A DNA stretch of 64,000 bases, from assembly GCA_029448655.1 (NCBI GenBank), contig JACCLO010000005.1:3410001-3474000 (forward strand), written 5' to 3'. Every line of letters starts with the position of its first letter. The first letter of the stretch is position 1. Below the pieces are notes generated by a model. The model made no database searches. It saw only the letters and a program-made list of their open reading frames with translations, and had not been told where the DNA came from. Position numbers and translations under genes: made by a program. This document shows positions 1 to 64,000 of the stretch, in pieces. The stretch is from Wolfiporia cocos. Taxonomy: Eukaryota > Basidiomycota > Agaricomycetes > Polyporales > Phaeolaceae.

Positions 1-463
1 CTCATATTGTGCTATATCTTATCTAGTAGTATATCATATCTCATCACAATGCCAACCTACATCATATCAACAGCATCTCCCGAACTACCAAGGATCTACA
101 TCTAGACCAATAGCTACGTTCAGACCCATGACCTCATCAATATCATTACTTATGACATATTCCGGTCGGTGTATGACTCATCACCAGGATCCCCTTATCA
201 CATGCCTCCCTCACTTGCAGCCACGACCATTACCGGTCGCAACCCTATGCCCTATGGTATCTATAGTTCTACCTTAGTGTATCCGAGGTCATACCCTAAA
301 TGTATATCTACCGTACTCTGAGTCACTGATGACTCAGACTAGTTAAACTCGACCACCACCCTTAAAAGCGGTCTTATATCATAATCTACTGCTTCTTGGT
401 GTGATATAGAACCCCTTGACGACTACGCCTCAACAATCAGGTCACTAGGCAAGTTCTGTGTCA
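1..463 (+). repeat. F-family LTR, 3' part (cut by window edge)
   Basis: The sequence resembles the 3' two thirds of the LTR at 3100-4372, including the 'agaccaatagctacgt' stretch, a TATA-like 'atgtatat' near 300, a following hairpin (CTGAGTCA...TGACTCAG) and the end TTCTGTGTCA at 463. The start lies outside the window. It is in the same orientation as the second F copy, and the two are separated only by about 50 bp of older sequence once nested insertions are removed. Confidence 0.75.
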
Positions 464-935
464 AAGGGTTAGTGTCATTAGGTCTGTTTTCAGATCACCT
501 GACTGACACAAACTAACTCTTGTGTATCCGCGCACTAGCAGAGGTCTAGAAACGCTGGCCAGAAGTTGATGATATAGGTGACAACGGCGTATATTGGACC
601 TAAGAGGGTACCCAAGCCTTAGAGGGAAGTAGTGTTGACCACCAGTCAAGCACACATAAGAGAGAGAGAGAGAGAGGGGCCTAAGCCCAATGCCGAGGTT
701 GCTAAGTCTGAGGTGTAAGCCTCAGACAGTGCCAGCTTATATACATGAGGGGACGCGCACTACCTAGATCGTGACCAGCCCTAAAGGTGTGGTCTGTGTG
801 TACGTATATGAGATACCTGTCATGTGCCGCTTGATATGTAAGCTAACTGACACAAACTACTAACTCACTCAGAATAAGACTTGAAGGGGTCAGTTAGACT
901 GAGGCTAAGCACAAGTAACTAAGTAGTTCTGGTAG

Positions 936-2605
936 TGTCACAAGAATTCTTCTAGTTTTCTACATATAATTTCTATTTTTCTAGCATTTCTACGAATTAT
1001 CTACGGTTTCTAGCCCAATAACTGGTCTTATTGAGGTTCATAACTATACGTTAGATACAAGCCGAATGATGGCCATGTTATCTCCCGAACACGCGGTTAT
1101 CTAATCTTCGTAGTTACCATTGAAGTCACAAGTCTAACTCGCTAGCCAATCGGACGAATAGTCCAGTGAATGTCAGTACACATTAGCTCAGCGGACCGGT
1201 GAATGGTCACGCCTCTGCTTGCTAATGATATGCACACTTTACGCTATTGGTGTGGCCTACGCCGTTTTCCTATATCCTGGTTTTGATCGGCATATGTATT
1301 TACGGTGTATTACTAATGTCCCAAGTCCCAGGGGACTTGTACATATGGATAAGGGTAATTAGATTACATAATAAGACTGTTAGGGATCTTATATAACATG
1401 TATATATTGACACAGATGGCCTGTGGGACTCACCAAGCCTAGCTGATGGGCTAATGGGCGACCTGGTGAGGAGACTATCGATGCAGCAGAGCAGGTGGAG
1501 GGTGCTTCTACAGCGGATGCCGGGAATGCTTGGGAGTCCTAAAAGGACTCCACTGGAAGTACTGAAAGTACTCCGCGTTGGGCACTCAAGGTTTGTCGAG
1601 AAGAATAGAACTGAGCATTTAGGGTGTCTAGCCTTATGCTTAAGTACATGTATGCGAGATGGTCACGTGCTACTAGCTAGTACGTATCATTTCAGGTTAT
1701 GTGGCTTTGCCAAGTGGCGAAGCTTATCTTATCAGTTGTTTATGGACTCTATCTACAATGGCCGTGTGGGCCGGTAATGGCCGCACCAATAGTAGGAGAG
1801 GGATTACATCTTATCTTGTGATAACGCGGGCGCAGCCTGGGTATAGGGGAAGGCCGATTGCCGGTACCTTGTGGTATAATGGCGATTGGTCGGTCTCCGT
1901 ATGATGACCAAGGCGAGACACCGAGGTCGTTATGCTATTGGACCGATAGGTACCGTAGCATGTGTTATGCCTGGACCGGATGGTTACCGGGGCATGTGTT
2001 GGGCAACGCCATGATGGCAGAAGCCGGGGATTGGTATGTACCAATCCCATGGGAAGGCCGAGAAGGCCAGTCCTATAGTGATATTGCCGTGAGGCTAATA
2101 TTAGGCTATGATGCCATAGTTGTGCAAGCATGGCGTGCTCGTGATGTCATTGTGGTCTAGGACCTTATGATGTGGATGGTCTAGCTCTTACAGGTGAGAC
2201 CGGTGACGTAGCTATGACGTTGCTAAGGCTAGGCAGTCATTGCGGATATCGGACTGTGTGGTTACCGATGATGTTGTGATGACATATAGCCATGTGACTA
2301 GCGTTGTTATTGCTAACGTAAGGGATAAGCCCAGTAAAGGACTTGTCGTGGTGGCAATGGGAGTTAACCTGTAGATAACGTGTAGTTAGACGTATAAATC
2401 CTGGATAAATTGCTATAATCGTAGGAAAAATGCTGTAGGCCCCAGATAAATCTGTGACATATATACTACACTTGCTGAGCGCTATTGCCTCAGTTCTATT
2501 CATACTACGAGTTAACCACTCAACGTATCCTGCTTAACAACTGCTATATCTCTTGCCTAACCAGCAAACCCCAAGATCTAACTAGTAAGGTGTTATCTTG
2601 TGTTA
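936..2605 (+). repeat. Solo LTR (plus) nested three deep
   Basis: It starts TGTCACAAGAATTC and ends CTTGTGTTA, where the usual terminal CA is now TA. TSD GGTAG occurs at 931-935 and 2606-2610. A T-family LTR (1408-2459) landed inside its TATA box ('catgtatatat'). The net length is about 613 bp. Confidence 0.8.
1408..2459 (-). repeat. T-family solo LTR (minus), innermost of four nested layers
   Basis: It begins TGACACAGATGGCCTGTGGG and ends CAGATAAATCTGTGACA, with TSD TATAT at 1403-1407 and 2460-2464. It is 1052 bp, typical for T, and shares the T-specific blocks (GGTAATGGCCGCACC; GAGGTATAATGGCGATTGG-like). The weak ORFs inside it differ from copy to copy and are not genes. Confidence 0.9.
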
Positions 2606-3099
2606 GGTAGGCAAAGGCTTGTTAGGCCGTATGACTGGTAATCGAGGTGATTAGAACTGAGGACTAAGCGCCTCGCTACTCTAGTATATATACATGTCTA
2701 GTAAGACCCCTAATACTATGTAGCCCCAATGGTACCTAGCATCAGCAATCCATCATGTGATCTATCAGTAAGCCCGGGTGAAGCCCGAGGCTATCAGTAA
2801 GCGTGCATGTGACATCTGATGTGCTCAGTAATCTGGACAAATGTAATAGACCCCGATGGAACTTGCCAGAAGGTTCCAGGTCTAGAACTCGTAGAGCTGC
2901 TACCGTATCTAAGGTTTCGTAAGTACCTGTCTAAATGGACTTATACGTGATAATGCTAGAATAACTCGTAGAAGTCCAGGAAAATGACTAAAAGTTAGAG
3001 AAAATCTGTGACACTAACTAGCGCTGACCATAGGGGGGGGGAGGCTAGGGATAACCACTACACTACATGACACAGATCACCTGACCGTTAACGATGAGT

Positions 3100-4372
3100 T
3101 GTCATGGATTTTCCATAGTTTTTCCCTAAGTTTCCCACTTCATGGTACATTTCTAGCACAATATCTACATCTAACACACGTTATCCCATATCTAATGCTG
3201 AACGTACATATCACATATCTACACCATATTTCCCAATCTCGCACGTGACATTATCTTATCTCATATCGCGCTATATCTTATCTAGTAGTATATCATATCT
3301 CATTCACGATCTCATTGACACAGAAACCTGTGGGACTCACCGAGACGCTTAGTGTTGGTAGGCGAGGCGAGGAAAGACTAATGTAGTAGAGAGTATGAGA
3401 TGTACAACTGCCGTTGTAAGAGAATAGAACTGAGGAATGTAAGCCTCAGTGCAAACCCTTATATACATGTGCGTGTTTGGTCACTCTAGTGAACCAAACA
3501 ATGAGACGGTCTGTGTGCCGTAATGCGCAAGACGGCTAAGTCAAACGTACTCTAATAGACCATGTGCGCCGGTAATGGCCACACCAATCGTAAGAGAGTT
3601 TGGACGCGTAGGTCTGTGTTGTCATTGTGGCGATAGTGGATGAGTAAGCGTAATAGCCGTTGGCATGTGATACTCTATAGTCTGATATTGGGATATGAGT
3701 AATGCTGAACTATTAGCATGTGATATTCCACGGGCCGCTGACGTTGCTACACTGAGTAGCGTGTTATGTACGTGTTGTTGTCGTACGTGGACGTAACTAC
3801 GGAGCTACCCGTATTACGTAAGCTATAACTACTTAGTTAATAGCGGCATGTCGGCTTGGTACCCTCGAGTACAGATAACCCTTCAGATATTCGTAGAAAT
3901 ACCAGAAAAATAGGTAAAAATATAGGAAAAATGTCAGATCTGTGACACTCATCATTGATGTCATCACAATACCTACGGCATCAACCTAACGACGAGGCTC
4001 TAAACATCTAGACCAATAGCTACGTCCAGACCTATGACCTCACAATATCATCATATTATGTCATATCCCACTCGGTGTATTACTCATCGCCAAGATCCCC
4101 TTTTCACATGCCTATATCATTTTATCATATGCTGATCCCACTCACGATTACGATCATTACCGGTCATAACCCTATGCCTTATGGTATCCAAGGTCACTAC
4201 TAATAGTATACGGGGTCCTTTTCACAATGTATATATACCCTAATCTAAGTCAACGAAGACTTAGACAAGTTCTTCTTTGACGATTACTCTAAAGCCCCAT
4301 ATCTGCTTCTAAGTACCCTGCACTTTCACCGCCTGCCTCAACAATCTCAATACAGGTGTAAGTCTTGTGTCA
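3100..4372 (+). repeat. F-family solo LTR (plus)
   Basis: It starts TGTCATGGATTTTCC and ends GTCTTGTGTCA, with TSD TGAGT at 3095-3099 and 4373-4377. The TATA is in 'caatgtatatatacc' near 4225, followed by an AAGTC...GACTT hairpin. It is interrupted by an E-family LTR at 3316-3947, and the net length is about 636 bp. Confidence 0.85.
3316..3947 (-). repeat. E-family solo LTR (minus)
   Basis: It starts TGACACAGAAACCTGTGGG and ends CAGATCTGTGACA, with TSD CTCAT at 3311-3315 and 3948-3952. It is the same family as the LTRs of elements A, B and C: TATA 'cttatatacatg' near 3460, the GCCGGTAATGGCC block, and the 'cgggatatgagtaa' repeat. It is 632 bp. Confidence 0.9.
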
Positions 4373-4522
4373 TGAGTATCTATGTTCGAACCAGGGAGGG
4401 CATATTCCATGTAAATATGATATATGAGATCAATGATATATGATATTATGGATATGCGCTAAAATTTGTGACACTGACTCTTGCATTGGATAGATTAGAT
4501 TAGATATCTGTTGTGTCACATG

Positions 4523-5491
4523 TGTCACAGATTATTCTGTGGCACTACCCAGTCCACTTAGAGCGCATATGCACAGTTTCAACATGCACTGCAGCACATT
4601 AGGGCTTGTGACCTATGCCCACAGACTGACCAGCAGGTGCCCTGAGTAGAGAGTTGTTATCTGATCACTGTTAGATAAGATAGGTGCAGTACATCACATG
4701 ATACATAAACTCACGGTGTCACGGATATCCCTGGGGGGGTACCTGACTCCACTCACGTTAGCTGTATGGGCGGCGCTAGGCGTACGCCGCTCCGCTACAC
4801 TAACGCTTGTCTCACGTTAGTGCTCGAGTATATAGATCACCTGACCGGATCGGTTAGCGCTGTAGGGTAGCGCGCGCCTCAGGTACTGTCACACTATGGT
4901 CACATTATCACATGTAGCGTTACTTGTCAGGTGCCTTATAGTTAATGCGCACGGGCCATTAGTTTAGGGCTAGACTCGTAGTTAGCACGCTCACACATGT
5001 ATATATACGACAAGATGGCGGCCTTACAGCCCCATCTTTAGGATTCTCGTCATTGAGCGCAAGCTCCTTTCTTACCATCTGTCTGCGTTGCTGCTGGCCC
5101 GGGGCCCCATCTTGACTGCTAGTCTGTGAGTCTGCGACATCGTCGTCTGGGGGCCTTGGCGGCTGGGCACTTGCAGGGATGGACCTATGAGTTCGTCGCT
5201 GACGGCTGGGCACCTTGTAAGTGGACCTATGAGTTCGTCATAGCTGTCCTATGAGTACGGCGGTGCCGTTGCCTTGCACTATGCAGGCTTGTGGGGGTTC
5301 CCCTGTAGCCAGGGTCGCACAGACAGGTAAGTCTGTGACACACGGTCACAGTAGTTACATGTTATGTTACCTTAGTTACTGTAGACAAGGCTAGTGTTAT
5401 GGTAGAACCATGTAGTATTTCTTTTTCTCGACTCTGTCTCGTGACCTTCACAACTTCCATGATCTTCTTGACTGTGACCTCTCCAATCATG
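4523..5491 (+). repeat. Probable 5' fragment of an LTR (plus), interrupted
   Basis: It begins TGTCACAGATTATTCTGTGG, like other LTR starts, but no TATA or 3' end is visible before the E LTR at 5492. A G-family LTR (4717-5340) splits it. I interpret it as a truncated LTR. The short 4479-4522 stretch before it holds nothing recognisable. Confidence 0.45.
4717..5340 (+). repeat. G-family solo LTR (plus)
   Basis: It starts TGTCACGGATATCCCTGGGG and ends AAGTCTGTGACA, with TSD CACGG at 4712-4716 and 5341-5345. The TATA 'catgtatatatacgac' is near 4994, followed by an AAGATGG...CCATCTT hairpin. It is GC-rich with GCGCGC runs typical of G. It is 624 bp. Confidence 0.9.
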
Positions 5492-6179
5492 TGTCACAGA
5501 TTTGGGACATGTCTATATTTTTCCCGTAATTTTATTGGTATTTCTACAAGCCCATCTATGTTTACGCTGTTAAGCGCCCGTCAACACGTACACCAAACCA
5601 AACAACACGTACATAATGCGTTACACGTCCACTGTTCAGTTCATAACAACATGTAAATAACGCGCACGTACTCCACCTTGACTCAGCGGACTAATCTCCG
5701 AAATCACGCGTCTTACTCATATCCCGATACCTGTATATGTCATTCCAGACGTATAAGCGGCCCACTAGTTATCACATGCCAATAGCACATAGATTACTCA
5801 TATCCCGATACCGGTATATAGTTATCACATGCTTGACTTACTAACGTAGCTACAGCCACTTTCACAACATGGACCCACGTCCATAACAACTCCTACGATT
5901 GGTGCGGCCATTACCGGCACACATGGTCATTGTAGATAGTTGACTTCACCATTTCTCCGTGCCCTACACACAGACCCGATTCTTTAGGGCAGCCCTCTAG
6001 GGACTGTTCCCTGCGCATGTATATAAGTAGGCTTAGCAGCACACTAAGACCTTAGATTTGTTCTCTGCATTCGCATCGTTACACATCATTCCGCTGTGCC
6101 CACTAGTCTCCTCACTACCTTTCAAGCCCCTTCAAGCCTAACAAGGTCAATAAGTGAGTCCCACAGCTAGTCTGTGTCA
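5492..6179 (+). repeat. E-family LTR (plus), first of two in tandem
   Basis: It starts TGTCACAGATTTGGGACATG and ends TAGTCTGTGTCA (688 bp). The TATA 'catgtatataag' is near 6018 and the inferred start 'AGATTTGTTCTC' follows about 34 nt later. It is followed directly by leader sequence, so it is the 5' LTR of an element, not a solo LTR. Confidence 0.85.
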
Positions 6180-6266
6180 TAAGAACAAATCTGCCCCTTA
6201 CCCCTGGCCTTGCGCTTGCGCTTGGCCCTGGGTTTTCCACACAGGGGTTTTTACTTGTTGCATGCC
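6180..6266 (+). other. Leader fragment with self-complementary primer site
   Basis: The sequence after the first E LTR is TAAGAACAAATCT, then a stretch similar to the start of the leader at 6963-7050. GAACAAATCT is complementary to AGATTTGTTC in the LTR's predicted transcript start. Only 87 bp are present before a second E LTR begins. Confidence 0.75.
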
Positions 6267-6962
6267 TGTCACAGATTTGGGACATGCCACTATTTTTCCC
6301 GTATTTTTACCTATTTTATTGGTATTACTACAAGCCTGTAGACATTTACGCTGTTAAGCACCCGTCTACACGTACACTAAACCAAACAACACGTACATAA
6401 CGCGTTACACGTCCACTGTTCATAACAACACGTAAACAACACGCTCGTACGTGTCAATGACTCAGTGGACTAACCTCCAAAGTCACGCGCCTTACTCATA
6501 TCCCGATACCGGGCTATGTCAGGGCTTACACATAAGCGGCCTGCTCGTTATCACATGCCAATAGCACTATTGTGACTCATATCCCGATACCGGTATATGT
6601 TTATCACATGCTAGGCTTACTAACGTAGCAACAGCCACTCCACAAACATGGACCTACGGTCCAAACAACGTTTCTTACTGGTGCGGCCATTACCGGCGCA
6701 CATGGTCTATTGTAGAATACAACTTAGCTGTAATATCTGTATCTGCGCACAGACCGTCTCAATGTTTGGTTCCACTAGAGGATACCAAACAAAGCATGTA
6801 TATAAGTAGGGCTATCATCTCCGATAAGCCTTAGATTTGTTCTCTGCATTTGCACAGACACACACCCACCTGCTTGCGCCTACTAGCTCCCTCACCAACC
6901 TCCAGCAACTACTTCAAGTTGCCTTAAGGTTATAGTGTGAGTCCCACAACTAGTTTGTGTCA
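6267..6962 (+). repeat. 5' LTR of element A (E family)
   Basis: It starts TGTCACAGATTTGGGACATG and ends GTTTGTGTCA (696 bp). The TATA 'catgtatataagtagg' is near 6797, and the predicted transcript start 'AGATTTGTTCTC' is near 6832. It contains the U3 repeats 'ttactcatatcccgatacc' and several tacgtg-type motifs shared with B's LTRs. Confidence 0.9.
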
Positions 6963-6975
6963 TAAGAACAAATCT
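6963..6975 (+). promoter_or_regulatory. Element A primer-binding site (self-priming type)
   Basis: Three bases (TAA) after the LTR, GAACAAATCT is the exact reverse complement of AGATTTGTTC at the predicted transcript start in the LTR. No TGG-type tRNA complement is seen. The same arrangement occurs in B, and with changed sequences in H, I and G2. Confidence 0.75.
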
Positions 6976-7992
6976 GCCCCCTACCCCCACCCTTGCGCTT
7001 GCGCTTGGGTCTGGGTTTCTACCTACAGGGGTTATTGCTCGTTGCCGTGCACCCTTACCTCCTGACAAGGATAAGGATTCATTGGGATCAGGGGGATACA
7101 GGGAACCTACCATGGTAGGGGACCAACCAGGGAAGCCACACCGCCTTTTTAGGCAGGAGGTTTTCCTAACCCGGACTCCAGGGTCAAGGAGACACGGTCA
7201 TAGCTGACAAGCTTTGACTGTGCGTGGTTAAGACCCACCATTTGGGAATAAGGGACGGTCTGCCTGTGTGCGCCCAACCCCCTGCCATGGTAATCCCTGT
7301 TCAGGGACCCATCGCTATCAGATGGATCGGCATTATGCCGGTATGGGAATTTTCCAAAGCCAATGCCCAGGCACGAGGGCCCTGCTTTGAACCCGTTATG
7401 GGAAAAGCAGTGAGGGGGAGTGACATAAAAAATCACACCTGCCAGAAGTCAAGAGCGGTAGCCAACAGCATAAGTCCTCCGGGCAGCTCGGCGTGCTCAT
7501 TTGGTTCAAACGGATTTGGGGTCCCACCGGAAGAGGATCGCATAGCCCACTCCTTCGGGATGTGGAGCACTGGTGCCTCGCAATCTTTGGTCGATGGATG
7601 GAGCCACCCTGATGTGACACCCAAATGGCTGTAGACGGCAACCTCATTGTTGAAGCATGGATAGGCTAAGGGGTGTAAAACCCCAGCCACTTTCCGGCGC
7701 TGATCCTCTGCGTCGGTGTCGTGTATCTTCCTCCCAATCATCTGACCCAGTCAAGGCTGGCAGTCAGCAACTCTACCCCAGGAGAAGGCACCTCTGACCG
7801 ATAGGGTCATGCGAATATCCTCAGCATTGGCCACTGGGTTTGTGCGCAACATAAGAGTAATTATGCCCCGTAGTACACCTTTTTATTCCTGAAAAGGAAT
7901 CCACTACCCTACCTTACATAATCCTTTATATTCCGTTCTTGGATGATCACTGGGAAACTCCGGTTTCTCATGAATGCTGCACTTTCCAGATC
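6976..7992 (+). other. Non-coding leader of element A
   Basis: About 1 kb lies between the primer site and ORF1. It is similar to B's leader at 45785-46793 (for example 'caatgaggttgccgtc'-type and 'gggcgcacacaggcagaccgtc'-type stretches on one or other strand). ORFs here differ between the two copies and I do not treat them as genes. A structured leader, packaging signal or translation element is possible. Confidence 0.6.
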
Positions 7993-8016
7993 ATGCCCCG
8001 TGTTACCCGTCACACC

Positions 8017-9582
8017 TGACACAGATCTACTGTGGGACTCACCACCTATTGGTTGAGAGAATAGGTGACGGAGTAGCAGACCAGCGCAGCAGGAATAGTG
8101 AGATTATTCTACGGCACAAGCCGAGAATAATAGAACTAAGGATTAGTGGCGTCTAGCCAGGTCCTTATATACATGTGTGACGGGAGGGCACGTGCTACTA
8201 GCTAGTACTGCCTTACCGGGTTATGTGGCTTTGCCAAGTGGCGAAGCTTATCTTATCTACTGTTTATAGACTCTACATAGAATGGCCATGGCTGGCCCTA
8301 ATGGCCGAACCAATCGTATGAGAGGGATTATGTCTTATTATGTTGATAACGCGGGCGCAGCCCAGGTATAGAGGAAGCCGGTTGCCGGATACCGTGAGGT
8401 ATAATGGCGATTGGCCGGTCTTCGTGTGATGACCAAGGCGAGACGCCAAGGTCATTATGCTATTGGACCAGCAGGTACTGTAGCATGTGATATGTCCGGA
8501 CCGGAGGGTTACCGGGACATGTGTTGGTCTTAGCCGTGGGGCGAGGACCGGTGTTTGGGCAACGCCGTGATGGCAGAAGCCCGGGACTTGGAGAACGCCG
8601 AGTCCGTGGGAGGCCGAGGAGGCTGTGACCTATAGCGATATTGCCTTGTTGCTAATATAGTGCTGTATGGTCGTGTTGACATAATTATGCGAAGGCGTGC
8701 CGTGCCTGAGGTGTCATTGTGATCAAGGATCTTATGACGTGTGGGAAGCCGGTGAGGCCGACCCAATAGAACATTGCCTTGCGGCTATGTTTGTACTTGT
8801 GGACATTATTATGCGAGCGTGCCGCGCTCGGCCTATCATTGTGATCTAAGATCTTATGACGTGGCTGGTCTTGCTCTGACGGGCGAGACCTATGACGTAG
8901 CGGTGACGATGCTATTGTCTAGACTTGTATGACGTATTCGCAGGTGGAGGCACAGCGAAGCACGTTGCCTTAGCGATGAAGTCATGAGTCTTATGACGTA
9001 GCGTTGTATCACAGTACGACGTACGCATGATATCCTAGCCGCAATGTACCCCAAGTACATGTATAGGCGTAATATACAGAGGTACTTCCAGGGCGACTGG
9101 TGGAACAGGGGCGACTGCAGACTAGCACGCATGTGTAACGCAGTAGAGGCGCATTGGGCGCATAGAGATGGAATCTAAAGGATGAGGAGACGTCCTCATC
9201 CCTACTGCATTATATACATGACGGCGCTCTTAATGTACACTAGCTACCTTGCCCTAAAGAGGGTCTGTGCGCAGTAGGTGCACAGACGTAACGCTGTAAC
9301 TAGTGACGCTGGTCATGTGCTACTTGTGACCGTGAGTTACATACCCTTGTCTTATCTCTACAAGATCTTATCTAAAGTCAGGTAACTATGAACGAAAGGA
9401 AATGCCACACTGTTCTGTGACACGTTGTATAAGCTGGTCATGTGGTTGATAAGCCCAGTTAAGAGCTTGTCGTATGGCAATGGGAGTTAACCCATAGATA
9501 ACTTGTAGTTAGACGTATAAATCCCGGATAAATTGCTATAATCATAGGAAAAATGCTGTAAGCCCCAGATAAATCTGTGACA
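8017..9582 (-). repeat. T-family solo LTR (minus) in ORF1 of A
   Basis: It starts TGACACAGATCTACTGTGGG and ends CAGATAAATCTGTGACA. The flanks are ACACC (8012-8016) and GCACC (9583-9587), a TSD with one G/A transition. Intact B has G at this site, so the left copy mutated. It is interrupted by a J-family LTR at 9007-9422, and the net length is about 1145 bp. It carries tandem U3 modules. Confidence 0.88.
9007..9422 (-). repeat. J-family solo LTR (minus)
   Basis: It starts TATCACAGTACGACGTACGC and ends CTGTTCTGTGACA, with TSD CGTTG at 9002-9006 and 9423-9427. TATA 'attatatacatg' near 9210. It is 416 bp. The J terminus is TATCAC instead of TGTCAC/TGACAC, and other J copies share it. Confidence 0.88.
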
Positions 9583-10619
9583 GCACCCGCAGATCTTCGA
9601 TTGCCCCCTACGTCAAACTGACAAAGCGGTCCCTTCTCAGCTGCATCGCCCCTGACCCCGCAGCCGATGACTCCACCCCTACGTATACCCTCCCTGTAAA
9701 GGAAGACTATACAGGGAAACTCCATCTTTGGGAGATTCCCATCCACCTGTCAAAGCACATCGCTGAGGCCAGGAAACCAGCCCCTCGACCCCCCAAGCCA
9801 GTTCCACTGACCAAGCGCATCTGGACGGAAGAGGAACTCCTAGTGCAGCACGTCTCTGCTATGAAGAACATCCTGAAACTCTGGGAACTCAACAAGCTCA
9901 AGCTCACCTGTCACAGATTTATCTGGGGCTTACAGCATTTTTCCTATGATTATAGCAATTTATCCGGGATTTATACGTCTAACTACACGTTATCTACGGG
10001 TTAACTCCCATTGCCATACGACAAGCTTTTAACTGGGCTTATCAACCACATGACCAGCTTACATAATGCTACGGTACCTTCCGGTCCAATAGCAACACTA
10101 CAGCTACATCATAGGTCTCGCTCGTCAGAGCAAGACCAGCCACGTCATAAGATCTTAGATCATAATGATAGGCCGAGCGCGGCACGCTCGCATAATAATG
10201 TCCACAACACCAAACATTGCCGCAAGGCAATGTTCTATTGGGTCGGCCTCTCCGGCTTCCCACACGCCATAAGATCCTTGATCACAATGGCACCTCAGTG
10301 ACACAGATGTACTCATCTGTGCGACCCAGGCGACTGGGGAATCCCTAATAGCCTAACGAGGCTATGCGCGACCGCGATAGCGGTGACCAACGTCGGCTGT
10401 ACCCTATTGAGGGACTCCTAAGGAGGCGATGTGTCGAGGCAACGCACAGACAAGATAGACGAGAAGGGGCCCCGGGCCAGTAGTCACGCAGGAAAGTAGT
10501 ACAAGAGGCACATTAGTGCATTGTCGAGAATCTCAAGGATGGGGCTGTAAGGTCCACATCCATCGTACTTATACATGTGTAGCTGGCCGGTAATGGCCAC
10601 CCTAAAGTAATGGCCTGTG

Positions 10620-11180
10620 TGTCACAGAATTCCCGGTGGGGGGTTCTGGCATCCCTCGCTATAGGTTCTATGGGCGCCGCTAGGTGCGCGCGCGCCTCTC
10701 TAGTCCTTAGCCACCTCCAGCGCTCCGTTCTATGCCATCTAGATCATCTGACCCACTAGTTTAGCGCTGTAGGGTAGCGCGCGCCTTAGGTACATCACAC
10801 ATGGTCACAGTAGTTACATGTAGCGTCACTAGCACATGACCCATTAGATACGGCGCACAGGCCCTCTCTTTAGGGTAGTACTAGTTAGCTCATCGCTCAT
10901 GTATATATTACGACGAGATGTGGGTTAATACCCCATCTCTTAGATTCTCGACAATGGGATCTCCCCTTACTCGCTAAGCACCTGTGTGACTCGCTGGCCC
11001 GGGGCCCCTATCTACTCTTCCTTGTCTGTGAACCAGCGACGCTATGTCGGCGTACACTAGGGACGGCTCCGCCTCCCACGTAGCCTCTGCGCTCACCGCT
11101 AGCGTGTCGGTTTATGGCCCTGTGGGGCGTTGTAGGGATCCCCCTGAGCCCAGGGGTAGCACAGAGGCGAGTCTGTGTCA
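10620..11180 (+). repeat. G2 5' LTR
   Basis: TGTCACAGAATTCCCGGTGG...GTCTGTGTCA. TATA TATATATTA at 10902-10910; a GAGATG...CATCTC hairpin follows; predicted transcript start ATCTCTTAGATT at 10935-10946, about 33 nt after the TATA. Confidence 0.88.
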
Positions 11181-11181
11181 T

Positions 11182-11193
11182 AATCTAAGAGAT
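11182..11193 (+). promoter_or_regulatory. G2 self-priming primer site
   Basis: AATCTAAGAGAT at 11182-11193 is the exact reverse complement of ATCTCTTAGATT at the predicted transcript start (10935-10946). It lies just inside the 5' LTR. Confidence 0.7.
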
Positions 11194-11974
11194 ATTTACC
11201 TTCCCCTCCGGCGCGCATGCGTTGGGGCCGAAGGGTTTCCACCTATAGGTCGCCATGGCGATGCGGCGGGGCAGCCGACAGTAGAAGCGCCGTCGGTCCG
11301 TAGTCTTACGAGCCCCCACGAAGCATCAACCCAGGCAAAGCGGCCATAGGGAGTGAAGAAGCAAGTCCGCCCCCCCTTTTGAACACAGGGAAGTCGGGGT
11401 CGACCGAGGTAAGCCCCGTTTGAGGACCCGCCGCCGTCATCCTTTGGGAATGCGCGTGCGTGTGGAGGTCTAGGGCACTCTGGCCACTTACCCCTGGGCG
11501 GCGGGGAGAATCACCAAGAACTAATGACCAGTGGGTATGCGAAGGGAACCCGCGAGGGTCTCCCAACCCCACAACGACCGGTCAACTCGATGTATTATGG
11601 ATACGACAACCGACAGGAATCGGCCCTTTGGGATTGACGGACACGGGTGACGGGCACCCAACGTGAGTAGCAGCCGGCAGCGATCCTCGCTGGTGCGCGA
11701 AAACAACAAAAACAAGCCTAGCCATCTTGGCTGTCCCCCTCATCCTGGTGAGCAGTGATGCGCTCGGCGTCGCGTTGGGCTGGCGTCCCCACCAGCGCGC
11801 GCCCCTTTTCTCTTCAACCCTATCCGACGGACGGACCGTCAGGAATCCCGGGTGCTCCCTGCTGCGATAGTGACGGGTGGTGCCGGCCCAGCAGTGCCGG
11901 GATCTCATAAAACCAATAGGAAGGGATGTCGTAGGTAACACGTCAGGGACGACGCTTTTTGAGAGGGGGGGTAA
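11194..11974 (+). other. G2 interior, non-coding
   Basis: GC-rich sequence with no credible ORF. ORFs up to about 140 codons exist on the minus strand but look like GC-driven chance frames with no recognisable domain. It ends in the purine tract before the 3' LTR. Confidence 0.65.
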
Positions 11975-12535
11975 TGTCACAGAATTCCCGGTGGGGGGTT
12001 CTGGCATCCCTCGCTATAGGTTCTATGGGCGCCGCTAGGTGCGCGCGCGCCTCTCTAGTCCTTAGCCACCTCCAGCGCTCCGTTCTATGCCATCTAGATC
12101 ATCTGACCCACTAGTTTAGCGCTGTAGGGTAGCGCGCGCCTTAGGTACATCACACATGGTCACAGTAGTTACATGTAGCGTCACTAGCACATGACCCATT
12201 AGATACGGCGCACAGGCCCTCTCTTTAGGGTAGTACTAGTTAGCTCATCGCTCATGTATATATTACGACGAGATGTGGGTTAATACCCCATCTCTTAGAT
12301 TCTCGACAATGGGATCTCCCCTTACTCGCTAAGCACCTGTGTGACTCGCTGGCCCGGGGCCCCTATCTACTCTTCCTTGTCTGTGAACCAGCGACGCTAT
12401 GTCGGCGTACACTAGGGACGGCTCCGCCTCCCACGTAGCCTCTGCGCTCACCGCTAGCGCATCGGTTTATGGCCCTGTGGGGCGTTGTAGGGATCCCCCT
12501 GAGCCCAGGGGTAGCACAGAGGCGAGTCTGTGTCA
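11975..12535 (+). repeat. G2 3' LTR
   Basis: Same length (561 bp) and almost the same sequence as 10620-11180. It ends GTCTGTGTCA before TSD CTGTG. Confidence 0.88.
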
Positions 12536-14196
12536 CTGTGCGCGCATTATCTAAGAGGGCACATGACTATGTAACTAACGTGACCATGTGTGAGTGTGAC
12601 CGTAACGTGAGTACCTGAGACGCGCGCTACCCTACAGCGCTAACCTAACAGTCAGGTGACCTACAATATCTGGGAGTAACGTGGAGGTAACTAGCGAGCA
12701 GAGGGGCGGCGTATGCCTAGCGCCGCCCGTGCAACATATAGCGAGGGAGTCCAAACATGAACGTACAAAGTTTGTGACACTCAGGCGCAACACGCCTTCG
12801 CATAATTATGTCAACATGACCATACAGCACTATATTAGCAACAAGGCAATATCGCTATAGGTCATGGCCTCTTCGGCCTCCCACGGACTTGGCGTTCCCC
12901 AAGTCCCGGGCTTCTGCCATCACGGCGTTGCCCAAACACCGGACCTCGCCTCACGGCTAAGTCCAACGCATGTCCCGGTAACCATATGGACTGGTACATT
13001 AACACATGCCACGGTACTTCCGTCCAATGGCATAACGACCTCGGCGTCTCACCTTGGTCATCACACAAAGCACGGCCAATCACCATTATACCTCACGGTA
13101 TCCGGCAACCAGCTTCCTCTATACCCGGGCTGCGCCCGCGTTCCTAAGAGATAACACCACAAATCCCTCTCATACGATTGGTTCGGCCATTAGGGCCAAC
13201 CACGGCCATTCTATGTAGAGTCCAAACACATTAGATAAGATAAGCTTCGCCACTTGGCAAAGCCACATAACCCGGTAAGGTAACAGCTAGCTAGTAGCAC
13301 GTGACCCTCCCGCACACATGTATATAAGTAGGGGCTTGACGCCCTATAACTTTAGTTCTATTCTTCTCGGTGTCCGCCGTAGAAGTATCTCCACCACTCT
13401 GCTGCGCTGATAACCCTCCTCTCCAAGTCGCCTAGTACACAAGGATACAGGCTTGGTGAGTCCCACAGGACATCTGTGTCATCACCCGCAATAAGCTGAA
13501 TAAGCGCATCGCCGCCAAACAGGCTGCCAAGGCCGCCAAGGAGGCTGCTTCTTCTCTAGCACTCCGCCTCTCCAGCCCAGCGGCCGGCCCTTCTGTGCCG
13601 GCCAACCACTTGATCCTCGACCCTTCCCTCGTCTTTGGGAAAAAGAAGCCCCTCCAAGCATGTGATCAAGTCATTTCCATGCTAGAAGGCACCCTCACTC
13701 GCCTCACGCCCCTCGCCAATCACCCTCCTACGTACCCCAATTTCCATTTGGAAATGGATATCCGGTTCCACCGGATGGTAGTAGAATTAGAGGACTTGGT
13801 CGATAACGTAAAGGATAGAGTGAAACGGGGAAGGATCACCAATAAGATGTGGAGAATTATGAAGAAGTCCTGTAAGGACTTAGGAAAAATATCTTTCCTA
13901 GACTGGCGTACAGACTTAGGTCGTATAATAGCAGAATGTGTAGTGCTACAAATAAGTTTTGCCTATGGTGTAACCCAACCTGACAAGGTTGCAGGGCCCT
14001 CAATGACTTCGGTCAAAGAGGATATACTAGCGATTGTATAGTAGAAATACTATCATCTTTTAACTCTGAAACAGAGTGCTAGTGTGATCACAAACACGAA
14101 AGCTGCAGCTTTCCAACCATTTTATTCCTTCTTAAACGAATCTAAGACAATAAGAAACATAAGAAACTAACATCGTCACAAACAGATTCATAAACA

Positions 14197-16682
14197 ATGT
14201 CTTCCATCTCCTCTACCAGCCCTTCCCCCGCACCTTGCCACATGAGACTTAGGTCTCAAGGCATTGAAACTCCGCAAGGAGTGTCACAGACTTACCAGTC
14301 TGTGAGGACCTGCGCAGCAGGGGAGTCCAACGACGCCTAACAAGGCGGTGTACCCGTCGATCAGAGGTGAGTGTAGAGGCACATGGGTAATGCACGTCCA
14401 TTCCCTGACATGCGCCGACATAACTGACAAGCTCACAGACAAGCAAGACGACGGAGGCCCCCGGGGCAGAGACACGCATCACAGCGCAAGATAAGTAAGG
14501 GGTGTTATCCCATTGACGAGAATCTGAAGGATGGGTTGTAAGACCCATCCGCTGCTGCTTAAGTACATGTGGATACAGTAGAACGAGCCGCCCTAAAGTA
14601 CGAGTCCGTGCGCAAGTAACTAAGGGTGACTGTGATGTTATACTAACTAAGAGGTGACCTATCATGTGACGTACCTGGCACGCGCGCTGCCTAACGAGCG
14701 CTCGCCTACTGGGTCAGATGATCATGGAGGTATCTAGGGCGTGACTCGAGCGGTAACTAAGGAGAGAGGAACGCGCGCGCGTGCAGCGGCGCCCATACAA
14801 CCATAGCGAGGGATGCAGGTACCCCCTACAGGGTGAACCATGACAAGGAGCTGCTCCAGTGTGCCTTGAGGTGCTCAAAGAAGGCGAGGAAGAAGAGCTG
14901 GAGTACGAAGAGGAAGAACCCGCCCAACAGGCTGGTCCCTCCGGCTCCCCCAGCAACCCGCTTGGCAGCCAACCAGGGTCCCCCATTTTGGGGCACTTCC
15001 CAGCCCGCCACACTTGCCCAATCGGGGAGCATGTCCCCCTCCAAATGGAGTACACCGCCCCCACCCACCGGTCCAACCAAGAGGTTGAGCTCGGCCTCAA
15101 GTCGTACCTACCTGAGGCCGAACACCACAAGGTACAAGCCGACATCCACGGCGCCATCCTGGATGCTGCCATACAGCGAAGTGTGGCAATCAGCTTTGAC
15201 CAAAACGAGTCCCTGTCCTGGGTACTCGATGGAAGGTTCTCAAGGGTCCACAGCAAGGTGGATTCCCTCATTTGGCGGGTCAGTACGGTAGAGGTCATGA
15301 TTGAGGAAAGCAAACAGGATCTCTGACAGGAAATCCTGGGAGCAATCATGGAACTAGGCAAGGAACTCCAACAGGAGTACACCGCCAAAATTGCCAACCT
15401 GGAAATGGAACTCCGAAAGGAATACCGTAACCGGGTCGACGACCTCAAGGATGCTTTCACCGAGCAAATGGAGAAGGTCGACGAGGAACTCAGGAGGATT
15501 CACAAGAATCCCTCCGTTCCCAATCCTCCAGGCGTTCACACGCCACCTCCCGCACCGACTCCTCCCGCACCCGCACCCGCACTACCAGCAGCAGCGGTCC
15601 CCGCACTCCCCACCAACCTCAAAATCCCGCCTCCGCCCAAATTCTGTGGGTCATCTGGAAAGGTGACCGCCCAGGAATGGGTGGAAAAAATGGGTCTGTA
15701 CTTCAGTACACTCTGGATTTACGACAACCACGACCGCATCACCACCGCCCTATTCAGGGTCACTGGCGACGCCTACAGATTCTTCTCGCCTCTCATCAAG
15801 AAGGCAGGAGCAGGTGAGGCACTCAGTTCCTGGAACGAGTTTACCAAATTGGTACTCGTTCAATACGGTAAGATGACAGATAAGGAGATTGTGAAGAAGG
15901 AAATCCGCGGTTACTACGGCACCAAAGGAAAGGAACTCGCAGAAGGAAACTATTTCAACTACTGCAAACGGTTCCGTACCCTCGGCCACCTCTCGGAAAC
16001 TGCCAACAAGACATTGGTGTGGGAATTCATGGAAACTCTGCCGGAAAAGGTTAAGGACACCTTAAACGTCCTCGGCAAGACCCCATTCTTCAAGGCCCCC
16101 ACGGACATCGAGCCCCTCATCGACTTCACCCTGGAGATGTACCAAACATCTTACCCGGACAAGATTAAGGGTTCAATCTTCGAAAAGGCCGGAAAGAAGG
16201 ACTCGGCCCCCGCCGAAAAGAAGGACATGTTGTCTTCGGCTTCTGCAAAGAAGTTGGAGAAAAAGAAGGACAAAGGAAAGGCGCCCACCAAACCCGTTAC
16301 TGACTCCGCCAACGCCGTCTGCACATACTGCAAACAGACGGGACACTTCTTCAACAAGTGTCCAAAGCTGGTGGCTGACAAGGCAGCCAGAACCTTTGTT
16401 CCCGCTGAAAAGTGACGCGAAATGGAAAGGGCGAAGGAAGCGGCCAGCTCTGCCAAGAGCCCGGTTGCCCCTTCAGGTAGTGGAAGGGGACAGTCTTCTG
16501 GCAAGAAGACGTACTCAGCAGCCCCTTCAGATGGCAAGACGTATCGTGCCCAAACAATCTGGGAAGAAGTCACGGCTGACTCAAGTTCAGCAGGACCCTC
16601 GGCCTCCACCACCACCGTCACCAACGTAGGAACCATCTTGGTTCCCCTCACCCCCACTACACGTCTCGAAGATGTCTTGTGA
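14197..16682 (+). pseudogene. gag: Element A gag (interrupted, with two stops)
   Basis: ATG at 14197 opens MSSISSTSP.... A G-family LTR (14282-14845) interrupts it; frame is kept if the LTR and one TSD are disregarded. The rest matches B's gag: acidic stretch, coiled-coil-like region, capsid-like core (AQEWVEKMGLYF near 15670), a CCHC zinc knuckle CTYCKQTGHFFNKC near 16320-16361 and the C-terminal TRLEDVL. In-frame TGA stops at 15324-15326 and 16413-16415 each replace what is probably an Arg codon (CGA to TGA). The 3' end overlaps pol by 11 nt. Structural particle protein, non-functional here. Confidence 0.88.
14282..14845 (-). repeat. G-family solo LTR (minus) in gag of A
   Basis: It starts TGTCACAGACTTACCAGTCT and ends GAACCATGACA, with TSD AGGAG at 14277-14281 and 14846-14850. 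The TATA is degenerate (ttaagtacatg near 14560). It is 564 bp. Confidence 0.88.
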
Positions 16683-17125
16683 AGAATGCACCAGCCCCGC
16701 AGCAGCTGGGAGCTTACAGCTCCCTGAAGAAGAGCACCTCTACAAAGAGGCTTCACAAGGACCCCTTTTCTTGTGGGAAGAAAAGGCGGTCTCACGTCAC
16801 ATGGTATCCCATATCGGTATATTTGGAAGTTCCGTAACGGACTTCGCTCGGAGGACTCGGACACTAGCTACACGTGCCCCTCCTGTAAAATCTTTCTATC
16901 CTGACCCTCTCGCAACCCGGTTCTTTACTTTGTATAATGTACATGGAAACGATTCTCGAGACGATAATAAATCATTTACAATTGAAGTAGAACTATACGT
17001 GTACGGAAAGAAAGTCAACGCCATGGCCCTAATTGACAGCGGCGCATCTATAAGCGTGATTGATAAGAAACTCGTACATGAGGAAAAATTAGTAACTCAA
17101 AAACTAAATTCCCCATTGGAGATTC
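16672..17125 (+). pseudogene. pol: Element A pol, protease part, cut by element C
   Basis: This is a +1 frame relative to gag, opening MSCEECTSP... with its ATG overlapping the gag stop by 11 nt. It contains the retroviral aspartic protease motif LIDSGAS near 17029-17049. The frame stops where element C's 3' LTR begins (TGACACAG at 17126), with GATTC as the left flank. The rest of pol reappears from 31977. In B the ATG is ACG, so A may initiate pol differently. Confidence 0.85.
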
Positions 17126-17552
17126 TGACACAGTACTAGCTGTGGGACTCACCAATAAGCGATATAAGCTTTGAGGGGCTTAGAAGAGCTTGGGGGAGGG
17201 GCTAGTAAGGCGCAAGGGAAGTATGTGTTTACTCAATGCGATAGCAGAGAACAAATCTAAGGCTTGTCGGTAATTACAGCCTTACTTATATACATGTTGT
17301 GTTTGGTTATCCCTAAGGGAACCAAACAACCGGACGGTCTGTGCACTATGCAGCGAAATACAGCTAAGTCCTATCTACCTAGTAGACCGTGTGCGCCGGT
17401 AATGGCGGCACTAGTAATGAAGCCGAACATGTGATTAACTATATACCGGTATTGGGATATGAGTAATCTAAGTGCAGTTGGCTTGTGATATAATGCGGGC
17501 CGAAGGTCGTAAGCGTTGTGACATATCCCGAGGTCGGGAATTAGTAAGATGC

Positions 17553-19337
17553 TGTCACAGATTTATTCGTGCAACCCCCATTTTAGCCCTTTAGACCCCT
17601 ATATGCGGGTACTAGCCTTATAACTGAGGGCGCTACTGCGTCCCAAAAGTTATCGGATCATGTGACCTACTGAATTGGGGTCACGTGACCTACCAAACTT
17701 CTAGATTAGATAGCGGCACTACATACCAACACAGGTGCCTTGTCAGGTGCCCAAGATCTTATCTGGTTAAGGACTTAGTTGTCAAAGGCCTCCTGAGGCA
17801 TGACATCATCAAGAGTCCAGATCACTGACATCATTATGACATCAGGGCCCATACAGGTCCAGTCTATGACATCAGGCCTATCTTCAGAGGCCTATACTTA
17901 GCAGGTCCAATCACAGGGCTGAAACCTATCTACATAGTTACCCCTCCCACAGGTATTACATATATCAGAGAGGCCAGAACTGTATGATACCATCATCTAG
18001 ACCCAAGAACCACTATGACATCACATATGATGCAGTTATGAGGTCATGACTTACTAATAAATGCTAACAATAGCATTTCCACTTACCAAGCCATGGATTA
18101 GCCATGAGCACACCATTATGAGGCCATTATTGGCAATTATGATATATGCGCACAGACCAGCTACATTTAGGGCAGACATTGCTACCAGTAGTACAAGGTT
18201 TCCAAATATGTATATAACCAGGTGGTCTATGGTGCAGGCGCCCTAGTCACCGCTACTTTTGTACAAGTCTTACTGCTCGCTCAAACTGGCGCCTAGAAAT
18301 AATCGGTCTAGCCAAAATGCTCTAATTGAAGGTAGGAACAAAATGGCTAGGCGGATTTGTCTGAAAATCAAAGTTGAGAGATTTCTATGTCCGGATTTGG
18401 CCAGTGGTGGGAAAGTAATACCGTATATGGAAAGTAATGATAATTATACTCGTCTGACTCTCCAAATATGGTATATAGTCAAGCTGACGGGCAGTGAGAT
18501 CTTGAGACTTGTACCGACAAGCTCATATCAACATCCTCATCAATGCTAATGCATTTGGCTTGAAATATATTATCATAGTAATCGCAAAGGGATTTCGTGA
18601 CAGCACTCTAGAAAAATGTGATGAAACTGTTCAGCTCAGTGATATTTGGGCAAAATATACATGTGGCCTGCATCCTCAATGACCCTGAACAGGAGGTTTC
18701 TGTTCTTTGAATCTGGCTGATTTTCAAGTACGGATTCAACAGGTGCAGCAACCGGTTGCATCCGGGTCACATTCCCCATGATTTGGCATTTGCAGCTCAT
18801 CAACCCAATTGAATAGCCTTCTTGTTTACAAATCCTTTGCTGTGATGCGTGCAATTGCCACTTCCCAGCACTGAGCAGCGTTGGCTTCGCATGCTTTCTG
18901 TGTCTTATTCAAGCATGGGATGTAGTGAACTGGTAGATACATTAATATTGTGCCTGCCCTGTATCTACATCACTACGAGCATTCAAATTCGCATCTCCGG
19001 GCTGTGCCATACCCAAAGTGTTCGGTATCAGGGTGCAGAAAGTACCGGCGCCTATGTAACCCTTGCTTTAGGGTTAACGCGAAGTTGACCCAAGGATTTG
19101 GCCACTGTACAAAAGTAGCGGTGACTAGGGCGCCGGCACCATAGGGTCTAAAACCTTAGACTCAATATTCTAAGCATTCTACTATGAGTGTTGGGGGCGT
19201 TTCCCCTTTCCCTATTTCCTCTCCACCCTTTACCTCTTTGCCACCTGCTTGCCTTGAATAAGTCGCCTCCTAGTTGGTTTGCGACCTAAGTCCAGCTTGA
19301 ACCATAGGGATAAGACGTCACAAGGAGATCCGTGACA
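17553..19337 (+). repeat. LTR (plus), long U3, carrying a TIR element
   Basis: It starts TGTCACAGATTTATTCGTGC and ends GGAGATCCGTGACA. Flanks GATGC (17548-17552) and GACGC (19338-19342) form a TSD with one C/T transition. TATA 'atgtatataacc' near 18208, and a GTCTAA...TTAGAC hairpin at 19146-19161. A TIR element (18227-19144) lies between them. The net length is about 865 bp. It carries several 'tgacatca' motifs upstream of the TATA. Confidence 0.75.
18227..19144. mobile_element. TIR element, 918 bp, probable non-autonomous DNA transposon
   Basis: A 39-bp terminal inverted repeat, CTATGGTGC(A/C)GGCGCCC...TTTTGTACA, occurs at 18227-18265 and inverted at 19106-19144 with one mismatch. The flanks are GGT on both sides, a candidate 3-bp TSD. 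The interior ORFs (up to about 96 codons) show no transposase features. It is unlike every LTR here in composition and ends. The superfamily is not assignable from ends alone; 3-bp TSDs occur in CMC and PIF/Harbinger groups. Confidence 0.75.
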
Positions 19338-19564
19338 GACGCGTGACTTCGGAGATTAGTCCGCTGAGTAATCAACGCGTACAAGCGTGTTGTGGACGCG
19401 TTGTTATGGTCAGTGGACGTGTTACCGCGTTATGTACGTGTTGTTTGTGCAGGTGTACGTGTAGTATGGGCGCTTAACAGCGTAACCGTAAATATGCTCG
19501 TAGAAATACCAGAAAAATAGGTAAAAATACGGAAAAAATGGTAATATGTCCCAAAACTGTGACA

Positions 19565-19579
19565 TTACCCCCTCTTCAA
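19565..19579 (-). promoter_or_regulatory. Element C polypurine tract
   Basis: On the minus strand, TTGAAGAGGGGGTAA abuts the 3' LTR. The core GAAGAGGGGGTAA is the same in B and H. It is the expected primer site for plus-strand DNA synthesis. Confidence 0.8.
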
Positions 19580-19604
19580 GATTCGTAGTCCCTTACGGAT
19601 GCTA

Positions 19605-21719
19605 CTACTTGCCAGTTGAACCGAAACCAGAGGTACCTCGTTCAGTTTTTCGCTGTTCAAAATACCCCTTGCCATGTATAGTGATGTGTGTCACGGATGT
19701 ATCCAGGGGATCACTGTATGTCCCTCACTATAGGTTGTATGGGCAGCGCTAGGCGTATGCCGCTCCGCTACTCCTTAGTTACCTCCACGTCGCGCTCATA
19801 GTATATGGATCACCTGATCGCCTGGTTAGCGCTGTAGGGTAGCACGCGCCTCAGGTACAGACACACTATGGTCACACTAGTTACACCGTTACAAGTAGTT
19901 ACATATCATGTGTCCTCTTACATAATGCGCGCACAGGCCATTAGTTTAGGGCGGCCATTACTGGCCAGCTACTGATGTATAAGTACGGCGGATGAGGACT
20001 TACATCCTCATCCTTAAGATTCTCGTCAATGCACATAGTGCCTCTCTTACTATTGCTGTGATGCCTGCTGGCCCGGGGCCCACATCTCGTTGTACTTGTC
20101 TGTGAGCCGCCGCCGCTATCTCGACGTACACAAGGGAATGGTAGTGCATTACCCATGTTGCCTCTGCGTTCAGCGCTGGCGCGGTGCCTTATAGACTCGT
20201 CTTATGGCGTGTATGGTTCCCCCTGAGCCCAGGGGTAGCACAGACGTAAGTCTGTGACAATGTGAGGGTCTTTCGCTACCTCACATATGAGCTGGGCAAT
20301 TTTGTCGCCTGCCCGGATGTCTATGCTGATGTCACTATGGTTCCAAAGAATGATAATGACTTCACCCTGATAGTTGTGGTCGATTACACTACCCATTACG
20401 TCAATGCCCTTGCGGGCCATGCCGGAGCGGGGTGCAATTCTGCCATAGGTGCCGAAGGGGACTTGGATTTTAAGTTTGGTGTTGAACTCCGCCTGTCCCT
20501 TTGCAGGGAGGACGTCACCGGTTGCGGTGAAGAGGTCAAATCCTACTGAATCCGATGTGCCTTTTTTGGGCATGTGTCCACCTTCACCGACTTCAATTTT
20601 CAGGTCAGCATTTTCCGGAGTAGAAGCGAGCATCCATCCCCCTTCGGGGTGACGCTTAAACTTCTGCTTGGGCTCATTTTTGTGGTCGTCTCAGTATTGC
20701 GGCCAGTCGTCGGGCCATACGCATTCGTCTGCTTCCCAGTCGGGTGAGTCAGGGTCAAACACGTGTATGGTTTCCTTTTGACGGGCCGATCTTCTCAGAG
20801 GTTGTTCCATATCGGGGACATTATGGGTGCGTTTATACTCCATTAGGAGGTCAAACGCCGTTGATAGATCGGGTTCATGAATTCAGGAGTCATCGTTATC
20901 CGAAAATCCTTTCCATCGGATGCGGTATTCCGTTTTCCCGGCTCTGATGCGGTGATCCACGATCTTTTCAATTTCCCATTCCTCTTCCCCGTCCACCATT
21001 TCTGGTTGGACTTCTGGTTTCTTTTGTAAGACCGGGTCCTTGTAAGCGACCAGCTTAGAGGCATGGAACACGGGGTGGTAAGCCCTGTATTGTTCGTCCA
21101 TGTGCACCCTGACTGTGACCGGAGATAATTTTTCAATAATCTTAAATGGTCCCAGGTAACGTGGACTAAGATTCCTTTCGGAATCTTGCCAGCTGCGTGC
21201 ATCGATCAGAACTTTATCGCCGACTTGAATGGTATGGCGCATGTTCCTTGGTCGTAATACCAGGTCCAGCGTTCAGAAGCTATTTTCATAGCCACCTTTG
21301 CTTGGTCTTGAGTGGACCATCTCTGGTAAGCAATTTCATTGAGGTCCCTAGATTGGGTAGGTCTCAAGTCAGTTGGTCCTGCATTGGGATGCCTTTCATA
21401 TTCCACGAAGAACGGACTATTCTTAGTTGTCTCACTAGCCGCATTATTGTATGTGAATTCTGCGGTGGGGAGATAGAATACCCAGTTATCCTTTTGAACT
21501 ACGTTGATGTAACATCGAAGGTATTGTTCTAAGGTCTGGTTGACTCTTTCAGTCTGTCCGTCTGCTTGTGGGTGGTAAGCCGTTGTCATTGATCGTTGGA
21601 TACCTAATTGTTCACACCATTCCTTGAACAGGTTAGCGGCGAACTGTGGTCCCCGGTCCGATATGATTTGTTTCGGAAGTCCGTGAATCGGATAGATTCT
21701 AAGGTATAGCAAATTCACT
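19605..21719 (-). pseudogene. pol: Element C pol 3' part: integrase core, chromodomain, dUTPase
   Basis: From right to left this holds the integrase core end (ISDRGPQFAA and HPQADGQTERVNQ), the GPF/Y motif (YLGPFKII), a chromodomain (EYRIRWKGF) and dUTPase motifs (SVGFDLFTA, APRSG, GSVIDHNYQGE, GDKIAQL, GFGSTGK at the end). A frameshift lies near 21240. Stops lie at 20883-20885 (Trp position) and 20691-20693 (Arg position). A G-family LTR (19689-20259) splits the last dUTPase motif from the rest. The final TAG is at 19605-19607. Pol processing and integration functions are lost. Confidence 0.85.
19689..20259 (+). repeat. G-family solo LTR (plus) in dUTPase of C
   Basis: It starts TGTCACGGATGTATCCAGGG and ends AAGTCTGTGACA, with TSD ATGTG at 19684-19688 and 20260-20264. 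TATA 'gatgtataagtac' near 19975, with a GGATGAGG...CCTCATCC hairpin after it. It is 571 bp. Confidence 0.9.
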
Positions 21720-21724
21720 AGTTC

Positions 21725-22203
21725 TGACCCAGAAACTCACTTGTGTGTCTTTTGGAGACGGTTTAGTTGCAACAAGAGAAGAAACTAAGTAGCAATAGGT
21801 AGTAGAGCTAATGCGACGGGGTAGAGCAATGAATTGTTCTAAGGTCTTACGCCTTAGATGAGCAGCTTATATACACATGTGGGATCCGTTCAGATAAGCA
21901 TGCCCTAATGTAATGGGTCTGTGCGCACCAGCGGTAATGCTGTGCGCTTACAGGAGAATGAGTCACGTTGACTATTTCTTAAGTCATATGACGTGTGAGT
22001 CATAGGCCGATCGGTATATACAGCGGGCCGCTGACAAGAACGTTATGAGTCAGGTATTCTAGTACCTTCGAGAGGATTCGAGAAGAGTGACGTTTCGTGG
22101 TTAGGTTTTATAACTACGTTGCATAGGACTTGTCGTAAGACAAGTCGGAGAAATTTGATATAAATTCGGGAAAAATTAGGTAAATGCCTAGAAAACTGTG
22201 ACA
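21725..22203 (-). repeat. Element H 3' LTR
   Basis: TGACCCAGAAACTCACTTGT...GAAAACTGTGACA, 479 bp. It is directly followed on the right by the purine tract complement. It differs from the other H LTR at 'gacAagaac' and 'attcGgg'. Confidence 0.9.
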
Positions 22204-22217
22204 TTACCCCCTCTTCA
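22204..22217 (-). promoter_or_regulatory. Element H polypurine tract
   Basis: Minus strand TGAAGAGGGGGTAA next to the 3' LTR, matching B's tract. This supports use of the same reverse transcriptase. Confidence 0.8.
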
Positions 22218-22244
22218 GGCTTTTTAGTCCCTAAAAAGATATTT

Positions 22245-23081
22245 CTATCTTCCTGTAGAGCCGAAAGCTCCTTCTTTTCTAGTTCCCATGTTTCCATACC
22301 TGGCATCGTAGGCTTTGATGCTGGATATGTTGACTTCAGGGTTGGGTACTGGCAATATTAGCAATTGTGCTATTTTGTCAGTGGAGTTCACATGATAGTA
22401 GTCGTTACCGAAGTTCCTGATCATAACTTTGATTTCTCCTCGGTAATCCCAATCGATTACTCCTCCAACGACCAGTAGGTCTCTTTTTGCCATACTTGAT
22501 CGCGTCATTAGTTGACCATAGTGCCCGTACGGCAGTAGGATTTTTAATCCTGTTTCTATAGTCTCTAACTTTCCTGGAGGGATAGCCACATCTTTGGACG
22601 ACGTGATGTCGTATCCTGCCGAGTGGCTAGTTCCTTTTTCTGGGTATGCCAGAGAACTTCCTTGTTCTATGTTAAAGTCCTTGGCAAACATAAGATAGTC
22701 GTTGAAAACTATGTCGTCATCGACGAAGTTTCCATACGGGTCTCTTTTTACCCATCGAGAAGTGGGTTTGAGAGGTTTTTCAGGTCTCTCTTCATCAGAG
22801 TCATAACCCTCCGATTCGTCTTCGTTGACGTCATCGTTCATTAACGGCCAGTCGTCTGGATAGATGTAACGGTCTCCTACTTTCCAGTTGGGATCGTCTT
22901 CTGGGTCTGCGACGCGAACTTGGTGTTCGTCTACAGCTTGATTTGTCATTGATACTTGATGTATTATGACCGGTTTATTCTGTTGACGGGTACTCCGTCG
23001 TGGTGCCTCGTCGAAAGACTTTGCTTTGTATTCATTTACAATTTCTTCAGCACCTGTTAAGTTGGTTCGTTCGGCGGGCAT
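22245..23081 (-). CDS. dUTPase protein of element H (278 aa)
   Basis: The C-terminal half (about residues 145-278) is a trimeric-type dUTPase, which hydrolyses dUTP to dUMP and pyrophosphate. Motif 1 SAGYDITSS, motif 2 TRSSMAK, motif 3 GGVIDWDYRGE with the catalytic Asp, motif 4 DKIAQLLI and motif 5 EGAFGSTGR are all present. The N-terminal half is an acidic linker that aligns in character with the segment between chromodomain and dUTPase in element B's pol (EYKAKSF...RRSTRQ against EYKASHA...RRSARR). The ORF therefore looks like a pol 3' end that has gained its own start codon. A usual dUTPase is about 140-170 aa; the extra length is this linker. The frame is open and there is no sign of decay. 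It may supply dUTPase to particles in trans, or be a relic; its intactness favours use. Confidence 0.85.
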   Translation of the reverse strand: MPAERTNLTGAEEIVNEYKAKSFDEAPRRSTRQQNKPVIIHQVSMTNQAVDEHQVRVADPEDDPNWKVGDRYIYPDDWPLMNDDVNEDESEGYDSDEERPEKPLKPTSRWVKRDPYGNFVDDDIVFNDYLMFAKDFNIEQGSSLAYPEKGTSHSAGYDITSSKDVAIPPGKLETIETGLKILLPYGHYGQLMTRSSMAKRDLLVVGGVIDWDYRGEIKVMIRNFGNDYYHVNSTDKIAQLLILPVPNPEVNISSIKAYDARYGNMGTRKEGAFGSTGR

Positions 23082-23602
23082 GACTACGTTTGACTACATA
23101 AGGACGAGATATCTAGATAAAAATATCTAGATAAAAGAGTTCTTCTGACGTTTGCTTCTTGATGGTGTTCATACGAGGGTCGATAGATAGGGATACACCG
23201 GATCGTGGATTACACGCCGGGACTCAGTTTTTGGACGTATTACACATCCTGGCGCTGACGCCTGATCTAAGTTCAAAGGGGCCTATTACAACGTTCGTTA
23301 TCTGGGCGTCATTACTTTGCCGCAGATGCCACTCTCGGAGACATGTTAACTCCGAGATAACGGCGTGAACGCTAAGGTTATCCCTTTGACCTTCTGCTTG
23401 GAGCAAGAAGACCAACCCTTTAGCCATATGGGTCAAGGCTTTTGTGATAACGCTGAAGCAAAATCACCCGCTTAGCCCTGCGGTCCGGGCAACTCTAACC
23501 GGGTCTGGTTTGATCCCCCAGATCCCTGTACGAAACACCGCAAACTTCTGTTGAGGAGAAAAAGGAGAAAACTCCCAGAGCGTAATGCCGGGGGAGTAGT
23601 AG
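23082..23602 (-). other. Element H leader
   Basis: About 520 bp between primer site and ATG with no credible ORF. Two copies of the palindrome TATCTAGATA (23110-23119 and 23124-23133) lie about 30-50 nt upstream of the start codon. Confidence 0.6.
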
Positions 23603-23612
23603 AGAACAATTC
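23603..23612 (-). promoter_or_regulatory. Element H self-priming primer site
   Basis: Minus strand GAATTGTTCT begins three bases inside the 5' LTR and is the reverse complement of AGAACAATTC, the predicted transcript start in the LTR (plus-strand positions 23722-23731, 33 nt from the TATA). Confidence 0.75.
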
Positions 23613-23615
23613 AAA

Positions 23616-24094
23616 TGACCCAGAAACTCACTTGTGTGTCTTTTGGAGACGGTTTAGTTGCAACAAGAGAAGAAACTAAGTAGCAATAGGTAGTAGAGCT
23701 AATGCGACGGGGTAGAGCAATGAATTGTTCTAAGGTCTTACGCCTTAGATGAGCAGCTTATATACACATGTGGGATCCGTTCAGATAAGCATGCCCTAAT
23801 GTAATGGGTCTGTGCGCACCAGCGGTAATGCTGTGCGCTTACAGGAGAATGAGTCACGTTGACTATTTCTTAAGTCATATGACGTGTGAGTCATAGGCCG
23901 ATCGGTATATACAGCGGGCCGCTGACGAGAACGTTATGAGTCAGGTATTCTAGTACCTTCGAGAGGATTCGAGAAGAGTGACGTTTCGTGGTTAGGTTTT
24001 ATAACTACGTTGCATAGGACTTGTCGTAAGACAAGTCGGAGAAATTTGATATAAATTCAGGAAAAATTAGGTAAATGCCTAGAAAACTGTGACA
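23616..24094 (-). repeat. Element H 5' LTR
   Basis: 479 bp. TATA (complement of cttatata) at 23757-23764, then a CTAAGG...CCTTAG hairpin, then the transcript start. Ends TGACCCAG / AACTGTGACA. Confidence 0.9.
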
Positions 24095-24099
24095 AGTTC

Positions 24100-24949
24100 C
24101 TTAGCCGAAATTTCATCATTCGTGGGGATGAAGCGTGCTCGCTTGGTGAGTTGGTCCACAACTACCATAATGGCGTTAAAGAATTTGTCTTTGCCTGATG
24201 GTGGGAGGTGGACAATTAGGTCGATTGTGATGGTGTCCCATTGTGCTTCGGGTACCGGTAGCGGTTGCAGGGGTCCGTGTGGAAGTTGGTTTCTGTTTTT
24301 CATCCTTTGACAGGTGTCACAGCCTTCCATGTATTGCTTTACATAGGTAGACATTCCAGGCCACCAGTAGTTCCTTGTTAGCAATTTGTACGTTTTCCAA
24401 TGTCCGAAGTGCCCGGCTGTTACGTGATCGTGATGTAACTCAACGATGCATTGCCAAAGGTCTGCTGGTTCCTTGGGTACATAAACCTTTCCCCTTTTCA
24501 GGAGTAGGCCTGCTTCCATGTTCCATTCCTGGAGGTCTTTGCCGAATTCTTTGGGGCCGGACTTAAGGAGTGCCTTGTAGTCCTTGGTGATCTTGTCGTT
24601 GAGAAGGGCCTTTCGGATTTCTCGGAGGAGGGTTTCGTCACCCAATTGGACCGGTTGCTGCGAGGCTTCTAGCGCTCGAACCTGGAAGTATTCTGGTTTC
24701 AGCAAAATTTAGTCTCGATTATCGAGTTCCACCCCCTCTTCATGATCTGGCCTCCGTGACAGAGGGTCGGCAGTTAACATGGTTTTTCCAGGTTTGTGAA
24801 ACATTTCGAAGTTGAACCTTGTCAGGTACAGACTCCATCGTGCTTGTCTCCTGGTTAGATTTTGTGCGGATTTGAAATAGGTTAGGTTGAGGTGATCCGA
24901 CCAGACCTCAAACCTATGCGAGTGCCCTTCCAAGTAATGTCTCCATTCC
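24100..24949 (-). pseudogene. pol: Element C pol: RNase H end and integrase zinc domain
   Basis: It contains the end of RNase H ([15 protein letters not shown]), then the integrase HHCC domain (ELHHDHVTAGHFGHWKTY...GCDTCQRMK) and the first catalytic Asp region (TIDLIVHLPPSG). One in-frame TAA at 24709-24711 replaces the Gln codon found in B (CAA to TAA). The left end is element H and the right end element I. The frame continues across both if each insertion and one TSD are disregarded. Confidence 0.85.
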
Positions 24950-25606
24950 TGACACGGAAACCATCCGTGCCACCCGTCCTAACGGGGAACCCCCATATCC
25001 GCCCTATCCTATCTCCAATAGCCCCTCACCCTCCATAGGCGGAGAACAAGAAGGCACCTCTATTGAGAGGTCCTGCCGTATTGCCTGAGGTACCGACCCA
25101 TGAGTGTACCGGTACGCCCCCAGACTAGCAAGGTAATAGAGAAAAGACAAGATGGATGCAATGAATAGGAACCCCCACGCCCAAGTAGGACGCAGCAGGC
25201 TTTGTCGCCAAGGACCCTGCACGCGAGGACAGACAGCAGAGGGATAAAAAGAGGTGACCAGGGGACACGCCCCCTAGGCCAAAATCTTAAGTCTGAGGAG
25301 TAGCCTCAGACGTCGCCAGTATATATACATGTAGGAGACCTCTAGCTAAAGACCTTTTGTCTACCCTAAAGTGACGGTCTGTGCGCATCAGGATCATGTG
25401 CCTACAGTAGGTAACTAGGTAACGCCCATGTGACGAGGTAACTACCGTGACTCTAGATATAACAACGTGACCTGTATAGATAACGAGATAAGATGAAGAC
25501 TTATCTACCTATGCACGTGATACCGCCAGCGTCGGTCTAACAAGCCTAAAAATCGGAGTAAAAAGCGCAAAAATAAGGGGAAAATCACAAATTATTTCTT
25601 GTGACA
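24950..25606 (-). repeat. Element I 3' LTR
   Basis: TGACACGGAAACCATCCGTG...TTTCTTGTGACA, 657 bp. On the right it abuts TCACCCCCCCC, the complement of a purine tract. Confidence 0.88.
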
Positions 25607-26177
25607 TCACCCCCCCCTTAAGGTTCGTCGACCTCGACGAAGGACGGCCCATCCAGCTCCTTCCTGTCGGGTTATCGGTCGTCCAGTTCGGTTCGCTCGC
25701 GCTCTGTGAACTTTTTGCGCATATTTAGTAACCCAACAAAGACGGTGGTGCCCTATCGCGCGGGCCCTGCCAAGTTACTCCCTTGCGCGTTTTGGGGCGC
25801 AGTTCTGAGTGTGAGTGTCCTTACCGGTTGACGTTACGCCTAAGGCCGACCATGGAGTCGAGTCGCCTTGGTGGTCGTCGAAATTCTTGCATACCGAAAG
25901 ACCTGCCGACGCGGGGTTACACCGAGGTGCTTCACATACCCGCTAGGTCCGCTGTCCTGCCCAGGACGTGGGCTACTGCTGTGTCTTGCAGCGCCCCTTT
26001 GTGGCCGTTTTCACTCCTCATGGTCTCCATGGTGATGCGCGCGCTTAGTGGGGACTGGTAAATGTACCGCCCAAGGCCGCTTGTGGCTCAGTGGGTGTCC
26101 CGCCGCGCACGCTGGAGTACCTAGAGTGGAAAATTCCTTGGCTCCCCGACGATCAGCGCGAGGAGGGAAGAAAAAAT
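25607..26177 (-). other. Element I interior, non-coding
   Basis: The purine tract is at the left end (minus strand AAGGGGGGGGTGA). The rest is GC-rich. ORFs of up to 92 codons occur only on the plus strand and show no recognisable domain. Confidence 0.6.
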
Positions 26178-26189
26178 AGACTTAAGATT
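26178..26189 (-). promoter_or_regulatory. Element I self-priming primer site
   Basis: Minus strand AATCTTAAGTCT lies just inside the 5' LTR and is the reverse complement of AGACTTAAGATT at the predicted transcript start (plus positions 26524-26535). Confidence 0.75.
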
Positions 26190-26190
26190 A

Positions 26191-26847
26191 TGACACGGAA
26201 ACCATCCGTGCCACCCGTCCTAATGGGGAACCCCCATATCCGCCCTATCCTATCTCCAATAGCCCCTCACCCTCCATAGGCGGAGAACAAGAAGGCACCT
26301 CTATTGAGAGGTCCTGCCGTATTGCCTGAGGTACCGACCCATGAGTGTACCGGTACGCCCCCAGACTAGCAAGGTAATAGAGAAAAGACAAGATGGATGC
26401 AATGAATAGGAACCCCCACGCCCAAGTAAAACGCAGCAGGCTTTGTCGCCAAGGACCCTGCACGCGAGGACAGACAGCAGAGGGATAAAAAGAGGTGACC
26501 AGGGGACACGCCCCCTAGGCCAAAATCTTAAGTCTGAGGAGTAGCCTCAGACGTCGCCAGTATATATACATGTAGGAGACCTCTAGCTAAAGACCTTTTG
26601 TCTACCCTAAAGTGACGGTCTGTGCGCATCAGGATCATGTGCCTACAGTAGGTAACTAGGTAACGCCCATGTGACGAGGTAACTACCGTGACTCTAGATA
26701 TAACAACGTGACCTGTATAGATAACGAGATAAGATGAAGACTTATCTACCTATGCACGTGATACCGCCAGCGTCGGTCTAACAAGCCTAAAAATCGGAGT
26801 AAAAAGCGCAAAAATAAGGGGAAAATCACAAATTATTTCTTGTGACA
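26191..26847 (-). repeat. Element I 5' LTR
   Basis: 657 bp. TATA in 'tatatataca' at 26561-26570, followed on the minus strand by a strong GTCTGAGG...CCTCAGAC hairpin and the transcript start about 33 nt downstream. Confidence 0.88.
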
Positions 26848-26852
26848 ATTCC

Positions 26853-28940
26853 TCTAAGGCTCGGATAATTGCTAGCAATTCCTTGTCGTATATTTCGTAG
26901 TTCCTTTTGGGTGCGGAAAGTGACTGGGAATAGAATGCTACCGGGTGCCATAACTTGTCCGTACTGTCGTATTGGGATAGTACTGCACTGGTTACAAAGT
27001 CCAAGGCGTCTGATTCAACGCGGAATGGGGCGTCCTGCGTGGGAATCCGTAGTATTGGTGCGCTTGTGAAGAGATCTTTTAGTTTCTCGAAAGCGTCTGC
27101 TTGCGGTTTATCCCAGTGCCAGGGTGTTGCCTTTTTGGAGAGCTCCGTCAACGGCTTAACTATTTTCGAGAAGTCCTTGATGAACCTTCGATAGTAGTTG
27201 GTGAAGCCGATGAAAGCCTGGACATCCTTTACCTTTGCAGGTACGGGCCAATCCAGAACCACTTCAACCTTTTTCTTATCCATTTCCACCTTTCCCTTAG
27301 AAATGATCATTCCGAGGTACTCGATGCTACTTTGTTCGAAAAAGCACTTTTCAGGCTTTGTGAATAAGTCATTGTCGTGAAGTATGGCTAGTACTTCCTT
27401 GACAATCTTGTGGTGTTCCTCAAGGTCGTTTCCGAAAATGAGTATGTCATCCAGGTAGACAATAACCTTTCCTGCGCAGATAAGGTTACCAAGGATGTCA
27501 TTCATCATGTGTTGGAACATGGATGGAGCGTTGCAGAAACTGAAATACATGACAACTGCTTCGTAAAGTCCATCCGGACCGACGAAAGCGGTTTTCCATT
27601 CATCGCCTTCCTTAATGCGGACATTGTTGTATCCCCATCGTAAATCAATTTTTGTAAATATTGAAGCCGAATTTAATTTGTCGATAAGTTCGTCGATGCG
27701 GGGTATTGGGTAGCAATTTTTAATGGTGATGTCATTTATTTTTCGGTAGTCTACTACCATTCGTGCTCCTCCATCCTTTTTAGGAACGAAGAATACAGGA
27801 CTCGCTAGGGGTGATTTCGAATCCCGTATGTAACCCTTTCGTTTTTCCTCCTTAATCCATTCATCCAAAGAGTTCCTTTCTTCAGGAGACATCTTGTAGG
27901 GACGGGCCGGTGGAGGTAACTTGGCGTCAGGTGCAAAGTTGATGGCATGGTCATATGGTTTCCTTTCGGGCATCCTTTCGGATGCGTGTTGGGAGAATAC
28001 CGAGGGGCCAAACTCGTGATATTCTTCCGGAACCAACGTCTTCCATTTCTGAAGATCGGATTCTTCCAGATCGTCTAGGTCATCCTTCAACTGAATGGAG
28101 TGTACTGCTTCCATCAGTATCTGATTTCTTTTGTCATCAAGGTGGTCAATCCATGTGACGAATGGGTTCTCCTTTTCAGGTAGTCCCAAGAAATCGATTG
28201 GATGATCAGATATTATCTGATCCGTGTTGCGTGGTTCCTCATCTTCTTCTTCAGAAATTTGAGGGTGTGTGCTATTTTTATATCGGGCGGTGCATCGGTA
28301 TACCAGAGTTCCTTCCGGCCAGTCAAATTCTGGAATATGTTTAATGAACCAATCAAAGCCGAGAATGATGTCGGCGTTTTGGATGTCCATTACATAAAAG
28401 AACTCGTTTGATTTCTCCGTGTTCCATGTACCCTTTCACACATTGGGTGATAGAACCGGCGGAGTTGGTAGTACCGTCTGCATTTCTGATGTCAAGAGAA
28501 GCCAGGAGCTGTTGTGTGACGAGATGTTCTGTCTCCACGAGCTTCTTGTCGATTACCGTAATTGATGCACCGCTGTCGATTAGTGCCATAGCTGGCACCT
28601 TCTTTCCGCAGACCCACAGGTTAACTTCAATGCGAAACGACTTTTTATCGTCGCGTGTGTCATTGCCATATACATTATATACATTGAAGAACCGTGTTAC
28701 AAGTGGATCCGTAAGAAAGGTCCGTTTTACACGAGGTACAGAAGTCCGTAATGATTCTGTCCTCAAGGCGAAGTCCGTAGCGGATGTGCCGAATATACCG
28801 GTGGAAAATACCGAGGATGGACGTGGTCCACTCGAACCTTCCCACAAGGGTCGCGGGCGATATGATGCCTCTTCGTTGAGGCTGGACTTCTCAGGGTGCA
28901 CGTTCCCTCCCTTGCTGCTGTAGCAAGGTGGGATCATCAT
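26853..28940 (-). pseudogene. pol: Element C pol 5' part: protease, RT, RNase H
   Basis: The protease motif LIDSGAS is near 28575. After a frame break near 28400 a long open frame follows with RT: FVPKKDGGARMVVDYRK, the YLDDIL active site near 27455 and the RNase H entry [14 protein letters not shown] at the left end, where element I begins. An indel near the gag-pol junction (about 28910-28930) separates the conserved +1 start (TFYDDP) from the rest. The RT region itself looks well preserved (about 510 codons open). Confidence 0.88.
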
Positions 28941-30784
28941 AGAACGTCTTCGAGACGCATCGTTGGGGCCAGGGGTACGGATATGAGGCCGATTTGAGCC
29001 TGGGTTGTCGGGACGGCCGGGGCTTGAGGGGCTGCGGAGGTTGCATCAGCCATCGATACTTTCTCCCAGATGGTTTGAGCCCGGTAGGTCTTGCCGTCAG
29101 CCGGGGGTCCCGAGTACGACTTCTTTGCAGAAGTCTGTCCCTTCCCACTACCCGAACTGGTCGCACCTGCGGGTTTCCCCGAGGTCTGCGCCTGCTCTGC
29201 GGCACGTCGCTGCTCTCGCGAGATGAACGTGCCGTTGACCTTGTCTGCCTTCAGCTTTGGACACTGGAGGTAGAAGTGACCCTGCTGCTTGCAGTACGAA
29301 CAGGTCTGGTTCGCACTCTTCTTTTCAGAAGTGGCAGAGTCCTTGGCCTTTCCTTTGCCCGTGTCCTGCTTCTTTTCAGATGCAGGAGCCGACATCTTTT
29401 TCTCATCCTTCTTTTCTTCCTTTTTGGCACCACCGAAGATGCTTCCCTTGATTTTGTCAGGGTAAGCCGATTGGTACATCTCGAGCGCTAGTTCGATAAG
29501 CGGGTCGATTTTGGTGGGTGCCTTGAAGAAAGGCGTTTTGGCCAGCGTGTTGAGAGTATCCCAAACCTTTTCAGGTAGGGTCTCCATGAATTCCCAGACC
29601 AGCGTGTCGTTGGCAGTTTCTGAGAGGCGGCTGAGGGTGCGGAATCATTCGCAATAGTTGAAATAATTCTCCTCGACCAACTTCTTGCCCTTGTCACCGT
29701 AGTAACCCTGGATTTCCTTTTTGGCGATGTCCTTGTCGGTTTGTTTGCCATACTGAGCAAGGATGGACTTAGTGAAGTCCTGCCAGGTGCCGAGGGGTTC
29801 GCAGTTGCCAGCCTTGGTGATGATGGGGGAGCAGAATTTGTAAGCGTCTCCGCTTACTCGGAACAGCGCCTGTGTGATCCGGTCGTCGTCGTCATTTACC
29901 CGGGCCGTAGCGAAGTACAGGCCCATTTTCTCAACCCATTCCTGGGCCGAGACTTTTCCGGAGGACCCGGTGAATTCTGGGGGCGACGGGATTTTGACAT
30001 TAGACCATGTGGGGACCGGGGGGACACTGGGGGTTGGTGCTGCGGGGGCAGCTGCTGGATTTGGTGGGGCTGGAGCCTGTACGGCGGTCCCGGTCGTTTG
30101 TTGGACAAATGTGGTTTTTTCTTTTATTCGGAGTTTGAGGTCCTCTAGTCGGTCAGTGAATTCCAATTCCAGGTATTCCACGCGTTCGATGTAATCTGCG
30201 CGTGCCGAGATGAGGGCTTCCGTGAATTTTTTCTCCATCCGTTCCTCTACTTCCTTCTCAACCTGGATGAGCATGGCCTCTAGGGCCTGGCTGTACGTGC
30301 GGATCTCCTCATATCACCTCATCATCCACTCAAGGCGGGCGTTGATGAGGTTTGCAAGGGAGTTTTCCCTCACGTGGCCTACAGCTGAGGCCCTGTCCAC
30401 TGCCTGATTGATGATGGTGGCATGGACGTCGGGCTGGATGCGAGGAATGGCATCCGCGCTAAGTGCAGCTGAGAGCCGAGTCTCGGCGTCTTCCAGGGTG
30501 AGCTGGCTGGGTGCCGCATAGTCCATTTCTATTGGGACGTAAGCCCCCAGGGTCCATGGGTAGTAGTGTCCTGGGTATCCGGGGATGGGGCTTGCCAGTC
30601 GGCTGTCCAGGGGGTTGGCATTTTCTGCCATGGGAGGTGCCTGGATGGGGTGGTTACTGGCTTCCCTTTGGCGGAAAAGACACCTAGGGGCGTTTTCGCC
30701 AACGGGAGCCCGGAACAAGCTTCCAAGCCCAGAAGGGCCAGCGGGAGTGGGGGTTGCAATGGGGGTGGAGTCAGATTGAGACAT
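28937..30784 (-). pseudogene. gag: Element C gag with two in-frame stops
   Basis: It opens MSQSDST..., with a capsid-like core (AQEWVEKMGLYFATARV) and zinc knuckle CSYCKQQGHFYLQC near 29300, ending MRLEDVL. TGA stops at 30314-30316 and 29645-29647 lie in the same frame. At the second, B has Arg (YCERF), so CGA to TGA is likely. An ATG three codons earlier (30793) is also possible. It is shorter than B's gag, lacking the long Ala-rich linker. Confidence 0.88.
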
Positions 30785-30914
30785 TTCTGTCAAATCTGGT
30801 TAGTAAGAAAAACTTATTGTCTTAATTTCACACAAAAAAGGATTTTTTAAGGTGCTTTCTTTCGATAATCTCACTGGCACTCTTTTCAGAGTAGAAACGA
30901 TGATAGTATTGCTA

Positions 30915-31326
30915 CTATGCTATCGCCAGGAGTTCCTCATCTATACTAGACGAGGAGGGGCCTTGATCCTTTGCAGGATCTGTACCGTACGCGAATGAAA
31001 TGTTGTAGCGGGTAACCTGATCTATGAGGCTAGCTAATTTACTGTCCCAATTCGTAAACGAGATGTTGCCGATGCGTTTGCAATCCCTTTCCATTTTTCT
31101 CCACATCTGGTTGGAGATCCTCCCTCTGCGCACCCTATCCTTGATGTTATCCACCAAGTCCTCCAGTTCTAATACCATGCGGTGGAACTGTTGGTCTTTC
31201 GCCATGTCGATGTTTTGATAGGTAGGCGGGTGATTAGAGAGGGGGGTGCATCGGGTAAGCGTGCCTTCCAAAAGGGGAAGCACGTGCGTCATGGCCTTGA
31301 GCGGCTTGACGCGACCGAAGCGGAGG
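30915..31326 (-). pseudogene. Element C ORF1, C-terminal part
   Basis: Minus-strand frame matches the C-terminal part of ORF1 in A and B: LLEGTLTRCTPLSNHPPTYQN, LEDLVDNIKDR, ending EELLAIA. The N-terminal half is lost at the J-family LTR (31327). It is clearly diverged from B yet without stops, which supports ORF1 as a real protein. Confidence 0.8.
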
Positions 31327-31747
31327 TATCACAGTACGACGTACGCATGATATCCTAGCTGCAGAGTACCCCAGGTACATGTATAAGGCGTAATATACAG
31401 AGGTAACGTCCAGGGTGACCGGTGGACCAGGGGCGACTGCAGACTAGCACGCATGAGATATGCAGTAGAGGCGCATTGGGCGCAAGAGATGAGAATCTAA
31501 AGGATGAGGATAAGTCCTCATCCCTACCGCATTATATACATGACGTAGCGCTTATTGTACACTAGCTACCTTGCACTAAAGAGGGTCTGTGCGCAGTAGG
31601 CGCACAGATGTAACGCTGTAGCTTAGTGACGCTAGTCATGTGCTACTTGTGACCGTGGTCTACATACCCTTGTCTTATCTCTACAAGATCTAATCTAGAA
31701 GTCAGGTGACTATAAACGAAAAGGACATGCCACAACGTTCTGTGACA
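31327..31747 (-). repeat. J-family LTR (minus) at a deletion junction
   Basis: It starts TATCACAGTACGACGTACGC and ends GTTCTGTGACA (421 bp), TATA 'attatatacatg' near 31530. The flanks GGAGG and GAGGG do not match, unlike other J copies. To the left is C's ORF1 and to the right is the inner half of a G-family LTR. Confidence 0.85.
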
Positions 31748-31976
31748 GAGGGCACATGACTACATGTAACTACAGTGACCATGTGATGAATGTGACCATA
31801 TCGTGAGCTACCTGAGGCGCGCGCTACCCTACAGCACTAACCTAACGATCAGGTGATCCATATTCTCTGGAACGTACGTGGAGGTGGCTATGGCTCAGAG
31901 GAGCGCCGTACGCCTAGCGGTGCCCGTATAACCTATAGCGAGGAATGTTACGTATCCACATGGAAAGTTTGTGACA
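31748..31976 (-). repeat. G-family LTR fragment (minus), U3 half
   Basis: It matches the right part of the G LTR at 12541-12779 (GAGGGCACATGACT..., GCGCGCTACCCTACAGC, ending AAGTTTGTGACA). The TATA half is missing on the left. On the right it abuts A's RT coding sequence. Confidence 0.8.
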
Positions 31977-33529
31977 AAAGCAAGTGCTACAACGATTGCA
32001 GGACAACGACCTGTTCGCAAAGCCTGAAAAGTGTCACAGATTTATCTGGGGCTTACAGCATTTTTCCTATGATTATAGCAATTTATCCGGGATTTATACG
32101 TCTAACTACACGTTATCTACGGGTTAACTCCCATTGCCATATGACAAGTCCTTAACTGGGCTTATCAACCACATGACCAGCTTATACAAGGCTATGTCAC
32201 AAGACTAATGACATCATCGCTAAGGCAACGTGCTTCGCTGTGCCTCCACCTGCGAATGCATCATACAAGTCTAGACAATAGCATCATCACCGCTACATCA
32301 TAGGTCTCGCCCGTCAGAGCAAGACCAGCCACGTCATAAGATCTTAGATCATAATGATAGGCCGAGCGCGGCACGCTCGCATAATAATGTCCACACATAC
32401 AAACATCGCCGCAAGGCAATGTCCTATTGGATCGGCCTCACCGGCTTCACACACGTCATAAGATCCTTGATCACAATGACACCTCAGGCGTGGCACGCCT
32501 TCGCATAATTATGTCAACACGACCATACAGCACAATATTAGCAACAAGACAATATCGCTATAGGTCACGGCCTTCTCGGCCTCCCACGGACTCGGTACGT
32601 ACCAAGTCCCGGGCTTCTGCCATCACGGCGTTGCCCAAACACCGGACCTCGCCTCACGGCTAAGACCAACACATGTCCTGGTTACCTTCCGGTCCGGACA
32701 TATCACATGCTACGGTACAACCATGTCCAATAGCATAACGACCTCGGCGTCTCGCCTTGGTCAGCACACGAAGACCGTCCAATAGCCATTATACTGCAAG
32801 GTATCCGGCGTACGGCTTCCCCTATACCCGGGCTGCGCCCGCGTTACTAACAATAAACCAGCAAAATCCCTCTCATACGATTGGTTCGGCCATTAGGGCC
32901 TACCACAGCCATTCTATGTAGAGTCCATAAACATTAGATAAGATAAGCTTCGCCACTTGGCAAAGCCACATAACCCGGTAAGGACATAGCTAGCTAGTAG
33001 CACGTGACCTTCCCATAAACATGTAAATAACAATAGGGCTAGACGCCTTTACACTCTAGTTCTATTATTCTCGGCTTGCGCCGTAGAATAACCTCTCATA
33101 TCCTGCTGCGCTGGACTGCTACTCCGTCGCCTATTCCCTCAACCAATAGGTGGTGAGTCCCACAGTAGATCTGTGTCAAAAAGTGCTTTTTCGAACAAAG
33201 CAGCATTGAGTACCTGGGAATGATAATCTCAAAGGGAAAAGTCGAAATGGACCCCAAAAAGGTATCCAGTGTTATGGATTGGCCTACACCTGGAAAGGTG
33301 AAGGACGTCCAAGCCTTCGTTGGCTTCGCCAACTACTACTGAAGGTTCATCAAAGACTTCTCCAAGGTAGTCAAGCCATTAACGGAACTGTCCAAAAAGA
33401 ACACACAATAGAAATGGGAAGCCAATCAGGCGGAAGCCTTCCAGAAACTCAAGGAAGCTTTCACATCGGCTCCAATACTCCAGATCCTGAATCAGGATTC
33501 CCCTTTCCACGTAGAAGCGGATTCATCTG
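31977..33529 (+). pseudogene. pol: Element A pol, RT C-terminal part (two pieces)
   Basis: 31977-32031 reads KQVLQRLQDNDLFAKPEK and 33184-33529 continues CFFEQSSIEYLGM to the RNase H start. The T-family LTR 32032-33178 with TSD AAAAG separates them. In-frame stops: TGA at 33340-33342 (Arg position) and TAG at 33409-33411 (Trp position). Plus strand, as element A. The RT catalytic core upstream was lost in the deletion at the J LTR. Confidence 0.85.
32032..33178 (+). repeat. T-family solo LTR (plus)
   Basis: TGTCACAGATTTATCTGGGG...TAGATCTGTGTCA, 1147 bp, TSD AAAAG at 32027-32031 and 33179-33183. It contains two tandem U3 modules. The TATA is mutated ('catgtaaataac' near 33019). Confidence 0.9.
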
Positions 33530-34074
33530 TATCACAGTGCTACTTGCCGTGGTATACCAGAGCCCTAAGCTCTCTACCATACGCCGAGGTCATCCTGTGA
33601 GGGAAGGCCAAGGTGTACCGTCATAACATCGATGCCGTCGTTAGGCGCTAACAGCAGACTAGCAAGGAGGAGGAGAGGAGAGGGGAGTCTGGCACACAGA
33701 GGGCTGAGTCAAAGGGGCCTTGGTGCCCAGCGATGAGATTATTAGTTCTGAGGTGTAAGCCTCAGAACGCTAAGACTAAATACATGGGGCATAGCAGTGC
33801 TAACTAGCCTACCCTAAACAACATGGTCCATGCTGCCAGTAATGGCATAGCTAAGGGGCGTCGTCGTGTACCTAAGTCAGGTGATGTCTAGGGCTAGCGC
33901 TGACTAGGCGCTACCCTGGATTGGCATCTTATCTAATCTACCTACGAAGGTGCTGGCTGGCGCGTAGCGCTGGTACAGTCACATGGAGGGTTGGGGTGCT
34001 CGCACAGAGCCCAAAGAACCTACAATAAATCTGTAAAAATCAGGAGTGAGTCCCAGACCTCTCAATCTGTGACA
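33530..34074 (-). repeat. M-family solo LTR (minus)
   Basis: It starts TATCACAGTGCTACTTGCC and ends CTCAATCTGTGACA, 545 bp, TSD ATCTG at 33525-33529 and 34075-34079. TATA-like 'taaatacatg' near 33776 with a TCTGAGG...CCTCAGA hairpin. It interrupts A's RNase H. Confidence 0.88.
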
Positions 34075-34081
34075 ATCTGAT

Positions 34082-35037
34082 TGTCACAGATTTATCTGGG
34101 GCTTACAGCATTTTTCCTATGATTATAGCAATTTATCCGGGATTTATACGTCTAACTACAAGTCATCTACGGGTTAACTCCCATTGCCATATGACAAGCT
34201 CTTAACTGAGCTTATCATCCACATGACTAGCTTACATAACGCTACGGCACCTTCCGGTCCAATAGCATCACTACAGCTACGTCATAGGTCTCGCCCGTCA
34301 GAGCAAGACCAGCCACGTCATAAGATCTTAGATCACAATGATAGGCCGAGCGTGGCACGCTCGCATAATAATGTCAACACGACCATACAGCATAATATTA
34401 GCAACAAGGCAATATTGCTATAGGTCACGGCCTTCTCGGCCTCCCACGGACTCGGTACATACCAAGTCCCGGGCTTCTGTCAACACGGCATCGCCCAAAC
34501 ACCGGACCTCGCCTCACGGCTAAGTTCAACACATGTCCCAGTAACCCTCCGGTCCGGACATAACACATGCTACGGTACCTGCTGGTCCAATAGCATAACG
34601 ACCTCGGTGTCTCGCCTTGGTCATCCAACAAAGACCGGCCAATAGCCATTATACCGCCAGGTATCCGGCAACCAGCTTCATCTATATCCGGGCTGTGCCC
34701 GCATTACTAACAGATAACCAGCAAATCCCTCTCATACGATTGGTTCGGCCATTAGGGCTAACCACGGCCATTCTATGTAGAGTCCATAAACAGTAGATAA
34801 GATAAGCTTCGCCACTTGGCAAAGCCACATAACCCGGTAAGGCCATAGCTATATAGTAGCACGTGCCCTCCCGATACACATGTATATAAGGACCTGGCTA
34901 GACGCCACTAATCCTTAATTCTATTATTCTCAGCTTGCGCCGTAGAATAACCTCTCCTATCCTGCTGCGCTGGTCTGCTACTGCGTCGCCTATTCCCTCA
35001 ACCAATAGGTGGTGAGTCCCACAGTAGATCTGTGTCA
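34082..35037 (+). repeat. T-family solo LTR (plus), short U3
   Basis: TGTCACAGATTTATCTGGGG...GATCTGTGTCA, 956 bp, TSD CTGAT at 34077-34081 and 35038-35042. It has one hybrid U3 module where longer copies have two. Confidence 0.9.
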
Positions 35038-35042
35038 CTGAT

Positions 35043-35356
35043 TTTGCAACCGGCACCGTGCTATCACAATACTCTTCGGAGGATAAGCTCTGCCACCCAG
35101 TAGTGTTCTACTCAAAGTTGTTATCTCCTCCAGAAAGGGACTAGGAGATTTATGACAAAGAGCTGCTGGCAATAATCCGCGCACTCGAGGAATGGAGACA
35201 TTACCTTGAGGGACACCCACGCAAATTTGAGATATGGTCGGATCATCTAAACCTGACATATTTCAAATTGGCACAACGGCTCACTAGGAGACAAGCACGT
35301 TGGAGTTTGTACCTGACAAGGTTCAACTTCAAAATGTGTCACAAACCAGGAAAAAC
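35043..35356 (+). pseudogene. pol: Element A pol, RNase H part
   Basis: It reads TGTVLSQYSSEDKLCHPVVF, then [20 protein letters not shown] and [20 protein letters not shown], matching B's RNase H. A TAG at 35142-35144 replaces a Tyr codon. Its frame continues at 47539 after the T LTR with TSD AAAAC. Confidence 0.82.
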
Positions 35357-36248
35357 TGTCACAGATTTATCTGGGGCTTACAGCATTTTTCCTATGATTA
35401 TAGCAATTTACCTGGGATTTATACGTCTAACTACAAGTTATCTATGGGTTAACCCCCATTGCCACACGACAAGCTCTTAACTGGGCTTATCACCACATGA
35501 CCAGCTTACATAACGCTACGGTACCTTCCGGTCCAATAGCAACGTTACAGCTACGTCATAGGTCTCGCCCGTCAGAGCAAGACCAGCCACGTCATAAGAT
35601 CTTAGATCATAATGATAGGCCGAGCGCGGCACGCTCGCATAATAATGTCCACAACACCAAACATCGCCTCATGGCAATGTTCTATTGGGTCGGCCTCACC
35701 GGCTTCCCACACGCCATAAGATCCTTGATCATAATGACACCTCAGGCGCGCCACGCCCTCGCATAATAATGGCAACATACACAAACATCGCCACAATGCA
35801 ATGTTTCATTGGCTCGGCCTCCTCGACCTGCCATCATGGATCGGTACATACCAATCCCCCGGCTCCGGCCATCACGGCGTTGCCAAACTCCAGGACTTCT
35901 GCCTTTACGGCTAAAGTCCTCCACATGCTACGGTACCTGTTGGTCCAATAGCATAACGTCCTCGGCGCCTAGCCTTGGACAACAACATGATACCCGGGCT
36001 GAGCCCGCGTTAATCACAGATAAATAATAAACCTCCTCTCCTACTATTGGTGCGGCCATTACCGGCCCATCACGGCCATTGTAGATAGGATCATAAACAC
36101 ATAGATAAGATAAGCTTCGCCCCTTGGCAAAGCCACATAACCCGGAAAGGCAGTACTATACAGTAGCACATGACCTCTCCGCATACATGTATTTAATTAG
36201 GAGCCAAGCGCTCCATACCTTAGTTCTATTATCCTCGGCTGTCCTTGA

Positions 36249-37344
36249 TGACACAGAATGCTCTGTGGGACTCACCAAGCCTGTATCCTAATACTAAGGC
36301 GACTTGGGGAGGTAGAGTACTCAAGGTGCAGCAGGGATATTGGAGGTATCTTCTACGGCGGACGCCGAGAAGAATAGAACTAAAGTTATAGGCCGTCAAG
36401 GCCCTACTTATATACATGATATTTAACGGGTCATGTGCTACTGTATAGTGCATGCCCGATAAGGAGTGTGGGCTTGGTTGCCATAAGGGCGACCAAGTGG
36501 AACGTCTACTCTACAAAGGCCGTGGCCCGCCGGTAATGGCCGGGCCAATGGTAAAAGAGAGAGCGTGTGGTCTCATCGTAAGATGGACATGTGAATACGG
36601 GCGCAGCCCGGGTATAAGGGAAGCCGGTTGCCGGATACCGTGAGGTATAATGGCGATTGGCCGTGCTTTCGTTGGATGACCAAGGCGAGACGCCGAGGTC
36701 GTTATGCCTTTGGACGGGAAGTACCGTGGCATGTGTTACAGCCCGGTCCGGATGGTTACCGGGGCATGTGTTGGACTTAGCCATGAGGCGAGGTCCGGTG
36801 TTTGGGCAACGCCGTGATGGCAGAAGCCCGGGACTTGGAGAACGCCGAGTCCGTGGGATGGCCGAGGAGGCCGAGCCTATAGCGATATTGTCTTGGTGCT
36901 AATTATAGTGCTATTTGGCTATGTTGCCATTATTATGCGAAGGCGTGGCGCGCCTGAGGTGTCATTGTGATCAAGGATCTTATGATGTGTGGGAAGCCAG
37001 GAAGGCCGACCCAATAGAACATTGCCATGAGGCGATGTTTGTATGTGTGGACATTATTATGCGAGCGTGCCGCGCTCGGCCTATCATTATGATCTAGGAT
37101 CTATGACGTGGCTGGTCTTGCTATGGTGGGCGAGACCATTATGACGTAGCGGTAACGTTGCTATTGGACGTGGTTGTACCGTAGCATTATGTAAGCTAGT
37201 CATGTGGTTGATAAGCCCAGTTAAGAGCTTGTTGTATGGCAATGGGGGTTAACCCGTAGATAACTTGTAGTTAGACGTATAAATCCCAGGTAAATTGCTA
37301 TAATCATAGGAAAAATGCTGTAAGTCCCAGATAAATCTGTGACA
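36249..37344 (-). repeat. T-family solo LTR (minus)
   Basis: TGACACAGAATGCTCTGTGG...CAGATAAATCTGTGACA, 1096 bp, TSD CTTGA at 36244-36248 and 37345-37349. TATA 'cttatatacatg' near 36410. Confidence 0.9.
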
Positions 37345-37482
37345 CTTGAGTGCCCAGTGCGGAGTACCTTTGGTACTCCCAGTGGACTACTATCAGTAGT
37401 CCCAAGCATTCTCGGCTTGCACCGTAGAATAACCTCACTTCTGCTGTGCTTGACTGGCTACTCCGTCCGCCTATACCCTCAA

Positions 37483-38181
37483 TGACACAGACTAGACTGT
37501 GGGACTCACACTATAACCTTATAGGCGACTTGAAGATGTTGCAGAAGGTTGGTGAGGAGGCTAGTGGGCGCAAGCAGAGATGGTATGTAACTGTGCGAAT
37601 GCAGAGAACAAATCTAAGGCTTATCCGCAGTGATAGCCCTACTTATATACATGCTTTGTTTGGTTACCGGTAAGGGAGCCAAACATGAAGGTGGTCTGTG
37701 CGCAGACATAACTAATATGGTTAAGTCGTAAACTACAATAGACCATGTGCGCCGGTAATGGCCGCACCAGTAAGATCGTTTGTTTGGACCGTAGGTCCAT
37801 GTTGTGGAAGTGGCTGTAGCTACGTTAGTAAGCCATGCATGTGATTCTTATATACCGGTATCGGGATATGAGTAATCGTAAGGGCATTGGCATGTGATAA
37901 CGAGCGGGCCGCTTATCCAATTGTACTGACATAGCCCGGTATCGGGATATGAGTAAGGCGCGTGACACCGGAGGTTAGTCCGCTGAGTCATTGACGCGTA
38001 CGGGCGTATTATGTACGTGTTGTTATGACAGGTGGACGTATACCGCGTTGTGTACGTGTTGTTTGGTTGCGTGTACGTGTAGACGGGCGCTTAGCAGCGT
38101 AAACGTCTACAAGGTTGTAGAAATACCAGATAAATAGGTAAAAATACGGGAAAAATAGTGGCATGTCCCAAATCTGTGACA
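37483..38181 (-). repeat. Element B 3' LTR (E family)
   Basis: TGACACAGACTAGACTGTGG...CCAAATCTGTGACA, 699 bp, directly followed on the right by the purine tract complement. It contains two copies of 'ggtatcgggatatgagtaa' and several 'gtgtacgtg' motifs in U3. Confidence 0.93.
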
Positions 38182-38195
38182 TTACCCCCTCTTCA
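38182..38195 (-). promoter_or_regulatory. Element B polypurine tract
   Basis: Minus strand TGAAGAGGGGGTAA adjoining the 3' LTR, identical to the tract of H and nearly that of C. Confidence 0.82.
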
Positions 38196-38220
38196 GGTTT
38201 CATTGTCCCTAATGGAACGA

Positions 38221-41200
38221 TTACTTTCCTGTGGAGCCGAAACCACCAGTACCGCGCTCGGATTTAATCTTTTCAAAGTAAGATTTTCCGTGTAGCGTAA
38301 TGTGCGGGTCCTTGGCAACTTCGCAGATGAGCTGAGCAATCTTATCACCGGCCCGAATATCGATAGATATGTCGGAGTGATTCCGGAGAATGATGATTAC
38401 TTCGCCTTGATAATCGTGGTCGATGACGCCACCCATTACGTCTATGCCTTTGCGGGCAAGACTAGAGCGGGGGGCGATACGTCCGTAAGTGCCGAAAGGT
38501 ACCTGGATTTTCAGTTTGGTATTGTATTCTGTCTGCCCGTGAGCTGGCAGAACGTCGCCTGTTGCAGTGTACAGGTCAAACCCAACCGAGTCCTTGGTTC
38601 CCTTTTCCGGCATTCGGCCGCCTTCACCGACTACGATTTTCAAGTCCGCATTTTGGTTAATGTCCGCTGACATCCATCCCCCGTCGGGGTGTCTAACCAT
38701 GCGTTGCTTAGGATCCTTCGCAAATTCTTCGCGATACTGCGGCCAGTCGTCTGGCCACGTGCATTCGTCGGCTTCCCAGTCGTCGCTGTCAGGGTCGAAG
38801 ACGTGAACTGCTTCTTTCCTTCTAGCTGAGCGCCTGAGGGGGACATCCTGCATTGGAATGGCGTGTGAAGCCTTGTATTCCTGCAGAATGTCGTATGCCG
38901 TGTCGAGATCGGCTTCGCGTACCCAGGAGTCGTCATTGATACCGAACCCTTTCCATCGGATTCTGTATTCAACTCTTCCTGCACGGAGACGATGATCTAA
39001 GATCTTCTCGACTTCCCATAACTCCTCGCCGTCGACCATTTCTGGTTGAGGCTCTGGTTTTTTCTGATGCACCGGGTCTTTGTACATGACCAACTTGGAA
39101 GCGTGAAATACTGGGTGATAAGCCCTGTATTGCTCGTCCATGTGTACCCTAAAGGTGACCGGAGATAATTGTTCAATTATCCTGAATGGTCCCAAATAGC
39201 GTGGACTAAGACTTCTTTCGGAGTCTTGCCAGCTACGGGCGTCAACGAGAACTTTGTCGCCGACTTTAAACGGTACCGAGCGCTTATGTTGATCATAATA
39301 CCAAGACCAGCGTTCAGCAGCCAGTTTCATAGCTGCCTTAGCTTGTTCTTGTGCTGACCATCGTTCGTAAGCAATGACATTTAGGTCCACGTATTGTGTT
39401 GGACGTAAATTCGTAGGTCCTGCGTTGGGATGCCTTCCTAGTTCGACAAAGAATGGACTATTCTTTGTTGTCTCACTAGCCGCGTTGTTGTACGCGAATT
39501 CGGCCGTAGGGAGAAACCATGACCAGTTATCCTTCTGAATAACATCGATGTAACATCTAAGATATTGTTCCAGGATTTGGTTAACTCTCTCCGTCTGGCC
39601 ATCCGCTTGCGGGTGATAGGCAGTTGTCATTGACCGTTGGATTCCCAATTGTTCACACCATCCCTTAAACAAGGCAGCTGCGAATTGCGGGCCTCTATCC
39701 GAAATGATTTGTTTCGGAAGTCCGTGGTTCGGATAAATCCGAAGGTACAGGAGGTTCGCTAATTCTTTTGCCGTTATCTTGTCTGACGTGGGAATGAAGT
39801 GTGCTCGTTTGGTAAGCCGGTCCACTATTACCATAATAGCATTGAATTGTTTCAATTCGCCGCTGGGTGGTAGGTGGACGATAAGGTCAATTGTGACGGT
39901 GTCCCAAGGTGCTTCCGGAACTGGGAGCGGTTGCAGGGGTCCGTACGGGGTCTGGTTGTGGTTCTTCATGCGTTGACATGTGTCACAACCTTCCACGTAT
40001 TGCTTTACCATCGTGGTCATTCCAGGCCACCAGTAATTACGTGATAGAAGTTCATAGGTCTTCCATCGTCCGAAGTGTCCGGCAGTCACATGGTCATGAT
40101 GTAACTCCAGAATCTTCGTGCGCAATTCTTTAGGCTCTTTTGGAACGTACACTTTTCCTCGTCTGAGGAGTAATCCGGCCTCCATGTTCCATTCCTGGAG
40201 ATCTTTACCGAATTCCTTGGGACCACTTTTCAGTAGTTCCTGGTAATCCTTGGTAATCTGATCGTCCATGAGGGCTTGTCGGATTTGTCGGAGGAGGTCC
40301 TCGTCGCCTGATTGTATCTCCTGCTGTGACGCTTCTAGCGCCCTAACCGTGAAGTATTCCGGTTTCAGCAAAATCTGATCGCGATTATCGAGTTCCACCC
40401 CCTCTTCATGGTCTGGCCTCCGTGACAGAGGATCAGCCGTAAGCATTGTTTTACCGGGTTTGTGGCACATGGTGAAGTTGAACCTTGTCAGGTAAAGACT
40501 CCAACGTGCCTGTCTCCGGGTTAGCCGTTGTGCCGATTTGAAATATGTCAGATTGAGATGATCCGACCAGACTTCAAATTTGTGTGGGTGTCCTTCGAGG
40601 TAATGTCTCCATTCCTCTAGAGCGCGGATGATTGCGAGCAACTCCTTGTCGTAAATCTCATAGTTCCTTTCGGGTGCTGATAGAGATTTCGAGTAGAAGG
40701 CTACCGGGTGCCAGAGCTTATCCTCCGAAGAGTATTGTGATAGCACTGCACCAGTTGCGTAATCGGAAGAATCCGCTTCCACGCGGAACGGGGACTCCTG
40801 ATCTGGGATCCGGAGTATTGGAGCCGATGTGAAAGCTTCCTTGAGAGTTTGGAAGGCTTCCGCTTGTTCGGGTCCCCAGTTCCATTGCGTGTTTTTCTTG
40901 GACAGTTCGGTTAACGGCTTAACCACTTTGGAGAAGTCTTTAATGAACCGCCGGTAGTAGTTGGCGAAGCCAACAAAGGCCTGGACGTCCTTCACCTTGG
41001 CAGGTGTAGGCCAGTCCATTACACCGGCTACCTTCTTAGGGTCCATTTCGACTTTTCCTTTGGAAATGATCATTCCCAGGTATTCAATACTGCTTTGTTC
41101 GAAGAAGCACTTTTCAGGCTTCGCGAACAAGTCGTTGTCTTGCAAGATTTGTAATACTTGCTTGACAATACGACGGTGTTCCAACAGGTCGTTTCTGAAC

Positions 41201-42756
41201 ACAAGGATGTCGTCTAGGTAGACAATGACCTTTCCTTCTCTGATAAGGTCACCTAGAATATCGTTCATCATGTGTTGGAACGTGCTGGGTGCATTACAAA
41301 AGCCGAAGTACATGACTACAGCTTCGTAAAGGCCGTTAGGCGTAATGAATGCGGTCTTCCATTCATCTCCCTCCTTGATTCTTACGTTGTTGTAACCCCA
41401 ACGCAAGTCGAGCTTCGTAAATATCGAAGCCTGGCTAAGCTTATCGATAAGCTCGTCTATGCGTGGGAGAGGGTACCTGTTTTTAATGGTCAAGTCGTTT
41501 ACTTTTCGGTAATCGACTACCATTCGGGCTCCGCCGTCTTTTTTAGGGACGAAGAAGACCGGGCTCGCGATCGGGGATTTTGAGTGTCGGATGTAGCCCT
41601 TCCGTAACTCTTCCTGGATCCACTGATCTAGCGAGTTCGCTTCCTGAGGAGACATCTTGTATGCCTTACTCGGGGGCGGTAGTACCGCGTCATCGGGGAA
41701 GTCGATGGCGTGATCGTATGGTTTCCGTTCGGGCATCCTTTCGGATGCGCGTTGAGAAAATACCGTGGGACCAAACTCCTGGTATTCCTCCGGAACCAGG
41801 GATTTCCATTTCTGGAGATCCGCATCTGTCAGGAATTCATCATCTGACTTCTCCGTTATCGACTGAATGGCATCGATAAGGAGTTCCGTTCCTTCGTCAA
41901 GGGTGTTCACCCAAGCGACAAAGGGATTCTCGGGCTCCTCTAAGCCGAGAAAATCTATTGGAAAGTCATTGATGATCTGATAGATGTTGCGGGGTTCGAT
42001 TTCATCTTCTTCCTCAGAAATCGAAACCCGTTTGCCATGTTTACATTTTTCCGTACACCGATATGTGAAGGTCCCTTCCGGCCAATTGAAGTCCGGGTTG
42101 TGTTTCAGGAACCAGTCATATCCGAGGATCACATCCGCATTCTGTACGTCCATTACGTACAAGAATTCGGTGGACTTGTGTTCCTCGTGCACCATATAAG
42201 CTTTTACTGCCATATTGATATTACCGGCGGTATTAGAGGTACCGTCGGCGTTACGAATTTCGAGAGGTGCAGGTAGTTTTTGAGTGACTAACTTTTCCTC
42301 ATGTACGAGTTTCTTATCAATGACGCTTATTGATGCACCGGTGTCGATTAATGCCATGGCGTTGACTTTCTTTCCATATACCCACAGTTCCACTTCGATA
42401 GAGAACGATTTATTGTCGTCTCGAGAACCGTTTCCATGTACATTATACAAAGTGAAAAACTTCGACGCGAGCGGGTCAGGATAAAAGTATTTTACAGGAG
42501 GGGCACGTGTAGCTAGTGTCCGAGTCCTCCGGGCAAAGTCCATTGCCGAGTTACCGAATATACCGAGATGGGATACCGGGTGACGTACGACCGCCTTATC
42601 TTCCCACAAGATAAGGGGTCTCTGTGAAGCCTCTTCGTAGAGGTGCGCTTCTTCGGGGCGCTGTACACTCCCAGCCGCTGCGGGGCTGGTGTGTTCTTCA
42701 CAGAACGTCTTCGAGACGTGTGGTTGGGGCGAGGGGAACCGAGATGGTCCCGACAT
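38221..42756 (-). CDS. pol: Pol polyprotein of element B: PR-RT-RNaseH-IN-chromodomain-dUTPase (1511 aa)
   Basis: The polyprotein copies RNA to DNA and integrates it. Aspartic protease LIDTGAS with DTGA at residues 138-141. RT about 390-560 with YLDD at 513-516. RNase H about 655-775. Integrase zinc domain with His near 886-894 and Cys 924/927, and a D-D-35-E triad at D957, D1020 and E1056. GPF/Y motif YLGPFRII near 1187. Chromodomain about 1247-1295 (EYRIRWKGF). dUTPase about 1370-1511 with motifs VGFDLYTA, APRSS, GGVIDHDYQGE, GDKIAQL and GGFGSTG. It overlaps gag by 59 nt in the +1 frame, so it is probably made by frameshifting or coupled initiation; the first Met is only the ORF's first Met. 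All catalytic residues are present. The C-terminal dUTPase is unusual for this class. Confidence 0.93.
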   Translation of the reverse strand: MSGPSRFPSPQPHVSKTFCEEHTSPAAAGSVQRPEEAHLYEEASQRPLILWEDKAVVRHPVSHLGIFGNSAMDFARRTRTLATRAPPVKYFYPDPLASKFFTLYNVHGNGSRDDNKSFSIEVELWVYGKKVNAMALIDTGASISVIDKKLVHEEKLVTQKLPAPLEIRNADGTSNTAGNINMAVKAYMVHEEHKSTEFLYVMDVQNADVILGYDWFLKHNPDFNWPEGTFTYRCTEKCKHGKRVSISEEEDEIEPRNIYQIINDFPIDFLGLEEPENPFVAWVNTLDEGTELLIDAIQSITEKSDDEFLTDADLQKWKSLVPEEYQEFGPTVFSQRASERMPERKPYDHAIDFPDDAVLPPPSKAYKMSPQEANSLDQWIQEELRKGYIRHSKSPIASPVFFVPKKDGGARMVVDYRKVNDLTIKNRYPLPRIDELIDKLSQASIFTKLDLRWGYNNVRIKEGDEWKTAFITPNGLYEAVVMYFGFCNAPSTFQHMMNDILGDLIREGKVIVYLDDILVFRNDLLEHRRIVKQVLQILQDNDLFAKPEKCFFEQSSIEYLGMIISKGKVEMDPKKVAGVMDWPTPAKVKDVQAFVGFANYYRRFIKDFSKVVKPLTELSKKNTQWNWGPEQAEAFQTLKEAFTSAPILRIPDQESPFRVEADSSDYATGAVLSQYSSEDKLWHPVAFYSKSLSAPERNYEIYDKELLAIIRALEEWRHYLEGHPHKFEVWSDHLNLTYFKSAQRLTRRQARWSLYLTRFNFTMCHKPGKTMLTADPLSRRPDHEEGVELDNRDQILLKPEYFTVRALEASQQEIQSGDEDLLRQIRQALMDDQITKDYQELLKSGPKEFGKDLQEWNMEAGLLLRRGKVYVPKEPKELRTKILELHHDHVTAGHFGRWKTYELLSRNYWWPGMTTMVKQYVEGCDTCQRMKNHNQTPYGPLQPLPVPEAPWDTVTIDLIVHLPPSGELKQFNAIMVIVDRLTKRAHFIPTSDKITAKELANLLYLRIYPNHGLPKQIISDRGPQFAAALFKGWCEQLGIQRSMTTAYHPQADGQTERVNQILEQYLRCYIDVIQKDNWSWFLPTAEFAYNNAASETTKNSPFFVELGRHPNAGPTNLRPTQYVDLNVIAYERWSAQEQAKAAMKLAAERWSWYYDQHKRSVPFKVGDKVLVDARSWQDSERSLSPRYLGPFRIIEQLSPVTFRVHMDEQYRAYHPVFHASKLVMYKDPVHQKKPEPQPEMVDGEELWEVEKILDHRLRAGRVEYRIRWKGFGINDDSWVREADLDTAYDILQEYKASHAIPMQDVPLRRSARRKEAVHVFDPDSDDWEADECTWPDDWPQYREEFAKDPKQRMVRHPDGGWMSADINQNADLKIVVGEGGRMPEKGTKDSVGFDLYTATGDVLPAHGQTEYNTKLKIQVPFGTYGRIAPRSSLARKGIDVMGGVIDHDYQGEVIIILRNHSDISIDIRAGDKIAQLICEVAKDPHITLHGKSYFEKIKSERGTGGFGSTGK

Positions 42757-44701
42757 TGGCGACGGTGGTGGCGGGGGCCGAGGGTCCTGCTGAGCTTGAG
42801 TCAGCCGTCACTTCTTCCCAGATCGTTCGGGCACGATACGTCTTGCCATCCGCGGGGGGCGCCGAGTACGGCTTCTTGCCAGAAGCCTGTCCCTTTCCAC
42901 TACCCGAAGGAGCAGCCGTGGTCTTTCCAGACGCGGCAGCTGCATCCTTCGCCCTTTGTTGTTCGGCCCGCTGAGCGGCAGGCACGAACGTTCCCGCGGC
43001 CTTGTCTGCCGCAAGCTTAGGACACTTGTTGAAGTAGTGTCCCGTCTGCTTGCAGTAAGTGCAGACGGCGTTGGCGGTGTCGGCGGGGGCTTTGGCGGGC
43101 GCCTTTCCCTTGTCCTTTTTCTTCTCCGACTTCTTTGCAGAAGCGGAGGACGTCTCCTTCTTTTCGGCGGGGGCCGAGTCCTTTTTGCCGGCCTTCTCGA
43201 AGATCGATCCCTTGATCTTGTCTGGATATGACGTTTGGTACATTTCCAGGGCGAAGTCAATGAGGGGCTCGATGTCGGTTGGGGCCTTGAAGAAGGGGGT
43301 CTTGCCGAGGACGTTCAAGGTGTCCTTAACCTTTTCGGGGAGTGTTTCGGTGAACTCCCACACCAGGGTCTCGTTGGCGGTTTCCGATAGGCGGCCGAGG
43401 GTACGGAAACGCTCGCAGTAATTGAAATAGTTCGATTCGGCGAGTTCCTTGCCCTTGGCACCGTAGTAGCCTCGGATCTCCTTTTTCGCGATTTCCTTGT
43501 CCGTCATTTTACCGTACTGGACCATCACCGACTTGGTGAAGTCCTCCCATGTGCCGAGGGGCTCGCCGTTTCCTGCCTTTTTGATAAGAGGCGAGAAAAA
43601 TTTGTAGGCGTCCCCGGTTACTCGGAACAGGGCGGTGGTAATGCGGTCGTGGTCGTCGTAAACCCGGAGAGTGCCAAAATAAAGACCCATTTTCTCCACC
43701 CATTCCTGTGCAGTCACCTTTCCAGATGACCCAGAGAATTCGGGGGGAGGGGGAATTTTCAGGTTTTGGGGCAGACCTGGAATCTGCGGGGCGACGGCTG
43801 CTGCAGCAGTGGCTGCAGCTTGTGCGGCGGCAGCGGCCTCGGCTGCTCGGGTTTGAGCATTACCGGGGACCGTTACCGGGTCACTCGGAGGCGTGCGGAT
43901 GCCGGGAGGGTTGGGGACGGAGGGATTCTTGCGAATCCTCCGGAGTTCCTCGTCAACCTTCTCCATTCGCTCGGCGAATGCATCCTCGAGGTCGTCTAGC
44001 CTGGACCGGTAGTCCTTTCGGAGCTCCTTTTCCAGGGTGGAGAACTTGGCGGTGTACTCCTGCCGGAGTTCCTTGCCGAGGTCCACCAGAGTGGACAGTA
44101 CCTCGTTGCGGACCGAATTGACCGCTTCGTGTAGCTCGTCTTGGGCCTTCTGTTCGATTGCCCTGGATTGCCCAGCCAGGGAATCGATTCGTTCATGGAT
44201 ACGCTCCAGGCGGGCGTGCACCATTCGACCTAGGGTGTCGGTGGTGTCATGGCTTATGGCCGCACTTCGTTGTACGGCGGCATCGATGATTGGCCCATGT
44301 ATGGACCCATCCACCTTGTGGTGTTCCTCCTCAGGAAGGTACGCCTTAAGGTTGTTCTCGACAGCGACATTGGTCTGTCGTGTCGGACCCGAAAATTCCA
44401 TTTCCAGGGTGGTGGCGGGCCCGATAGGGCGAGTTCGACGAGCCGGTGGGTATCCGGCAATGGGGGAGCCTGGGCGTGTACCCATGGGGTTGGTCGGAGA
44501 TTCCCTTTGCGGGGGAGCGAACTCCGGCATTTCCTCTTCTCCTTCCTCTTCCTCTTCTTCTTCTTCTCCCTCGCTTAGGTGCTCCAGCGTCACCAGTTGC
44601 TGGGTTCCCGAGGGACCAGCTACCGGTGTCACCGGACCTTCTGAGCGGAGGCGCATCTTGCGGGGAGCGAGGGGAGTGCTGACGGAGGAGGTGGAAGACA
44701 T
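42698..44701 (-). CDS. gag: Gag of element B (667 aa)
   Basis: Structural protein forming the virus-like particle and binding RNA. An acidic Glu-rich run lies near residues 45-60. A charged coiled-coil-like segment lies about 185-270, then a Pro/Ala-rich linker. The capsid-like core (AQEWVEKMGLYF...YFNYCERF...) covers about 325-480. A Lys/Ala-rich basic region is followed by a CCHC zinc knuckle CTYCKQTGHYFNKC at about 547-560, with a low-complexity tail ending TRLEDVL. ATG at 44701 begins MSSTSS, as in A (MSSISS). Open throughout. The 150-nt gap from ORF1's stop and separate ATG suggest reinitiation or internal initiation. Confidence 0.93.
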   Translation of the reverse strand: MSSTSSVSTPLAPRKMRLRSEGPVTPVAGPSGTQQLVTLEHLSEGEEEEEEEEGEEEMPEFAPPQRESPTNPMGTRPGSPIAGYPPARRTRPIGPATTLEMEFSGPTRQTNVAVENNLKAYLPEEEHHKVDGSIHGPIIDAAVQRSAAISHDTTDTLGRMVHARLERIHERIDSLAGQSRAIEQKAQDELHEAVNSVRNEVLSTLVDLGKELRQEYTAKFSTLEKELRKDYRSRLDDLEDAFAERMEKVDEELRRIRKNPSVPNPPGIRTPPSDPVTVPGNAQTRAAEAAAAAQAAATAAAAVAPQIPGLPQNLKIPPPPEFSGSSGKVTAQEWVEKMGLYFGTLRVYDDHDRITTALFRVTGDAYKFFSPLIKKAGNGEPLGTWEDFTKSVMVQYGKMTDKEIAKKEIRGYYGAKGKELAESNYFNYCERFRTLGRLSETANETLVWEFTETLPEKVKDTLNVLGKTPFFKAPTDIEPLIDFALEMYQTSYPDKIKGSIFEKAGKKDSAPAEKKETSSASAKKSEKKKDKGKAPAKAPADTANAVCTYCKQTGHYFNKCPKLAADKAAGTFVPAAQRAEQQRAKDAAAASGKTTAAPSGSGKGQASGKKPYSAPPADGKTYRARTIWEEVTADSSSAGPSAPATTVANVGTISVPLAPTTRLEDVL

Positions 44702-44851
44702 TTTTTGTGAATACTATTTGTGACGAATGTTAGTTTCCGGTTACTCATTGTCTTAGATTCTTTAAGAAGGGATTGGGTTTTGAAAGCTGCAACTTTCGTT
44801 ATAGATCACACTCGCACTCTATTTCAGAGTTAAAAGATGATAGTATTTCTA

Positions 44852-45784
44852 CTATACAATCGCGAGTATATCCTCTTCTACCGAAGTAGTTGAGGGCCCT
44901 GCCACCTTGTCAGGTGGTGTTACACCGAAGGCAAAAGTAATTTGTAGCGCTACGCATTCTGCTACGATACGAGCCAAGTCCGTACGCCAATCCAAAAAGG
45001 AAATACTGCCGAGCTGTTTACAGTACTTTTTCATAATTCTCCAGTCTCTATTGGTGATCCTCCCCCGTCTCGCTCTATCTTTTACGTTATCCACCAAGTC
45101 CTCCAATTCTACTACCATAGTATGGAAACGCATGTCGTTTTCCATATGGAAGCCTGGGTAATTAGGGGGATGGTTGGCGAGAGGAGTGAGACGAGTGAGA
45201 GTGCCTTCTAGCATGGGAATAACTTGGTCGCATGCTTGGAGAGGCTTCTTCTTCCCGAAGACGAGGGAAGGGTCGAGAATCTTGTGGTTGGCCGGAACGG
45301 AAGGTCCGGCCGCCGGGCTGGAGAGACGGAGGGCCAGTGAAGAAGCTGCCTGCTTGGCTTCCTTGGCGGCTTGTTTGGCGGCGATTCGCTTATTCAGCTT
45401 ATCGCGGGCGAGCTTAAGCTTGTTGAGTTCGCGGAGTTCAATTAAATTCTCCATGGCGGTAATGGAAGCGGCTAGCTTCTCTTCCTCTGTCCAGATACGC
45501 TTGGCGAGCGGAACTGGTTTGGGAGGTCGAGGAGCGGGTTTCCCAGCCTCAGCAATGTGCTTTGGCATGTGGACGGGAATCTCCCAAAGATGGAGCTTCC
45601 CGGTGTAATCTTCCTTTACAGGAAGGGTGTATGTGACGTCCTCTGCCCGAGGAATGTCGGCGGTGTCGATGCGGCTGAGAAGGGACCGCTTTGCCGGTTT
45701 AACGTAGGGGGCAGTAGAGGAGCCACGGGTGCGACGGGTAACGCGGGGCATGATTCTAGAAAGTGCAGTCTTCATGAGAAACAA
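44852..45784 (-). CDS. ORF1 of element B, unknown protein upstream of gag (310 aa)
   Basis: The first ORF after the leader. No family recognised. Seen: a basic N-terminus (RIMPRVTRRTRG), a VKEDYTGKLHLWEIPVHM block, a proline-rich PAPRPPKPVPLAKR segment, a long Lys/Ala-rich probable helix (about residues 110-145), then FGKKKPLQACDQVIPMLEG and a charged C-terminal region (VVELEDLVDNVKDRARRGR) ending EDILAIV. No signal peptide, membrane segment or zinc motif is evident. Diverged copies exist in A (same length, 299 aa from the inner Met) and C (C-terminal part), all without stops, so the protein is kept by selection. It could be a gag-like accessory, nucleic-acid-binding or particle assembly factor; that is inference. 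Start choice: 45784, or the Met 11 codons later that A shares. Confidence 0.85.
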   Translation of the reverse strand: MFLMKTALSRIMPRVTRRTRGSSTAPYVKPAKRSLLSRIDTADIPRAEDVTYTLPVKEDYTGKLHLWEIPVHMPKHIAEAGKPAPRPPKPVPLAKRIWTEEEKLAASITAMENLIELRELNKLKLARDKLNKRIAAKQAAKEAKQAASSLALRLSSPAAGPSVPANHKILDPSLVFGKKKPLQACDQVIPMLEGTLTRLTPLANHPPNYPGFHMENDMRFHTMVVELEDLVDNVKDRARRGRITNRDWRIMKKYCKQLGSISFLDWRTDLARIVAECVALQITFAFGVTPPDKVAGPSTTSVEEDILAIV

Positions 45785-46780
45785 AGTTTCCCAGTGATAC
45801 GTCCAAGAACAGGAATAAAAGGGATTATGTAAGGTAGGGTAGTGGACTCCTTTTCAGGAGCAAAGAAGGTGTACTACGGGGCATAATTACTCTTATGTTG
45901 CGCGCAAACCCTGTGCCGAGACGGCGCGGATATTCGCATGACCCTAACGGTCAGAGGCGCCGACTCCAGGGGTAGAGTTGCTGACTGCCAGGCCGGTTCC
46001 TGGGTCAGATGATTGGGATTCGGATACACGACACCGCCCCGGAGGGACGATGCCGGAAAGTGGCTGGGATTTTACATCCCTTAGCCTGTCCATGCTTCAA
46101 CAATGAGGTTGCCGTCTGTAGCCACATGGGTGTCACATCAGGGCTAAAAAACCACTGTCGATCTAAGATCGCGAGACAACAGTGCTCCACATCCCGAAGG
46201 AGTGGGCCACGCGCTTCTCTTCCAATGGGGCCCCAAATCCGTTTGACCCATGCTCGCACGCCGAGCTGCCCGGAGGACTTATGCTATTGGCTACCGCGAG
46301 TGACCTATGGCAGGGTGATTTTTTACGTCACCCCCCTCACTGCTTTTCCCATAACGGGTTCAAAGCAGGTCCCTTACGCCTGGGAGGCGGCTTTGGAAAA
46401 TTCCCATGCCATCATAATGATGACCCTATGGATAGTGATGGGGCGCTGAACAACGCTTGCCATGACAGGGGGTTGGGCGCACACAGGCAGACCGTCCCCT
46501 TTTCTCCACAGGCGGGTCTTAACCGCGCATAGTCCAAGCTTGTCAGCGAGGACCATGTCTCCTTGACCCTGGAGTCCGGGTTAGGTAGGCCTCCTGCCTA
46601 AAAAGGCGGTGTGGCTTCCCTGGTTGCCAATCCTCTGCCGAGGATGGCGCTGTATCCCCCAGATCTCAACTATCACCCCAAACTCTTTGTCAAGAGTAGG
46701 GATGTGCGCAGCAACGAGCAATAGCCCCTGTAGGATAGAAACCCAGGCCCAAGCGCAAGCGCAAGGGCGGGGGTAGGGGG
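45785..46780 (-). other. Element B leader
   Basis: About 1 kb of untranslated sequence, similar to A's leader. It contains possible stem regions ('gatctaagatc', 'gggacgatgcc'). ORFs in it are not conserved with A. It may hold packaging or translation signals. Confidence 0.6.
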
Positions 46781-46790
46781 AGATTTGTTC
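46781..46790 (-). promoter_or_regulatory. Element B self-priming primer site
   Basis: Minus strand GAACAAATCT begins three bases inside the 5' LTR and is the exact complement of AGATTTGTTC at plus positions 46917-46926, the predicted transcript start. Confidence 0.78.
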
Positions 46791-46793
46791 TTA

Positions 46794-47492
46794 TGACACA
46801 GACTAGACTGTGGGACTCACACTATAACCTTATAGGCGACTTGAAGATGTTGCAGAAGGTTGGTGAGGAGGCTAGTGGGCGCAAGCAGAGATGGTATGTA
46901 ACTGTGCGAATGCAGAGAACAAATCTAAGGCTTATCCGCAGTGATAGCCCTACTTATATACATGCTTTGTTTGGTTACCGGTAAGGGAGCCAAACATGAA
47001 GGTGGTCTGTGCGCAGACATAACTAATATGGTTAAGTCGTAAACTACAATAGACCATGTGCGCCGGTAATGGCCGCACCAGTAAGATCGTTTGTTTGGAC
47101 CGTAGGTCCATGTTGTGGAAGTGGCTGTAGCTACGTTAGTAAGCCATGCATGTGATTCTTATATACCGGTATCGGGATATGAGTAATCGTAAGGGCATTG
47201 GCATGTGATAACGAGCGGGCCGCTTATCCAATTGTACTGACATAGCCCGGTATCGGGATATGAGTAAGGCGCGTGACACCGGAGGTTAGTCCGCTGAGTC
47301 ATTGACGCGTACGGGCGTATTATGTACGTGTTGTTATGACAGGTGGACGTATACCGCGTTGTGTACGTGTTGTTTGGTTGCGTGTACGTGTAGACGGGCG
47401 CTTAGCAGCGTAAACGTCTACAAGGTTGTAGAAATACCAGATAAATAGGTAAAAATACGGGAAAAATAGTGGCATGTCCCAAATCTGTGACA
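46794..47492 (-). repeat. Element B 5' LTR (E family)
   Basis: 699 bp, identical by eye to 37483-38181. TATA (complement of cttatata) at 46953-46960 and predicted start at 46926, 34 nt downstream. GCACAGACC-type and GGTAATGGCC motifs lie upstream in U3. Confidence 0.93.
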
Positions 47493-47538
47493 CTCAACAC
47501 ATAGGTGGTGAGTCCCACAGCTAGTCTGTGTCAAAAAC

Positions 47539-49042
47539 CATGCTAACGGCCGACCCTCTGTCACGGAGGCCAGACCGTGAGGAGGGGGTGGAACTCGACA
47601 ATTGCAACCAAACCTTGCTGAAACCTGAATGACACAGATGGCTCTGTGGGACTCACCAAGCCAGTATCCTTACTAGGCGACTTGGAGAGGAAGAGGTTAT
47701 CAGACGCAGCAGGGTGGAATATGCTTCTACGGCGTACGCCGAGAAGAATAGAACTAAAGTTATAGGCCGTCAAGGCCCTACTTATATACATGTTAATGCG
47801 GATGGCACGTGCTACTAGCTAGTACTACCATTCCGGGTTATGTGGCTTTGCCAAGAGGCGAAGCGCTATCTTATCTGATGTTTATGGACTCTATCTACAA
47901 TGGCCGTGATGGGCCCTAATGGCCGCACCAATCGTAGGAGAGGGATTTGTGTATGTTATCATATGAACGCAGGCACAGCCCGGGTATATGGAGAAGCCGG
48001 TTGCCGGATACCGTGAGGTATAATGGCGATTGGCCATGCTTCGTTGGATGACCAAGGCGAAGTGCCGAGGTCGTTATGCCATTGGACGGGAAGTACCGTG
48101 GCATGTGTTACAGCCCGGTCCGGAGGGTTACCGGGGCATGTGTTGGACTTAGCCGTGAGGCGAGGTCCGGTGTTTGGGCAACGCCGTGATGGCAGAAGCC
48201 CGGAGCTTGGTATGTACCGAGCCCGTGGGTTGGCCGAGAAGGCCGAGCCTATAGCGATATTGCCTTGATGCTAATATAGTGCTATTTGGCCGTGTTGCCA
48301 TTATTATGCAAAGGCGTGGCACGCCTGAGGTGCCATTGTGATCAAGGGTCTTATGGCGGTGGGAAGCCGGGGAGGCCGACCCAATAGTACAAGGCCACGA
48401 GGCACTGTTTGTACATGTGGACATTATTATGCGAGCGTGCCGCGCTCGGCCTATCATTATGATCTATGATCTATGACGTGGCTGGTCTAGCTCGTAAGGG
48501 CTAGACCGGATGACGTAGCGTTGTATAAGCTGGTCATGTGGTTGATAAGCCCAGTTAAGAGCTTATCGTGTGGCAATGGGAGTTAACCCGTAGATAACTT
48601 GTAGTTAGACGTATAAATCCCGGATAAATTGCTATAATCATAGGAAAAATGCTGTAAGCCCCAGATAAATCTGTGACACTGAATATTTTACAGTTCAAGC
48701 TCTAGAAGCTACGCAGCAGGAGGTACAGTCTGGTGATGAGGACCTACTCCGACAAATCCGACAAGCTCTCCTAAACGATCAAATTACCAAGGATTACAAG
48801 GAACTACTGAAAAGTGGTCCCAAGGAATTCAGTAAAGATCTCCAGGAATGGAATATGGAGGCTGGACTACTCCTCAGAAGAGGAAAAGTGTATGTTCCTA
48901 AGGAACCAGCGGAATTATGTACAAAGATTCTGGAGTTGCATCATGATCACATAACTGCCGGACACTTCGGACGATGGAAGACATACGAACTTCTATCATG
49001 TAACTACTGGTGGCCTGGAATGACCACAATGGTAAAGCAATA
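47539..49042 (+). pseudogene. pol: Element A pol, RNase H end and integrase zinc domain (two pieces)
   Basis: 47539-47629 reads MLTADPLSRRPDREEGVELDN, and 48684-49042 continues with the spacer and HHCC domain (LELHHDHITAGHFGRW...NYWWPGMTTMVKQ). The two are separated by a T LTR with TSD CTGAA. It breaks off abruptly at 'aagcaata' (49042), before the Cys pair, where a foreign LTR fragment begins. Confidence 0.85.
47630..48678 (-). repeat. T-family solo LTR (minus) in A pol
   Basis: TGACACAGATGGCTCTGTGG...CAGATAAATCTGTGACA, 1049 bp, TSD CTGAA at 47625-47629 and 48679-48683. TATA 'cttatatacatg' near 47783. Confidence 0.9.
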
Positions 49043-49144
49043 GTACATACTGCGCAAAGACCACGCCTTTAGGGTGGGTCACGATCCCCATAGTGTAGCA
49101 GTCCCCCATGTATATAAACGTCAGTGACTGAGGTCTTATACCTC

Positions 49145-50253
49145 TATCACAATCTTAGTGAGAACTCACCAAACGGTTATTGTTGGGTGTTGGGCGAGGT
49201 AAGAGTGATAAGCAGTAGGATAATACTGTATCTCAATAAGAGAATAGTTCTGGGGACTTGTAGTCGCCAGAACCTAGGCTTATATACATTGTATAAAGGA
49301 CCTCTGCCACCGCAGTAGGTCCCTAGAGACTCTGAGCCATATGTATTACTAAGGCGTAAGAGATAAGGTAATCTAGCTGACATAACCCAGTATCGGGATA
49401 TAGGTCAGCACTCGTGACGTTGACTAAGCGGCATGTCTGCAAGGACGGGCCGCTGAGGCATTGTGTATGACTAGTGTGTAAGTGCTGGGTCATATTGTAT
49501 GACTAGCGTGTAAGCGCTGTGTCATATTGGATGACTAGCGTGTTTGTTAGCTAATAACCCTTAGTTATGAGATAACCTCGCGGCATCTCGGCATTGTGCT
49601 GTTAAGCCGTTGTCACGGATATCCCCGTGGGGGGTACGTCTCTTCTCCCTCTATGTATGTATGGGCGCCGCTGCACGCGCGCGCGCCCCTCTCGTCATCG
49701 TTTCCTCCTCGTCGCGCCCTGTTATCTCCACAGACCACATGACCCAGTAGGCGAGCACTTGTCAGGCAGCACGCGTGCCAGGTACACCACATGACCGGTC
49801 ACAGTTAGGTACATGGTAGCGTAACATCACGGTCACTCGTAGATACGGCGCACGGGCCCGTTCTTTAGGGTAGCTAGTTCCGCTCTCACACCATGTATAT
49901 AATCTACGACAAGATGGGGCTTACTCCCCATCTTTGAGATTCTCGTCTTAGAGCCTCTGGCTCCTCTCTTTCTATGGGCGTGATGCGTGTCTCTGGCCCG
50001 GGGGCCCTTATCGTCTTACTCGTCTGTGTGCCCGTCAGCAACGTCAGCGTACACTAGGGATGCTCCAAGCTCCCACGTAGCCTCTGTGCCCACCTCTTGT
50101 CGACGCGTACACTGGCTTGCCAGCCGTGTAGGGATACCCCTGTAGCCAGGTCCTCAGAACCTAGTAAGTTTGTGACAGCCGTAGTTGTACGTAGAAATGC
50201 CAGAATAATAGCTAAAATTATGGAAAAAATAGCTACGTGGTCACTTTGTGACA
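49145..50253 (-). repeat. Solo LTR (minus), J/M-like terminus, interrupted
   Basis: It starts TATCACAATCTTAGTGAG and ends CACTTTGTGACA, with TSD ACCTC at 49140-49144 and 50254-50258. TATA 'cttatatacattg' near 49271, with an E-like 'cggtatcgggatat' motif. It is interrupted by a G LTR, and the net length is about 537 bp. Confidence 0.8.
49611..50177 (+). repeat. G-family solo LTR (plus)
   Basis: TGTCACGGATATCCCCGTGG...AAGTTTGTGACA, 567 bp, TSD GCCGT at 49606-49610 and 50178-50182. TATA 'catgtatataat' near 49896, then an AAGATGGGG...CCCCATCTT hairpin. Confidence 0.9.
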
Positions 50254-50459
50254 ACCTCAGTCCGAATATCATCGGCATGGGGCGCATGTGCCCCTGCCTT
50301 ATCCTCTTATCTCACAACTGTCTGCTGTCTACGACACAAACTTCTATCCTTCCCTCACTAGTCTGTGAGACGACCTTAGCAATTCTCAGACATGCACAAT
50401 ATAGGGCAATTCTAGGCTCTAGAGGTTAGGCAGTAGACACAGAGTGTAAGTCTGTGTCA

Positions 50460-50557
50460 GACCTTATAGTCTGCAACCACCATGCCTGACTCCCCATGGC
50501 TACCATCCAATGTCTAACACCCTACATCCCAATGCTCTTGCTACATCCAAGGCAAGG
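50460..50557. other. Unassigned sequence
   Basis: Short stretch between LTRs that resumes at 51651-51701. It may be the 5' part of the minus LTR whose TATA is near 52830, but no clear terminus was found. Confidence 0.35.
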
Positions 50558-51645
50558 TGTCACAGATTTATCTGGGGCTTACAGCATTTTTCCTATGATT
50601 ATAGCAATTTATCCGGGATTTATACGTCTAACTACACGTTATCTACGGGTTAACTCCCATTGCCATACGACAAGCTCTTAACTGGGCTTATCAACCACAT
50701 GACCAGCTTACATAATGCTACGGTACCTTCCGGTCCAATAGCAACACTACAGCTACGTCATAGGTCTCGCCCGTCAGAGCAAGACCAGCCACGTCATAAG
50801 ATCTTAGATCATAATGATAGGCCGAGCGCGGCACGCTCGCATAATAATGTCCACAACACCAAACATCGCCGCAAGGCAATGTTCTATTGGGTCGGCCTCT
50901 CCGGCTTCCCACACGCCATAAGATCCTTGATCACAATGGCACCTCAGGCGCAACACGCCTTCACATAATTATGTCAACACGACCATACAGCACTATATTT
51001 GCAACAAGGCAATATCGCTATAGGTCACGGCCTCCTTGGCCTCCCACGGACTCGGCGTTCTCCAAGTCCCGGGCTTCTGCCATCACGGCGTTGCCCAAAC
51101 ACCGGACCTCGCCCCACGGCTAAGACCAACACATGTCCCGGTTACCATCCAGTCCGGACATATCACATGCTACGGTACAACCATGTCCAATAGCATAACG
51201 ACCTCGGCGTCTCGCCTTGGTCATCCAACGAAGCCCGACCAATAGCCATTATACCGCCAGGTATCCGGCAATCGGCCTTCCTCTATACCCGGGCTGCGCC
51301 CGCGTTACCTCAATAATAACAACACAAATCCCTCTCATACGATTGGTTCGGCCATTAGGGCCAACCACGGCCATTCTATGTAGAGTCCATAAACAGTAGA
51401 TAAGATAAGCTTCGCCACTTGGCAAAGCCACATAACCCGGTAAGGACATAGCTAGCTAGTAGCACATGACCTTCCCATAAACATGTATATAAGTAGGAGC
51501 CAAGCGCTCTATACTTTAGTTCTATTCTTCTTGGCGTCCGCCGTAGAAGTATATCCACCACTCTGCTGCTCTGATTATCCTCCTCTCCAAGTCACCTATT
51601 ACCTCAGGATACAGGCTTGGTGAGTCCCACAGGTGATCTGTGTCA
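50558..51645 (+). repeat. T-family solo LTR (plus)
   Basis: TGTCACAGATTTATCTGGGG...GTGATCTGTGTCA, 1088 bp, TSD CAAGG at 50553-50557 and 51646-51650. TATA 'catgtatataagtagg' near 51482. Two tandem U3 modules. Confidence 0.92.
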
Positions 51646-51701
51646 CAAGGTGCCGGCTCCTAAGGTAGAGGCTAGCTGTCAAGGTCCCAGTTGAGGTAGA
51701 A

Positions 51702-52732
51702 TGACACAGATCACCTGTGGGACTCACCAAGCCTGTATCCTTGAGTGCAAAGGCGACTTGGCGAGGAGGTAATCCAGCGCAGCAGAATTGTGAGAGTTAT
51801 TCTACGGCGCAAGCCGAGAATAATAGAACTAGAGTGTAAAGACGTCTAGCCCTATTGTTATATACATGTTTATGGGAAGGTCACGTGCTACTAACTAGTC
51901 GTTACCTTTCCGGGTTATGTGGCTTTGCCAAGTGGCGAAGCTTATCTTATCTACTGTTTATGGACTCTATGTACAATGGCCGTGATGGGCCCTAATGGCC
52001 GCACCAATAGTAGGAGAGGGATTTGTCTGGTTATCTCTTAGTAACGCGGGCACAGCCCGGGTATAGGTGAAGCCGGTTGCCGGATACCGTGAGGTATAAT
52101 GGCGATTGGCCGTGCTTCGTTGGATGACCAAGGCGAGACGCCGAGGTCGTTATGCTATTGGACATGGTTGTACCGTAGCATGTGATATGTCCGGACCGGA
52201 TGGTAACCGGGACATGTGTTGGTCTTAGCCGTGGGGCGAGGTCCGGTGTTTGGGCAACGCCGTGATGGCAGAAGCCCGGGACTTGGATTGTACCGAGTCC
52301 GTGGGAGGCCGAGAAGGCCGTGACCTATAGCGATATTGCCTTGTTGCTAATATAGTGCTGTATGGTCGTGTTGACATTATTATGCGAGCGTGCCGCGCTC
52401 GGGTTGTCATTGTGATCTAGGATCTTATGACGTGGCTGGTCTAGCTTGTAAGGGCGAGACCTATGACGTAGCGATGACGATGCTATTGTCTAGACTTGTA
52501 TGACGTATTCGCAGGTTGAGGCACAGCGATGCACGTTGCCTTAGCGATAAGTTATGAGTCTTGTGACGTAGCGTTGTATAAGCTGGTCATGTGGTTGATA
52601 AGCCCAGTTAAGGACTTGTCATGGTGGCAATGGGAGTTAACCCGTAGATAACTTATAGTTAGACGTATAGATCCCGGATAAATTGCTATAATCATAGGAA
52701 AAATGCTGTAAGCCCCAGATAGATCTGTGACA
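51702..52732 (-). repeat. T-family solo LTR (minus)
   Basis: TGACACAGATCACCTGTGGG...CAGATAGATCTGTGACA, 1031 bp, TSD TAGAA at 51697-51701 and 52733-52737. TATA-like 'gttatatacatg' near 51859. Confidence 0.92.
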
Positions 52733-52737
52733 TAGAA

Positions 52738-53074
52738 GGACATGTGCAGCAGAGTTATCAGGTAAGAGAGACTAAGCCCAATGATCAGATTGATCAGTCT
52801 GAGGAGTACGCCTCAGACTGCTATCAGTATATATACATGTGGGGCATCATATTATGTACTGTCTACCCTAAAGCTATGTGGTCTGTGCACTGCGTGCTCT
52901 ACAACAGCACTGCCTCATCACGTGATTCATTGCGTGACCTACGGGTTATCCTATCTAGCAACGTGCGACTATCTAACCATGTCAGGTAACTTCTGAACGT
53001 GAATACGTGGGTTCGAGATGGGGAGGGGGCAATAGGTAAAGTGCATGGCGCTTATGTTGAAAATGCAACAGGCT
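52738..53074 (-). repeat. LTR fragment (minus)
   Basis: A minus-strand TATA ('cagtatatatacatg' near 52827) is preceded by the typical GTCTGAGG...CCTCAGAC hairpin and followed by a 'ggtctgtgcac' motif. Neither terminus could be fixed; the left part probably includes 51651-51701. Confidence 0.5.
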
Positions 53075-53237
53075 GTCACAGTACAATGTACTGGTGACCA
53101 GCCTGGCTGGGTGAATGCCAAAGGCCCAAGATGATACCTGCAGGAGAGTCACCAAGAGCATATGCCACAAGGCACATATGCTAGATAGGCCCCAGACTAG
53201 CAATTAGAGGGTGTGAGGCAAAGCCGGCACACACAGC
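53075..53237 (-). repeat. LTR fragment (minus), start only
   Basis: It starts TGTCACAGTACAATGTACTG, like the inverted-repeat starts of J and N LTRs, with 'ccccagactagcaatta' as in element I. It is cut by the LTR at 53238 and a few bases resume at 58005. No TATA part was found. Confidence 0.4.
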
Positions 53238-53319
53238 TGTCACAGACTTATCTGTGATGCTACAACCCTTAGTCCTTATCCCTCAAGACTCTAAATTGCC
53301 ACCTAGGACTTCTGATATC

Positions 53320-53870
53320 TGTCACAGATCGTAAGGTCTGGGACTCACTCCTTATTTTTACAGATTTATTGTAGGTTCTCCGGGCTCTGCGCGAGCATCC
53401 CAACCCTCCATGTGACTGTACCAGCGCTACGCACCAGCCAGCGCCTTCGTAGTTAGATTAGATTAGATGACCATCTGTAGTAGCACCTGGTCAGCGCTAG
53501 CTACTGACATCACCTGACATAGTTACATGATGACGCTCCTTAGCTACGCCATTACTGGCAGCACGGGCCTTATCGTTTAGGGCAGGTCGTAGTACATTGA
53601 TACGCCCAGTCCCCATGTATGTAGTCTTAGCGTTCTGAGGCTTACACCTCAGAACTAATAATCTCATCGTTGGGCACCAAGGCCCCTTTGACAACTCAGC
53701 CTCTGTGTGCCAGTCCCCTCTCCTCTCCTCCTCCTTGCTAGTCTGCTGGTTAGCGCCTAACGACGGCATTGACGTTACAACGGTACGCCTTGGACTTCCC
53801 TCACAGGACGTCTACGGCGTATGGAGAGAGCTTAGGGCTCTGGTATCTCATGCTAAGTTGCATTGTGATA
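53320..53870 (+). repeat. M-family solo LTR (plus)
   Basis: TGTCACAGATCGTAAGGTCT...GCATTGTGATA, 551 bp, TSD ATATC at 53315-53319 and 53871-53875. TATA-like 'catgtatgtagt' near 53615 and a TCTGAGG...CCTCAGA hairpin. It shows that the M terminus TGATA/TATCA is genuine. Confidence 0.88.
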
Positions 53871-54102
53871 ATATCACACCCCAGACTAGTGAGTCAAGAG
53901 AGTAGAGGACAAGAGATTGAAGGTCTTATTCAGACAGAGGGGAGTGGGGACACGCCGCCTATCACACTATCACCTTGTGGCTAAAGGTGCAATAACACTA
54001 ATCATCAAGCTAGGGCCTAATGCCGCTAGCGAAGAGGTTTATATACATGCCCCACAACTAGACTAATTCGTGTACCCTTAAGTACGTGGTCTGTGCGTGA
54101 CA

Positions 54103-55553
54103 TGACACAGATGTCCTGTGGGACTCACCAAGCCAGTATCCTTGGGTAATAGGCGACTTAGTGAGGAGGGTTATCAGGCGCAGCAGAGTAGTGGAATATA
54201 CTTCTACGGCGGACGCCGAGAAGAATAGAACTAAAGTATAGAGCGCTGGGCTCCTACTTTATATACATGTGTGTGGGAAGGTCACATGCTACTAACTAGC
54301 TATGTCCTTACCGGGTTATGTGGCTTTGCCACGTGGCGAAGCTTATCTTATCTAATGTTTATAGACTCTACATAGAATGGCCGTGGTTAGTCATAATGGC
54401 CGAACCAATCGTATGAGAGGGATTATGTCTTTATTGTTGTGATAACGTGGGCGCAGCCCGGGTATAGAGGAAGCCAGTTGCCGGATACCGTGAGGTATTA
54501 TGGCGATTGGCCGGTCTTCGTGTGATGACCAAGGGGAGGCGCCGAGGTCGTTATGCCATTGGACGGAAGTACCGTGGCATGTGTTAATGTACTGGTCCGT
54601 ATGGTTACCGGGACATGTGTTGGGCAACGCCGTGATGGCAGAAGCCCGGGACTTGGTATGTACCGAGTCCGTGGGAGGCCGAGAAGGCCGTGACCTATAG
54701 CGATATTGCCTTGAGGCTAATATAGTGCTGTATGGTCATGTTGACATAAATTATGCGAAGGCGTGTCGCGCCTGAGGTGTCATTGTGATCAAGGATCTTA
54801 TGACGTGTGGGAAGCCAGTGTAACACGGATCCCTCGTACCGTGTTACCAGGCCTTGCTAAAGGCCCTAAGTCGTGCCGCAGGTCCTGACGCCAGTTCAGT
54901 AGACTCAAGGGGGCGCAGCCCAGCACACAAGTGAGGAGAGACCAGGGACTAGCCCTGTGGTTGAGAATGATACGTCTGAGGAGTAAGCCTCAGACGTCGC
55001 TGTGCTAAGTACATGGCGCATCACTAGACATGTGCCTGCCCTGAAGGGGCCAGTGCACCTGTAACTACAGTGACTACTTGGTAACGCTAATGTAACTACA
55101 TGTGACCGGGGATGGCGCTAACCGCCCTACTTATCTAACGACGAGTCCTTTATCATATCTACCGGTCACGTTACCTCTACCGAGGGCATGCCACAACGTT
55201 CTGTGACACGGTGAGGCCGACCCAATAGAACATTGCCTTGCGGCGATGTTTGGTGTTGTGGACATTATTATGCGAGCGTGCCGCGCTCGGCCTATCATTG
55301 TGATCTAAGATCTTATGACGTGGCTGGTCTTGCTCTAACGGGCGAGACCTATGACGTAGCTGTAGTGTTGCTATTGGACCGGAAGGTACCGTAGCATTAT
55401 GTAAGCTGGTCATGTGGTGATAAGCCCAGTTAAGAGCTTGTCGTATGGCAATGGGAGTTAACCCGTAGATAACTTGTAGTTAGACGTATAAATCCCGGAT
55501 AAATTGCTATAATCATAGGAAAAATGCTGTAAGCCCCAGATAAATCTGTGACA
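54103..55553 (-). repeat. T-family solo LTR (minus)
   Basis: TGACACAGATGTCCTGTGGG...CAGATAAATCTGTGACA, TSD TGACA at 54098-54102 and 55554-55558. It is interrupted by 54821-55208, and the net length is about 1058 bp. TATA 'ctttatatacatg' near 54258. Confidence 0.9.
54821..55208 (-). repeat. J-like solo LTR (minus)
   Basis: It starts TAACACGGATCCCTCGTACC and ends AACGTTCTGTGACA, 388 bp. Flanks CAGTG (54816-54820) and CGGTG (55209-55213) are a TSD with one G/A transition. TCTGAGG...CCTCAGA hairpin near 54980; the TATA is weak ('taagtacatg'). Confidence 0.85.
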
Positions 55554-55564
55554 TGACATATATC

Positions 55565-56122
55565 TGTCACAGACGTACTCGGATGTGGGACCTGTCCATA
55601 GGCAGGGGATAACCCCCAAGGTCTTGCACCTCAAGACCCAGCTAGCAGCGGTGAACCAGAGGCATACCGATGGATATTACTTAGTCGTCGTCGGATACTT
55701 ATGTCGACATGCTGGCTAGCGTCAAGAAGGAGAGGACGCCCCAAGGGCAGAGTCACACAGAGCGCAAGTAAGAAAGGGGCCAAGCCCAGTTGACGAGAAT
55801 CTTAGAGATGGGGTATCAACCCACATCTCGACGTATTATATACATGCATGCAGTAACTACCGAGCGCGCCCTAAAGTCATGGCCTGTGCACATGTAACTA
55901 AGGGGTCATGTGCTAAGTAACGTGACATGTAAGTAATGTGACCATATGTGTGGTACCGGAGGCGCGCGCTACCCTACAGCGCTAACCTAACAGTCAGGTG
56001 ACCTAACAGACTCTGAGACGTACGTGGAGGTGGCTGAGGCATAGAGGAGCGGCGTACGCCTAGCGCCGCCCGTATAACCTATAGCGAGAGTTGTCAATAT
56101 ATCCCCCGGATATTCTGTGACA
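55565..56122 (-). repeat. G-family solo LTR (minus)
   Basis: TGTCACAGACGTACTCGGAT...ATATTCTGTGACA, 558 bp, TSD ATATC at 55560-55564 and 56123-56127. TATA 'attatatacatg' near 55836. Confidence 0.9.
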
Positions 56123-56291
56123 ATATCCGTAAGTATTGCGCCATAGTGACATGAGATAATCACATGCCAGTAATTATCTAAGGAGACTAGATATGATATG
56201 ATCGTAGATATGATAAGGTCACATGCCATGTGGCACGTGACCCAAAAACGTTAGTGAAATCGTAACATTAAGGATTGTGGGCCCGATAATG

Positions 56292-56698
56292 TATCACAGT
56301 ACCTCCAGTACCGGGATATGTGTGCGGTGCACCCAAGGACTTGTTGTCAGGGGTCGCCCTCAGACTAGCAGTGCATAGTGTAGAGGCAGGGCACAGGCAC
56401 ACAGGGTTGGTGATACCAGGTATGAACCTGATGGATGAGAATACTACGTCTGAGGTGCTAGCCTCAGACGTCGCGCTGTAACTACATGCCGCACCACTAT
56501 GCTAAGGTCTGCCCTAAAGGGGGCCTGTGCGCTGTAAGGCGCACAGGCTGCTACCGTTGCTATGCAGTCATGTGCTACTTGTACTAACGTGACCGTGAGT
56601 GTATCTACTGGTGCCCCATCTTATCTAACGACGATGTACTTATCTAATCTGAAGGTCACGTTACAATGCAACCTGGCGTGCCACACTGGTCTGTGACA
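56292..56698 (-). repeat. J-family solo LTR (minus)
   Basis: TATCACAGTACCTCCAGTAC...ACTGGTCTGTGACA, 407 bp, TSD TAATG at 56287-56291 and 56699-56703. GTCTGAGG...CCTCAGAC hairpin near 56450. Confidence 0.9.
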
Positions 56699-56761
56699 TA
56701 ATGGGCGTAAATGATCGTAATAAAGCCCGGTACTGGGCATATATAGTTCATTAGAAGGGAT

Positions 56762-57326
56762 TGTCACATACTTACCAGTTTGTGAGGACCTGGCTACAGG
56801 GGTATCCCTAACACGCCTACAAGGCGGTGTACCGACCGGCCAGAGGCCAACGCAGAGGCAACGTGGGAGCTTGGAGCATCCCTTGTGTACAAAGATGTGG
56901 TCAACAAGCTCACAGTTGAGTAAGAGAGAGAGGGCCCCCGGGGCAGAGACGCATCACGTGCAAGATAAGAGAGGGTTGTTACACCATTGACGAGAATCTA
57001 AAGGATGGGGAGTAAGCCCCATCCGCTACTACCTATATACATCTGGAGGCAGTGCTACTGGCTACCCTAAAGACATGGCCTGTGCGCATGTAACTACGAG
57101 TGACCGTACTGTAACACTAGACGTAACGAGAAGGTGACCTATCACGTGGCGTACCTGGCACGCGTGCTGCCTGAAGAGCGCTCGCCTACTGGGTCATGTG
57201 GTCTGTGGAGATAACTAGGGAGCGACGAGGAGGAAACGATGACGAGAGGGGCGCGTGCACGTGCAGCGGCGCCCATACATACATAGAGAGGGAAGAGACG
57301 TACCCCCCACGGGGATATCCGTGACA
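56762..57326 (-). repeat. G-family solo LTR (minus)
   Basis: TGTCACATACTTACCAGTTT...GATATCCGTGACA, 565 bp, TSD GGGAT at 56757-56761 and 57327-57331. TATA 'ctatatacatc' near 57032. Confidence 0.9.
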
Positions 57327-57353
57327 GGGATGTTGTAGGAATTCGTGACAACA

Positions 57354-57997
57354 TGTAACGGATGACTTACTTGTAGGGTCTTGTAGTTAGACGAGCTAAG
57401 AAGACTAAGTAGTGTTTGCTTGTTAGGCAAGAGTTGTTATCGCTGAGTAACGAAGTTGATAGTTCTGGGGCAATAGCCGCCAGAGAATGCAAGCTTATAT
57501 ACATGTGGTATAGGACCCCTGGTACTCTAGGTAGGACTAACGATACAGTAGGGCGTAGGGCACAGGCCGGTAATGGCGGTGCTAACGAAGTGTCCGTAGC
57601 TTGTGATATGGGGATCCCGGGCTGAGTCATAGGCCGATCGGGATATGTCATTGGTATGACGATGCGTGAGTAAGGCGTCTACGTTGGAAACGTGATGTGG
57701 GTCCGGACTCTGCCCAGAGTCTGGAACGGTGATGTCAGTTATGACGTGGCAGCGCTAAGGGTGCTGGAGATAGTATCATGTGATGAATAGGTAACGTGGT
57801 TGAGAGATAAGATAAGACGTCTAGTGTGGGAATGGTCACGTGAGTGATCTACGAGGTTATGGTTCGGTACAGCGGCATGGTAGCTTAAGTATAGCTTAGA
57901 TACAGGATAAGTGCAGATGTTGAAGAACAATTCGGAATAAATGCGAAGAAATAGTGAAAAATACAGGAAAAATAAGAGAACAGATAAATCTGTGACA
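57354..57997 (-). repeat. Solo LTR (minus), decayed 3' terminus
   Basis: It starts TGTAACGGATGACTTACTTG and ends CAGATAAATCTGTGACA, 644 bp, TSD CAACA at 57349-57353 and 57998-58002. TATA 'cttatatacatg' near 57494. E-like motif 'gatcgggatatg' in U3. Confidence 0.82.
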
Positions 57998-58004
57998 CAA
58001 CAGC

Positions 58005-58085
58005 ATAAATACAAAGGTGTCACAAGTCAGGGGATAGACTTACTAACACAGTTGTAAGGGGTGTTGATAGGCAATAAGACTGGTG
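58005..58085. repeat. LTR end fragment, unresolved
   Basis: TGTCACAAGTCAGGGGATAG begins at 58018 and looks like an LTR start, but it runs into the Q LTR after 68 bp and no matching end was found. Confidence 0.35.
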
Positions 58086-58224
58086 TGTCACGAATCTCAT
58101 ATTTCTCCTCCCCCCTGGGGTCGATCTCAAGTACTCATGTCTAGTAGTCACATAATCCTTGTACAGCAGTAGTGTAACAGCTATGCGCCTGCCCCCCTGA
58201 CACAACACTTACTTGTATATCTGA

Positions 58225-60113
58225 TGTCACAGATTTATCTGGGGCTTACAGCATTTTTCCTATGATTATAGCAATTTATCCGGGATTTATACATCTAACT
58301 ACAAGTTATCTACGGGTTAACTCCCATTGCCATACGACAAGTCCTTAACTGGGCTTATCAACCACATGACCAGCTACATACAACGCTACGTCACAAGACT
58401 AATGACATCATCGCTAAGGCAACGTGCATCGCTGTGCCTCAACCTGCGAATACGTCATACAAGTCTAGACAATAGCATCGTCATCGCTACGTCATAGGTC
58501 TCGCCCTTACAAGCTAGACCTACCACGTCATAAGATCCTAGATCACAATGACAACCTGAGCGCGGCACGCTCGCATAATAATGTCAACACGACCATACAG
58601 CACTATATTAGCAACAAGGCAATATCGCTATAGGTCACGGCCTTCTCGGCCTCCCACGGACTCGGTACAATCCAAGTCCCAGGCTTCTGCCATCACGGCG
58701 TTGCCCAAACACCGGACCTCGCCTCACGGCTAAGACCAACACATGTCCCGGTTACCTTCCAGTCCGGACATAACACATGCTACGGTACACCCATGTCCAA
58801 TAGCATAACGACCTCGGCGCCTCGTGTCACAGATTTTACCGGGTCTTCATACCTAAAAAGACTCGTGTCTGGGATTATATTTCGCATTTTACGCCTTAAC
58901 TATCACATGCTACACGGGCGCTTAGGCATCACATGATAGTTCCCTTATGGGGCTACAATATTGCTTATTAGCATGTGACCGTGAGAATAGCTTAGATAAG
59001 CTCTACCACGATACCAGATCATATAACTGCATAGTTATAAGCCACCCAAACCTTGCCTAGGTTAGGTACACATGATCTACACGTACACCAAACCAAACAA
59101 CACATACACAACACGGTATACGTCCACCTGTCATAACAAACGCGTAAACAACACGGTTGTACGCGTCAATGACTCAGCGGACTAACCTCCGGTGTCACGC
59201 GCCTTACTCATATCCCGATACCGGGCTATGTCAGTACAATTGGATAAGCGGCCCGCTCGTTATCATATGCTAATGCCCTTGTTATTACTCCTATCCCGAT
59301 ACCGGTATATAGTTATCACATGCATGGCTTATTAATGTAGCAACGCCACTTCCACAACATGGACCTACGGTCCAAACAAAGTTTCTTACTGGTGCGGCCA
59401 TTACCGGCGCACATGGTCTATTGTAAATTACGACTTAGCTGTATTAGTTATGTCTGCGCACAGACCATCTCACTGTTTGGCTCCTCTTCAAGAAACCAAA
59501 CACAGCATGTATTTAAGAAGGCTTAGCCGCACGCTAAGACCTTAGATTTGTTCTCTGCATTCGCATAGTTGCATAACACCTCTACTGCGCTTTCTAAGCT
59601 CCCTCACCAAGCCCCAGCAACCCTTCAAGTCGCCTATAGGCTTATAGTGTGAGTCCCACAGTTTAGTCTGTGTCACCTCGCCTTGGTCATCCAACGAAGC
59701 ACGGCCAATCACCATTATACCTCACGGTATCCGGCAACCGGCTTCCCTTATACCCGGGCTGTGCCCGTGTTACTAAGAGATAACCAGACAAATCCCTCTC
59801 CTACTATTGGTGCGGCCATTAGGGCCCATCACGGCCATTGTAGATAGAGTCCTAAAACATCAGATAAGATAGCGCTTCGCCCCTTGGCAAAGCCACATAA
59901 CCCGGTAAGGACATAGCTAGCTAGTAGCACGTGACCTTCCCATAAACATGTATATAATAGTAGGGCTAGACGCCTTTACACTCTAGTTCTATTATTCTCG
60001 GCTTGCGCCGTAGAATAACTCTCACAATTCTGCTGCGCTGGATTATCTCCTCGCCAAGTCGCCTTTGCACTCAAGGATACAGGCTTGGTGAGTCCCACAG
60101 GTGATCTGTGTCA
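58225..60113 (+). repeat. T-family solo LTR (plus)
   Basis: TGTCACAGATTTATCTGGGG...GTGATCTGTGTCA, TSD TCTGA at 58220-58224 and 60114-60118. It is interrupted by 58825-59675, and the net length is about 1033 bp. TATA 'catgtatataata' near 59947. Confidence 0.9.
58825..59675 (+). repeat. E-like solo LTR (plus), long U3 variant
   Basis: It starts TGTCACAGATTTTACCGGGT and ends TTTAGTCTGTGTCA, 851 bp, TSD CCTCG at 58820-58824 and 59676-59680. The 3' two thirds match E (atcccgatacc repeats, CGCCGGTAATGGCC complement, 'ttagatttgttctctgc' start region). The first 250 bp are different, suggesting a recombinant U3. Confidence 0.85.
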
Positions 60114-60766
60114 TCTGATATTGAGGAGCTGAGTTGATAAGTGAGGTTGTATGTGCAAGCAGAGCATATAAGGCTAAGAGTGATGTCAAATAGATGAACT
60201 AGTCTGAGTCCTAAGTGACTCAGAGTACTGGTATATATACATGAGATGCAGGACCCTTGGTACTGTAGGTAAGACTAAGAATACCGTTATACGGGCATGT
60301 GATAAGTACGACCGAGGCTGAGTGATAGCCTGGTTGGGATGTGTCATCGTGCTGACTTGGATAAGTAAGCAGCAGGTGATATAGCGATGTCATGGGTCTA
60401 GACATGGGATGTTGGGGAAACTGGCGGAGGCCGATGGAAACGTATGGAACATTGATTATCTACGAGATGTACATAGATGCGTGCTACTGAGATAAGATAA
60501 GATCACGTGTGAGATAGAGAATGTATGAGATATGATATGTGGGGGTTAGATATGGGATAACTGGTGGTTAACTGAGATGATGCATTAGGAACATACCGTG
60601 AAGTGGGAAAATTAGGGAAAAAACTGTGACACCTCCTCTTATGGTCACATGTACAGTAGGTTGTATATCATTACATAGGTGGATGTCACATGTACTACGC
60701 ACGGCCCTTGCCTTTAGGGTGGGCCTAATCTCATTAGTGTAGTGTGCCTTATGTATATATATCTAC

Positions 60767-61879
60767 TATCACAATGCGACTTAGCATGTAATACCAGAGC
60801 CCTAAGCTCTCTCCATACGCCGTGGACGTCCTGTAAGGGAAGGCCAAGGCGTACCGTCGTAACGTCGATGCCGTCATTAGGCGCTAACCAGCAGACTAGC
60901 AGAGAGGAGACGAGGAGAGGGGACTGGCACACAGAGGCTGAGTGTCAAAGGGGCCTTGGTGCCCATCGATGAGATTATTAGTTCTGAGGTGTAAGCCTCA
61001 GAACGCTACGACTTATATACATGGGGAGTGGACGCATTAATGTACTACGACCTGCCCTAAATGTAAAGGCCCGTGCTGCCAGTAATGGCGTAGCTAAGGG
61101 GCGTCGTCATGTATCTATGTCAGGTGATGTCAGTAGCTAGCGCTGACCAGGCGCTACTACAGATGTGTCACAGAACGTTCTTACTGTTAACATCCCTCGC
61201 TATTGGTTTCATAGGTGCCGCTATGCGCGCGCGCGCTTCCCTGTTCCTCAGTCACCTCCAGCGTCTCGTTCCTTCACCGTCTAGATCAGCTGACTCAGTA
61301 GATACTAGCGCCGTAGGGTGGCGCGCGTGTCAGGTACTCACGTTACGGTCACATTAGTTACATCTAGCGTCACTTAGCACATGATCCCTTAGATACAACG
61401 CACGGGCCTCATCTTGAGGGTAGTACTAGTGGTTCCAACGCTCATGTATATAATACGACGGAATGCGGGCTTACTCCCCATTCCTAAGATTCTCGACAAC
61501 TGGGCTAGGCCCCTTTCTCTCATTTCGTCTGTGTGCGTCCGACTCGCCGAGACTCTTCCTTCTCATCTTGCTTGACTGTGTGGTACCCTGCGTCTAGTCG
61601 TCTGTCACCCCTGCAAAGGCCTCGGCCGACACTTGGCGTTTGGGATGCGCCCTTTTGGGCTTGCGTCTAGGAGCTTCCCCGGCATGTTAGCCGGTCCCAC
61701 AGACGTATGTTAGTCTGTGTCAAGATGCTCATCTTATCTTATCTAACTACGAAGGCGCTGGCTGGCGCGTAGCGCTGGTACAGTCGCATGAAGGGTTGGG
61801 ATGCTCGCGCAGAGCCTGGAGAACCTGCAATGAATCTGTAAAAAATAGGAGTGAGTCCCAGACCTTACGATCTGTGACA
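60767..61879 (-). repeat. M-family solo LTR (minus)
   Basis: TATCACAATGCGACTTAGCA...TACGATCTGTGACA. Flanks TCTAC (60762-60766) and CCTAC (61880-61884) are a TSD with one C/T transition. TATA 'cttatatacatgggg' near 61012. It is interrupted by a G LTR, and the net length is about 550 bp. Confidence 0.85.
61165..61722 (+). repeat. G-family solo LTR (plus)
   Basis: TGTCACAGAACGTTCTTACT...TTAGTCTGTGTCA, 558 bp, TSD AGATG at 61160-61164 and 61723-61727. TATA 'catgtatataatacg' near 61444. Confidence 0.9.
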
Positions 61880-62113
61880 CCTACATCTGAGGTCTTACAA
61901 CCTCAGACTCATTAATGTCACTCTGGGGTGTGTCCCTGACTTAACTCCTTACCACTTGCTTGACTGAGTGCCCAGCGCTGTACCTCTGGGACGTGGTGAA
62001 CCCCTTAGGCTGATAGCTATGTCTTACCATATCAACAAGACCTCTGGCTGGCGTTCCTAGGCCCCCTCTTGCACGTGGTGCAACATAGGTGCAGTCTTGT
62101 GTCATGGTGGTAA

Positions 62114-62315
62114 TGTCACAGATTTCTGTGACATGGTAGTGCTGACACCCAGCCGGGTTCAATCTCAGGCATTTACGTCTAGTAGTCACATGACCAGCTT
62201 GCTGTTGTATTCATAGTAGTTAGCACCCCCTGGTCTGATCACATGGTAGATTAGTCATCTCATACTGCGTGCCGATAGTTACACACAGGCCCGACTCTTT
62301 AGGGCAAGTACCTAG
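62114..62315 (+). repeat. LTR fragment, Q-like (plus), 5' part
   Basis: It starts TGTCACAGATTTCTGTGACA, contains 'gtctagtagtcacat' as in the Q LTR (58140) and 'gactctttagggc', and is cut by a T LTR at 62316 before any TATA. Confidence 0.5.
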
Positions 62316-64000
62316 TGTCTGACACAGATGGCTCTGTGGGACTCACCAAGCCAGTATCCTGCGATAAACTAGGTGACTTAGTGAGGAAGAGGTTATCAGA
62401 CGCAGTAGGAGGTAGGAGGTTCTTCTACGGCGTACGCCGAGAAGAATAAAACTAAAGTTATAGGCCGTCAAGGCCCTACTTATATACATAATAATATCAG
62501 GTCATGTGCTACTGTATAGTGCATGCCCGATAAGGAGTGTGGGTTTGGTTGCCATAAGGGCGACCAAGTGATACGATTACTCTACAAAGGCCGTGACCCG
62601 CCGGTAATGGCTGAGCCAATGGTAAAAGAGAGAGCGTGTGGTCTCATCGTTAGATGGACATGTGAATACGGGCGCAGCCCGGGTATAAGGGAAGCCGGTT
62701 GCCGGATACCATGAGGTATAATGGCGATTGGCCGGTCTTCGTGTGATGACCAAGGCGGAACGCCGAGGTCGTAATACTATTGGGCCAGCAGGCACCGTAG
62801 CATGTGATATGTCCGGACCGGAAGGTTACCGGAACATATGGTGGTCTTAGCCGTGAGGCGAGGACCGGTGTTTGGGCAACGCCGTGATGGCAGAAGCCCG
62901 GGACTTGGAGATCGCCGAGTCCGTGGGAGGCCGAGAAGGCCGTGACCTATAGCGATATTGCCTTGATGCTAATATAGTGCTGTATGGTCATGTTGCCATT
63001 ATTATGCGAAGGCGTGGCGCGCCTGAGGTGTCATTGTGATCAAGGATCTTATGACGGTGGGAAGCCGGGAAGGCCGACCCAATAGTACAAGGCCGCGAGG
63101 CACTGTTTGTACATGTGGACATTATTATGCGAGCGTGCCGCGCTCGGCCTATCATTATGATCTAAGATCTATGACGTGGCTGGTCTTGCTCTGACGGGCG
63201 AGACCTGTATGACGTAGCTATGACGATTGCTATTGTCTAGACGTATATGACGTATTCGCAGGTGGAGGCACAGCGATGCACGTTGCCTTAGCGATGATGT
63301 CATTAGTCTTGTGACGTAGCGTTGTATAAGCTGGTCATGTGGTTGATAAGCCCAGTTAAGAGCTTGTCGTGGTGGCGATGGGGGTTAACCCGTAGATAAC
63401 TGGTAGGTAGACGTATAAATCCCAGGTAAATTGCTATAATCATAGGAAAAATGCTGTAAGCCCCAGATAAATCTGTGACAGTGTCACAGATCTATCTGGG
63501 GCATACAGCAATTTATCCGGGATTTGTATGTCTAAACTATACGAATTAACTCCCATTGCCATAACACAAGTCCTTAACTGGGCTTATCGCTTACATCAGG
63601 TGCCTACGCACTACTAAGCAACTGTGACATCAGCATTACATGCTAGTCATAAGGCTTCACGTCATCGCGTCACCATCAGTAACCATCTGGTCCGATATTG
63701 CAATGCTTGCCTAGACCCAGCAACGTCATAGCTACGTCACCGGTCTCATTCGTAAGAACTAGACCACCTACGTCATAAGGTCCTAGACCACAATGACATC
63801 ACGAGCACGCCATTCGCACACAACCATGGCATCATAGCTAATATTAGCCGCAAAGGCTATATTGCTATTGGTCCGCTGTCGCGTACCACCTTCTGGGCTC
63901 TGGCACCCGTGAAGCCCCAGTCTTCTGCCATCACGGCGAATACCAAACCCCGGCCCTAGGCCAACCCGTTGTCATCAGTAACCATTTGGTCCGGTGCATA
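62316..64000 (+). repeat. T-family LTR (plus), runs past the window end
   Basis: Its first four bases (TGTC, 62316-62319) are separated from the rest (ACAGATCTATCTGGGG from 63486) by a minus T LTR whose TSD GTGTC includes the junction. The 3' part lies outside the window. Confidence 0.75.
62320..63480 (-). repeat. T-family solo LTR (minus)
   Basis: TGACACAGATGGCTCTGTGG...CAGATAAATCTGTGACA, 1161 bp, TSD GTGTC at 62315-62319 and 63481-63485. TATA 'cttatatacata' near 62479. Confidence 0.9.

What the first reader, a model, noticed from the sequence alone, without database searches (positions are those of the whole stretch)
21725..24094. A mobile LTR element whose only gene is a dUTPase
Seen: a complete 2370-bp element (TSD AGTTC, LTRs differing at 2 of 479 bases, primer site and purine tract present) with one intact 278-aa ORF that has all five dUTPase motifs and no gag, PR, RT or IN. 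Its N-terminal linker resembles the pol segment between chromodomain and dUTPase in element B, so it appears to be a pol 3' end that gained its own start codon. Known: non-autonomous LTR elements are usually non-coding or keep gag. Inference: the element may travel by supplying dUTPase, lowering uracil in cDNA, while borrowing the rest of the machinery. I know of no described group like it.
Basis: partly seen in the sequence, partly recalled or inferred. Interest (0 to 1): 0.88.

Follow-up and report, generated by a model that had tools for sequence, protein, structure and literature searches.

The report
Gutted retrotransposon copy keeping only dUTPase
In the genome of what is likely the medicinal fungus Wolfiporia hoelen, one copy of a roughly 9-kb jumping element lacks some 6.6 kb of its middle, cut at a 7-base repeat so that the element's first start codon runs in frame into a leftover dUTPase; no second copy with this cut was found, and it is likely an ordinary defective element rather than a new dUTPase-carrying group.

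Summary
Window 21725-24094 (minus strand) is a complete LTR insertion: 5-bp target duplication, LTRs differing at 2 of 479 bases, polypurine tract, and one 278-aa ORF with a dUTPase domain. The H interior matches three elements of 9.0-9.6 kb at 97-98%, but split: its first 555 and last 864 bases lie 6.6-7.2 kb apart. The pieces meet in H at a 7-nt microhomology. In the relative read, the missing stretch holds most of an upstream ORF (ORF0), gag, PR, RT, IN and most of the chromodomain. The H ORF is codons 1-7 of ORF0 fused in frame to the 3' end of pol. The junction occurs once in the genome. H keeps a TATA-like site, an 11-nt self-priming signature and PPT, so rescue in trans is possible but not shown. 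The low dN/dS mostly predates insertion. The relatives are of a known kind: basidiomycete Ty3/gypsy chromoviruses with C-terminal dUTPase. Verdict: an ordinary deletion derivative with a curious in-frame fusion.

The parts
21720..21724 (.). target site duplication AGTTC, copy 1
24095..24099 (.). target site duplication AGTTC, copy 2
   Evidence: empty-site translation
21725..24094 (-). element H, 2370 bp, internally deleted Ty3/gypsy chromovirus copy
23616..24094 (-). 5' LTR, 479 bp
   Evidence: 2 of 479 differences to the 3' LTR
21725..22203 (-). 3' LTR, 479 bp
23758..23764 (-). TATATAA in the 5' LTR (LTR position 331), predicted promoter element
   Evidence: promoter function not tested
23721..23731 (-). 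LTR positions 364-374, AGAACAATTCA, predicted transcript start and self-primer
   Evidence: 11-nt exact complement of the primer site; 3 of 2000 shuffled LTRs give a match as long
23603..23613 (-). TGAATTGTTCT, predicted self-priming primer-binding site
   Evidence: also in the 4 of 4 other family copies tested (C2 was not tested)
23061..23615 (-). 5' segment shared with the relatives (leader plus codons 1-7 of ORF0), 555 bp
   Evidence: 97-98% to C4, C67a, C16
23061..23067 (-). deletion junction, 7-nt microhomology AACCAAC
   Evidence: junction found at 1 place in the genome
22204..23067 (-). 3' segment shared with the relatives' pol end (end of chromodomain, linker, dUTPase, 3' untranslated, PPT), 864 bp
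22245..23081 (-). 278-aa fusion ORF: ORF0 codons 1-7 + pol 3' end
22284..22646 (-). dUTPase domain (residues 146-266)
   Evidence: Pfam PF00692 E 1e-27
22204..22216 (-). polypurine tract GAAGAGGGGGTAA

Best explanation
H is the one copy found in this genome of an internally deleted Ty3/gypsy chromovirus, in which a 7-nt microhomology joins codon 7 of the upstream ORF0 in frame to the end of pol, leaving dUTPase as the only enzyme domain; the deletion likely arose by template switching during reverse transcription, and any movement since then would need proteins from predicted autonomous relatives. Shown: the two retained segments lie 6.6-7.2 kb apart in three near relatives; the junction is found once; the frame is open; LTRs, target duplication and PPT are in place. 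Inferred: reverse transcription before insertion rather than repair after it (about 0.6 to 0.4; the confidence below is for the single deleted copy, not for this step); that the LTR promoter and self-priming signature still work; that the ORF0 start codon would be used, since six short upstream ATGs precede it in the leader. Most likely the retained dUTPase is a by-product of where the breakpoints fell, with no role in the spread of H.
For: Split match of the H interior in C4, C67a and C16; base-level junction with AACCAAC at both ends in C4; an overlap of 7 nt or more is expected at 0.0004 of random breakpoint pairs; junction pattern at 1 place in 64.4 Mb with up to 3 mismatches, against 3 pol-side and 15 ORF0-side places by the same method and none for the reversed controls; domains in the deleted stretch of C67a. 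LTR divergence of H, 2 of 479, is like that of three other copies: 1 of 477, 2 of 478, 2 of 478.
Against: No copy identical to H was found (best segment 98.5%), so the donor is not identified; in C67a the shared stretch at the junction is only 6 nt (by eye). Template switching and post-insertion deletion leave the same scar, and the calls do not separate them. An in-frame fusion has a prior chance of about one in three, so it is neither surprising nor excluded as selected. Autonomy of the relatives is predicted only; in C4 ORF0 is shorter (227 aa).
Confidence: 0.93

Rival explanations
1. H founded, or belongs to, a non-autonomous group that moves by supplying dUTPase while borrowing Gag and Pol.
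For: LTRs, TSD, PPT and self-priming signature in place; open ORF with ORF0's own start codon; of 6 H-specific codon changes 5 are synonymous, P = 0.0023 under neutral site proportions.
Against: Junction at 1 place only. LTR divergence predicts about 1.7 changes in the ORF since insertion, so most of the 6 changes probably arose earlier, while the sequence was part of pol. Relatives already encode nearly the same dUTPase, so H would supply little that they lack (inference).
Confidence: 0.03
2. The deletion happened after a full-length copy had inserted at this site, by microhomology-mediated repair or replication slippage, so H never moved in its short form. This shares the single-deleted-copy reading and differs only in when and how the deletion arose.
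For: 7-nt microhomology fits this too; single copy.
Against: Nothing direct. Template switching is a well-known source of internally deleted LTR elements (recalled).
Confidence: 0.38
3. The fused dUTPase is expressed and kept by the host or by the family as a free enzyme, a local domestication.
For: Open ORF, conserved residues.
Against: Young single copy nested inside another retrotransposon's integrase gene; six upstream ATGs in the leader; no expression data available.
Confidence: 0.02

Closest known systems
PosPlaTy3-4, a Postia placenta Ty3/gypsy element with dUTPase at the C-terminus of Pol (PMC2864245, passages seen)
   Same: H's relative C67a has integrase, chromodomain and C-terminal dUTPase in one pol frame; both hosts are brown-rot polypores (recalled).
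   Different: H lacks all but the dUTPase end. No sequence of PosPlaTy3-4 was compared.
dUTPase-containing Metaviridae of Phanerochaete chrysosporium (Novikova and Blinov 2008; seen only as a citation in PMC2864245)
   Same: Basidiomycete Ty3/gypsy elements with a dUTPase.
   Different: Paper not read; nothing seen there of a dUTPase-only form.
Internally deleted non-autonomous LTR elements, TRIM and LARD (recalled; search listing only)
   Same: Short LTR element with cis signals and no replication genes.
   Different: TRIM and LARD are multi-copy groups (recalled); H is one copy, and keeps one enzyme domain.
Tf1-type self-primed LTR elements (Levin 1995; seen as a citation in PMC2864245; search listing)
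   Same: 11-nt complement between the site after the 5' LTR and an LTR stretch just downstream of a TATA-like box.
   Different: Priming not shown; here two bases separate the LTR end from the complement.

Membership tests
Ty3/gypsy chromovirus family of C4/C67a/C16 | LTR and interior homology | tested here: met
   LTR 94-98%, segments 97-98% to three copies
Ty3/gypsy chromovirus family of C4/C67a/C16 | gag, PR, RT, IN and chromodomain present | tested here: not met
   Absent in H but for the last part of the chromodomain. Present in C67a: Ty3_capsid (weak, E 0.0013, below cut-off), RVP, RVT_1, rve, Chromo. C67:62401-63233 was not fetched, so RNase H was not tested there (present in element B). 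H is a derivative, not a working member
Ty3/gypsy chromovirus family of C4/C67a/C16 | C-terminal dUTPase | tested here: met
   H; C67a
Non-autonomous LTR group (TRIM/LARD-like) | several copies sharing the same deleted structure | tested here: not met
   Junction at 1 place in G000; H the only joined match. Other strains not tested
Non-autonomous LTR group (TRIM/LARD-like) | LTRs, primer site and PPT kept, coding for replication lost | tested here: met
dUTPase (trimeric type) | family profile and conserved residues | tested here: met
   PF00692 1e-27; 14 residues shared by H and all 21 aligned dUTPase hits
dUTPase (trimeric type) | hydrolyses dUTP | not testable with these tools
   needs an assay
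Self-primed (Tf1-type) LTR element | transcript 5' end complementary to the primer site | tested here: inconclusive
   11-nt complement in 5 of 5 copies tested, H included; transcript start not mapped

The most novel reading that the evidence does not exclude
H is the founder of a satellite retrotransposon that makes free dUTPase from ORF0's start codon and rides on the Gag and Pol of its 9-kb relatives, protecting their cDNA and its own from uracil.
Probability: 0.03. Interest if true: 0.75.

Novelty: new member of a known kind. Interest (0 to 1): 0.2.

Why it matters
It replaces a proposed new class of mobile element with a deletion whose breakpoints are placed to within 7 bases. It also shows how one microhomology-driven deletion can turn an internal polyprotein domain into a free-standing reading frame with the element's own start codon, the raw step from which a satellite element or a domesticated gene could begin. 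If short copies with this junction were found in other strains, the dUTPase-satellite idea would become directly testable.

Tried and rejected
A dUTPase-only group: rejected for this genome by the split match and the junction search.

Other dUTPase-only copies: I looked at 25 places with a short open frame (20 fetched, plus L021, L024, L028, L031, L069). This is not exhaustive: other short-frame places in those lists were not opened, and the two calls scored 150 of 1428 and 139 of 1393 candidates. Of the 25, 11 have a chromodomain upstream (in L031 it belongs to the first of two dUTPases, and the second is unexplained); 8 align upstream with elements that have long open frames and the dUTPase between PR and RT or before PR (L076 with an interruption); 2 (L075, L078) have what reads by eye as another element's LTR just upstream; 3 (L081, L085, L089) abut repeats seen elsewhere; 1 (L084) is a truncated pol end beside sequence with no match among what I held. 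In none of the 25 did I see an H-like LTR leader joined to dUTPase.

The 243-aa dUTPase frame at 40 places of one score on 39 contigs: it looked like a standalone gene, but the one copy read, L069, has it directly after integrase and chromodomain, behind one in-frame stop. I suspected rDNA; Rfam found nothing in L069, and 5.8S rRNA was found only on C6 (39 of 1897 candidates scored).

dN/dS as a test of selection on the fused ORF: H against C4, C67a and C16 gives 0.10, 0.07 and 0.07, but those copies among themselves give 0.08-0.12, and too few changes postdate insertion. Rows with stops (L021, L026, L028) were dropped before that count.

Gag as the source of the start codon: my first guess, wrong; the 330-aa ORF0 precedes gag.

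A search on internal deletion with template switching gave 2 papers on non-LTR elements, not opened. Structure prediction was not run: the domain call was already strong.

Full report
What was claimed. A 2370-bp LTR element at 21725-24094 encodes only a dUTPase and may represent an undescribed group that travels by supplying this enzyme.

The observation. It is correct. The element lies on the minus strand, has a 5-bp target duplication (AGTTC), two 479-bp LTRs that differ at two positions, a polypurine tract, and one 278-aa ORF. The ORF carries a dUTPase domain (PF00692, 96.9 bits, residues 146-266; best solved relative E 4.4e-22) and shares 14 residues with all 21 dUTPase hits aligned to it. 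Removing H and one TSD copy leaves an uninterrupted integrase reading frame across the site, so H is nested in an older Ty3 element.

Where it comes from. The window lies in a 64.43-Mb genome of 76 contigs. The longest contig seen here (5.29 Mb) and a 3.76-Mb contig agree with Wolfiporia hoelen SS20, for which 64.44 Mb, 78 contigs, longest 5.29 Mb and N50 3.76 Mb are given (PMC9503964, passages seen); Wolfiporia cocos proteins are the best named hits of the ORF (best 79% identity). The identification is an inference; the contig counts differ by two.

H is a deletion copy. Searched against its own genome, the 1412-bp interior of H is found whole only at H (40 of 77 candidates scored). In C4:225394-234406, C67:57051-66074 (called C67a) and C16:74653-84241 it is found as two pieces, bases 1-555 and 549-1412, at 97-98% identity, with 6.6, 6.6 and 7.2 kb between them; two further copies (C2, and a second one on C67, called C67b) show the same split at 83-93% with 9.6 and 8.8 kb between. 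Positions 549-555, AACCAAC, are present at both ends in C4; in C67a 6 of these bases are shared (by eye). In random breakpoint pairs in the C4 sequences an overlap of 7 or more occurs at a rate of 0.0004. A 26-nt pattern across the junction, with up to 3 mismatches, has 1 place in the genome, H itself; the pol-side pattern has 3 places and the ORF0-side pattern 15, with none for the reversed controls.

What was lost and what was fused. In C67a the interior runs ORF0 (330 aa, no significant Pfam match), then a gag frame (634 aa stop to stop, weak Ty3_capsid match below its cut-off), then pol with protease and reverse transcriptase at the start and integrase, chromodomain and dUTPase at the end. 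The stretch C67:62401-63233 between the pieces read was not fetched, so RNase H was not tested there; one search gives an open frame of 1585 aa for this pol, and element B of the window (38221-42756) has all these domains including RNase H. The H ORF starts at the start codon of ORF0, keeps its first seven codons (MPAERTN) and continues in the pol frame inside the chromodomain match (residues 466-515 of the piece scanned; the junction falls near residue 501). In-frame joining has a chance of one in three.

Is it mobile? H has what it would need in cis: LTRs with a TATATAA, PPT, and an 11-nt stretch after the 5' LTR (TGAATTGTTCT) that is the exact complement of LTR positions 364-374, beginning 33 nt downstream of the first base of the TATATAA. 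This is the layout of self-primed reverse transcription (recalled; [quoted passage not shown] it is present in 5 of 5 copies tested, H included (C2 not tested), and a match as long appears in 3 of 2000 shuffled LTRs. Packaging and reverse transcription in trans are therefore possible. There is no evidence that they have happened to the short form: one copy was found. Six ATGs with short frames (up to 67 aa) precede the ORF in the leader downstream of the predicted transcript start, so its translation is uncertain too.

Is the ORF under selection as a separate gene? Against C4, C67a and C16 the H ORF gives dN/dS 0.10, 0.07 and 0.07, much as those copies among themselves (0.08-0.12). Six codons differ in H from all three; five changes are synonymous (P = 0.0023 under neutral proportions). 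But 2 differences in 479 bases of LTR predict only about 1.7 changes in the ORF since insertion, so most of these changes probably arose before insertion, under the constraint on pol. The test has no power for the fused ORF.

Other members and single LTRs. Besides H, five LTR-bounded copies (in C2 the 5' LTR is interrupted) and seven single LTRs above 80% identity were found; single means that no H interior of more than about 20 bases lies in the 1.5 kb held on either side. Five of the seven have exact 5-bp duplications (40 of 98 LTR candidates scored, so these are lower bounds). LTR differences are 1 of 477 (C4), 2 of 478 (C67a), 2 of 478 (C16), 2 of 317 (C2, partial) and 27 of 479 with gaps (C67b); target duplications are exact in C4, C16 and C2, differ by one base in C67a and do not match in C67b. 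By its LTRs H is about as young as C67a and C16.

What is known. dUTPase in basidiomycete Ty3/gypsy elements is described. In Postia placenta it sits at the N-terminus of Pol, at the C-terminus, or between PR and RT (PMC2864245, passages seen). Similar arrangements are seen in the genome of the window: C-terminal in H's family and element B, between PR and RT in L001 and L006, and between the gag end and PR in L003 and L008 (placement read from the translations by eye). Full-text searches for dUTPase with LTR retrotransposon and fungi (14 papers, 12 listed), with non-autonomous and retrotransposon (11 papers) and with basidiomycete and retrotransposon (5 papers, 3 listed) listed no title or abstract start that names a dUTPase-only element; apart from passages of PMC2864245 those papers were not opened.

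Verdict. An ordinary internally deleted copy of a known kind of element, with a neat in-frame fusion. The mechanism of deletion (likely template switching, against later repair) is inferred.

Noticed in passing
window 44852-45784 (-); L016:2038-3030: An ORF of 310-330 aa (ORF0) precedes gag in element B and in the H family. The two have no significant BLASTP similarity and no significant Pfam match. [quoted passage not shown]
   Followed up: partly
window 44852-45784 (-), protein P0041: Element B's ORF0 is 100% identical over 63% of its length to a protein filed under Fusarium falciforme: contamination or recent transfer.
   Followed up: no
L069 and 39 contigs of G000 between C7 and C72: 40 places on 39 contigs carry a match of one score and length, a 243-aa dUTPase frame; the one copy read (L069, on a 96-kb contig) is the end of a Ty3 pol behind a stop. 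Why so many contigs carry it is not explained.
   Followed up: partly
L001, L006; L003, L008; window 38221-42756: dUTPase occupies three different places in Ty3 polyproteins of one genome: between PR and RT, before PR (both by eye), and C-terminal.
   Followed up: partly
window 23603-23613 and 23721-23731: Self-priming signature (11-nt LTR complement after the 5' LTR) in a basidiomycete chromovirus, 5 of 5 copies tested.
   Followed up: yes
L084: A pol end cut off in or beside the chromodomain, close to where H is cut, abuts what reads by eye like a protein kinase gene on the other strand (not searched).
   Followed up: no
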